NCBI GenBank assembly: GCA_017624715.1
Contig: JAGAMN010000012.1
Location: forward strand, 1 to 32,163
Source: Oscillospiraceae bacterium
Lineage (GTDB): Bacteria; Bacillota; Clostridia; Oscillospirales; Oscillospiraceae
DNA: 32,163 nt
Reading direction: 5' to 3'
Shown here: positions 1-32,163 of the stretch, one piece after another
How positions within the stretch are numbered: position 1 is the first letter of the stretch
Layout of the letters: the number at the start of each line of letters is the position of its first letter
Translations under genes and position numbers: made by a program
The notes under the pieces: generated by a model
What the model saw: the letters and a program-made list of their open reading frames with translations, nothing else
Database searches by the model: none
What the model was told of the DNA's origin: nothing

Positions 1-146
1 TAATACTCCTGCACCGCTTTTAATAATTGCTCCTTCTCTCGCTTTTGCGGCAATGCCACAGCAAAAATATATGTAAGACTTACCCCTATAGCCAATAAAA
101 TAGAGAACGCTACCGTTGCAAGAATAATCTTCCTCTTTTTAGTCAT
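1..146 (-). CDS. Truncated exported or membrane-anchored protein (N-terminus only)
   Basis: The first 48 codons of a minus-strand gene run off the left edge of the window. The ATG at 146-144 follows a strong SD (AGGAGGTGATC, 150-160). The protein starts with a lysine/arginine-rich n-region (MTKKRKIILA) and a hydrophobic segment at about residues 7-31 (ATVAFSILLAIGVSLTYIF), then turns charged (LPQKREKEQLLKAV). This is a signal anchor or signal peptide. Nothing visible identifies the family. A matching promoter lies at 215-242. Confidence is high that it is a real gene and nil for function. Confidence 0.7.
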   Translation of the reverse strand, partial: MTKKRKIILATVAFSILLAIGVSLTYIFAVALPQKREKEQLLKAVQEY

Positions 147-214
147 AAAGATCACCTCCTAATTTGTTAATCATCTTAAAAGTGACCGTCAAATTCTTAT
201 TTATCGGTGAGTTT

Positions 215-242
215 ATTATAGCACAACAATCGCATTTTTCAA
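215..242 (-). promoter_or_regulatory. Promoter of the truncated exported-protein gene
   Basis: On the minus strand, TTGAAA (242-237), a 16-bp spacer and TATAAT (220-215) form a sigma-A-like promoter about 70 bp upstream of the start codon at 146. The -10 is perfect. Confidence 0.65.
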
Positions 243-416
243 TATATTCGCCTGCCGTATAACGAAAAAACCTTGGTAATATCTATCGTTCCGTTGATAG
301 ACCTATCGCTCTGCAGTTATTTATTATAAAGAAAAAGAACCCTGCAAAAGTGCAGTTAAACACTCTTACAAGGCTCTGATGTTTACTTACAGAAAGGAAA
401 TAACTCCCTTTATGCA
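243..416. other. Intergenic region with a small inverted repeat
   Basis: No gene is visible between the truncated gene and tRNA-Pro (147-463). The only structure besides the promoter and the tRNA terminator is TCTATC/GATAGA (282-287 and 296-301, 8-nt loop), 40-60 bp upstream of the -35. It could be an operator. The rest is featureless AT-rich sequence. Confidence 0.3.
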
Positions 417-453
417 AAGAAAAAAAGGTTCAATACTTTTGTATCAAACCTTT
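417..453 (-). terminator. Intrinsic terminator after tRNA-Pro
   Basis: On the minus strand a hairpin (arms 447-453/424-430 and 441-444/433-436, small internal mismatch) is followed by a T-rich tract, about 10 nt past the tRNA 3' end. It ends the tRNA-Pro transcript. Confidence 0.7.
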
Positions 454-463
454 GCTTTTCTTA

Positions 464-540
464 TGGTCCGGACTGCGGGATTCGAACCCACGGTCTCTTG
501 AACCCAAATCAAGCGCGATACCAAACTTCGCTAAGTCCGG
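464..540 (-). tRNA. tRNA-Pro (anticodon UGG)
   Basis: The minus strand folds as a complete tRNA: acceptor CCGGACT pairing with AGTCCGG, D stem GCGA/TCGC, anticodon stem CTTGA/TCAAG around loop TTTGGGT (anticodon TGG, decoding CCA and probably other proline codons), T arm with GGTTCGAATCC, and an encoded CCA at 466-464. It is 77 nt long. It lies downstream of ychF in the same direction but has its own transcript end, and the ychF terminator sits between them. Confidence 0.95.
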
Positions 541-600
541 ATGAACCACTGGAAAGCATTATACACCACTATGTTCAAAAATGCAAACAAAATCTTGCCG

Positions 601-631
601 AAAAAACCGCCGGAGAAAAACTCTCCGGCGG
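601..631 (-). terminator. Intrinsic terminator of ychF
   Basis: CCGCCGGAG / CTCCGGCGG (607-615 and 623-631) form a perfect 9-bp GC-rich stem followed on the minus strand by six T residues, 5 nt after the ychF stop codon. Confidence 0.9.
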
Positions 632-636
632 TACGC

Positions 637-1734
637 TTATACATTGAACAGAAAGTTGACGATGTCGCCATCCTTCATTACATATTCCTTGCCTTCGCTG
701 CGAACCTTGCCCTGGGACTTGGCGTTGGCCATAGTGCCGCAATCCTTCATGTCCTCAAAAGCAATCACCTCTGCCCGGATGAAGCCGCGCTCAAAGTCCG
801 TGTGGATCTTGCCGGCGGCCTGAGGAGCCTTGGTGCCCTTCTTGATGGTCCAGGCGCGGCACTCGTCTGCGCCTGCAGTGAGGAAGGAAATCAGGCCCAG
901 CAGGGCATAGGAGCTGCGGATCAGCCGGTCCAGACCGGATTCAGCAACGCCCAACTCTTCCATAAACATGGCCTTTTCGTCGGGATCATCCAGCTCGGCA
1001 ATGTCAGCCTCCAGCTTGGCACAGATCGGCAGCAGCTGGCTGCCTTCGGCATCGGCCAGAGCCTTCACTGCCATGAAATGACGGTTGCTTTCGGGCTCGT
1101 TGATTTCGCTTTCGGCCAGGTTTGCCACGTAAATGGTCTTCTTTAGGGTCAGCAGATCGGAAGTGCCGATCAGCGCCAGATCCTCGGCATCATCGGTGTA
1201 AGTCCGGGCTAGCTTGCCTTCGTTCAGATGCTGCAGCAATCCGGTGAACAACTCCACCTCCCGGGCAAACTTCTTGTCGCCGCCCTTCATAGCCTTCTGT
1301 GCCTTATCGATACGCCGCTCCACCATTTCGATGTCGGCCATCACCAGCTCCAGGTTGATGATGTCAATATCCCGGAGGGGATCGGTTGAACCCTCAACGT
1401 GGGTCACGTTGGAATCTTCGAAGCACCGCACAACATGCACGATGGCATCGGTGGTGCGGATGTTGCTCAGGAACTTGTTGCCCAGGCCTTCGCCCTTGGA
1501 CGCACCCTTGACAAGACCTGCGATGTCCACGAATTCGATGACAGCGGGGGTGGTCTTCTTGGGCTGGTAGAAATCACTCAGCCAGTTCAGCCGCTCGTCG
1601 GGCACGCTGACCACACCTACGTTGGGGTCAATGGTGCAGAATGCGTAGTTGTCTGCCGGCACACCGGCGTTGGTAATGGCATTAAACAGAGTGGACTTGC
1701 CAACATTGGGCAGTCCCACGATACCTAATTTCAT
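637..1734 (-). CDS. ychF: Ribosome-binding ATPase YchF (Obg/OLA1-like P-loop protein)
   Basis: Universal P-loop NTPase of the Obg/TRAFAC group that prefers ATP, binds ribosomes and acts in translation and stress responses. The 365-aa length is normal. The Walker A (GLPNVGKST) lies within the first 20 residues, followed by the DIAGLVKGASKGEGLGNKFL switch region, a coiled helical insert (MVERRIDKAQKAMK), and a C-terminal TGS domain ending in the family-typical DGDIVNFLFNV. I chose ATG 1734 (MKLGIVGLPNVG) because the family starts there and GAAGGAG sits 9-14 nt upstream; the longer reading from 1785 adds an unrelated extension that comes from the island junction. The island is inserted within about 100 bp upstream, so the native promoter may have been displaced. 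Confidence 0.95.
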   Translation of the reverse strand: MKLGIVGLPNVGKSTLFNAITNAGVPADNYAFCTIDPNVGVVSVPDERLNWLSDFYQPKKTTPAVIEFVDIAGLVKGASKGEGLGNKFLSNIRTTDAIVHVVRCFEDSNVTHVEGSTDPLRDIDIINLELVMADIEMVERRIDKAQKAMKGGDKKFAREVELFTGLLQHLNEGKLARTYTDDAEDLALIGTSDLLTLKKTIYVANLAESEINEPESNRHFMAVKALADAEGSQLLPICAKLEADIAELDDPDEKAMFMEELGVAESGLDRLIRSSYALLGLISFLTAGADECRAWTIKKGTKAPQAAGKIHTDFERGFIRAEVIAFEDMKDCGTMANAKSQGKVRSEGKEYVMKDGDIVNFLFNV

Positions 1735-1799
1735 TTTTGTTTCTTCTCCTTCAAAAAATCCTTTATTTGCAAGGGTTTTCGGCATTTGGCACTTTTGGG

Positions 1800-1822
1800 T
1801 TTACGCCATTTTTACGCCATTT
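1800..1822 (+). repeat. Left-end direct repeats (two TTTACGCCATTT copies)
   Basis: TTTACGCCATTT occurs at 1800-1811 and 1811-1822, 22-45 bp past the int1 stop codon. Short tandem direct repeats next to an outward-pointing tyrosine integrase are typical arm-type binding sites of Tn916/lambda-like integrases. The shared ACGCCA core also occurs three times at the right end in the same absolute orientation. Confidence 0.5.
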
Positions 1823-1844
1823 TGCTATGGAATAGCATAGACTT

Positions 1845-3029
1845 TTATGCCGATACCCCATTTTTCTCAAATTGCTTCACAGCTTGATCCATAGCTTCGT
1901 CCGTTACGTGAACGTACCGATCCATGGTGGTTTGGATGCTGGCGTGACCCAGCAATTTTTGCAGCACCTTCGGCTGCATTCCGCTTTCGATGGCACGGGT
2001 CGCATAGGTGTGACGGAGCGCGTGCATACAAAAACGTTCGATTCCTGCTTCGTCGCAGAGCTTGTACAGATGGGCATCATAAGAGCTGTTTTTCGCCGGT
2101 GCTCCGGTGCGATAGTTGATAAAGACAAGATCACGCATGACGAGTTTGGACGTGTGTCCTGTACGACGGTCCATATATTCCAAGACTTCTGATAGAATAG
2201 GGGACTCCTTACGACCCTCACGGCTCTCCCAGACGCTTTTGAGAATTTCGTAAGCCCTGTCCGTTAACGGAATGGTTCGATAACTCTGAGGCGTCTTAGG
2301 CGGTCCTGCACGCCAGGTCTGGCTTTTGTACCGAAACTCCAAGGTCTTGTTTACGGTCAGGGTGCGTTTCTCAAAATCAATCGCGTCCCAGGTCAGACCG
2401 ATCAATTCGTCGGTGCGAAGTCCGGTCTCAAGAATCAGCGCATACTGGTTGTAGTTGTGCGAACGTTTTGCTTGCTCAAGGAAGAGCCGTTGCTCGTCCC
2501 GTGTCAGAAATTTGATATCATCCTTTGCACGGACGGGCTTTGTGTAGCGAACGCCGTCCATGGGGTGCTTTCTGATCAAGTCATTCATTTTTGCTGCCTT
2601 GAACATGGTACCCATGGTGATGTAAGTTTGACGGATGGTAGAGCCCGCATAATCGGCATCCATCAGGATGAATACCTTTTTGCAGTGCATTGGTTTTACA
2701 TTGGACAGATACATCATTCCGATAACAGGTTGGATGTTTCGAATGTATCGTTCCCGGTAATTGCGAATCGTGTTGGGAGCTAAGTTGCCAACAATATTCT
2801 CAATCCAAAATTCGAACCATTCGTCAACGGTGGTTTCGGTCGCTATAAAGACTTCTTCGTGCTTGTCCGCGTATTTCGCGTCCTCCATCCAGTTGCGTGC
2901 TTCCGGAAGCGTTTGGAAATATTTTTCGTGTCGCTTTCCTGCTTTATCAATATACCTTGCGCTGTATCGACCATCCTTTCTTTGGTAGATACCCTTACCA
3001 CATTCTTTGCCTTTGAGATTCTTTCCCAT
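1845..3029 (-). CDS. Tyrosine recombinase/integrase of the left module (int1)
   Basis: Site-specific recombinase expected to integrate and, with Xis, excise the island. 394 aa. The N-terminal part (about 1-65, [20 protein letters not shown]) fits a Tn916-type arm-binding domain. A SAM-like core-binding domain follows (about 65-175, [15 protein letters not shown]). The catalytic domain has Arg in [12 protein letters not shown], a basic [13 protein letters not shown] strand, [24 protein letters not shown] and the nucleophilic Tyr. All expected catalytic positions look present, so it is probably active. ATG 3029 is chosen because GGAAAGGAG lies 8 nt upstream; the reading from 3065 adds residues with no SD. 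It lies downstream of xis1 in the same direction. The SD is immediately preceded by a 21-bp inverted repeat (3048-3109). Confidence 0.93.
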
Positions 3030-3047
3030 AGATGAACTCCTTTCCGC

Positions 3048-3109
3048 CTTGACGAAAAAGAGCACACTGCTACACTATAATAATAACACAGTGCGCCCTT
3101 TTTCTCAAG
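3048..3109 (-). promoter_or_regulatory. int1 leader: promoter inside a 21-bp inverted repeat abutting the SD
   Basis: Arms 3109-3089 and 3069-3048 can pair as RNA over 21 base pairs with two G-U wobbles and one bulged G, around a 19-nt loop; the 3' arm ends 2 nt before the int1 SD. A promoter reads TTGAGA (3108-3103, in the 5' arm), 17 bp, TATTAT (3085-3080), predicting a start near 3073 inside the loop. The native transcript would therefore lack the 5' arm, and only read-through RNA would form the hairpin. Confidence 0.55.
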
Positions 3110-3150
3110 ACAATAATGAAAACTTTTCCACAAGAATTTATGAGATGCTA

Positions 3151-3357
3151 TCAGATGTAAAGGCTTTTGCTGATAAACTCTTCAAACTCCTTGCGCTTTA
3201 CCAATTTCTTTTTCCCCACGAACAATACAAACGGACAATTCGGCTTGCGCAGCATGGCATCGATTCTGTTGATGCCGATGTTGCTCAGATCAGCGGCCTC
3301 CTCAATAGTTAGTGTGATCTTGTGGTAAATTGGCACGGGATTCATAGCTTTGGACAT
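3151..3357 (-). CDS. Excisionase (Tn916 Xis family) of the left module
   Basis: Small basic DNA-bending protein that directs the integrase toward excision. 68 aa, the usual family size. It has a MerR-like winged helix: ITLTIEEAADLSNIGINRID as HTH, then CPFVLFVGKKKLVKRKEFEE as the wing and final helix, ending in SKSLYI. I chose ATG 3357 because GAAGGAGG lies 8 nt upstream; the 98-codon reading from 3447 has no SD and covers a leader hairpin instead. It lies 121 bp upstream of int1 on the same strand. A homologous but broken copy lies at 10055-10211. Family assignment is based on the HTH plus G(K/T)K(K/R)L(V/I)KRK pattern. Confidence 0.85.
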   Translation of the reverse strand: MSKAMNPVPIYHKITLTIEEAADLSNIGINRIDAMLRKPNCPFVLFVGKKKLVKRKEFEEFISKSLYI

Positions 3358-3381
3358 ATGAATGCCTCCTTCAAAAATATT

Positions 3382-3472
3382 TAGAAGTTTGACACATTCA
3401 TCCTTCTGCAATGTCCGGCTCATTGCAGTGTTGTTCAATTCACTCATTCATTCATTTTGTGGTGAACTTCTA
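3382..3472 (-). promoter_or_regulatory. xis1 leader with nested inverted repeats
   Basis: TAGAAGTT (3382-3389) and AACTTCTA (3465-3472) form an outer 8-bp inverted repeat. Inside it, CTGCAATG/CATTGCAG (3406-3413 and 3421-3428) make a perfect 8-bp hairpin with a 7-nt loop. The region sits directly upstream of the xis1 SD. A weak promoter could use TTGAAC with a 17-bp spacer on the minus strand. An operator or leader hairpin is plausible; no regulator can be named. Confidence 0.35.
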
Positions 3473-3746
3473 TGTTAATAATATATGAGAGTTAAAATCG
3501 CGTTTCAAGAAAATATCATTTTTCTCAGAAAAAATAATTTTTGTATAGGTTTTTGTATCAAAAAAGAGGGTAGAGCATATGTTGATTTCTTAGTGGCTCC
3601 ACTTTTTGGAGGGAAAAAGTGTTGGGAATACAGGGAAAATGCGCTGTTATTTTTGCAGGTTGAGATAATGGACGAATGCGTTTTTTGGGGTAAAAATCGC
3701 CCCATAAGTCCATATAAATCCATGTAAATGGCATATAATTTGGACC
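3473..3746. other. AT-rich spacer with no supported gene
   Basis: Between the xis1 leader and the tRNA-like fragment I see only AT-rich sequence. An 80-codon plus-strand reading at 3485-3727 has no SD and no recognisable domain. The 477-bp gap between xis1 and the upstream regulator otherwise holds the tRNA-like fragment and the regulator's terminator. Confidence 0.4.
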
Positions 3747-3780
3747 CTACAACTGTTAATCGAATTGTCGTTGGTTCAAT
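3747..3780 (+). other. tRNA-Asn-like fragment (anticodon arm to T arm), possible attachment-site remnant
   Basis: AACTGTTAATCGAATTGTCG followed by TTGGTTCAA reads like the anticodon arm (CTGTTAA loop, anticodon GTT), variable loop and start of the T arm of a bacterial tRNA-Asn(GUU). No acceptor stem, D arm or 3' half of the T arm is found, so it is not a functional tRNA. Partial tRNA copies inside mobile elements usually come from past integration into tRNA genes. Confidence 0.35.
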
Positions 3781-3788
3781 AATAATAA

Positions 3789-3820
3789 AAGGACGATGGC
3801 TGATTTTAGTCACCGTCCTT
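3789..3820 (-). terminator. Terminator of the left XRE regulator
   Basis: AAGGACG / CGTCCTT (3789-3795 and 3814-3820), extended by partly paired TG/CA, form a stem followed on the minus strand by TTTTATTATT. It lies 15 nt beyond the regulator's stop codon. Confidence 0.7.
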
Positions 3821-3834
3821 AATTTTGTTTGTGT

Positions 3835-4146
3835 TTACTTCTTGATTAATCCTTTTACGAGATTGGCGATGCTTTCAAGTTGTTGGTCATCCAGCTTTTT
3901 AAGATCGCTGATGATGCCGTTGAGCTTGGTAGGATTTTTGGTATCAAGATCGAAGAACTCACTTACCGAAACACCTAAGTAATCGCATATATAGAAAATA
4001 CCCATCAAGGAGGGCAATGATTTTCCCGACTCAATGTTATTGATGTAACCGGGATTCTGACCAATAGCCAAACTCATTTCTCGTGCGGATACATTTTCCT
4101 TTTCACGCAGTTGCGCGAACCGCAAAGCAAAATCCTTTTCGTCCAT
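3835..4146 (-). CDS. XRE-family HTH transcriptional regulator (left module)
   Basis: 103 aa. The N-terminal lambda-repressor-type HTH spans about residues 5-62 (FAQLREKENVSAREMSLAIG, then QNPGYINNIESGKSLPSLMG and YLGVSVSEFF), followed by a short acidic/lysine-rich tail. Such proteins usually repress int/xis or cargo promoters of integrative elements. ATG 4146 has AAAGGCGGTGAG upstream; the longer 146-codon reading has no SD. It is transcribed with xis1 and int1 on the minus strand but ends in its own terminator. It is divergent from the truncated SLOG-like gene, with a shared 235-bp control region holding the plus-strand promoter at 4219-4247. The target operator is unknown. Confidence 0.88.
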   Translation of the reverse strand: MDEKDFALRFAQLREKENVSAREMSLAIGQNPGYINNIESGKSLPSLMGIFYICDYLGVSVSEFFDLDTKNPTKLNGIISDLKKLDDQQLESIANLVKGLIKK

Positions 4147-4218
4147 AATCTCACCGCCTTTTATAATATTGTACCCCATAAAGATTATAATACTATTGGT
4201 TGTCAGGCGGTAAAGGTG

Positions 4219-4247
4219 TTGCAATATTGGCTTATATATGATACAAT
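4219..4247 (+). promoter_or_regulatory. Promoter for the SLOG-like gene transcript
   Basis: TTGCAA (4219-4224), a 17-bp spacer and TACAAT (4242-4247). Transcription would start near 4254, giving a leader of about 125 nt before the next gene, with a terminator hairpin inside it (4334-4367). Confidence 0.6.
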
Positions 4248-4333
4248 GGAGAAAATGCAGGAAATCAACCCACAAACAATTCTAAATGACCGCTATACAC
4301 ACGCATGATGAGATAGCTGAGTCATTGGAATAG

Positions 4334-4367
4334 CCCACCGGACTAAAACGGTTCGGTGGGTGTTTTA
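4334..4367 (+). terminator. Terminator-like hairpin just upstream of the SLOG-like gene (attenuator?)
   Basis: CCCACCG / CGGTGGG (4334-4340 and 4354-4360, 13-nt loop) followed by TGTTTTA. It ends 4 nt before the SD of the gene at 4382, so transcription from the 4219 promoter must read through it. This layout fits an attenuator or riboregulator better than a gene-end terminator. Confidence 0.55.
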
Positions 4368-4381
4368 ATAAGGAGCGAGAT

Positions 4382-4732
4382 ATGAGGACTTATTCTGTGG
4401 CATTTTTTGGTCACCGGTACGTGGATAATATCATAAAGGTAGGGAACCTTCTGGAAGAGCAAATACGGAAACTTATTGACGAAAATGAGTATGTAGATTT
4501 TTTGGTGGGACGGAACGGGGCCTTCGATCAATGCGTATCTTCCTCGGTACTTCGTGTACGAAAAAACTATCGGGACGATAACAGTGCTCTTGTTTTGGTG
4601 TTGCCGTATCCTATAGCTGAGTACCTTAATAACGAAAATTACTTTCTCGACTTTATGGCAAACCGTTTGGATATGATGATGGATGAGCAGAAACCCAAGA
4701 AAAAAGGTGGATTTCCTAAAAGTTTTATGTAA
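4382..4732 (+). CDS. SLOG-like (DUF1273/YspA-type) protein, apparently C-terminally truncated
   Basis: 116 aa. It begins MRTYSVAFFGHRYVDN, the SLOG-family nucleotide-binding entry strand with GHR, and continues through EYVDFLVGRNGAFDQCVSS and NSALVLVLPYPIAEYLNNE, which match the first two thirds of small SLOG proteins seen in Firmicute mobile elements. Relatives I know are about 170 aa and continue with a second conserved block. Here, after residue 88, the protein ends in an unrelated lysine-rich tail (QKPKKKGGFPKSFM). That suggests a deletion or fusion at about 4645. SLOG proteins sense or process nucleotide-derived ligands; no specific role can be given here. The SD AAGGAGCGAG is good. No operon partner is evident. 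Confidence 0.7.
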   Translation: MRTYSVAFFGHRYVDNIIKVGNLLEEQIRKLIDENEYVDFLVGRNGAFDQCVSSSVLRVRKNYRDDNSALVLVLPYPIAEYLNNENYFLDFMANRLDMMMDEQKPKKKGGFPKSFM

Positions 4733-4769
4733 CTTTTGTGTTAAAAATAATTTGACATTTGAAAACATA

Positions 4770-4798
4770 TTGCAAATACAGTCGAATTATGCCATAAT
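4770..4798 (+). promoter_or_regulatory. Likely promoter of the small ORF and export cassette
   Basis: TTGCAA (4770-4775), a 17-bp spacer and CATAAT (4793-4798). This is the best promoter upstream of the cassette beginning at 5136; TTGACA at 4752-4757 has no good partner. The leader would be about 330 nt. Confidence 0.55.
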
Positions 4799-4832
4799 AT
4801 AATATGAAAAGTTATAAACAGAGGTTGACAAA

Positions 4833-5003
4833 ATGAATTCTTCGCGTATAATTCTTAAAAGCCAAGGTAGGGGCAACTCTGCCTATTTTGTCGTACCTTT
4901 TATGCGGATGAATAACGGCGTATTGCGCCCACCTCTTAATAGCGGGCGATATGCGCCGTTTTGTTATCGCATGGCTGTGAATGAAGGAGGGAGGCCACCG
5001 TGA
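4833..5003 (+). CDS. Small arginine-rich ORF of unknown function (56 aa)
   Basis: Open reading frame starting MNSSRIILKSQGRGNSAY and ending AVNEGGRPP. It is basic, proline- and arginine-rich, with no signal peptide or TM. The SD is weak (GAGG, 8 nt upstream). It lies about 30 nt after the promoter at 4770-4798 and upstream of the export cassette. A strong hairpin (4914-4960) sits inside it, so the region may be a structured leader RNA rather than, or as well as, a gene. I do not recognise the family. Confidence 0.4.
   Translation: MNSSRIILKSQGRGNSAYFVVPFMRMNNGVLRPPLNSGRYAPFCYRMAVNEGGRPP
4914..4962 (+). terminator. Terminator-like hairpin in the leader of the export cassette
   Basis: Two 17-nt arms (4914-4930 and 4944-4960) pair with three imperfect positions, the outer seven bases (AACGGCG/CGCCGTT) being perfect, and are followed by TTTTGTT. 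It lies between the promoter at 4770 and the first cassette gene at 5136, where it could attenuate transcription. Confidence 0.45.
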
Positions 5004-5135
5004 TAACAACATGATTTTAACGTCACATTGATTCAAGCATGAACATTGTAAGAGTTGATGTTGTCGGAAAAATAAAGCGATGCATAGCATCAAAATTCCC
5101 CAAAATACAAAAAACACGTAAAGGAGTAAAACACA

Positions 5136-5636
5136 ATGAAAAACAGAAAAAGAGTAGTAGTGGCATTCCTGTTGGTTGCAGTAATGCTGATGAGCGTAGG
5201 TTATGCAGCACTGACCGATGTGCTGGATATCACAGGTAGTGCCGACGTTAACAAGTCTGCCGCTGAAGATGCTTACAATGAGGATATCCATTTTAGCAAT
5301 GCCGTGGCAAATCAGACAGGTAATACTGCTTCTGTTAATACCGACAATAATGACAAGGCATCCTTTACCGCAAATACCCTGCAGGGTGCCGGAGATACCG
5401 CTACCTTCACTTTCACAATTCAGAATGATGGTGACTTGGAAGCAACCGTCACGCCTTCTATCAGCAGTAACACAAACGAAGCGTACTTCACAATCTCCAG
5501 CGACTGGGCCGGACAGGCAAAAACTCTTGCTGCTGGTCAAAGCTTGACCTATACGGTCACTGTAATGCTGAAGGAGACTCCTACCGATACCATTAGTGGC
5601 TCCTTCATCATTGAGCTGACTGCGGTTGCAGGATAA
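5136..5636 (+). CDS. TasA/CalY-like secreted protein with SipW-type signal peptide
   Basis: 166 aa. It has a signal peptide with KNRKR n-region, hydrophobic core (about 8-21) and a VGYA cleavage site directly before ALTDVLDITGSADV, the pattern of SipW-dependent substrates. The mature part (about 142 aa) is Thr/Ser/Asp-rich with beta-strand texture (DTATFTFTIQNDGDLEATVT, SLTYTVTVMLKE), as in TasA/camelysin biofilm-fibre proteins. It is followed after 48 bp by the SipW-like peptidase, the usual pairing. The SD (AAAGGAG) is exposed, with no pairing partner seen nearby, unlike the next gene. The likely role is an extracellular fibre or matrix subunit. There is no LPXTG or TM anchor. Mature size is smaller than B. 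subtilis TasA, so polymerisation is inference. Confidence 0.8.
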   Translation: MKNRKRVVVAFLLVAVMLMSVGYAALTDVLDITGSADVNKSAAEDAYNEDIHFSNAVANQTGNTASVNTDNNDKASFTANTLQGAGDTATFTFTIQNDGDLEATVTPSISSNTNEAYFTISSDWAGQAKTLAAGQSLTYTVTVMLKETPTDTISGSFIIELTAVAG

Positions 5637-5669
5637 GGCTTGTGCCATAAGCGTGAATGAATAACATGG

Positions 5670-5742
5670 AAAGGAGGACGGCAAATGTCCGACAAACGAA
5701 TTTTACATATTTTTTCTGCATCGGTTTTTGCCGTCCTCCTTT
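5670..5742 (+). promoter_or_regulatory. 16-bp perfect stem locking the SD and start of the SipW-like gene
   Basis: AAAGGAGGACGGCAAA (5670-5685) and TTTGCCGTCCTCCTTT (5727-5742) are perfectly complementary, with a 41-nt loop. The 5' arm contains the whole SD and the A of the ATG at 5685. The 3' arm is coding sequence for the first TM helix and is followed by further T residues, so a premature terminator is also conceivable. Both readings predict low sipW-like expression relative to the upstream gene. Confidence 0.75.
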
Positions 5743-6818
5743 TTGCACTTTTCGTTCCTTTTGGTTTCAGCGGGAGAATTGCGGCGGCAATACTGTTGTT
5801 ACCTTTGGCGGTGCTTATGCCCCTATTTGTAAAGAAGAGAGATATTTTGAGTATCAATAAGGGGCAGGTACTTCTCATTCTGACTGTTATAGCCCTTGTG
5901 TACGTAATGGGTTATTACCTCTCGGGCATACCTTTCGGCTTTTACAAAAATCCCTATCAGCTGACTGTATCGAACTTTTTTAAATTCTTTCTGCCAATTT
6001 CGGCTGTCATCTTATTTACGGAAATTATTCGCTCCGTGACAGTTGCACAGCGGGACAGGCTATCCAACATACTATGCTGGTGTTCCTGCATAATAGCGGA
6101 TATGCTGATTTGCTCCAACTTACCTTCCGTTACGTCCTTTAATAGATTTATGGATTTGGCGGCGGGTGCATTTTTGCCAGCAGTACTATCGAACTGTTTG
6201 TATCACTACTTATCCAAGCGGTACGGCATATATCCTAATTTGGCTTATCGCTTGATTACTACGCTTCATGCATATTTATTGCCCATCTCACCGTGTATCT
6301 CAGATTCCTTGCTGAACCTGTTTCGGATATTGATTCCGATTGCTATTTATTTCTTTATCGACGCTTTGTTTGAGAAAAAACGCCGTTATGCGCTAAAAAA
6401 AACAAAGCGTTCTGCACGAATCATTTCAATTATACTTACTATTTTAGTCCTTGTTATAATGATCGGTACGGTTATGATTGTTTCCAATCAATTTCGTTAC
6501 GGTGCCTATGTTATTGCCACGGAATCTATGACCGGGGAACTAAACAAGGGCGATGTTGCCATCTGCGAACGGTACGAGGATCAAACTGTTCAGGAAGGAC
6601 AAGTTATTGTTTTTGAAAAAAACGGCTCTGTGGTTATTCACAGAGTCCTGGATATAAAAATCATCGATGGAATTACACGCTATTATACCAAGGGCGATGC
6701 CAACGAAGATCCGGATTCTGGTTTTGTTACCGAATCGCAGATTATTGGAATCGTTGGCTATAAATTGCCATATGTAGGTTATCCAACCCTTTGGATGAGA
6801 AGTTTATTTGACCGTTGA
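5685..6818 (+). CDS. SipW-type (ER-type) signal peptidase I with multi-TM N-terminal extension
   Basis: 377 aa, about twice a normal SipW. Residues 1-230 contain about six or seven hydrophobic segments (about 7-28, 32-50, 61-80, 98-116, 128-145, 155-172, 210-228) with no recognised domain. A further TM helix lies at about 246-266. The peptidase domain begins RYGAYVIATESMTGEL (Ser281), then SVVIHRVLDI (His319) and TKGDANEDPD (Asp338-344), then IIGIVGYKLPYVGYP. His in place of Lys marks the ER/archaeal type used by SipW. It should cleave the two cassette proteins carrying VGYA-ALTD sites, with the active site outside the membrane. The start is fixed by GAAAGGAGGACGGCAAATG. The SD is sequestered in a 16-bp stem. 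Function as peptidase is well supported; the role of the extension is unknown. Confidence 0.88.
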   Translation: MSDKRILHIFSASVFAVLLFALFVPFGFSGRIAAAILLLPLAVLMPLFVKKRDILSINKGQVLLILTVIALVYVMGYYLSGIPFGFYKNPYQLTVSNFFKFFLPISAVILFTEIIRSVTVAQRDRLSNILCWCSCIIADMLICSNLPSVTSFNRFMDLAAGAFLPAVLSNCLYHYLSKRYGIYPNLAYRLITTLHAYLLPISPCISDSLLNLFRILIPIAIYFFIDALFEKKRRYALKKTKRSARIISIILTILVLVIMIGTVMIVSNQFRYGAYVIATESMTGELNKGDVAICERYEDQTVQEGQVIVFEKNGSVVIHRVLDIKIIDGITRYYTKGDANEDPDSGFVTESQIIGIVGYKLPYVGYPTLWMRSLFDR

Positions 6819-6833
6819 TAGAGGGAGAGAATT

Positions 6834-7973
6834 ATGTCAGAAAGAGAAATATTAAACCGACAGCAATATAAGAAAAATCGCAAAAAATGGATTCTCATTC
6901 AAGCTGTTGCCCTTATAGTGGTTGCAGTAATTGCATTAGGGTGCTTCTTAACATACAATCGCCTTGACCGTACTTACTATATTGAGTATACCGAGAGCAG
7001 CGAGATAGATTATAAGGTCGTTTATCAGGAGAATGAGTATTTTGACGACCTCGTCAGAGGAGAGGACCAAACCTATATTGCACATTTGATTGATCATATC
7101 ATGGCTGATTTCCAATATCAAATGGGTATGGATGCATCAGATGTGTCTCTTGATTATAGTTACAGCATTATGGCACAGGTTGTTGTAGAAGATAAAGATA
7201 CAGGAAAGCCTTATTATACTGTTGAAGAAGCGTTGCTGCCTTGTACGCAAAAAGCAATTGCAAACAGTAATGAGGTCGAAATTCAGGAGCAGGTCACGAT
7301 TGATTTTCCAAAATTCAATCAATTCGCATCAGATTTTATGACCGCATATGATTTAAAAAATGCTACGGCAACATTGATTATCACGATGAAGGTGCAGATG
7401 CTGAGTACCTGCGATCAATTTGAGAAGTGCAATGAGAATACATATTTTACCGATGTTCGTGTTCCTTTGAACGAGTTGACTATGGATATCAACTGCACGA
7501 CAAGTGCGCCTGAAACGGAAAGCAAGGTCCTTGCATACCAGAATACTATGAATCAGAAGGTGTTCCTGATTATCGGATATGTGACTGCTGTGCTCGCACT
7601 ATTGCAGGCACTTGGACTGACAATTTATATGCGCTTGTCGCGCAACGAGGACGTTACCTACACCGTTAAGGTGCAGAGAATGCTGAATTCTTACAGTTCC
7701 TATATTCAGCGCATCGAAGGAGATTTCAACGACGAGGGCTATCAAATCATCAATATAAAGAGTTTTAACGAGTTGTTAGGCATAAGAGATACGCTCCAGG
7801 CACCTATTTTGATGACCGAAAACAGAGATCAGACGATGTCCCGCTTCTTAATTCCTACAGATTCTAAGATGCTCTATGCATTTGAAATCAAAGTGGATAA
7901 TTACGATGAACTTTACGCTCACGAGGAACGCTCAGCTCATAAGGCTGATTCTTCCGAATTCGTACTAAAGTAA
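6834..7973 (+). CDS. DUF5305-like membrane protein of the export cassette
   Basis: 379 aa. TM helix 1 spans about 18-41 (WILIQAVALIVVAVIALGCF), a large extracytoplasmic domain about 42-243 starts with the YYIEYTESSEIDYKVVYQEN strand pattern I associate with DUF5305, TM helix 2 lies at about 242-266, and a cytoplasmic domain with YTVKVQRMLNSYSSYIQRIE follows. DUF5305 proteins are typically encoded beside SipW-like peptidases and TasA-like proteins, as here, and may help assembly or anchoring of exported subunits; that role is inference. It starts 15 bp after the peptidase with SD GAGGGAG, so it is co-transcribed. No SD-sequestering stem was found for it. Family call is moderate; topology is clear. 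Confidence 0.7.
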   Translation: MSEREILNRQQYKKNRKKWILIQAVALIVVAVIALGCFLTYNRLDRTYYIEYTESSEIDYKVVYQENEYFDDLVRGEDQTYIAHLIDHIMADFQYQMGMDASDVSLDYSYSIMAQVVVEDKDTGKPYYTVEEALLPCTQKAIANSNEVEIQEQVTIDFPKFNQFASDFMTAYDLKNATATLIITMKVQMLSTCDQFEKCNENTYFTDVRVPLNELTMDINCTTSAPETESKVLAYQNTMNQKVFLIIGYVTAVLALLQALGLTIYMRLSRNEDVTYTVKVQRMLNSYSSYIQRIEGDFNDEGYQIINIKSFNELLGIRDTLQAPILMTENRDQTMSRFLIPTDSKMLYAFEIKVDNYDELYAHEERSAHKADSSEFVLK

Positions 7974-7991
7974 TACTGTAAGCAATACAGA

Positions 7992-8052
7992 GAAAGGAGA
8001 GTGCATATGAAAACGTGGATGAAAATTTTAGGCGGCTGTGTACTCTCTTTTT
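7992..8052 (+). promoter_or_regulatory. SD-sequestering stem of the second secreted-protein gene
   Basis: AAAGGAGAGTGCA (7993-8005) can pair with TGTACTCTCTTTT (8039-8051) over 13 bp with two G-U wobbles, extendable by one more wobble, around a 33-nt loop that holds the ATG at 8007. The SD (AAAGGAG) is in the 5' arm and the 3' arm is signal-peptide-coding sequence, the same design as at 5670-5742. Confidence 0.5.
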
Positions 8053-9089
8053 CGTTTTTGTTTATGACTGTAGGTTATGCAGCTCTGACAGACACACTGA
8101 ACATATCCGGCTTTGCCGAGGTAGAATTTAATCCTTTGTTTACGGTTACCTATATGGTTGGTGATGAGGTGTATTTAGTGGATTATCACACCGATCCAAC
8201 GATTGACTATACTGTAATAGGGTCACCGAATGGGGAGGCTGATTTTAAACAATGGATCAATGCTAACGGTGTTGCTGTAACAACGATTCCGAGAAATAAC
8301 ACGAACGATTATACCCTTTATGCTTCTTGGTATAATAAATATACGATCAATTTTATTGATACAGACGGTAGTTTGATCTACAGCGAAGAATTTACCGAGG
8401 GGGCTTCTTCTATCTCCGGCGAAGGCCAAGCAATTGTAGATCAATGGTTGAAGAATGAAAACCAAGTTGAAAATAGAAATCATATTTACGTAACGTGGTC
8501 TAATTATGACATGAAAGGTGCTACTGCGGATATTCTTGTTCGTCCCGAGTATGACTATCAAGGTTATTTAAACCTGGAGCCTGTTTACGAGCAACCTGAT
8601 GACGGTGTCGTAGATTACTATAGAGTTGTAGCAATAGACACTTTACCTGCTGAAGTCACGGTTCCCGGCAATGTGGGCGGTGTTCCCGTGCGGGTTATAT
8701 ATAGAATAACCAACGAAGACGGTGAGAGCGATTGGGATAACTATGAGAATACTGTTACTAAGATCACGATTGAAGAAAATGTAGAGCGTCTGGAATGGAA
8801 TTCACTCGCATGGACGCCTAATTTGGCAGAAGTGCACTTGCCTAATTCTCTTCTGTATATGGATAAAAATGTATTCTCTCGTAACGACTTGTTTGGCAAT
8901 GACAAGAAGAAACTAACTATTAATTTCAACGGGACAATGCAAGAATGGAAGGATGTAGTGGCAAATAGCAACGATGATTGGGATGGCGGTTTAAAGGAAG
9001 GCACCTTCATTAACTGTTCCGATGGCTACTTCAAGCTAGAGAAGAAAAATTTCTTAGGTTCCCTTGAGTGGAAAGAATATCCTGATTAA
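8007..9089 (+). CDS. Secreted protein with SipW-type signal peptide, InlB-B-like and BspA-like parts
   Basis: 360 aa. The signal peptide core (about 8-20) ends VGYA, followed by ALTDTLNISGFAEV, nearly the same as in the TasA-like protein, so both are probable substrates of the SipW-like peptidase. Residues about 50-130 resemble InlB B/Flg_new repeats (YTLYASWYNKYTINFIDTDG). Residues about 235-300 resemble a BspA-type leucine-rich repeat (ITIEENVERLEWNSLAWTPN, LAEVHLPNSLLYMDKNVFS). This composition points to a surface adhesin or fibre-tip protein; that is inference. It has no sortase motif or C-terminal TM. I chose ATG 8007 over the in-frame GTG at 8001 because AAAGGAG is 8 nt upstream of ATG. 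It is the last gene of the cassette, and terminators follow. Confidence 0.8.
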   Translation: MKTWMKILGGCVLSFSFLFMTVGYAALTDTLNISGFAEVEFNPLFTVTYMVGDEVYLVDYHTDPTIDYTVIGSPNGEADFKQWINANGVAVTTIPRNNTNDYTLYASWYNKYTINFIDTDGSLIYSEEFTEGASSISGEGQAIVDQWLKNENQVENRNHIYVTWSNYDMKGATADILVRPEYDYQGYLNLEPVYEQPDDGVVDYYRVVAIDTLPAEVTVPGNVGGVPVRVIYRITNEDGESDWDNYENTVTKITIEENVERLEWNSLAWTPNLAEVHLPNSLLYMDKNVFSRNDLFGNDKKKLTINFNGTMQEWKDVVANSNDDWDGGLKEGTFINCSDGYFKLEKKNFLGSLEWKEYPD

Positions 9090-9100
9090 GCAATGAGTAT

Positions 9101-9124
9101 GGGGCGCAGACTTTTCTGCGCCCC
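9101..9124 (+). terminator. GC-rich hairpin after the cassette
   Basis: GGGGCGCAG / CTGCGCCCC (9101-9109 and 9116-9124), a perfect 9-bp stem 11 nt after the last cassette gene. No T tract follows, so it may stabilise the 3' end or act with the next hairpin. Confidence 0.6.
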
Positions 9125-9182
9125 GTTCATGACGAAAATTTCTCAAAATTTCTTAAAAAATTTTCGTAACACAATGTAACAA

Positions 9183-9215
9183 GGCCCGTTCGGCAGTAAT
9201 GTCGAACGGGCTTTT
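9183..9215 (+). terminator. Intrinsic terminator of the export cassette
   Basis: GCCCGTTCG / CGAACGGGC (9183-9191 and 9203-9211) with an 11-nt loop, followed by TTTT. It should insulate the right regulatory module from cassette read-through. From here to 9322 I see no gene. Confidence 0.75.
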
Positions 9216-9322
9216 ACATTGAGTTGCCGGCTGACGAGCATCCCTTGACTTTTTAGAAAAATTGATTAAATTACTAAAAAACGGGCTTAGACAAAAATTT
9301 TTCGCACTTCCGTATTGTTTTC

Positions 9323-9417
9323 TTGAAACGCAACCATAACCTCTCATACATTATAAAAAATCAGTCGAAAGAAGATTTTTGTCCCGAATTTTAGCTGAAA
9401 TTTAATGTATGAGAGGT
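9323..9417 (+). promoter_or_regulatory. Right XRE leader: promoter plus 15-bp inverted repeat containing the SD
   Basis: ACCTCTCATACATTA (9339-9353) and TAATGTATGAGAGGT (9403-9417) are perfectly complementary with a 49-nt spacer. The 3' arm carries the only SD-like sequence (GAGAGG, 9411-9416) of the XRE gene at 9425. A promoter TTGAAA (9323-9328), 18 bp, TACATT (9347-9352) would start transcription just past the 5' arm, so native RNA would have a free SD and read-through RNA would not. A smaller AAAAATC/GATTTTT hairpin lies inside the spacer. Confidence 0.55.
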
Positions 9418-9424
9418 CATTATT

Positions 9425-9661
9425 ATGAAAAACGAGAGTAATTATGAAAAAACAAGAAAAATTTTGGAAGACAATATTACCCGCTATTTGAGGGAGAAGG
9501 ATAAGTCAGCACGATGGTTGAGTATCAAAATCGGGAAAAACGAATGGTACATAACCCGTGTGCTGAACGGAAAGATCGATCCGTCCTTGCAAGTGATCAG
9601 CAAAAATGCAGAGATACTTCGCGTGTCGGCAGCGGATCTTTTTTCAAAAAATGATGGGTAA
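9425..9661 (+). CDS. XRE-family HTH regulator (right module)
   Basis: 78 aa, essentially a single lambda-repressor-like HTH domain: ITRYLREKDKSARWLSIKIG, KNEWYITRVLNGKIDPSLQV, ISKNAEILRVSAADLF. It probably controls right-module promoters such as the one with the 16-bp palindrome at 9699-9714 or the int2 operator at 10269-10287; this is inferred from position only. It is not closely similar to the left regulator (103 aa). The SD lies in the 3' arm of a perfect 15-bp inverted repeat. The hairpin GGGACCT/AGGTCCC (9671-9687) follows the stop without a T tract. Confidence 0.85.
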   Translation: MKNESNYEKTRKILEDNITRYLREKDKSARWLSIKIGKNEWYITRVLNGKIDPSLQVISKNAEILRVSAADLFSKNDG

Positions 9662-9698
9662 AAAAGTTATGGGACCTGTCAGGTCCCACTATGCCAAA

Positions 9699-9733
9699 AC
9701 CTATTGCAATAGGTGAATTCGTTGTGCTATACT
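9699..9733 (+). promoter_or_regulatory. Promoter with 16-bp palindromic operator over the -35
   Basis: ACCTATTGCAATAGGT (9699-9714) is a perfect palindrome whose centre is the -35 TTGCAA (9704-9709). An 18-bp spacer leads to TATACT (9728-9733). The overlap strongly suggests a repressor-controlled promoter for the 9772 ORF/structured transcript. Confidence 0.65.
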
Positions 9734-9771
9734 GCCTATACCAAACTTATAGTTACGAAGGAGTGTTTTAA

Positions 9772-9945
9772 ATGATAAACGAAAGCTGCCGTTCCAAAAG
9801 AAGGTGTTTGCTTTCCTCGTTGCAAGGGCCAAGCCCCCTTGTAAGGATTGCAGAATATAGAAAACGAACGAAGAAATTTACCGCATCATATTCTGCTGTC
9901 ATAAAGCTTTCCTTCGGTGAAAGCAAAGAGGAAGCGTATTGTTAG
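9772..9945 (+). CDS. Small basic ORF of unknown function (57 aa), possibly a structured leader RNA
   Basis: Starts MINESCRSKRRCLLSSLQG and ends SFGESKEEAYC. It is basic in the middle (EYRKRTKKFT), with three cysteines and no TM. The SD GAAGGAG is 8-9 nt upstream of ATG and excellent, and the TAG stop overlaps the first base of a perfect terminator, so the ORF fills the transcript exactly. The same stretch has RNA structure: TTGCAAGGG/CCCTTGTAA (9820-9844) and two GAAAGC/GCTTTC pairs that can exchange partners. I do not recognise a family. Translation, riboregulation or both are possible. Confidence 0.5.
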   Translation: MINESCRSKRRCLLSSLQGPSPLVRIAEYRKRTKKFTASYSAVIKLSFGESKEEAYC

Positions 9946-9975
9946 CACCCATCCATGGACGGATGGGTGCTTTTT
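9945..9975 (+). terminator. Perfect intrinsic terminator after the 57-aa ORF
   Basis: GCACCCATCC / GGATGGGTGC (9945-9954 and 9961-9970), 6-nt loop, followed by TTTTT. It separates the small transcript from the downstream xis remnant. Confidence 0.85.
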
Positions 9976-10054
9976 CGTTTATCTGCTAATTTTGTTTTTG
10001 TTCTCCCAGTGGGAGTCAAAATATATTTTTCATATTTATGAAGGAGGAATTCAA

Positions 10055-10211
10055 ATGAAGAACTATGGGAAATGGGAAATGCGAAACAATGTAACCTAAA
10101 GGAACTGGTTACAGTAGGGATGACTGCCCCTTCGTTTTGTTCATTGGGACGAAAAGGCTAATAAAGCGTAAAAAGCTTGATGAGTATATCGACAAGTCCT
10201 ATTCGATATAA
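10055..10211 (+). pseudogene. Excisionase (Xis) remnant of the right module, internal deletion
   Basis: The 5' part reads MKNYGKWEMRNNVT and then stops (TAA 10097-10099), after a strong SD (GAAGGAGG). The 3' part, in another frame (10125-10211), reads CPFVLFIGTKRLIKRKKLDE and YIDKSYSI-stop, matching the end of the intact left Xis (CPFVLFVGKKKLVKRKEFEE, SKSLYI). The intact protein has about 24 residues between the matching points (72 nt); here only 28 nt remain. A net loss of about 44 nt in the HTH both removes the DNA-recognition region and shifts the frame. It should be non-functional, so excision by the right module would need another Xis. Confidence 0.8.
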
Positions 10212-10222
10212 GATTTATCAAT

Positions 10223-10302
10223 CCTGTCAGCATTGTCTTGAAAAAATGAAGAACATGTGCTATAACATAAGTACTATCATAGTACTTTTCAATGCTGACA
10301 GG
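10223..10302 (+). promoter_or_regulatory. int2 leader: promoter, 19-bp operator and 13-bp fold-back repeat
   Basis: CCTGTCAGCATTG (10223-10235) and CAATGCTGACAGG (10290-10302) are perfectly complementary, and the 3' arm ends 4 nt before the int2 SD GAAAGGAG. Between them lie TTGAAA (10238-10243), 17 bp, TATAAC (10261-10266), then the palindrome AAGTACTATCATAGTACTT (10269-10287) over the expected start site. The palindrome is a classic repressor operator. As at int1, RNA from this promoter lacks the 5' arm. Confidence 0.65.
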
Positions 10303-10324
10303 TATTGAAAGGAGCTAGATAAAT

Positions 10325-11563
10325 ATGAGTACAAAGAAAGGTAGAAGATTAGATAAAGACAGGGTTACCCTTCGCAAAGGAGAATCCCAAAGAGCTGACG
10401 GTATATATGATTACCGTTGGAGTACACCGGACGGCAAACGTCATGCTATTTACGCAAGTACGCTTGAGGAACTTCGTGAAAAAGAAGAGTAGATCATAAT
10501 TGATAAGCGAGATGGCATAAAAACCGAGATTCGTTATGTTACGGTCAATGATGTGTTTGAATTGTGGTGTGATCTGAAAAGGGGACTGAAGGACAACACT
10601 TTTCAGAATTACAAATATATGTACAATATGTTTGTACGCCCCACATTTGGCAAACTTCGTATTGCTTCAGTCAAAAAGTCTGATGTGAAACGCTTTTACA
10701 ACAGAATGGCTGACGAAAAAATATTGAAAATTGCCACCATTGACAATGTGCATACGGTTCTGCATCAGGTCATTAATTTGGCGGTGGATGATGGATATAT
10801 CCGAATCAATCCCACCGACAATATGCTGAAGGAACTGAAACAGTCGCACAATTTTGAGGTCGAAAAGCGGAAAGCACTTACCGTTGCCGAGCAAAAGCTG
10901 TTTATTGATTTTATCAAGAATCACCCAAAATATAATCATTGGTATCCCGTATTTGCTGTTATGCTTGGAACGGGTATGCGTGTAGGCGAGGTCGTGGGAC
11001 TTCGTTGGTGCGACATTGATTTAGATGAAGGAATTATTGACGTAAATCATACTTTGGTGTATTATAATCACGGGGGTAATAATGGCTGTTCCTTTAGCGT
11101 GAATACGCCGAAAACAAAAGCCGGTGAACGCACAATCCCGATGCTTGATGATGTTAAGAAAGCTTTTCTTATGGAGAAGGAAAATCAGGAGATATCCGGG
11201 GTTAAGTGTAAGGCGATTGTTGACTGCTACACCGATTTTATTTTCGTTAATAGATACGGTGATGTGCAGCATCAAGGAACGCTCAACAAGGCGATACGCC
11301 GTATTATCCGTGATTGTAATGATGAGGTTCTGCTGAAAGGTGAAGAAAATCCTGTATTGCTTCCGCCCTTTAGTTGCCACAGCTTGCGGCATACCTTTAC
11401 GACAAGACTTTGTGAGTCGGGTATCAATGTAAAGGTAATTCAGAATGTTTTAGGACACGCGGACATAAGCACGACGATGGACATCTATTGCGACGTGACC
11501 AAGGATCTGAAACAAAGAGAGTTTACAAGCCTGGCCGAATTCTTCAAGGATAAGCAAATTTAA
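10325..11563 (+). pseudogene. Tyrosine integrase of the right module, interrupted by an in-frame TAG
   Basis: One continuous frame runs from ATG 10325 (SD GAAAGGAG, 10 nt upstream) to TAA 11563 except for TAG at 10490-10492 (codon 56, context EKEE-stop-IIIDKRDG, most simply CAG to TAG). The arm-binding domain MSTKKGRRLDKDRVTLRKGE, including DYRWSTPDGKRHAIYASTLE, is thereby split from the core. The catalytic part (from the in-frame GTG at 10553, 336 aa) is intact: GTGMRVGEVVGLRW, TPKTKAGERTIPM, HSLRHTFTTR, LGHADISTTMDIY. A core lacking the arm domain would probably not integrate normally. Suppression, readthrough or internal restart are possible but unsupported. It lies just downstream of the broken xis, supporting decay of the whole module. 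Confidence 0.85.
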
Positions 11564-11567
11564 TCTA

Positions 11568-11597
11568 CTACGCCAACTACGCCAATTACTACGCCAA
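11568..11597 (+). repeat. Right-end direct repeats (three CTACGCCAA copies)
   Basis: CTACGCCAA at 11568-11576, 11577-11585 and 11589-11597, beginning 5 bp after the int2 stop. They share ACGCCA with the two repeats at 1800-1822 and have the same absolute orientation, as expected of arm-type integrase sites at the two ends of one element. The following 150 bp holds a short ACGTAA/TTACGT inverted repeat and no gene. Confidence 0.5.
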
Positions 11598-11748
11598 AAT
11601 GCCGCATGGATATGTAGAGATACGTAATTTTACGTGATATCAAAGGCTGAAAGGGTATGTAATATGGAGGCATTTGTAGAACTGCAAAGAGCTATGTTAA
11701 TTCAGGGCCAGAGGTCCCCACCATGAAGCCACTAGACAACTGATGATA

Positions 11749-11778
11749 CAAGGCACTGCTGTAGCGGTGCCTTGTTTT
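11749..11778 (+). terminator. Terminator hairpin directly upstream of the NifX-like gene's SD
   Basis: CAAGGCAC / GTGCCTTG (11749-11756 and 11767-11774) then TTTT; the SD AAGGAGG begins 7 nt later. It must either end an upstream transcript or act as an attenuator for the NifX-like/chromate operon. The 60 nt before it (from 11690) are GC-richer than the island and could hold an aptamer, but I recognise none. Confidence 0.6.
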
Positions 11779-11793
11779 CCAAGGAGGATAATT

Positions 11794-12192
11794 ATGAAAA
11801 TTGCAATTACATATGAAGCAGGACAGATTTTTCAGCATTTCGGCCATGCGGCAGCCTTTAAGCTGTACGAAATTGCGGAAGGCAAGATCGTTGCATCCCA
11901 GGTGGTGCAGACCAACGGCAGCGGCCACGGTGCTCTGGCAGGTTTGCTGGCAGAACTGGGCGTGAATGCGCTGATTTGCGGCGGTATTGGCGGCGGTGCC
12001 CGGTTTGCTCTGGCCGATGCCGGCATTGCTGTATACGGCGGTGTTTCCGGCGATGCGGACGAGGCCGCAGAGGCTTTTGCTGCAGGTGTTCTGGATTTCG
12101 ATCCCAATGCCCGCTGCAGCCACCATGATGCCCACCATGGTCACGACCATGCCTGCGGCAGCCACGGTTGCGGCAGCCACAGCTGCCACTAA
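11794..12192 (+). CDS. NifX/NifB-type iron-molybdenum cofactor-binding domain protein with Cys/His tail
   Basis: 132 aa. The domain of about 105 residues belongs to the dinitrogenase iron-molybdenum cofactor family (NifX/NafY/NifB C-terminus): MKIAITYEAGQIFQHFGHAA with the conserved FGHA, ALICGGIGGGARFALADAGI, AVYGGVSGDADEAAEAFAAG. The last 25 residues are a metal-binding tail of His and Cys (HHDAHHGHDHACGSHGCGSH). No nitrogenase gene is present, so it is more likely a metal-cluster or oxyanion-related protein than part of nitrogen fixation. ATG 11794 follows SD AAGGAGG; the longer reading from 11743 runs back through the terminator. A 16-bp gap separates it from the chromate-transporter pair, so one operon is likely. 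Confidence 0.85.
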   Translation: MKIAITYEAGQIFQHFGHAAAFKLYEIAEGKIVASQVVQTNGSGHGALAGLLAELGVNALICGGIGGGARFALADAGIAVYGGVSGDADEAAEAFAAGVLDFDPNARCSHHDAHHGHDHACGSHGCGSHSCH

Positions 12193-12208
12193 ATCAGGGG
12201 GAGATCCT

Positions 12209-12769
12209 ATGAAGCGTTCTGCAAAGGATCTGTTTCAGATCTTCGGCGCGTTCTTTAAGATCGGCGCCTTTACCTTTGGCGGCGGTTACGCCATGATCCC
12301 GCTGATCCAAAAAGAAGCGGTGGAAAAGCACGGCTGGGTCAGCGATGACGATATTCTGGAAATCCTGGCTATTGCCGAATCTACCCCCGGCCCCATCGCC
12401 ATTAACTCCGCAACCTTTATCGGTTACCGGGCGGCTGGCATTTTTGGATCTGTGCTGGCGACCTTGGGAGTTGTGCTGCCCAGTTTCGTGATTATTCTCA
12501 CGCTTTCCTTTGTGTTGCAGCAGTTCCAGGAGCTGGAAGCAGTGCGCTATGCATTTGCCGGTATCCGTGCGGGTGTGCTGGCGCTGCTGTGCAAGTCGTT
12601 GTGGACACTGTATAAGAAAAGCCCCAAGGGTTGGCCTGCCTATGTTGTCATGGCCTGCTCTTTTGTGCTGACAGCATTTTTTGACATCAATGTGCTGTTT
12701 GTCATCATTGGCTGCGCCGTTTTTGGACTGATTACCTCCAGATACCTGGAAAGGAGGGCTGAAAAATGA
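12209..12769 (+). CDS. Chromate transporter family protein, first half (CHR domain)
   Basis: 186 aa, a single-domain CHR membrane protein. The family signature FGGGYAMIPLIQKEAVEKHG and the AIAESTPGPIAINSATFIG motif are clear, followed by hydrophobic segments at about 70-100, 110-135 and 145-175. Short CHR proteins work as pairs with opposite topology, forming one transporter; the partner overlaps by 4 bp (ATGA). The substrate in anaerobes is uncertain (chromate or another oxyanion). The SD is GGGGGAG 7 nt before ATG. Confidence 0.9.
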   Translation: MKRSAKDLFQIFGAFFKIGAFTFGGGYAMIPLIQKEAVEKHGWVSDDDILEILAIAESTPGPIAINSATFIGYRAAGIFGSVLATLGVVLPSFVIILTLSFVLQQFQELEAVRYAFAGIRAGVLALLCKSLWTLYKKSPKGWPAYVVMACSFVLTAFFDINVLFVIIGCAVFGLITSRYLERRAEK

Positions 12770-13356
12770 GTTTTCTTGAACTGTTTTTGACCTTCTTTAT
12801 GATCGGTGCTGTTACCTTCGGCGGCGGCTACGCCATGCTCCCTATGATCCAGGAGCAGGTGCTGCTGCGTTGGGGGCACATCATCAGCCCCGAAAGCCTT
12901 ATTAACTTCGTGGCAGTTAGTGAATCCACTCCCGGTCCTTTTGCCATCAATATGGCTACTTACATCGGCTCTGTTGTAGGCGGACAGGAAGGCGGCTGGC
13001 TTTTGTCGGTATTCGGCTCTTTCTGCGCTACCATGGGCGTGGTGCTGCCCAGCTTTGTCGTGATCCTGATCGTCGCCAAATGCTACGATAAGTTCCGGGA
13101 AAGCCGTGTGATCAAAGGCTGCATGACGGGATTGAAGCCTGCAGTGGTTGGCCTGATCGGTGGTGCAATTTTGTCCGTTGTGCTGACAGTATTTTTCCCT
13201 GCCGGTCTGACTTGGGCTGTATTTACGCAAGTTGATTTTTATGTATCCTTGGTTATTTTTGCTGTAATGCTGGTGCTGGCATTCAAGAAAGTGCATCCGA
13301 TTCTTTTGATCTGCCTTTCTGCGGTGCTGGGTATTGCAGCCGGATATCTGCTGTAA
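12766..13356 (+). CDS. Chromate transporter family protein, second half (CHR domain)
   Basis: 196 aa, homologous to the preceding gene: FGGGYAMLPMIQEQVLLRWG, AVSESTPGPFAINMATYIGS, then three or four more TM segments. ATG overlaps the previous stop (ATGA), giving translational coupling, and the SD AAAGGAGG lies inside the upstream coding sequence. Together the two halves equal one full-length ChrA (about 380 aa). A terminator follows at 13358. Confidence 0.9.
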   Translation: MSFLELFLTFFMIGAVTFGGGYAMLPMIQEQVLLRWGHIISPESLINFVAVSESTPGPFAINMATYIGSVVGGQEGGWLLSVFGSFCATMGVVLPSFVVILIVAKCYDKFRESRVIKGCMTGLKPAVVGLIGGAILSVVLTVFFPAGLTWAVFTQVDFYVSLVIFAVMLVLAFKKVHPILLICLSAVLGIAAGYLL

Positions 13357-13357
13357 A

Positions 13358-13387
13358 AAAACAGAGCGCTTTGCGCCCTGTTTTTTT
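13358..13387 (+). terminator. Terminator of the NifX-like/chromate operon
   Basis: AAACAG-A-GCGC / GCGC-C-CTGTTT with loop TTT and a run of seven T, directly after the stop codon. Confidence 0.85.
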
Positions 13388-13393
13388 GAGAAC

Positions 13394-13422
13394 TTGACAC
13401 AGATAGGATTTTGTGATGTAAT
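13394..13422 (+). promoter_or_regulatory. Promoter of the glycosyltransferase gene
   Basis: TTGACA (13394-13399), 17 bp, TGTAAT (13417-13422), immediately after the upstream terminator. Confidence 0.7.
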
Positions 13423-13470
13423 GTATAAAAAGCTCTGTGAGCAAGAAAAAGAAAGTGATTGGACAACGGT

Positions 13471-14655
13471 ATGAAGAAGATCGCGATCGTATCATACGGT
13501 ATCATGCCCCTGCCGCCGGTGAAAGGTGGTGCTGTGGAGAATTTGATCCATTTTTTCGTTCAGAACAATCAAACGGAAAAGTTAGCGGAATTGACTGTTT
13601 TTTCCACATATGATGAAAAAGCCTACCAAGAATCCCAAATGTATCCGAATACAAAGTTTGTGTATTTGGGAGAACACAAGATTCTCAATAAAATCACAGG
13701 TTTTACAAATCGAGTGAGCAGAAAATTGCGTTTACCCGCGGCTTTCCATGTCTATCCTTTCCTGATGGATGTGGCTAAGATCATTAACGAGTCCGACTTT
13801 GATTGCGTGATTGTAGAGAACAGCATAGATTATGTGCCTTACTTGCGTAAGAAGACCAATGTGCCGGTGGTTCTTCATGTGCACAACGATCACCTGCAAA
13901 AGGACTATTACCTGGCAAATGAAATATATCAAGGCACAACAAAATTCCTGGCGGTAAGCGAGTACATTCGTAACTGCATTCAAACCATCGACAGTAAGGC
14001 TGACAATGTGGCGGTGCTCAGAAATGTTGTGGATGTGGACGCATTCACGAATATATCTCCTGAGATGCGGGAAGAGGTAAGAAATGCCTACAATATTGCA
14101 CCTTCCGATACGGTGTTTGCATTTTTTGGCAGAATCACGCCCAGTAAAGGTGTTAAAAAACTGGTGGAAGCATTTTTGCAGTTAGCGAAAAAGCACAATA
14201 ATGTAAAACTACTGGTTGTCGGTGCAAAATGGTTCAGTGCAAATACAGAGAATGCCTTTATGAAGGAACTGCGGGATCTTTCTCTGGAAGTAGAGGATAA
14301 GATCATTTTTACCGGCTATGTGAACTATAACACCATTGCAAGGCAGTACGCCTGTGCAGATGCCGTGGTGGTTCCGTCTACCGGTGGTGAGGCATCGCCT
14401 CTGGTCTTGCTGGAGGCTATGGCTGCCGGCAAGCCGCTGATCGTCAGCGATTCCGGAGGAATACCGGAAAGCGTGGATGACAGCTGTGCCATTACAGTGC
14501 CGAGAGGAGAGGGCTTTGTTGACGGTCTGGCAGAGGCCATGGATCGTCTGGTGACAGATAAAGCGCTTTTGGAAAACATGGGCAACAGCGGCAAAGCCCG
14601 GGCACAAATGTATGATAAAAAACAGTATCTTAGCAAATTACTGGAATTGCTGTAA
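13471..14655 (+). CDS. Glycosyltransferase, GT4 family (GT-B fold)
   Basis: 394 aa. N-terminal acceptor-binding Rossmann half: MKKIAIVSYGIMPLPPVKGG then AVENL, with the Gly-rich loop, and VPVVLHVHNDHLQKDYY. C-terminal donor half: FAFFGRITPSKGVKKLVEAF and the E-x7-E-type motif GGEASPLVLLEAMAAGKPLI with SDSGGIPESV. It transfers sugar from an activated donor to an unknown acceptor, perhaps a surface glycan. Single-gene transcript with its own promoter and terminator. Start choice is uncertain: ATG 13471 gives the family-like beginning, while the in-frame TTG 13459 has a slightly better placed purine stretch. Codon use is a little AT-richer than the following genes. Confidence 0.85.
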   Translation: MKKIAIVSYGIMPLPPVKGGAVENLIHFFVQNNQTEKLAELTVFSTYDEKAYQESQMYPNTKFVYLGEHKILNKITGFTNRVSRKLRLPAAFHVYPFLMDVAKIINESDFDCVIVENSIDYVPYLRKKTNVPVVLHVHNDHLQKDYYLANEIYQGTTKFLAVSEYIRNCIQTIDSKADNVAVLRNVVDVDAFTNISPEMREEVRNAYNIAPSDTVFAFFGRITPSKGVKKLVEAFLQLAKKHNNVKLLVVGAKWFSANTENAFMKELRDLSLEVEDKIIFTGYVNYNTIARQYACADAVVVPSTGGEASPLVLLEAMAAGKPLIVSDSGGIPESVDDSCAITVPRGEGFVDGLAEAMDRLVTDKALLENMGNSGKARAQMYDKKQYLSKLLELL

Positions 14656-14662
14656 GAGAAAA

Positions 14663-14692
14663 AACAGGGCGTGTATGCGCTCTGTTTTTTTG
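14663..14692 (+). terminator. Terminator of the glycosyltransferase gene
   Basis: AACAGGGC / GCGCTCTGTT-type stem with loop GTGTAT, followed by a run of T, just past the stop codon. Confidence 0.8.
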
Positions 14693-14709
14693 CCTAATAT
14701 AGAAACATC

Positions 14710-14738
14710 TTGCTTTTCATTGGTGTTTTGATTATAAT
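14710..14738 (+). promoter_or_regulatory. Promoter of the potassium-uptake operon
   Basis: TTGCTT (14710-14715), 17 bp, perfect TATAAT (14733-14738). It probably drives trkH/ktrB and the tight run of genes after it. Confidence 0.7.
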
Positions 14739-14788
14739 ATATGAATATCGTGGAAGTATTGCCTGTTGTGGCAGAGAGGAGACTATCT

Positions 14789-16168
14789 ATGTCCCTGCGA
14801 AAAAAGCTGTTTCGACAAATGGCTACCAAAGGGCGCAGTCAGCTTACGCCGACCCAGATTATTGCCATTGTGTTTTTAATCATTATTGCTTTGGGCACAT
14901 TGCTGCTCAGTTTACCCATCGCTTCCCGAAGCGGTATTTCCTGCGGTTTTCGCCCGGCATTGTTTACAGCTACGTCAGCTACCTGCGTAACAGGCTTGGT
15001 GCTTTATGATACCTGGACCCAATGGAGCGGCTTTGGTCAGGCGGTAATTTTGTGTCTGATCGAATTGGGTGGTCTGGGCTTTATGACTGCCGCGTCGTTA
15101 GTCATTCTGCTGCTGCGTAAAAAGGTTGGTGTCCGTCAGCGGATGGTTATGGCTCAGGCGCTGAGCATGAGTGATATGGACAGCGTTGTACGGCTGCAGA
15201 AATGGGTACTGGTAGGCAGCTTGTTGATCCAGTTTACCGGCGCAATGATTCTGTTTTTACACTTCTTGCCGAGCTTTGGCTGGGAAACTGCCGCAAAGTG
15301 GAGCGTTTTCCATGCGGTGTCTGCCTTCTGCAACGCAGGCTTTGATATCGTCGGCTGCCTGCAGCCCGGTGCAAGCATGATGGTATTCCAGCATGACCCG
15401 GTGGTTTTGCTGACACTCAGCGGCCTGGTGGTTCTGGGCGGATTAGGCTTCTTCGTTTGGGAAGAGGTTGTCCGTGTCCGCAGTTGGAAAAAGTTTAGTG
15501 TATACACGAAACTTGTACTGCTGATAACCGGTGCGCTGCTGATCGGCGGTACAGTAGGCTTCTGCCTGCTGGAGTGGAATAACCCGGACACGTTAGGGCC
15601 TATGAGTGTTCCCGATAAAATCCTTAACGGCTTCTTCCAATCCGTAACCGTTCGTACTGCCGGATTTATGGCAGTGGACCAAGGGCTGCTGACCTCTGCC
15701 GGTAAAGGCTTGAGCATGGGTCTGATGCTCATTGGCGGTTCTTCCGGTTCGACTGCCGGCGGTGTTAAGACAGTTACGCTGTTGGTGTTGGTGCTGTTTA
15801 TGGTCGCCCGGGCTAGGGGAAGAAACTCTGTTTGTGTGTTTAAAAGCACCATTCCCGCATCCCAAGTGATGGATGCCATGACGATCGTGGCAATTTTGGT
15901 GGGCCTGGCATTTTTTGGCGCAATCTTTATCAGCGCCACATCTCCGGTTGGCTTTACCGACGGACTTTATGAAGCAGTATCTGCTCTGGCTACCGTAGGT
16001 CTGTCCTCGGTAGGCACGGCGAATTTAAGCGTAAGCGCGCAAATTTTGATCATTATTTATATGTATTTTGGCAGAGTGGGTGTGCTGACTTTGAGCCTTG
16101 GTTTCCTGATGGGAAATAAGGCCGAAGACCGGTTCCGGTATGCCCAAACCAATCTGCTCATCGGCTAA
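14789..16168 (+). CDS. Potassium uptake channel subunit, TrkH/KtrB family
   Basis: 459 aa membrane protein with four M1-P-M2 repeats. Selectivity-filter glycines are visible in each P loop: SATCVTGLVLYD, FCNAGFDIVG, VTVRTAGFMAVD and LATVGLSSVGT. It imports K+ (with Na+ or H+ in Ktr/Trk systems) and needs the cytosolic RCK subunit encoded 12 bp downstream. I chose ATG 14789 because AGAGGAG lies 7 nt upstream; the reading from 14741 adds a non-family extension. The length and the pairing with a single two-part RCK protein of 215 aa fit the Ktr type. Confidence 0.93.
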   Translation: MSLRKKLFRQMATKGRSQLTPTQIIAIVFLIIIALGTLLLSLPIASRSGISCGFRPALFTATSATCVTGLVLYDTWTQWSGFGQAVILCLIELGGLGFMTAASLVILLLRKKVGVRQRMVMAQALSMSDMDSVVRLQKWVLVGSLLIQFTGAMILFLHFLPSFGWETAAKWSVFHAVSAFCNAGFDIVGCLQPGASMMVFQHDPVVLLTLSGLVVLGGLGFFVWEEVVRVRSWKKFSVYTKLVLLITGALLIGGTVGFCLLEWNNPDTLGPMSVPDKILNGFFQSVTVRTAGFMAVDQGLLTSAGKGLSMGLMLIGGSSGSTAGGVKTVTLLVLVLFMVARARGRNSVCVFKSTIPASQVMDAMTIVAILVGLAFFGAIFISATSPVGFTDGLYEAVSALATVGLSSVGTANLSVSAQILIIIYMYFGRVGVLTLSLGFLMGNKAEDRFRYAQTNLLIG

Positions 16169-16180
16169 GGAGGATTTATT

Positions 16181-16828
16181 ATGAAATCATATATTGTCAT
16201 CGGCTTGGGCCGGTTTGGTTCTCAAGTGGCACGCCAGCTGTATCACCTGGGCTGTGAGGTTCTGGCAATGGATGTTCGTTCTGAGCTGGTCCAGCAGATT
16301 GCAAACGATGTGACCCATGCCGTGGTGGGCGATGCCCAGGATAAGGAAGTACTGAAGGCCTTGGGCGTCCGCAATTTGGAATGTGCGGTGGTAGCCATCG
16401 GCGATGATCTGTCTGCTTCGGTGCTAACGACTATGAATTTGAAAGAGCTTGGTGTACCCTACCTGGTGTGCAAGGCTCATGACGAGACCCACCGAAAGGT
16501 TCTGCAGAAACTTGGAGCAGACCGGGTGGTCATCCCGGAGCAGGAAAACGGCGCCCGTTTGGCCCGTAGTTTGTCTACCCCCAATGTGCTGGACTATATC
16601 GAACTTTCTGCAGATTACGGCATTGTGGAAGTGCCTGCTCCCAAAAGCTGGTGGGAAAAGACTTTGAAGGATTTGAATGTCCGGGCGAAGCTGGGTGCTA
16701 ATATTATCGCCATCCGTCGGGACGGCCGGATCAATGTTTCTCCCGGTGCGGACTTTATGTTCCGCGAGGGAGATGTCATTGTGGTTCTGGGCGATGCTCA
16801 GGCTTTGGAGAAGGTTCAGAAATTATGA
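16181..16828 (+). CDS. Potassium uptake regulatory subunit, KtrA/TrkA (RCK) family
   Basis: 215 aa: RCK-N Rossmann domain (YIVIGLGRFGSQVARQLYHL with GxGxxG, acidic residue in VLAMD) binding NAD(H) or ATP, hinge, then RCK-C domain (about 135-215, YGIVEVPAPKSWWEKTLKDL ... DVIVVLGDAQ). It gates the KtrB channel as a cytosolic ring. SD AGGAGG. The stop overlaps the next start by 4 bp (ATGA), so it is coupled to the methyltransferase gene although functionally unrelated. Confidence 0.93.
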   Translation: MKSYIVIGLGRFGSQVARQLYHLGCEVLAMDVRSELVQQIANDVTHAVVGDAQDKEVLKALGVRNLECAVVAIGDDLSASVLTTMNLKELGVPYLVCKAHDETHRKVLQKLGADRVVIPEQENGARLARSLSTPNVLDYIELSADYGIVEVPAPKSWWEKTLKDLNVRAKLGANIIAIRRDGRINVSPGADFMFREGDVIVVLGDAQALEKVQKL

Positions 16829-17577
16829 CAGAGCAGAGAATAACTGCCAGGAAAAATCCCCTGCTGCAACAGGTGCGTAAGCTGCTGAACTCCCGTAAGG
16901 AGAGGGAAGCGACTGGACTCTTCGTTGCCGATGGTACAAAGCTGCTGCAAGAAGCCATCCGGTGGTATCCGGGCTTAGATACCGTGATTCTTTCCGATGG
17001 CGTGGATGCAGAAGTACCGGAGCATGTTCGCGTGATCCGGGTTCCGGGGGATGTAATGGAATCCATTTCTCCCATGCAGACCCCCCAAGGCGCGCTGTTC
17101 CTGTGCCGCCTGCCGATGAATAAGGCATTTACACCCAAGCCTGGTATGCTGATCTTGGATGGCATCCAGGACCCGGGCAATTTGGGTACGATTCTGCGTA
17201 CCGCCGATGCTTTGGAGATTCCTGTGGTGCTGTTGGAAGGCTGTGCCGATCCGTACAGCCATAAGGTGGTCCGTGCTTCCATGGGTGCGGTGTTCCGCAA
17301 CCAACCGGTTCAAACCACCTGGGAGAATTTGCAGGGTGCCTGCAAGACGCAAAATATTCCCATCGGTGTAACAGCATTGACTGACCGTGCCAAGGATCTT
17401 CGTAATGCAGACCTTAAGAATATGGCTGTGGTCATTGGCAGCGAGGGCCAGGGCGTACGCAGGGAGATTTTGGAGAATGCTGATGCAGAGCTGATTATCC
17501 CCATGAATCCTCGTTGTGAATCGCTCAATGCCGCTGTGGCGGCAACCATCGTCATGTGGGAGATGACAGAAAAATAA
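16825..17577 (+). CDS. SpoU/TrmH-family 2'-O-ribose RNA methyltransferase
   Basis: 250 aa. N-terminal RNA-binding substrate domain (about 1-100, beginning NPLLQQVRKLLNSRKERE), then a SPOUT knot with the three family motifs: DPGNLGTILRTADA, AVVIGSEGQGVRREIL and IPMNPRCESLNAAVAATIVM. It methylates ribose in rRNA (RlmB-like) or tRNA using S-adenosylmethionine; the target cannot be read from the sequence. Translationally coupled to the RCK gene, and followed 19 bp later by dprA. Confidence 0.9.
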   Translation: MTEQRITARKNPLLQQVRKLLNSRKEREATGLFVADGTKLLQEAIRWYPGLDTVILSDGVDAEVPEHVRVIRVPGDVMESISPMQTPQGALFLCRLPMNKAFTPKPGMLILDGIQDPGNLGTILRTADALEIPVVLLEGCADPYSHKVVRASMGAVFRNQPVQTTWENLQGACKTQNIPIGVTALTDRAKDLRNADLKNMAVVIGSEGQGVRREILENADAELIIPMNPRCESLNAAVAATIVMWEMTEK

Positions 17578-17596
17578 AGAGATAGGAGAAAACCCC

Positions 17597-18841
17597 ATGC
17601 TGATCCATTGGATATGGCTTGCTACACGGCCTGGCGTAAGCGGCCGACAGAAGAAGCTGCTTTTGGATTACTTTGACGATCCGGAAGATATTTTCTTTGC
17701 AGAAAACAAAATCTATGCCTGTGTGGAAGGTCTGACCGAGGATGCTGCCGCTGCTTTGGAAGACAAGGATCTGAAGCAAGCGGAACTCATTCTGAAAGAA
17801 TGTATGCATAAGGGAATCCATATCCTAACCATGCACGACGGTGCGTACCCGGCACGGCTGAAGCATATTGCAGATCCTCCGGTGGTGCTTTATTACAAAG
17901 GTTGCCTGCCCGATCTGGACGGAAGTCCGGTAATTGCCGTGGTGGGTACCCGAAAGGCCTCCGGTTACGGAATGACTGTAGCCAAACGCATGGGCTATCA
18001 GATTGCCCGTTGTGGCGGCATCGTCGTATCCGGCGTAGCATCCGGCGTGGACGGTATGGCTATGCGTGGTGCATTGACGGCAGGAACGCCTGTTGTTGGC
18101 GTGCTTGGCTGCGGTGCGGATGTTGTTTATCCGCTATCTAACCGCTCGCTGTATGCCGATACGGAAAAATGCGGCTGCCTCATCACCGAATTTCCTCCCG
18201 GCACCGAGCCTTTTAAGTGGAATTTTCCCAAGCGTAACCGCATTATCAGCGGTTTAAGCAACGGTGTTTTGGTAGTGGAAGCGCCGGAGCGCAGCGGCGC
18301 GCTGATCACTGCTAGACAAGCGGCTGACCAAGGCCGTGATGTGTTTGTCATTCCCGGGAACATCGATGTGCCCACCTGCGCAGGCAGCAATGCGCTGCTT
18401 CGGGAAGGCGCGATCAGTGTTATGAGCGGCTGGGATGTGGTCAGTGAATATGCCCATTTGTACCCGGACAGAGTGACCCAGGATACTGCGCCTGCTATCC
18501 AAACTGTCACGGCAGAGGAAATGGCAGAGGCGGAAAATTATCCGCTAAAAGTGGCACAAAAGCCCCGTTTGCCAATAAGCAAGCAGGTTTCCGACAAGAA
18601 GAAAGCGAAAAAACCCATTGACAACCGGCAACCCCCGGGGTATATTGACCAAAGACAAGCGCCTCCGGAACTGACGGAGGATGAAAAACGGATCATGGAA
18701 CTACTGGATGGCGAACGCCTGGTGGATGATCTGGTGGCACAGTTGGGACTGCCTACCGGAAAAGTACTTTCTGCGCTGACCATGCTGCAGATCAAAGGGT
18801 TGATCCGTCAGTTGCCCGGAAAACGGGTAACACGCAGTTAA
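17597..18841 (+). CDS. dprA: DNA-processing protein DprA (Smf)
   Basis: 414 aa. SAM-like N-terminal domain, then the Rossmann-like DprA core (about 85-310): VVGTRKASGYGMTVAKRMGY, GVASGVDGMAMRGALTAGT, FPKRNRIISGLSNGVLVVEA, PGNIDVPTCAGSNALLREGA. A basic linker and a C-terminal winged helix (about 350-410) follow. It loads RecA on incoming single-stranded DNA in transformation and also binds DNA in non-competent species. SD AGGAG. The dprA-topA-trmFO order is typical of Firmicutes. Confidence 0.95.
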   Translation: MLIHWIWLATRPGVSGRQKKLLLDYFDDPEDIFFAENKIYACVEGLTEDAAAALEDKDLKQAELILKECMHKGIHILTMHDGAYPARLKHIADPPVVLYYKGCLPDLDGSPVIAVVGTRKASGYGMTVAKRMGYQIARCGGIVVSGVASGVDGMAMRGALTAGTPVVGVLGCGADVVYPLSNRSLYADTEKCGCLITEFPPGTEPFKWNFPKRNRIISGLSNGVLVVEAPERSGALITARQAADQGRDVFVIPGNIDVPTCAGSNALLREGAISVMSGWDVVSEYAHLYPDRVTQDTAPAIQTVTAEEMAEAENYPLKVAQKPRLPISKQVSDKKKAKKPIDNRQPPGYIDQRQAPPELTEDEKRIMELLDGERLVDDLVAQLGLPTGKVLSALTMLQIKGLIRQLPGKRVTRS

Positions 18842-18865
18842 TTACCGTAAGATTGGAGTAATCTC

Positions 18866-21085
18866 ATGAGCAAAGCAAATAAGCTTGTGATCGTAGAGTC
18901 GCCTTCCAAGGCTAAGACCATCGGAAAATATCTGGGAGCAGAATATACCGTAAAGGCCAGCATGGGCCATTTGCGGGATCTGCCTAAGAGTACCATGGGC
19001 GTAGATTTGGAACACGGCTTTACGCCCAAGTATCTGCCGGTTTCCGGCAAGGAAGATCTCATTAAAGAACTGAAGAAGGCTGCCGCCGGTGCTGATGTTG
19101 TTTACCTGGCAACTGACCCGGACCGTGAAGGCGAAGCCATCTCCTGGCACTTGAAGGAGCTGCTGGATCTGTCTGAGCAAAAAGCCCAGCGTGTAACCTT
19201 TAATGAGATCACCCACAATGTGGTCAAAGAAGCGATTGACCACCCCAGAGAGATCGACTATGATCTGGTGGATGCCCAGCAGGCCCGGCGTTTGCTGGAC
19301 CGGATCGTGGGCTATCAGCTTTCTCCGCTGCTGTGGAAAAAGGTGCGCCGGGGTCTGTCTGCAGGCCGCGTCCAGTCTGTTGCCACCCGTTTGGTGGTGG
19401 ATCGGGAAAATGAGATTCGGGCCTTCGTTCCCAAGGAATACTGGTCCTTGGATGTGCAGCTGAGCCGTATCGGCAAGGCCGGTTCCTTTGTTGCCCATTA
19501 TTATGGTGACAGCAAGAAGAAGGAACTGGAAACCGAGGAGCAGGTGCAGTCCGTTGTCCGGGATATTACCGGCAAGGAATTTACCGTTACCAACGTGAAG
19601 AAGGCAGAAAAGAAGCGTTCTGCTGCGCCCCCTTTTACCACTTCTACCTTGCAGCAGGAGGCTTCCCGGAAACTGAATATGACTCCTAAGCGCACCATGG
19701 CAGTTGCCCAGCAGCTGTATGAAGGTGTGGATGTAGCAGGGGAGGGCACTTTGGGTCTGATCACATATATGCGTACCGACTCCCTGCGCCTTTCCAATGA
19801 AGCTATGGATGCAGCGGCAAGCTTTATCCGCCAGCGCTATGGCAGCGCCTACTACTACGGAAAACACCATGTGTTTAAGACCAAATCCGGTGCCCAGGAT
19901 GCCCACGAAGCCATCCGTCCCACCCATGTGGAGCTGGATCCGGAGCGGATCAAGGGCAGTCTGACCAAGGAGCAGTACAAGCTCTATAAGCTGATCTGGA
20001 GCCGCTTTCTGGCATCCCAGATGGCCAATGCTGTGTACGATACCGTGGCTATCGATACCGAATGTGCCGGCCATACCTTCCGCAGTACCCACCAGAGCAT
20101 GAAATTCCCTGGCTTTGTGGCGGTGTACGAGGAAGGCCGTGACGATGAAAATGAGGTTGCTGAATCTCCGCTGCCGGATTTGGAGGTAGGCGAAAAGGCT
20201 GCCATCCAGGATATCCGCAAAGAGCAGCACTTTACTCAGCCCCCTGCAAGATACACAGAAGCAACCCTGGTTAAAGCCATGGAAGAAAAGGGCGTTGGCC
20301 GTCCTTCTACCTATGCTTCCATCGTGTCTACCATCCAGGATCGGGAATATGTCGTAAAGCAGGATAAGCGCCTGGCCCCCACACCTTTGGGCGAGGTAGT
20401 CAACAGCTTGATGATGGATCGTTTCAACGATATCATCGATGTGGAATTCACCGCAAATATGGAAACAAAGCTGGACGATGTGGAAGCCGGAAAGCGTAAT
20501 TGGCAGGATGTCCTCAGCGAGTTCTATACCGGTTTCCATCAGGAAATGCTGGACGCAGAAGCTGCCCTGGAAGGCACTCGCCTGAAAGTCCCCGAAGAGG
20601 AATCCGAAGAAGTCTGCGACATTTGTGGCCGTAAAATGGTGGTCAAGGTGGGCAGGTTTGGCAAGTTCCTGGCTTGCCCCGGTTGGCCAGAATGCAAGTC
20701 TACCAAGGCTATTGTGGAAAAGATGCCCGGTCGCTGTCCCAAGTGCGACAGCACCTTGCTGAAGCGGAAATCCAAGCGTGGCTATGCTTACTATGCCTGC
20801 GAAAAGGGCGCAGAATGTGGCTTTATGAGCTGGGACGTGCCCACCGAATTGGATTGCCCCGTCTGTGGCAAGACCATGTTTAAGAAGTCCGGCAGAGGCC
20901 GTCAAAAAGCTTTCTGCATCAATGAAGCCTGCAGTAATTTCCTGCCGGAGGATCAGCGCGGCTACTATAAGAAGCCCGATGCCGCCGCCGAGGAAAAGCC
21001 CAAGAAGACTGCAAAGAAAACTACCACCAAGAAAACCACTGCGAAGAAAACCACTGCCAAAAAGACAGGGGGCGCAAAGAAATGA
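18866..21085 (+). CDS. topA: DNA topoisomerase I (type IA)
   Basis: 739 aa. Toprim domain at 1-115 with acidic cluster DPDREGE (84-90); catalytic tyrosine Tyr301 in YMRTDSLRLS; AGRVQSVATRLVVDRE in the gate domain. Relaxes negative supercoils. The C-terminal zinc ribbons have Cys pairs CDICGRK/CPGWPEC, CPKCDST/CEKGAEC and CPVCGKT/CINEAC. The protein ends in a low-complexity Lys/Thr/Ala tail (about 705-739, repeated AKKTT units), probably a DNA-binding extension. The stop overlaps trmFO by 4 bp. SD GGAG sits 10 nt upstream. Confidence 0.97.
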   Translation: MSKANKLVIVESPSKAKTIGKYLGAEYTVKASMGHLRDLPKSTMGVDLEHGFTPKYLPVSGKEDLIKELKKAAAGADVVYLATDPDREGEAISWHLKELLDLSEQKAQRVTFNEITHNVVKEAIDHPREIDYDLVDAQQARRLLDRIVGYQLSPLLWKKVRRGLSAGRVQSVATRLVVDRENEIRAFVPKEYWSLDVQLSRIGKAGSFVAHYYGDSKKKELETEEQVQSVVRDITGKEFTVTNVKKAEKKRSAAPPFTTSTLQQEASRKLNMTPKRTMAVAQQLYEGVDVAGEGTLGLITYMRTDSLRLSNEAMDAAASFIRQRYGSAYYYGKHHVFKTKSGAQDAHEAIRPTHVELDPERIKGSLTKEQYKLYKLIWSRFLASQMANAVYDTVAIDTECAGHTFRSTHQSMKFPGFVAVYEEGRDDENEVAESPLPDLEVGEKAAIQDIRKEQHFTQPPARYTEATLVKAMEEKGVGRPSTYASIVSTIQDREYVVKQDKRLAPTPLGEVVNSLMMDRFNDIIDVEFTANMETKLDDVEAGKRNWQDVLSEFYTGFHQEMLDAEAALEGTRLKVPEEESEEVCDICGRKMVVKVGRFGKFLACPGWPECKSTKAIVEKMPGRCPKCDSTLLKRKSKRGYAYYACEKGAECGFMSWDVPTELDCPVCGKTMFKKSGRGRQKAFCINEACSNFLPEDQRGYYKKPDAAAEEKPKKTAKKTTTKKTTAKKTTAKKTGGAKK

Positions 21086-22386
21086 CCGCTGTAAAAGTCA
21101 TTGGTGCGGGCCTTGCTGGCTCGGAAGCTGCCTGGCAGCTGGCTGAGCGTGGCATCCAGGTCACCCTGTATGAAATGAAGCCGAAAAAGATGAGCCTTGC
21201 TCATCACAGCCCGGATTTTGCAGAACTGGTTTGCTCCAATTCTTTCCGTGGCGATCGGCTGGAAAATGCGGTAGGTCTTCTGAAGGAGGAGCTGCGCCGC
21301 TGCGGTAGCCTGATCATGGCCTGCGCGGAAGCCACCCGTGTGGAAGCCGGCGGCTGTTTGGCTGTTGACCGTGGGGGCTTTGCCCGGATGGTTACCGAAA
21401 AGCTCCGCAATCACCCCAATATCACCGTCATCGATGAGGAAGTTACAGAAGTTCCGGAAGGCCCTGTGATCATGGCCACCGGTCCGCTGACCTCCGATAC
21501 CATGTCCGATGCCATTGGCAAGTACTTCGGCACAGATTATCTGCACTTCTTCGATGCCGCCGCACCGCTTGTCACAGCGGAGTCTGTGGACATGGATCAT
21601 GCCTGGTGGCAGTCCCGGTACGACCGCGGTACACCGGATTATGTAAACTGCTCTATGGACAAAGCGCAGTACGATGCCTTTGTAGCTGAGCTTGTCAAGG
21701 CGGAGGAAGCAGAGGTCCACGGTTTCGAGGACAAGAATGTCTTTGAAGGCTGTATGCCCGTGGAGGTCATGGCCCGCCGGGGTCAGGATACGTTGCGCTT
21801 TGGCCCATTGAAGCCTGTTGGCCTGACCGATCCCAAAACCGGCAAGGAGCCCTATGCGGTGGTTCAGCTGCGGCTGGACAATGCATCCGGAACGGTTTAT
21901 AACCTGGTAGGCTTCCAGACCCATCTGAAATTCGGCGAGCAGAAGCGGGTGTTTTCCATGATTCCTGCCCTTGCCAATGCGGAGTTTGTCCGCTACGGTG
22001 TCATGCACCGCAATACATTTTTGCAATCTCCCAAGCTGCTGGATCGGTACTATGCCGACCGTCGCAATCCTTTGGTAGCCTTTGCCGGACAGATGACCGG
22101 CGTGGAGGGCTATGTGGAAAGCACCGCCTCTGGCTACCTGGCAGCAGTTGCCATGGCCGCCAAGGTCCAGGGCAAGGAGATCCCTGATTTTCCCAAAACC
22201 ACGGCCATCGGCGCATTGGGACAGTATGTTTGCGACGAAAGCAACGTCAATTTCCAGCCGATGAATATCAATTTCAGCATTATTGAACCTTTGGCACAGA
22301 GAATCCGCAAAAAAGCTGAGAAAAACCTGGCCATCGCCAATCGATCTTTAGAGGTGATCGATGCGCTGATCGCCCAGGGCTTGTAA
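21082..22386 (+). CDS. trmFO: Methylenetetrahydrofolate-tRNA-(uracil-5)-methyltransferase TrmFO
   Basis: 434 aa. FAD-binding GxGxxG at the N-terminus (VIGAGLAGSEAAWQLAERG), conserved ELVCSNSFRG and later FAGQMTGVEGYVESTASGYL. It makes 5-methyluridine 54 in the tRNA T loop using methylenetetrahydrofolate and FADH2, the Gram-positive alternative to TrmA. ATGA overlap with topA indicates translational coupling; plsX follows after 17 bp. Confidence 0.96.
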   Translation: MTAVKVIGAGLAGSEAAWQLAERGIQVTLYEMKPKKMSLAHHSPDFAELVCSNSFRGDRLENAVGLLKEELRRCGSLIMACAEATRVEAGGCLAVDRGGFARMVTEKLRNHPNITVIDEEVTEVPEGPVIMATGPLTSDTMSDAIGKYFGTDYLHFFDAAAPLVTAESVDMDHAWWQSRYDRGTPDYVNCSMDKAQYDAFVAELVKAEEAEVHGFEDKNVFEGCMPVEVMARRGQDTLRFGPLKPVGLTDPKTGKEPYAVVQLRLDNASGTVYNLVGFQTHLKFGEQKRVFSMIPALANAEFVRYGVMHRNTFLQSPKLLDRYYADRRNPLVAFAGQMTGVEGYVESTASGYLAAVAMAAKVQGKEIPDFPKTTAIGALGQYVCDESNVNFQPMNINFSIIEPLAQRIRKKAEKNLAIANRSLEVIDALIAQGL

Positions 22387-22403
22387 AGAAAAAGAGGTAA
22401 GCT

Positions 22404-23444
22404 ATGAAGATTATTCTGGACGCAATGGGTGGCGATCATGCGCCCCAGGCACCTGTTATGGGTGCTGTTGAAGCAGTTAAAAAGTATGGCAGCCAGATCA
22501 CTCTGGTGGGTCGCGGCGAGGAAATCCTGGGCGTTCTGCGGGAAAACGGCATCGCAGATCTGCCCAAGGGCCTGGAAATTGCCAATGCCGACGATGTGGT
22601 GGATATGCACGACGATCCTGCTGCTGTGATCCACAAGCGTAAGAACTCTTCCATGGTTGTGGGTCTGAAAATGCTGGCAGACGGCCAGGGCGACGCATTC
22701 ATTTCCGCAGGCAGCACCGGCGCTCTGCTGACAGGCGCAACCCTGCTTGTCAAGCGGGTCAAGGGCCTGCGCCGGGCGGCTATGGGCCCTGCTATGCCCA
22801 ATAAGGCCGGTGGCAAGACCATCATCGTTGACTGCGGCGCCAATGCCGAGTGCACACCGGAATTTTTGCTGCAGTTTGGCCTGGTGGGCGCCCTGCACGC
22901 AAAGAAGTCCCTGGGTATCGAAAATCCCAGAGTGGGTCTGCTGAATATCGGCACCGAGGACAGTAAGGGCACGCCGCTGCAGAAGGAAGCCCACGGCCTG
23001 CTGAAAGCAGCCTCCGAGCAGGGTATCATCTATTTTATCGGCAATATCGAAGGCCGTGATGTGCTGCTGGGCGAGGTGGATGTTGTGGTCTGCGACGGCT
23101 TCTCCGGCAATGTGCTGTTGAAATCCATCGAAGGCACTGCCTATTTCATGGGCAGCCTGATGAAACACAAGATCTTTAAGCGCAATATCTTCTCCATGAT
23201 CGGATACCTGTTCTGCAAGCCCGGCGTGGACGAAGTAATGAAGATGATGGACTACCGGGAGATCGGCGGCACCCAGTTCCTGGGTATCAAGAAGCCGGTG
23301 ATCAAGGCCCACGGTTCTTCCGATGCTTTGGCTTTCCGTAACGCAGTGCGCCAGGCAGAGGAGGCCGCCAAGGCCAATGCGGCTGAGGAGCTGGCCGAGG
23401 AACTGGCAAAGCTCAGCCAGGCAAAGGAGACTAGCCATGATTAA
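22404..23444 (+). CDS. plsX: Phosphate acyltransferase PlsX
   Basis: 346 aa. Starts MKIILDAMGGDHAPQAPVMG, the family hallmark, with ISAGSTGALLTGATLLV and GFSGNVLLKSIEGTA. Converts acyl-ACP to acyl-phosphate for phospholipid synthesis through PlsY. The usual neighbours fabD/fabG/acpP are absent here; rnc follows directly and overlaps by 8 bp. Confidence 0.96.
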   Translation: MKIILDAMGGDHAPQAPVMGAVEAVKKYGSQITLVGRGEEILGVLRENGIADLPKGLEIANADDVVDMHDDPAAVIHKRKNSSMVVGLKMLADGQGDAFISAGSTGALLTGATLLVKRVKGLRRAAMGPAMPNKAGGKTIIVDCGANAECTPEFLLQFGLVGALHAKKSLGIENPRVGLLNIGTEDSKGTPLQKEAHGLLKAASEQGIIYFIGNIEGRDVLLGEVDVVVCDGFSGNVLLKSIEGTAYFMGSLMKHKIFKRNIFSMIGYLFCKPGVDEVMKMMDYREIGGTQFLGIKKPVIKAHGSSDALAFRNAVRQAEEAAKANAAEELAEELAKLSQAKETSHD

Positions 23445-24108
23445 GGATCTGGAAACTGCCATCGGCTACCGGTTCCGGAACATCACCCTGCTGCAAAACG
23501 CCCTGGCCCATTCTTCCTATGCCAACGAGCGCTGGCATAATAGCCTTATGAGCAACGAACGGCTGGAGTTTTTGGGCGACTCTATCCTGGGCATGCTGGT
23601 GGCGGATCACCTGTACCGCAATTTCCCGGACCGCCCGGAGGGTGAACTGACCCGGATGCGTGCAGACATGGTCTGTGAGCGGGCTTTGGCTCAGATCGCC
23701 CAGCGGATCGGCCTGGGCGAGCATCTGCTTTTGGGCAAGGGTGAGGAACAGAGCGGCGGCCGCAGCCGGGATTCCATTCTGGCGGATGCCGTGGAATCTG
23801 TCATTGCAGCCTGCTACTTAGACGGCGGTATGGATGCTGCCAAGCAGTTTGTACAGAAATTTGTGCTGGAACAGATGAGCATTGCTCCGGTAAATAACAA
23901 GGACTACAAAACTGCCCTGCAGGAGCGGGTGCAGCAGAAACGGAATCAGGTCCTGGCCTATGCCCTCGTTGGAGAAAGCGGCCCAGATCACGATAAGCAT
24001 TTCGAAGTGGAACTGACACTGAACGGCGAAGTCATTGGCCGTGGTGTGGGCAGCAGCAAAAAACGGGCAGAGCAGGATGCTGCCCGGGTAGCACTGGAAA
24101 ATATGTGA
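23437..24108 (+). CDS. rnc: Ribonuclease III
   Basis: 223 aa. RNase III signature NERLEFLGDSILGMLVADHL with catalytic Glu/Asp, second acidic site ADAVESVIAACYLDGG, and a C-terminal dsRNA-binding domain (about 152-222, YKTALQERVQQKRNQVLAYA ... SKKRAEQDAARVALENM). Processes rRNA precursors and structured mRNAs; it would also be the enzyme able to cut the long hairpins on the island. I chose ATG 23437, inside the plsX end, because AAAGGAG lies 9 nt upstream and the family starts there; the longer reading from 23323 is a frame shadow of plsX. Confidence 0.95.
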   Translation: MIKDLETAIGYRFRNITLLQNALAHSSYANERWHNSLMSNERLEFLGDSILGMLVADHLYRNFPDRPEGELTRMRADMVCERALAQIAQRIGLGEHLLLGKGEEQSGGRSRDSILADAVESVIAACYLDGGMDAAKQFVQKFVLEQMSIAPVNNKDYKTALQERVQQKRNQVLAYALVGESGPDHDKHFEVELTLNGEVIGRGVGSSKKRAEQDAARVALENM

Positions 24109-24110
24109 TA

Positions 24111-24139
24111 AAAAGGGCACGGTCTCGTGCCCTTTTCTA
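24111..24139 (+). terminator. Terminator after rnc
   Basis: AAAAGGGCACG / CGTGCCCTTTT (24111-24121 and 24126-24136), a perfect 11-bp stem with a 4-nt loop and T run. It ends the trkH-to-rnc run. Confidence 0.9.
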
Positions 24140-24165
24140 TTTACAAAATGTTTGCATTTTAGCAG

Positions 24166-24194
24166 TAGTCATCGCATAAAAATCCGTGTATAGT
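24166..24194 (+). promoter_or_regulatory. Likely promoter of the MBL-fold nuclease gene
   Basis: TAGTCA (24166-24171), 17 bp, TATAGT (24189-24194), 33 bp before the start codon. The -35 is a weak match. Confidence 0.4.
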
Positions 24195-24226
24195 ATAGGT
24201 AGAGAAGAATACCGGGAGGTGACACA

Positions 24227-25837
24227 ATGAAGATTCAGTTTATTGGTGCTGCTCACGAGGTAACTGGTAGCTGCACACTTTTGGAAGTGGGCGGTCGGCA
24301 TTATTTGGTGGACTGCGGTATGGAGCAGGGAATCGATGTGTTCCAAAACATTCCATTGCCCATTCCGGCTATGGATGTGGAGGCAGTTTTTCTGACCCAC
24401 GCCCATATCGACCACTCAGGCATGCTGCCAAAACTGTATAAGGATGGTTTCCGGGGTGCGATCTATGCTACCCAGGCCACAGCCGATCTTTGCAGCATCA
24501 TGCTCAGGGATTCTGCCCATATTCAAATGTCCGAAGCCCAATGGCGCAAACGCAAGGCAGAGCGCTCCGGTGAGACTGCGCCGGAACCGGTGTACGATAT
24601 GGACGATGCACTGGGAGCAATTTCCCGATTCCGTCCCTGCCAGTATGGCGAGATGATCAGGGCAGGGGAGGGTGTGACCCTGCGGTTTACGGACATTGGC
24701 CACCTGCTGGGCTCGGCCTGCATTGAGCTGTGGCTGACAGAGGGGGAACAAACCAAGAAAATCCTTTTCAGCGGAGATGTGGGCAATATCAATCAGCCCC
24801 TCATCAATGACCCACAAACCGTGGAGGAAACCGATTATTTGGTCATCGAATCTACCTACGGTAACCGACTCCACGATTCCGGTGAAGATTTCCGGGACCC
24901 GGTGGAAAGCCTGGCAGAGTACATTCAGGAAGCCCTGGATGCTGGGGGCAATCTGATTATTCCCTCCTTTGCGGTGGGTAGGACCCAGGAAATGCTTTAC
25001 GCCATTCGGCAGATCAAACTCCGGGGACTGGTAACCGGCCATGAAGGATTTCCGGTGTACGTTGACAGCCCCTTGGCGGTGGAAGCCACCTCTATTTTTC
25101 TGCAATGCGACGAAACAAACTTTGATGAGCAGACCCGGGATTTGCTCCGGCAGGGTATCAACCCCATTTGGTTTGACGGTATCCGACTGTCGGTCAGCTC
25201 TGATGAATCCAAGCTCATCAATGAAAATCCCGAGCCAAAGGTGATCCTCTCCGCCAGCGGTATGTGTGAGGCCGGTCGTATCCGGCACCATTTAAAGCAT
25301 AACCTGTGGCGTTCCAATAATATTGTGCTGTTTGTAGGCTATCAAGCCCAGGGCTCTTTGGGCAGAAGGTTGCAGGATGGCGTTACATCCGTAAAGCTCT
25401 TTGGCGAGGAAATTGCGGTGAATGCAAAGATCCGAACCCTTAGGGGCACCAGCGGTCACGCAGATCAGAGCGGCCTGGTCCGATGGGTCCGCAGCATGAG
25501 CAAAAAACCGGCGCTGACCTTTGTCAACCACGGCGACAACGATGCCTGCGAAGCCTTCCGAAAGCTTCTGGAGGATATGGGGTATGCCGCCCAGGCACCC
25601 TACAGCGGTACGGAGTATGACTTGATCACCGGAAAGATGACGGCCTTTGCTGAGGGCAAACGGATCGACCGGGTCCAGGTGCAGAAGAGCAGTACACGGG
25701 CGGTCCAGGTTTACCGCGATCTGGTGGCAGCGGCAGAGGAACTGCTGAGCCTGGCGAAAAAGTGCATGGGCCGGTCCAACAAGGACAACAGCAAGCTGAC
25801 GGATCAAATTCGGGCGCTGATAGAAAAATGGCGCTAA
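24227..25837 (+). CDS. MBL-fold/beta-CASP RNA exonuclease-type hydrolase
   Basis: 536 aa. Metallo-beta-lactamase domain with THAHIDHSG and FSGDVGNINQPL zinc motifs, beta-CASP insertion (IIPSFAVGRTQEMLYAIRQI), then KVILSASGMCEAGRIRHHLK and LRGTSGHADQSGL plus a C-terminal RMMBL-like segment (FVNHGDNDACEAF). This is the CPSF73/YSH1-like prokaryotic group, distinct from RNase J. Such enzymes cleave or trim RNA; the substrate is not known. SD GGGAGGTGA. Single gene with its own promoter. Confidence 0.92.
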   Translation: MKIQFIGAAHEVTGSCTLLEVGGRHYLVDCGMEQGIDVFQNIPLPIPAMDVEAVFLTHAHIDHSGMLPKLYKDGFRGAIYATQATADLCSIMLRDSAHIQMSEAQWRKRKAERSGETAPEPVYDMDDALGAISRFRPCQYGEMIRAGEGVTLRFTDIGHLLGSACIELWLTEGEQTKKILFSGDVGNINQPLINDPQTVEETDYLVIESTYGNRLHDSGEDFRDPVESLAEYIQEALDAGGNLIIPSFAVGRTQEMLYAIRQIKLRGLVTGHEGFPVYVDSPLAVEATSIFLQCDETNFDEQTRDLLRQGINPIWFDGIRLSVSSDESKLINENPEPKVILSASGMCEAGRIRHHLKHNLWRSNNIVLFVGYQAQGSLGRRLQDGVTSVKLFGEEIAVNAKIRTLRGTSGHADQSGLVRWVRSMSKKPALTFVNHGDNDACEAFRKLLEDMGYAAQAPYSGTEYDLITGKMTAFAEGKRIDRVQVQKSSTRAVQVYRDLVAAAEELLSLAKKCMGRSNKDNSKLTDQIRALIEKWR

Positions 25838-25913
25838 AGCGTGATATTGTCACAGAAATTCGGGTAGATTCCGGGTACAATAGCACTATATAAGAAACAA
25901 AGGAGGCAAGACA

Positions 25914-26222
25914 ATGTCTATTTTGAAAATCACCAAGGAAAATTTTGAAGCCGAAGTATTAAACAGCGACAAGCCTGTACTGCTGGACTTCTTCGCCACC
26001 TGGTGCGGTCCTTGCCGTATGGTGGGCCCCATCCTGGAGGAGATTGCCCAGGAAAATGAGAGCATCAAGGTCTGCAAGATCGATGTGGATCAGGATCCGG
26101 AGCTTGCAAACCGCTTTAAGGTCACCAGCATTCCGCTGCTGGTGGTTATGCAGGGCGGCAAGGTGGTCAACCAGGCCCTGGGTGCAAAGCCCAAGGATCA
26201 GATCCTCAAGCTGCTTCCCTAA
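25914..26222 (+). CDS. trxA: Thioredoxin
   Basis: 102 aa. Active site WCGPC with Cys31 and Cys34 in LLDFFATWCGPCRMVGPILE, cis-Pro in VTSIPLLVVMQGG. Cytosolic disulfide reductant. SD AAAGGAGG is strong. The gene has its own terminator. Confidence 0.96.
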   Translation: MSILKITKENFEAEVLNSDKPVLLDFFATWCGPCRMVGPILEEIAQENESIKVCKIDVDQDPELANRFKVTSIPLLVVMQGGKVVNQALGAKPKDQILKLLP

Positions 26223-26227
26223 ACATC

Positions 26228-26263
26228 AAAACCGGCGAACCGAAGTTCGCCGGTTTTCCTTTT
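26228..26263 (+). terminator. Terminator of trxA
   Basis: AAAACCGGCGAAC / GTTCGCCGGTTTT (26228-26240 and 26245-26257), a perfect 13-bp stem, then CCTTTTT. Confidence 0.9.
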
Positions 26264-26275
26264 TCAACAAAATAC

Positions 26276-26304
26276 TGGAAATCTGCCACCGGGGATGGTA
26301 TAAT
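26276..26304 (+). promoter_or_regulatory. Promoter of the PAP2-dUTPase pair
   Basis: TGGAAA (26276-26281), 17 bp, perfect TATAAT (26299-26304), 30 bp before the start codon. Confidence 0.5.
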
Positions 26305-26333
26305 AATTAAAAATCCCCATAGGAGGACGCAAT

Positions 26334-27251
26334 ATGGAAATTCTCTATTTTCTCCAGAGTATCCGCAATCCTGTTTTAGATGCCATTATGCTGACTGTTA
26401 CCCGGTTAGGTGAGGAAACTGCCTTTTTGGTACTGGCGCTGATCGTGTTTTGGTGCGTGGATAAGCGCAAGGGCTACTACATCATGTCCATTGGCTTCAT
26501 TGGCACGGTGACCAGCCAGTTTATGAAACTGGCCTGCCGCATTCCCAGACCTTGGGTGCTGGACGAGAATTTCACCGTGGTCGGCGATGCGAAGGAAGCT
26601 GCCACCGGCTATAGCTTCCCCAGCGGCCACAGCCAGTCCGGTGTAGGCACTTTGGGCGGCATCGCGGCAGTTACAAAAACAAAGTGGCTGAAGATCACCT
26701 GCATCGTGCTGGCAGTGCTGATTCCGTTCTCCAGAATGTACTTAGGTGTCCATACCCCGGCAGATGTACTGGTGGGTTCCGGTTTGGCACTAATTCTGAT
26801 TTTTGCCTTGAAGCCTGTGATCTTCAAGGGTGGCGATAAGGCTATGTGGATCCTCATCGGCAGTATGCTTGCCCTGGCGGTGGCATTCCTCTGCTATGTA
26901 GAGTTTTTCCCCTTCCCGGCAGATATGGACCCCCACAACATGGAGTCCGGTGTAAAGAATGCCTATACGCTGCTGGGTTGCCTGTTAGGCGTGTGCCTGG
27001 TATACGCTTTGGACAGCAAATGGCTGAACTTCCAGACCGATGCCATTTGGTGGGCACAGATTCTGAAAGCGCTTCTGGGCCTCGGCGTGGTGCTGTTGGT
27101 CAAGGAAGGTATGCGTGCCCCCCTGGAGTGGCTGTTTAATGGCCATCTGGCCAGCCGGGCTGCCCGGTATTTCCTGGTGGTCGTTACCGCAGGTACGCTG
27201 TGGCCCTTGAGCTTTCCGTGGTTTGCGAAGTTGGGGAAGAAGGAGAAATGA
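26334..27251 (+). CDS. PAP2-superfamily membrane phosphatase
   Basis: 305 aa with about seven TM helices. The three phosphatase motifs are clear: KLACRIPRPW (KX6RP), YSFPSGHSQSGVG (PSGH) and SRMYLGVHTPADV (SRX5H). It dephosphorylates a lipid phosphate (for example undecaprenyl diphosphate or phosphatidate); the substrate cannot be told. The C-terminal hydrophobic extension (about 170-300) is longer than in minimal PAP2 proteins. SD AGGAGG. The dUTPase gene starts 1 bp after its stop. Confidence 0.92.
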   Translation: MEILYFLQSIRNPVLDAIMLTVTRLGEETAFLVLALIVFWCVDKRKGYYIMSIGFIGTVTSQFMKLACRIPRPWVLDENFTVVGDAKEAATGYSFPSGHSQSGVGTLGGIAAVTKTKWLKITCIVLAVLIPFSRMYLGVHTPADVLVGSGLALILIFALKPVIFKGGDKAMWILIGSMLALAVAFLCYVEFFPFPADMDPHNMESGVKNAYTLLGCLLGVCLVYALDSKWLNFQTDAIWWAQILKALLGLGVVLLVKEGMRAPLEWLFNGHLASRAARYFLVVVTAGTLWPLSFPWFAKLGKKEK

Positions 27252-27252
27252 T

Positions 27253-27690
27253 ATGAGTTCCATTCGTGTAAAGAAGTTATCCCCCAATGCCATTCTGCCC
27301 ACTTACGGCTCTTCCGGTGCCGCAGCGGCTGACTTATATGCCTGTTTGGAAGAACCGGTGACCATCGCCCCCGGCAAAACCGTGTTCATTCCCACCGGCC
27401 TTTCTGTGGAAATCCCCACCGGCTGCGCAGGCCTCATCTATGCCCGCAGCAGCATGGGCGCCAAACGGGGCCTTGCGCCTGCCAATAAGGTGGGCGTCAT
27501 TGACAGCGACTACCGTGGGGAAATCAAGGTGGTGCTGTTGAACCACAGCGGTTCTGAACAGACTGTTGCTCCCGGCGAGCGCATCGCACAGATGATCATC
27601 ACCCCGGTGCTGACTCCGGCTTACGAAGAGGTGGACGAACTGTCCGACACAGACCGTGGCACCGGTGGCTTCGGCTCCACCGGAAAATAA
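27253..27690 (+). CDS. dut: dUTP diphosphatase
   Basis: 145 aa trimeric dUTPase with all five motifs: GSSGAAAADLYA, IYARSSMGAKRGL, GVIDSDYRGEIKVVL, GERIAQMIITPV and the Gly-rich C-terminal DRGTGGFGSTGK. Converts dUTP to dUMP. ATG 27253 is chosen (SD AAGGAG within the PAP2 gene end); the longer reading from 27223 overlaps that gene. Confidence 0.96.
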   Translation: MSSIRVKKLSPNAILPTYGSSGAAAADLYACLEEPVTIAPGKTVFIPTGLSVEIPTGCAGLIYARSSMGAKRGLAPANKVGVIDSDYRGEIKVVLLNHSGSEQTVAPGERIAQMIITPVLTPAYEEVDELSDTDRGTGGFGSTGK

Positions 27691-27702
27691 ATCTTCAGAA
27701 AA

Positions 27703-27772
27703 TGTAGGGACCGGCCTCCCGGACGGTCCACAGATATGGTGCAAAGGACCGACGAGGACGCCGGTCCCTACA
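27703..27772. repeat. MITE/REP-like element with 13-bp terminal inverted repeats
   Basis: TGTAGGGACCGGC (27703-27715) and GCCGGTCCCTACA (27760-27772) are perfectly inverted and bound a 70-bp GC-rich unit with no gene. Inside, GGACGGTCC and GGACC pieces give further pairing. It looks like a small palindromic repeat of the kind dispersed in Clostridia intergenic regions; the copy number elsewhere is unknown. Confidence 0.6.
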
Positions 27773-27786
27773 GTTAATAAACCAAC

Positions 27787-27806
27787 GGGCGATTCGCGAA
27801 TCGCCC
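27787..27806. repeat. 20-bp perfect palindrome (intergenic repeat)
   Basis: GGGCGATTCGCGAATCGCCC followed by CTACG. I recall this GTAGGGGCGATTCGCG motif as a common intergenic repeat in gut Oscillospirales. It follows the MITE-like unit by 14 bp, suggesting a composite repeat cluster. Confidence 0.6.
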
Positions 27807-27813
27807 CTACGAT

Positions 27814-27847
27814 AACAGCCGACAGGTTTTGTGACCTGTCGGCTGTT
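27814..27847. terminator. Bidirectional terminator between dut and glnN
   Basis: AACAGCCGACAGGT / ACCTGTCGGCTGTT (27814-27827 and 27834-27847), a perfect 14-bp stem between two convergent genes. Confidence 0.8.
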
Positions 27848-27854
27848 TGCATAT

Positions 27855-29939
27855 TTAGTAATACAGAAGATCGGAGTAGGTGGGGTAGGGCCAGTAGGAT
27901 TTTGCGGTGAGCTTCTCCAGAAAATCCGCATCCTTGCGGATCTGTTGCATTAAAGGAACGGTGACGGTATCGTGATAATTTGCCGCCTCCTGATTGTCCT
28001 TTGGCACGGCCTTCAATACCTCATGGAGCTTCTCACAATTTTGGTACAGATCGTCGCACCGTTCGGACAGCCGCTGGGCAAGATTCATTTCGGTGGAAGC
28101 AAGGATATTGGCCTTGCGCTTGCGCTCCACAGCTTCTGCCAAATCGGAGGAATAGCTAAGCGCCGCAGGCAGGATCTGATGCAGGGTCATATCCACCATG
28201 GTCCGGCCCTCAATGTTGATGATCTTTCGATAATTGGCCAGATGGATGTTGTATCTTGCCCGGAACTCGGTTTCTGTGAACACGCCGTGCCGGGTGACCA
28301 GGTCAATGTTCTTCTGGCTGATGTACCGTGGCATCGCCTTGGCGGTGGAGGGTAAATTGCTCAGGCCACGCGCTGCTGCTTCCTGCTTCCATTCCTCGGA
28401 ATAGCCGTCGCCGTTGAAGATGATCCGCTGATGGTTGGTTAGCGCATCGCAGATGATCTGCTGCAGGGTCGCATCAAAATCTTCCGCATTTTCCAGGGCA
28501 TCCGCAAACTGTGCCAGAGCATCGGCCATGATGGTGTTCAGAGCAATGTTCGGGCCGGCGATGGACTGGGAAGAGCCTACCATACGGAATTCGAACTTGT
28601 TACCGGTGAACGCGATGGGGGAGGTGCGGTTGCGGTCAGTGGTGTCCTTGGGGATGGGCGGCAGAACGTCTACGCCAATGCGCAGCACACTCTTTTCCGG
28701 GTCGGTGTAGTTTGCACCCCGGATGATGGAATCCACAACGGCAGTCAGCTCATCGCCCAGGAAGATGGAAATGATGGCCGGAGGCGCTTCGTTGGCACCC
28801 AAGCGATGGTCATTGCCGGCAGAAGCCACGGTGCACCGGAGGAAATCCTGATATTCATCCACACCCTGGATAAAGGCGGCCAGGAACAGCAGAAATTGCG
28901 CATTCTGCCGGGGGGTCCTGCCGGGGCTGAAGAGGTTCTTGCCGGAATCGGTGCACAGCGACCAGTTGTTGTGCTTACCGGAGCCGTTGACACCGGCGAA
29001 GGGTTTTTCGTGCAGCAGGCAGACCAGATTGTGCTTTGCGGCGCACTTTTTCATGATCTCCATGGTCAGCTGGTTGCCGTCGCAGGCATTGGAAGCCATG
29101 GAATACACCGGCGCCAGCTCGTGCTGACAGGGCGCGCCTTCATTGTGCTTGGTTTTGGCGGTAACACCCAGACGCCAGAGCTGCTCATCCAGGTCCTTCA
29201 TAAATGCGCTGACCCGGGTGCGGATAGCACCGTAGTAATGGTCGCCCAACTCCTGGCCCTTGGGCGCGACAGCGCCGAACAGGGTGCGGCCGGTCAGTCG
29301 AAGGTCTTCACGTTGGGCATACAGCGCCTTGGGAATCAGAAAATATTCCTGCTCCGCACCCACGGAAACCTGTACCCGCTGGGTCTGCTGATCGCCAAAG
29401 AGCCGCAGGATTCGCAAGGCCTCCCGGGAGATTAGATCCAAAGAGCGCAGCAGGGGGGTCTTCTTGTCCAGGGAATCGCCGGTGTAGGAGAAGAAGCAGG
29501 TGGGGATGTACAAACTGCCGTCCTTGACAAAGGCAAATGCCGTGGGATCCCAGGCGGTGTAGCCACGGGCTTCAAAGGTAGCACGCAGTCCGCCGGAGGG
29601 GAAGGAGCTGGCGTCGGATTCACCGCGAACCAAAGCCTTGCCGTTAAACTCCATGATTACCTTGCCGTCTTCTGTGGGAGAAATAAAGGAATCATGCTTT
29701 TCCGCAGTAATGCCGGTCATAGGCTGGAACCAGTGGGTGTAGTGTGTGGCACCTTTTTCGATGGCCCAAAGCTTCATAGCCTCGGCGATCTCATTTGCCA
29801 CTTCCAGGGCCAGGGGAGAGCCTGTGCGGATGCACTGCCGCCAGGCAGAATAAACTTCTGCAGACAGCCGCTGCTGCATGGTAGCATCGTTAAAAACATC
29901 GGTGCCGAATATTTCGGGGATGTTGATATGTTCGCTCAT
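27855..29939 (-). CDS. glnN: Glutamine synthetase type III (GlnN)
   Basis: 694 aa, the size of type III enzymes (types I and II are about 350-470 aa). Ligates glutamate and ammonia with ATP. Typical features: THWFQPMTGITAEKHDSFIS, RGESDASSFPSGGLRATFEA, the catalytic-domain stretch AVNGSGKHNNWSLCTDSGKN, and NRTSPIAFTGNKFEFRMVGS. I chose ATG 29939 (MSEHINIPEIFGTD) because GAAAGGATG is upstream; the reading from 29957 adds six residues without benefit. Monocistronic with promoter at 29978-30006. Confidence 0.96.
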   Translation of the reverse strand: MSEHINIPEIFGTDVFNDATMQQRLSAEVYSAWRQCIRTGSPLALEVANEIAEAMKLWAIEKGATHYTHWFQPMTGITAEKHDSFISPTEDGKVIMEFNGKALVRGESDASSFPSGGLRATFEARGYTAWDPTAFAFVKDGSLYIPTCFFSYTGDSLDKKTPLLRSLDLISREALRILRLFGDQQTQRVQVSVGAEQEYFLIPKALYAQREDLRLTGRTLFGAVAPKGQELGDHYYGAIRTRVSAFMKDLDEQLWRLGVTAKTKHNEGAPCQHELAPVYSMASNACDGNQLTMEIMKKCAAKHNLVCLLHEKPFAGVNGSGKHNNWSLCTDSGKNLFSPGRTPRQNAQFLLFLAAFIQGVDEYQDFLRCTVASAGNDHRLGANEAPPAIISIFLGDELTAVVDSIIRGANYTDPEKSVLRIGVDVLPPIPKDTTDRNRTSPIAFTGNKFEFRMVGSSQSIAGPNIALNTIMADALAQFADALENAEDFDATLQQIICDALTNHQRIIFNGDGYSEEWKQEAAARGLSNLPSTAKAMPRYISQKNIDLVTRHGVFTETEFRARYNIHLANYRKIINIEGRTMVDMTLHQILPAALSYSSDLAEAVERKRKANILASTEMNLAQRLSERCDDLYQNCEKLHEVLKAVPKDNQEAANYHDTVTVPLMQQIRKDADFLEKLTAKSYWPYPTYSDLLYY

Positions 29940-29977
29940 AAGGACACATCCTTTCAAGGACTAGGGCATAATATCAT

Positions 29978-30006
29978 AGTATACTAAAATTTTATGAAAA
30001 TTGGAA
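29978..30006 (-). promoter_or_regulatory. Promoter of glnN
   Basis: On the minus strand TTCCAA (30006-30001), 17 bp, TATACT (29983-29978). The 251-bp divergent region to the aminotransferase holds two promoters and no further gene; no nitrogen-control site was recognised. Confidence 0.5.
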
Positions 30007-30120
30007 GCGAAAAGCAAGGAAAATATTCATGAAAATCCGACGCATCTTTGCGAAGAATTGTGCAATGACACGAAATCCGGCAAATTTTGCAAGATTCAAA
30101 TTCTTTTCATGCAAAAATGG

Positions 30121-30149
30121 TTGCAATTTTGGTAGCTGTGGCATATAAT
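30121..30149 (+). promoter_or_regulatory. Promoter of the aminotransferase gene
   Basis: TTGCAA (30121-30126), 17 bp, perfect TATAAT (30144-30149), about 40 bp before the likely start. Confidence 0.75.
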
Positions 30150-30190
30150 GTGGCTATTATGATTGTTTTTTGCATGAAAGGATGATAGAG

Positions 30191-31471
30191 GTGCCTACGT
30201 ATTCTTGCAGAACCAAAGAAGAACTCCAGCAGGAGCAGAGCAAACTTCTTGCCCGCTATGCTGCGCTGAAGCAGGAAGATCTGAAGCTGGATATGTCCCG
30301 CGGCAAGCCCAGCAAGCTGCAATTGGACCTGGTCAGTGATATTTTGACTGTACTGACTGACCCCGCCGATTGCATCATCGATGGTGTTGACAGCCGCAAC
30401 TATGGCGACCTGGCCGGCCTTCCCTGCGCCCGGGAATACTGGGCGGATGTCCTGGGGTGCAAGCCCAGCCAGACTTTCGTAGGCGGTAACGCCAGCCTGA
30501 CCTTGATGTACGATCTGATCGCCCGGGCCTATGCCTATGGCCTTAAGGATAGCCCCAAGCCCTGGTGTAAGGAAGAGAAAGTCAAATTCCTGTGCCCCTC
30601 TCCCGGCTACGACCGTCATTTCCGCATCACCGAGAGCTTCGGTTTTGAGCTGATCATCATTCCCATGACCCCCGACGGTCCGGACATGGATATGGTGGAA
30701 GATCTGGTCAAAGATCCCGCAGTTAAGGGTATTTGGTGCGTACCCAAATATTCCAACCCCCAGGGCTATAACTACTCCGAGGAAACCATCGACCGCTTCG
30801 CCAACCTGAAGCCCGCCGCACCGGATTTTGCCATCATGTGGGATAACGCATACTGTGTCCATGAATTTGACGGCGAGTTCCAGCCCTTCCGGGATATCAT
30901 TTCCCTCTGCGCTGAGGCCGGCCGACCCAATATGGCCTATGAATTTGCCTCTACTTCCAAGATCACCCTGCCCGGCGCAGGTATCTCTGTTATGGCATCT
31001 TCCGAGGAGAACATTGCCTATCATCTGAAGCACATCGGTGTGCAGACCATTTCCTACGATAAGCTGAATCAGCTGCGGCATGTCAAGTATCTGAAAAACC
31101 GCGCCCATACTCTGGAAGTCATGAAGCGCCATGCGGTGATCATGGCCCCTAAGTTTGAAATGGTGCTGCGGATGCTCCGTGCAGAGCTGACCAACAAAGG
31201 CGTTGCCCACTGGCACCATCCACAGGGGGGTTACTTTGTCTGCGTGGCAGCTATGCCCGGCACGGCAAAGCGAACCCTGGAGCTGTGTACTCAGGCCGGT
31301 GTGACCCTAACCCCTGCCGGTGCTACCTACCCCTACGGCATCGACCCCAACGATTCCATGATCCGTGTAGCCCCCAGTCTGCCTCCCATCGAGGAGCTGG
31401 AAAAGGCCATGCAGGTCTTCTGTGTCAGCCTGAAACTGGCTGCCCTGGAAAAAATGCTCAGCGAAATGTAA
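30191..31471 (+). CDS. PLP-dependent aminotransferase, class I (aspartate aminotransferase-like)
   Basis: 426 aa fold-type I aminotransferase of the MocR-like/AspB-type subgroup (Aminotran_MocR). Visible features: LKLDMSRGKPSKLQLDLVSD near the N-terminus, FVGGNASLTLMYDLIARAYA (phosphate-binding region), CVPKYSNPQGYNYSEETIDR, FAIMWDNAYCVHEF (Asp and Tyr contacting PLP) and FASTSKITLPGAGIS (Schiff-base Lys). It probably transfers the amino group between aspartate or a related acid and 2-oxoglutarate. The start is uncertain: I favour GTG 30191 because GAAAGGATG lies 8 nt upstream; ATG 30182 is too close to that SD and TTG 30170 has none. It is divergent from glnN, both nitrogen metabolism. Confidence 0.88.
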   Translation: MPTYSCRTKEELQQEQSKLLARYAALKQEDLKLDMSRGKPSKLQLDLVSDILTVLTDPADCIIDGVDSRNYGDLAGLPCAREYWADVLGCKPSQTFVGGNASLTLMYDLIARAYAYGLKDSPKPWCKEEKVKFLCPSPGYDRHFRITESFGFELIIIPMTPDGPDMDMVEDLVKDPAVKGIWCVPKYSNPQGYNYSEETIDRFANLKPAAPDFAIMWDNAYCVHEFDGEFQPFRDIISLCAEAGRPNMAYEFASTSKITLPGAGISVMASSEENIAYHLKHIGVQTISYDKLNQLRHVKYLKNRAHTLEVMKRHAVIMAPKFEMVLRMLRAELTNKGVAHWHHPQGGYFVCVAAMPGTAKRTLELCTQAGVTLTPAGATYPYGIDPNDSMIRVAPSLPPIEELEKAMQVFCVSLKLAALEKMLSEM

Positions 31472-31475
31472 AACG

Positions 31476-31510
31476 AAAAGAGGCAGTTCACATTAGACTG
31501 CCTCTTTTTT
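31476..31510 (+). terminator. Terminator of the aminotransferase gene
   Basis: AAGAGGCAGT / ACTGCCTCTT with a 9-nt loop followed by TTTTTT. Confidence 0.9.
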
Positions 31511-31511
31511 C

Positions 31512-31540
31512 TTTACTTTTCCGACTGTTCGCTGTATAAT
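31512..31540 (+). promoter_or_regulatory. Promoter of the GtrA-like gene
   Basis: TTTACT (31512-31517), 17 bp, perfect TATAAT (31535-31540), 29 bp before the start codon. Confidence 0.5.
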
Positions 31541-31568
31541 CAAAGCATTCAAAATGGGAGGAAACGGC

Positions 31569-32003
31569 ATGATAAAAAAACTGCTGAACATTTATTACCG
31601 GCACGAAGAAGCCATCGCCTATTTATTCTTTGGCGGATTGACCACGGTGGTTAACTATGTTGTGTGTCTTCCCTGTGAGCATTGGTTAAAGGTCTGCGGG
31701 ATAGAACCCAGCGGATTGATTAGCAATGTTATCGCCTGGGTCGTGGCGGTTGCCTTTGCATTTCTGACCAACAAGCCCTTTGTATTCAAAAGCCATGATT
31801 GGTCGGCCAAAGTGCTCTGGCCGGAGTTGAGCAAATTTCTGGGCTGCCGGGTAGGCTCTCTTGTACTGGAATCAGCAATCATTTTTGTGACAGTAGACCT
31901 GCTGGCGTGGAGCTTGTTTTGGATGAAGCTGGTCACCAATGTGATGGTGGTGATTCTAAATTACATCGGCAGCAAACTGCTGGTATTTCGGAAAAAGAAA
32001 TAA
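31569..32003 (+). CDS. GtrA-family membrane protein
   Basis: 144 aa with four TM helices: EEAIAYLFFGGLTTVVNYVV at about 13-35, NVIAWVVAVAFAFLTNKPFV at about 53-75, then about 90-110 and 115-138. The AFLTNKPFVF and NYIGSKLLVFRKK motifs are GtrA/DPMS-like. Such proteins are thought to help flip polyprenyl-linked sugars in surface polysaccharide or teichoic-acid glycosylation. ATG 31569 follows GGGAGG by 7 nt. Single gene with its own terminator. Confidence 0.92.
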   Translation: MIKKLLNIYYRHEEAIAYLFFGGLTTVVNYVVCLPCEHWLKVCGIEPSGLISNVIAWVVAVAFAFLTNKPFVFKSHDWSAKVLWPELSKFLGCRVGSLVLESAIIFVTVDLLAWSLFWMKLVTNVMVVILNYIGSKLLVFRKKK

Positions 32004-32037
32004 AAGAACCCGGCCCAAAGGCTGAAGGTGTAAACTA

Positions 32038-32081
32038 AAGGTAGACATACGGAAAAGAACCCGTGTGTCTACCTTTTCTTT
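32038..32081 (+). terminator. Terminator of the GtrA-like gene
   Basis: Two 15-nt arms (32038-32052 and 32061-32075) pair with one wobble and are followed by TTTTCTTT. Confidence 0.85.
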
Positions 32082-32113
32082 ATGCTAAAATCAGAGTAAC
32101 AGGGGGTGAAGAA

Positions 32114-32163
32114 ATGAGAAAAGGCCAAAGAAAACGAGTATTGACAAAGGAACAAAAACTTGA
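32114..32163 (+). CDS. Start of an unidentified gene (N-terminus only)
   Basis: ATG 32114 follows a good SD (GGGGGTGA, 32102-32109). The 16 visible codons give a very basic N-terminus (MRKGQRKRVLTKEQKL) and run off the right edge. Too short to identify. Confidence 0.5.
   Translation, partial: MRKGQRKRVLTKEQKL

Follow-up and report, generated by a model that had tools for sequence, protein, structure and literature searches.

Gene content and genomic setting of the cassette

The window, meaning the whole stretch of 32,163 nucleotides analyzed here from an Oscillospiraceae genome (contig JAGAMN010000012.1), contains four consecutive plus-strand open reading frames, as the preliminary description had reported. 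They lie in AT-rich DNA, marked by a drop in GC content, between two integrase genes. The features are as follows.

637-1785: ychF, its 5' end adjoining integrase B
1845..3065, minus strand: tyrosine integrase B (PF00589, 105.5 bits), at the left end of the AT-rich stretch
4825..4852, plus strand: promoter-like site TTGACA-16-TATAAT, 12/12 positions matched, the top match of the stretch scanned
4858..5135, plus strand: untranslated leader before g1, with strong folding
5136..5636, plus strand: g1, 166 aa, presumed major exported subunit; signal peptide, then mature ALTDVLDITG
5685..6818, plus strand: g2, 377 aa, multi-TM N-terminal part of ~240 residues and C-terminal SipW/Sec11-type signal peptidase
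6834..7973, plus strand: g3, 379 aa, DUF5305 protein
8007..9089, plus strand: g4, second exported protein (ORF 8001-9089 from GTG, 362 aa)
9101..9124, plus strand: G+C-rich hairpin after g4, read from the sequence, with no T run
10325..11563, plus strand: tyrosine integrase A at the right end (PF00589, 98.8 bits on 10553-11560)

For g4, the ATG at 8007 was a better start than the GTG at 8001, both for the ribosome site and for agreement with starts in relatives. The scanned stretch held 24 promoter-like sites, while shuffled sequences averaged 14.0. The fold of the untranslated leader (-88 kcal/mol, z -4.49) was as stable in none of 200 shuffles. No Rfam family and no plasmid or phage match was found for this RNA, a 20-base piece of it had no exact match in viral contigs, and a search of 119 genomes returned its own copy and two short matches. 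The hairpin, which was not listed by a terminator scan, presumably marks the end of the unit.

Of 61 related Clostridia loci, drawn from draft genomes nearly all titled MAG, 52 have all four genes in the order g1-g2-g3-g4, and this repetition places the arrangement beyond chance. Contig ends explain five of the nine loci without the full set. The co-occurrence survey that had been proposed therefore bears out a self-contained four-gene unit. The cassette does not occupy a fixed core position in relatives, as its flanks vary from locus to locus; integrase-like neighbors are rare there, and a two-component pair adjoins the cassette in some relatives (regulator in 14/61).

Island carriage, also claimed at the outset, is supported in the window genome by the AT-rich DNA and its fall in GC content, by integrase genes at both ends, and by the absence of g3 and the cassette from 36 same-genus genomes. 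The placement of integrase B beside ychF is repeated in congeners L128 and L135. An apparent duplication of ychF may be real or may come from a mixed bin. Genes right of 11743 lie on contigs other than that of ychF in all four congeners in which both could be placed (G429, G032, G028, and G016). Integrase A is interrupted by an in-frame stop at 10490-10492, between its N-terminal and catalytic parts, and a search for att direct repeats found no second copy of 1715-1850 elsewhere in the window. Viral or plasmid carriage was rejected: a g3 scan of viral contigs and a comparison of cassette DNA with a phage collection gave no match, and the 13 plasmid records matching g2 cover 24-27% of it, within the peptidase part. 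Neighbors of two haloarchaeal plasmid peptidases include SipW-type substrates; none of the eight proteins scanned there matched DUF5305, and a SipW-DUF5305 link across domains is therefore unsupported.

Peptidase, membrane protein, and presumed major substrate

The assignment of g2 as a SipW-type peptidase was confirmed by its match to TIGR02228 (sigpep_I_arch; 81.6 bits, cut-off 51.85), while the score against NF046067, the equivalog of Bacillus SipW, was 56.1 bits, below the cut-off of 190. Searched against the PDB, the g2 profile found a SEC11C chain (E 1.4e-15). S281, H319, and D338, the catalytic Ser, His (not Lys), and Asp, are invariant in nine aligned g2 proteins. The strict Ser-His-Asp pattern was present in 48 of 54 g2, the window copy among them, and reading of the remaining six found Ser-Met, His-Arg, and Lys-Gly-Asp. 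The multi-TM N-terminal part was delimited from hydropathy. The near-identical cleavage context attributed to the two exported proteins was recovered as VGYA-ALTDxLxIxGxAxV, with 13 of 18 residues equal by eye, and their DNA is 70% identical over 64 nt. Given these shared leaders and the retained catalytic Ser/His/Asp, it is likely that the g2 peptidase serves both g1 and g4, as had been suggested.

The label of DUF5305-like membrane protein also held for g3, which scored 37.1 bits against PF17231 (gathering cut-off 29). Its topology, predicted from hydropathy, comprises TM1 (~20-38), an outside domain, TM2 (~239-268), and a cytosolic domain. The window g3 is a short form without the C-terminal tail seen in many relatives. 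Truncation was considered and dropped because 13 other complete g3 are shorter than 400 aa, some of them perhaps with misplaced starts, and the tail motif is found in only 35 of 60 complete g3. No paper in the literature searched named DUF5305.

The mature part of g1, whose cleavage presumably falls after VGYA, is 80% identical to that of L052. The TasA/CalY label given to it in the preliminary description was not confirmed by sequence. PF12389 (TasA/camelysin) had no match in the window g1 at E 1, did not appear in the family list of 58 g1 proteins (E 0.01), and matched the window's own genome only at C26. No TasA entry in the PDB was found with the g1 family profile. In hhalign, a set of Clostridial TasA-type proteins was matched weakly (68.7%, limited to 41 columns), a single TasA-type protein scored 0.6%, and two non-sandwich controls scored 1.9% and 7.1%. 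TIGR04088, the SipW-cognate signal peptide, was listed at E 1 for neither exported protein of the window and matched one of 58 g1 rows (best E 0.0016), a set in which the window row was without its leader. It is possible, if somewhat doubtful, that g1 is a true TasA/camelysin family member that has diverged past the reach of sequence methods. Its co-occurrence with SipW, the resemblance by eye of its GDxxxFTIxNxG to the TasA-type PGDxxxxxFTIxNxG, and the 41-column match would agree with such an origin; however, PF12389 is missing from the family list of the 58 g1 proteins, and the weak matches of g1 fall mostly in Ig-like families, including DUF7507 on the mature window g1 (27.2 bits, cut-off 27).

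Domain layout of g4 in relatives and in the window

In relatives, g4 usually has three parts: a leader, a g1-like domain, and a C-terminal region that varies. Counting the leader, 54 of 56 g4 are matched by the g1 profile over 60 or more positions, and in 48 of the 56 the match extends to at least position 100. Once the leader and first strand were removed, 13 of 56 matched the profile at E < 0.01 and 42 at E < 1, so the call leans partly on the leader. Alignments of g1 and g4 stripped of leader and first strand gave 87.0% over 64 columns in hhalign, and two controls gave 0.1% each. These comparisons support, though less strongly, a g1-like domain in the relatives' g4.

The window copy departs from this layout. 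Only positions 14-42 of the g1 profile are matched, the shortest match among 56 g4 (the next shortest, in L083, reaches position 61), and nothing matches after removal of leader and strand. Its N-terminus, ALTDTLNISGFAEV, resembles that of g1, ALTDVLDITGSADV, and this g1-resembling stretch is a putative donor strand; the window g4 thus seems to keep only the leader and putative donor strand of the g1-like part. Leader and strand are closest to L052 (26 of 39 residues equal, rank 1 of 54), and the C-terminal region is 53.7% identical to that of L071, a locus with a distant chassis (g2 and g3) and the sole close match among the 55 other g4. The gene therefore has the appearance of a fusion between a local leader and a C-terminal region also present in a distant relative. 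Its claimed InlB-B-like and LRR-like parts scored below their cut-offs (List_Bact_rpt 14.1 of 20.95 bits; LRR_5 17.8 of 27.7 bits). The earlier idea of an adhesive tip on a shaft fits the relatives, whose g4 usually has the g1-like domain; the window copy is without it.

We consider it rather unlikely that the window g4 is a decaying, non-functional deletion remnant in an island copy on its way out, as the uniquely short profile match and the stop codon in the right-end integrase might suggest. No stop interrupts its reading frame, the leader and strand are of the local type, and its C-terminal region has been kept. Moreover, in the available part of PMC10151520, B. subtilis with tapA1-57 gave proper biofilms.

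Proposed fibre system, apparent allele exchange, and known counterparts

We think the locus is best explained, with a probability of roughly 0.57, as a cassette for a SipW-dependent surface fibre whose subunits are exchangeable; we infer fibre formation, the donor-strand mechanism, the cleavage site, and the roles of g3 and g4 from sequence. According to this proposal, g1 and g4 would exit via Sec, and g2, which joins a multi-pass membrane domain to a signal peptidase of the ER/archaeal type, would cut both after VGYA and so free near-identical strands (ALTDxLxIxGxAxV) at their N-termini. Each such strand would complete the beta-sandwich of the next subunit, so that g1 could polymerize into a shaft, with g4 as a minor subunit at the end (as initiator, anchor, or tip) displaying its variable domain. 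The membrane partner g3, with outside and cytosolic domains, may be an assembly or anchoring platform.

The same genes could instead form a SipW-type export unit whose dedicated peptidase handles a pair of non-polymerizing secreted proteins, such as monomeric surface proteins or adhesins. We regard this as unlikely, even though g1 matches no known fibre subunit, no g1 or g4 scanned has the sortase-type LPXTG signal (LPxT[GA]) in its last 60 residues, and no g1-like domain was detected in the window g4. The g1-like domain in the relatives' g4 suits co-polymerizing subunits, as does the common alternating hydrophobic strand after the cut site, which is matched within loci, and the SipW systems of B. 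subtilis and C. perfringens make fibres according to the available parts of PMC9674648 and PMC7395162.

Among relatives, mature g1 and g4 appear to have been replaced while g2 and g3 stayed. Between L068 and L069, nucleotide identity was 97.6% in g2 and 97.5% in g3, 86.7% and 96.0% in the two leaders, 50.8% in mature g1, and 52.5% in mature g4; along the profile it drops from ~97-99% to ~50-55% within a few hundred bases and recovers past g4 (the L069 allele is on a 5.2-kb contig). The chassis is not always constant, since g2 is 58.8% identical between L076 and L083 while g3 is 92.7% identical. Of the first 14 mature residues, g1 and g4 agree at 7.33 within a locus and at 5.51 between loci (n = 49 of 53; 0/9999 permutations), a match that could come partly from joint inheritance of the two genes. 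The partial Mantel correlation of g1 and g4 given g2 and g3 was 0.376 (0/999 permutations), and the Spearman correlation of g4 identity with g2 (0.395) nearly equaled that with g1 (0.407). The g1 data rejected two well-supported clades of the chassis tree, one of 15 rows (p-AU 1.7e-4) and the window's own of five rows (5.7e-84). With eight hand-picked rows, neither L068+L069 (p-AU 0.762) nor L060+L061 (0.352) was rejected, so fast divergence could account for those pairs. As a general explanation in place of allele exchange, fast diversifying selection on mature g1 and g4 under phage or host immune pressure is improbable in spite of these two pairs, given the abrupt fall and recovery of identity, the rejection of whole chassis clades, and the distant chassis of the only close match to the window g4 C-terminal region.

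The suggestion that fibre or adhesin type can be exchanged is thus supported, seemingly in the main as allele replacement inside a resident cassette. A silent store of g1 alleles is unsupported in the 34 of 59 genomes searched with the g1 profile, because each held a single full-length g1. A g4 store, or exchange between cassettes, is possible, as three genomes (G431, G457, and G458) carry an additional g4-like reading frame on a separate contig and two genomes outside the g1-profile search have two cassette loci each (L062 + L067; L045 + L077).

Within the fibre proposal, recombination would have replaced mature g1 and g4 in several lineages while the leaders and most of the chassis stayed, and cells could switch fibre type because the export machinery is kept. 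The window copy would have arrived on the island, its g4 joining an own-type leader and donor strand to a foreign C-terminal region with the usual g1-like domain absent. Tentatively, we propose that the leader/donor-strand sequences common to shaft and tip act as recombination arms in a SipW/DUF5305 fibre, by which shaft and tip alleles might be swapped and, in the window, a foreign tip domain grafted onto the resident donor strand; no description of such a system was found in the literature searched. If this is true, gut Clostridia possess a surface-fibre system that is compact and swappable and follows the SipW/TasA principle, DUF5305 gains a testable role, and the window g4 is a natural experiment, a minimal minor subunit (leader plus donor strand) for placing a foreign domain on a fibre. 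The logic would parallel the way Gram-negative bacteria exchange alleles of pilins and adhesins.

In chaperone-usher adhesins such as FimH, the minor end subunit consists of a pilin-like domain and a receptor-binding domain. The g4 of relatives, as proposed here, would resemble FimH in layout, a subunit-like domain with a variable domain, whereas the cassette has no chaperone or usher gene and belongs to a Gram-positive lineage. In the archaeal threads, Saci_0406 forms a donor-strand-linked fibre and Saci_0405 is a cap candidate without an acceptor site, to which the window g4 would be similar; in contrast to our locus, no SipW/DUF5305 cassette is described in the available part of that paper (PMC9715654). 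The sipW-bsaABCRSD locus of C. perfringens encodes a SipW-dependent polymer-forming protein, further secreted proteins, and a two-component system, and a two-component pair likewise adjoins the cassette in some relatives; the gene order and content of the C. perfringens locus differ, and the part of PMC7395162 available names no DUF5305 gene. TasA fibres of B. subtilis form by donor-strand exchange, and the available parts of PMC9674648 and PMC10151520 indicate two likenesses between tapA-sipW-tasA and the cassette: a SipW-type peptidase stands beside a major and a minor exported substrate, and the N-terminus of the minor one (TapA; here g4) resembles the donor strand, putative in our case, of the major subunit. 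Unlike in that operon, g1 is not TasA by sequence, the peptidase is fused to a multi-TM domain, a DUF5305 gene is present, g4 usually combines a g1-like domain with a variable C-terminal region, and alleles appear to have been exchanged.

The cassette and its gene families

As the preliminary description had it, the window contains four consecutive open reading frames, which lie between two integrase genes:

637-1785, ychF
1845-3065, minus strand, left integrase, beside ychF
5136-5636, plus strand, gene 1, presumed major exported subunit
5685-6818, plus strand, gene 2, SipW-type peptidase behind a multi-transmembrane part
6834-7973, plus strand, gene 3, DUF5305 protein
8007-9089, plus strand, gene 4, second exported protein
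10325-11563, plus strand, right integrase, interrupted by a stop codon

The C-terminal part of gene 2 matched the SipW/archaeal-type signal peptidase family (81.6 bits; curated cut-off 51.85), and a PDB search with a gene 2 family profile retrieved the signal peptidase complex subunits SEC11C (E 1.4e-15) and SEC11A (E 6.9e-14). His replacing Lys is expected of an ER-type signal peptidase, and the catalytic residues S281, H319, and D338, invariant across nine aligned gene 2 products, fit such an enzyme. A series of hydrophobic segments occupies the first 240 residues; the other SipW-like protein of this genome has only 177 amino acids. It belongs to a second, more conventional SipW locus (L022, G000 C26:24306-33711), which also encodes several GGTxAYF-type exported proteins and a 1636-amino-acid protein with a signal-peptide-like start. 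Gene 3 scored above the DUF5305 cut-off, with two membrane segments predicted.

The leader ends and mature N-termini of genes 1 and 4 are nearly identical, as had been claimed. The proposed TasA/camelysin identity of gene 1 found no support in Pfam, where weak matches were largely to Ig-like families. Profile comparison of gene 1 with seven Clostridial TasA-type proteins taken together scored 68.7% over 41 columns; two controls scored 1.9% and 7.1%, and a single TasA-type protein 0.6%. That single protein matches PDB chains 8aur and 5of1, both at E 0.003; 8aur is the TasA fibre. 5OF2, listed together with 5of1, is the TasA monomer in PMC9674648. Judged from sequence, genes 2 and 3 belong to their respective families and gene 1 is TasA-like in setting only. 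In literature covered mostly without subscription journals, we found no paper on DUF5305, alone or with SipW, or on SipW in Oscillospir- taxa; work on SipW together with recombination, filaments, and horizontal gene transfer was, judging by titles, not on this system.

Island setting and spread among relatives

The view of the cassette as island cargo is supported in the window's genome by an AT-rich stretch, an integrase gene at each end, and the absence of gene 3 from all 36 same-genus genomes in a whole-genome search. G+C content is 0.37-0.43 at about 2.5-11.5 kb, 0.44-0.54 up to 15 kb, and 0.50-0.59 beyond, and both window flanks match same-genus genomes. The left integrase adjoins the 5′ end of ychF, and congeners G019 and G001 have related integrases at the equivalent end; a search of the window for another copy of the ychF-end sequence gave none. 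In the tree of genes 2 and 3 (the chassis), the window is nested among other Clostridia loci in a set of 5 rows (SH-aLRT 99), a placement that fits horizontal gain.

The ychF 5′ end (window 1719-1845; also loci L128 and L135 of the two congeners, L129, and L130) seems to be a preferred integration site in the genus, and contigs C54 and C42 of the window's genome carry pieces of it as well. In congener G429, which is without the cassette, a membrane protein and a regulator lie beside ychF (L118 2584-5207), the regulator's start resembling, by eye, that of the cassette-adjacent regulator in L014. The window's bin contains two ychF genes (C66, window 637-1785, and C67:14156-15297), 84% identical, so that it may mix close strains; either such mixing or true duplication would account for them. 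At window positions 4825-5135, a promoter of perfect consensus precedes a 278-nt leader whose predicted fold is far more stable than that of shuffled sequences (z −4.49). The leader fits no Rfam family, and plasmids, phages, and the 119 genomes searched gave no good match to it.

Within the order, whole-genome searches detected gene 3 in 9 of 394 genomes, the window's own included, the other eight all in one other family. A pattern scan of genome contigs of 84,980 species yielded 61 loci from 59 genomes (L062 and L067 share one assembly, L045 and L077 another); eight loci from a separate search were contigs already among these and were counted once. Record titles read Clostridia, Oscillospiraceae, or Eubacteriales, and 43 of the 61 name a deer, sheep, goat, yak, or cattle gut section. 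The complete set in the order of genes 1 to 4 was present in 52 loci. Contig ends left L030, L031, L035, L074, and L079 incomplete, L077 and L081 lack gene 4 despite sequence continuing beyond, L062 has a gene 4-like gene upstream of gene 1, inverted (3478-4884), and neither gene 1 nor gene 2 was seen in L078.

One fixed core position, which had been named as grounds against the preliminary reading, is not what these relatives show. The commonest flanking families, counted from frames of at least 120 amino acids, were a response regulator (14/61) and a kinase (13/61), a two-component pair, and every other family occurred at 9 loci at most, all being lower bounds because many loci have short flanks. 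The regulator lay immediately upstream in 10 of the 38 loci with at least 3.5 kb visible there. Integrase-like genes, searched with a profile built from the two window integrases only, were close to the cassette in 3/61 loci. Given these varied flanks, the cassette is neither at one fixed core site nor, as a rule, seen next to an integrase.

Probable allele replacement and the structure of gene 4

Across the 52 full loci plus the window (53 sets, 1378 pairs), pairwise identities correlated between genes 2 and 3 (Spearman 0.51), versus 0.16 for genes 1 and 2 and 0.01 for genes 1 and 3. Gene 4 correlated with gene 1 at 0.41, gene 2 at 0.40, and gene 3 at 0.17, and its association with gene 1 after removing genes 2 and 3 was 0.376 (0/999 permutations). 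Two clades of the chassis tree, picked after both trees had been viewed, were rejected by gene 1 data: one of 15 rows (p-AU 1.7e-4) and the window's own, of 5 rows (p-AU 5.7e-84). The L068+L069 and L060+L061 groupings were not rejected.

Seven locus pairs were compared by segment. L068 and L069, from different genomes, share 97.6% (gene 2) and 97.5% (gene 3) DNA identity versus 50.8% and 52.5% in mature genes 1 and 4, visible as two drops in the sliding profile; their leaders agree at 86.7% (gene 1) and 96.0% (gene 4), and their flanks at 88.8% over 125 bases upstream and 86.7% over 460 downstream. Gene 1 was set apart in L060/L061 (53.0 versus 80.6, 78.9, and 70.6 for genes 2, 3, and 4) and L048/L054 (44.7 versus 61.5, 70.0, and 71.8), and genes 1 and 4 in L041/L043 (46.6 and 45.4 versus 62.7 and 76.3 for genes 2 and 3) and L036/L040 (64.3 and 55.8 versus 70.0 and 67.9). 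In L076/L083 (gene 1 45.1, gene 4 44.0, gene 4 leader 100%, gene 3 92.7) gene 2 reached only 58.8, so the chassis differs too; L039/L041 were similar in all segments. One full-length gene 1 was present in each of 34 genomes searched, which speaks for other strains as its source; three of these had a further gene 4-like frame on a separate contig. Extra matches to the gene 1 or gene 4 profiles away from the cassette (G431 C41 and C32, G457 C55, G458 C4) are possibly orphan gene 4-like genes or allele donors.

Among 56 gene 4 products, the window's counted, 54 align to the gene 1 profile over 60 or more positions (E < 0.01), and in 48 the match reaches position 100 or further. The exceptions are L037 (E 0.12), whose start is poorly placed, and the window, matched only at profile positions 14-42, the leader end and first strand. 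Stripped of leader and first strand, 13/56 match at E < 0.01 and 42/56 at E < 1, so the leader contributes to the match; the window's stripped gene 4 gave none. Leader-free alignments of genes 1 and 4 nevertheless scored 87.0% over 64 columns in a profile comparison (controls: gene 3 outside region 0.1%, gene 4 C-termini 0.1%), and gene 1 against eight gene 4 products with leaders kept scored 98.2%.

The window's gene 4 looks like a mosaic when its parts are compared separately. Residues 1-39 are nearest to L052 (26/39), L071 ranking 43rd of 54 with 15. For the other 321 residues the best match is L071 (53.7% identity); L083 gives a weak one (22%, E 2e-5), and no further product scores below E 0.7. 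In L071 a gene 1-like domain (leader-free match weak, E 0.38) sits between the leader and the common region, and the corresponding stretch is missing from the window's gene 4.

Other gene 4 arrangements were also seen. The L047 product (4591-6507) has four Listeria-Bacteroides repeats after its gene 1-like region (230.9 bits, above cut-off), a different C-terminal build, and tandem second gene 4-like genes occur in L043 (8705-10891) and L083 (8714-10640). After gene 4 in L021 (6765-8020), a fragment of the gene 3 3′ part precedes a gene 4-like piece that has no normal leader, a layout suggestive of incomplete exchange.

A putative donor strand and known fibre systems

In PMC9674648 and PMC10151520, TasA fibres are described as growing when the N-terminal donor strand of one subunit enters the next, and TapA, whose N-terminus resembles that of TasA, as their proposed initiator. 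The first mature residues of genes 1 and 4 are conserved in alternation, with positions 3, 7, 9, and 13 mostly hydrophobic and 11 mostly Gly. Over the first 14, 7.33 residues agree between genes 1 and 4 within a locus versus 5.51 between loci (0/9999 permutations; 49 of 53 sets, four not being placeable). We read this conserved N-terminus as a putative donor strand. The window's gene 4 would then give a strand while probably having no gene 1-like acceptor domain, so it would end or start a fibre. In lacking an acceptor domain, it would be like the archaeal cap candidate Saci_0405 described in PMC9715654.
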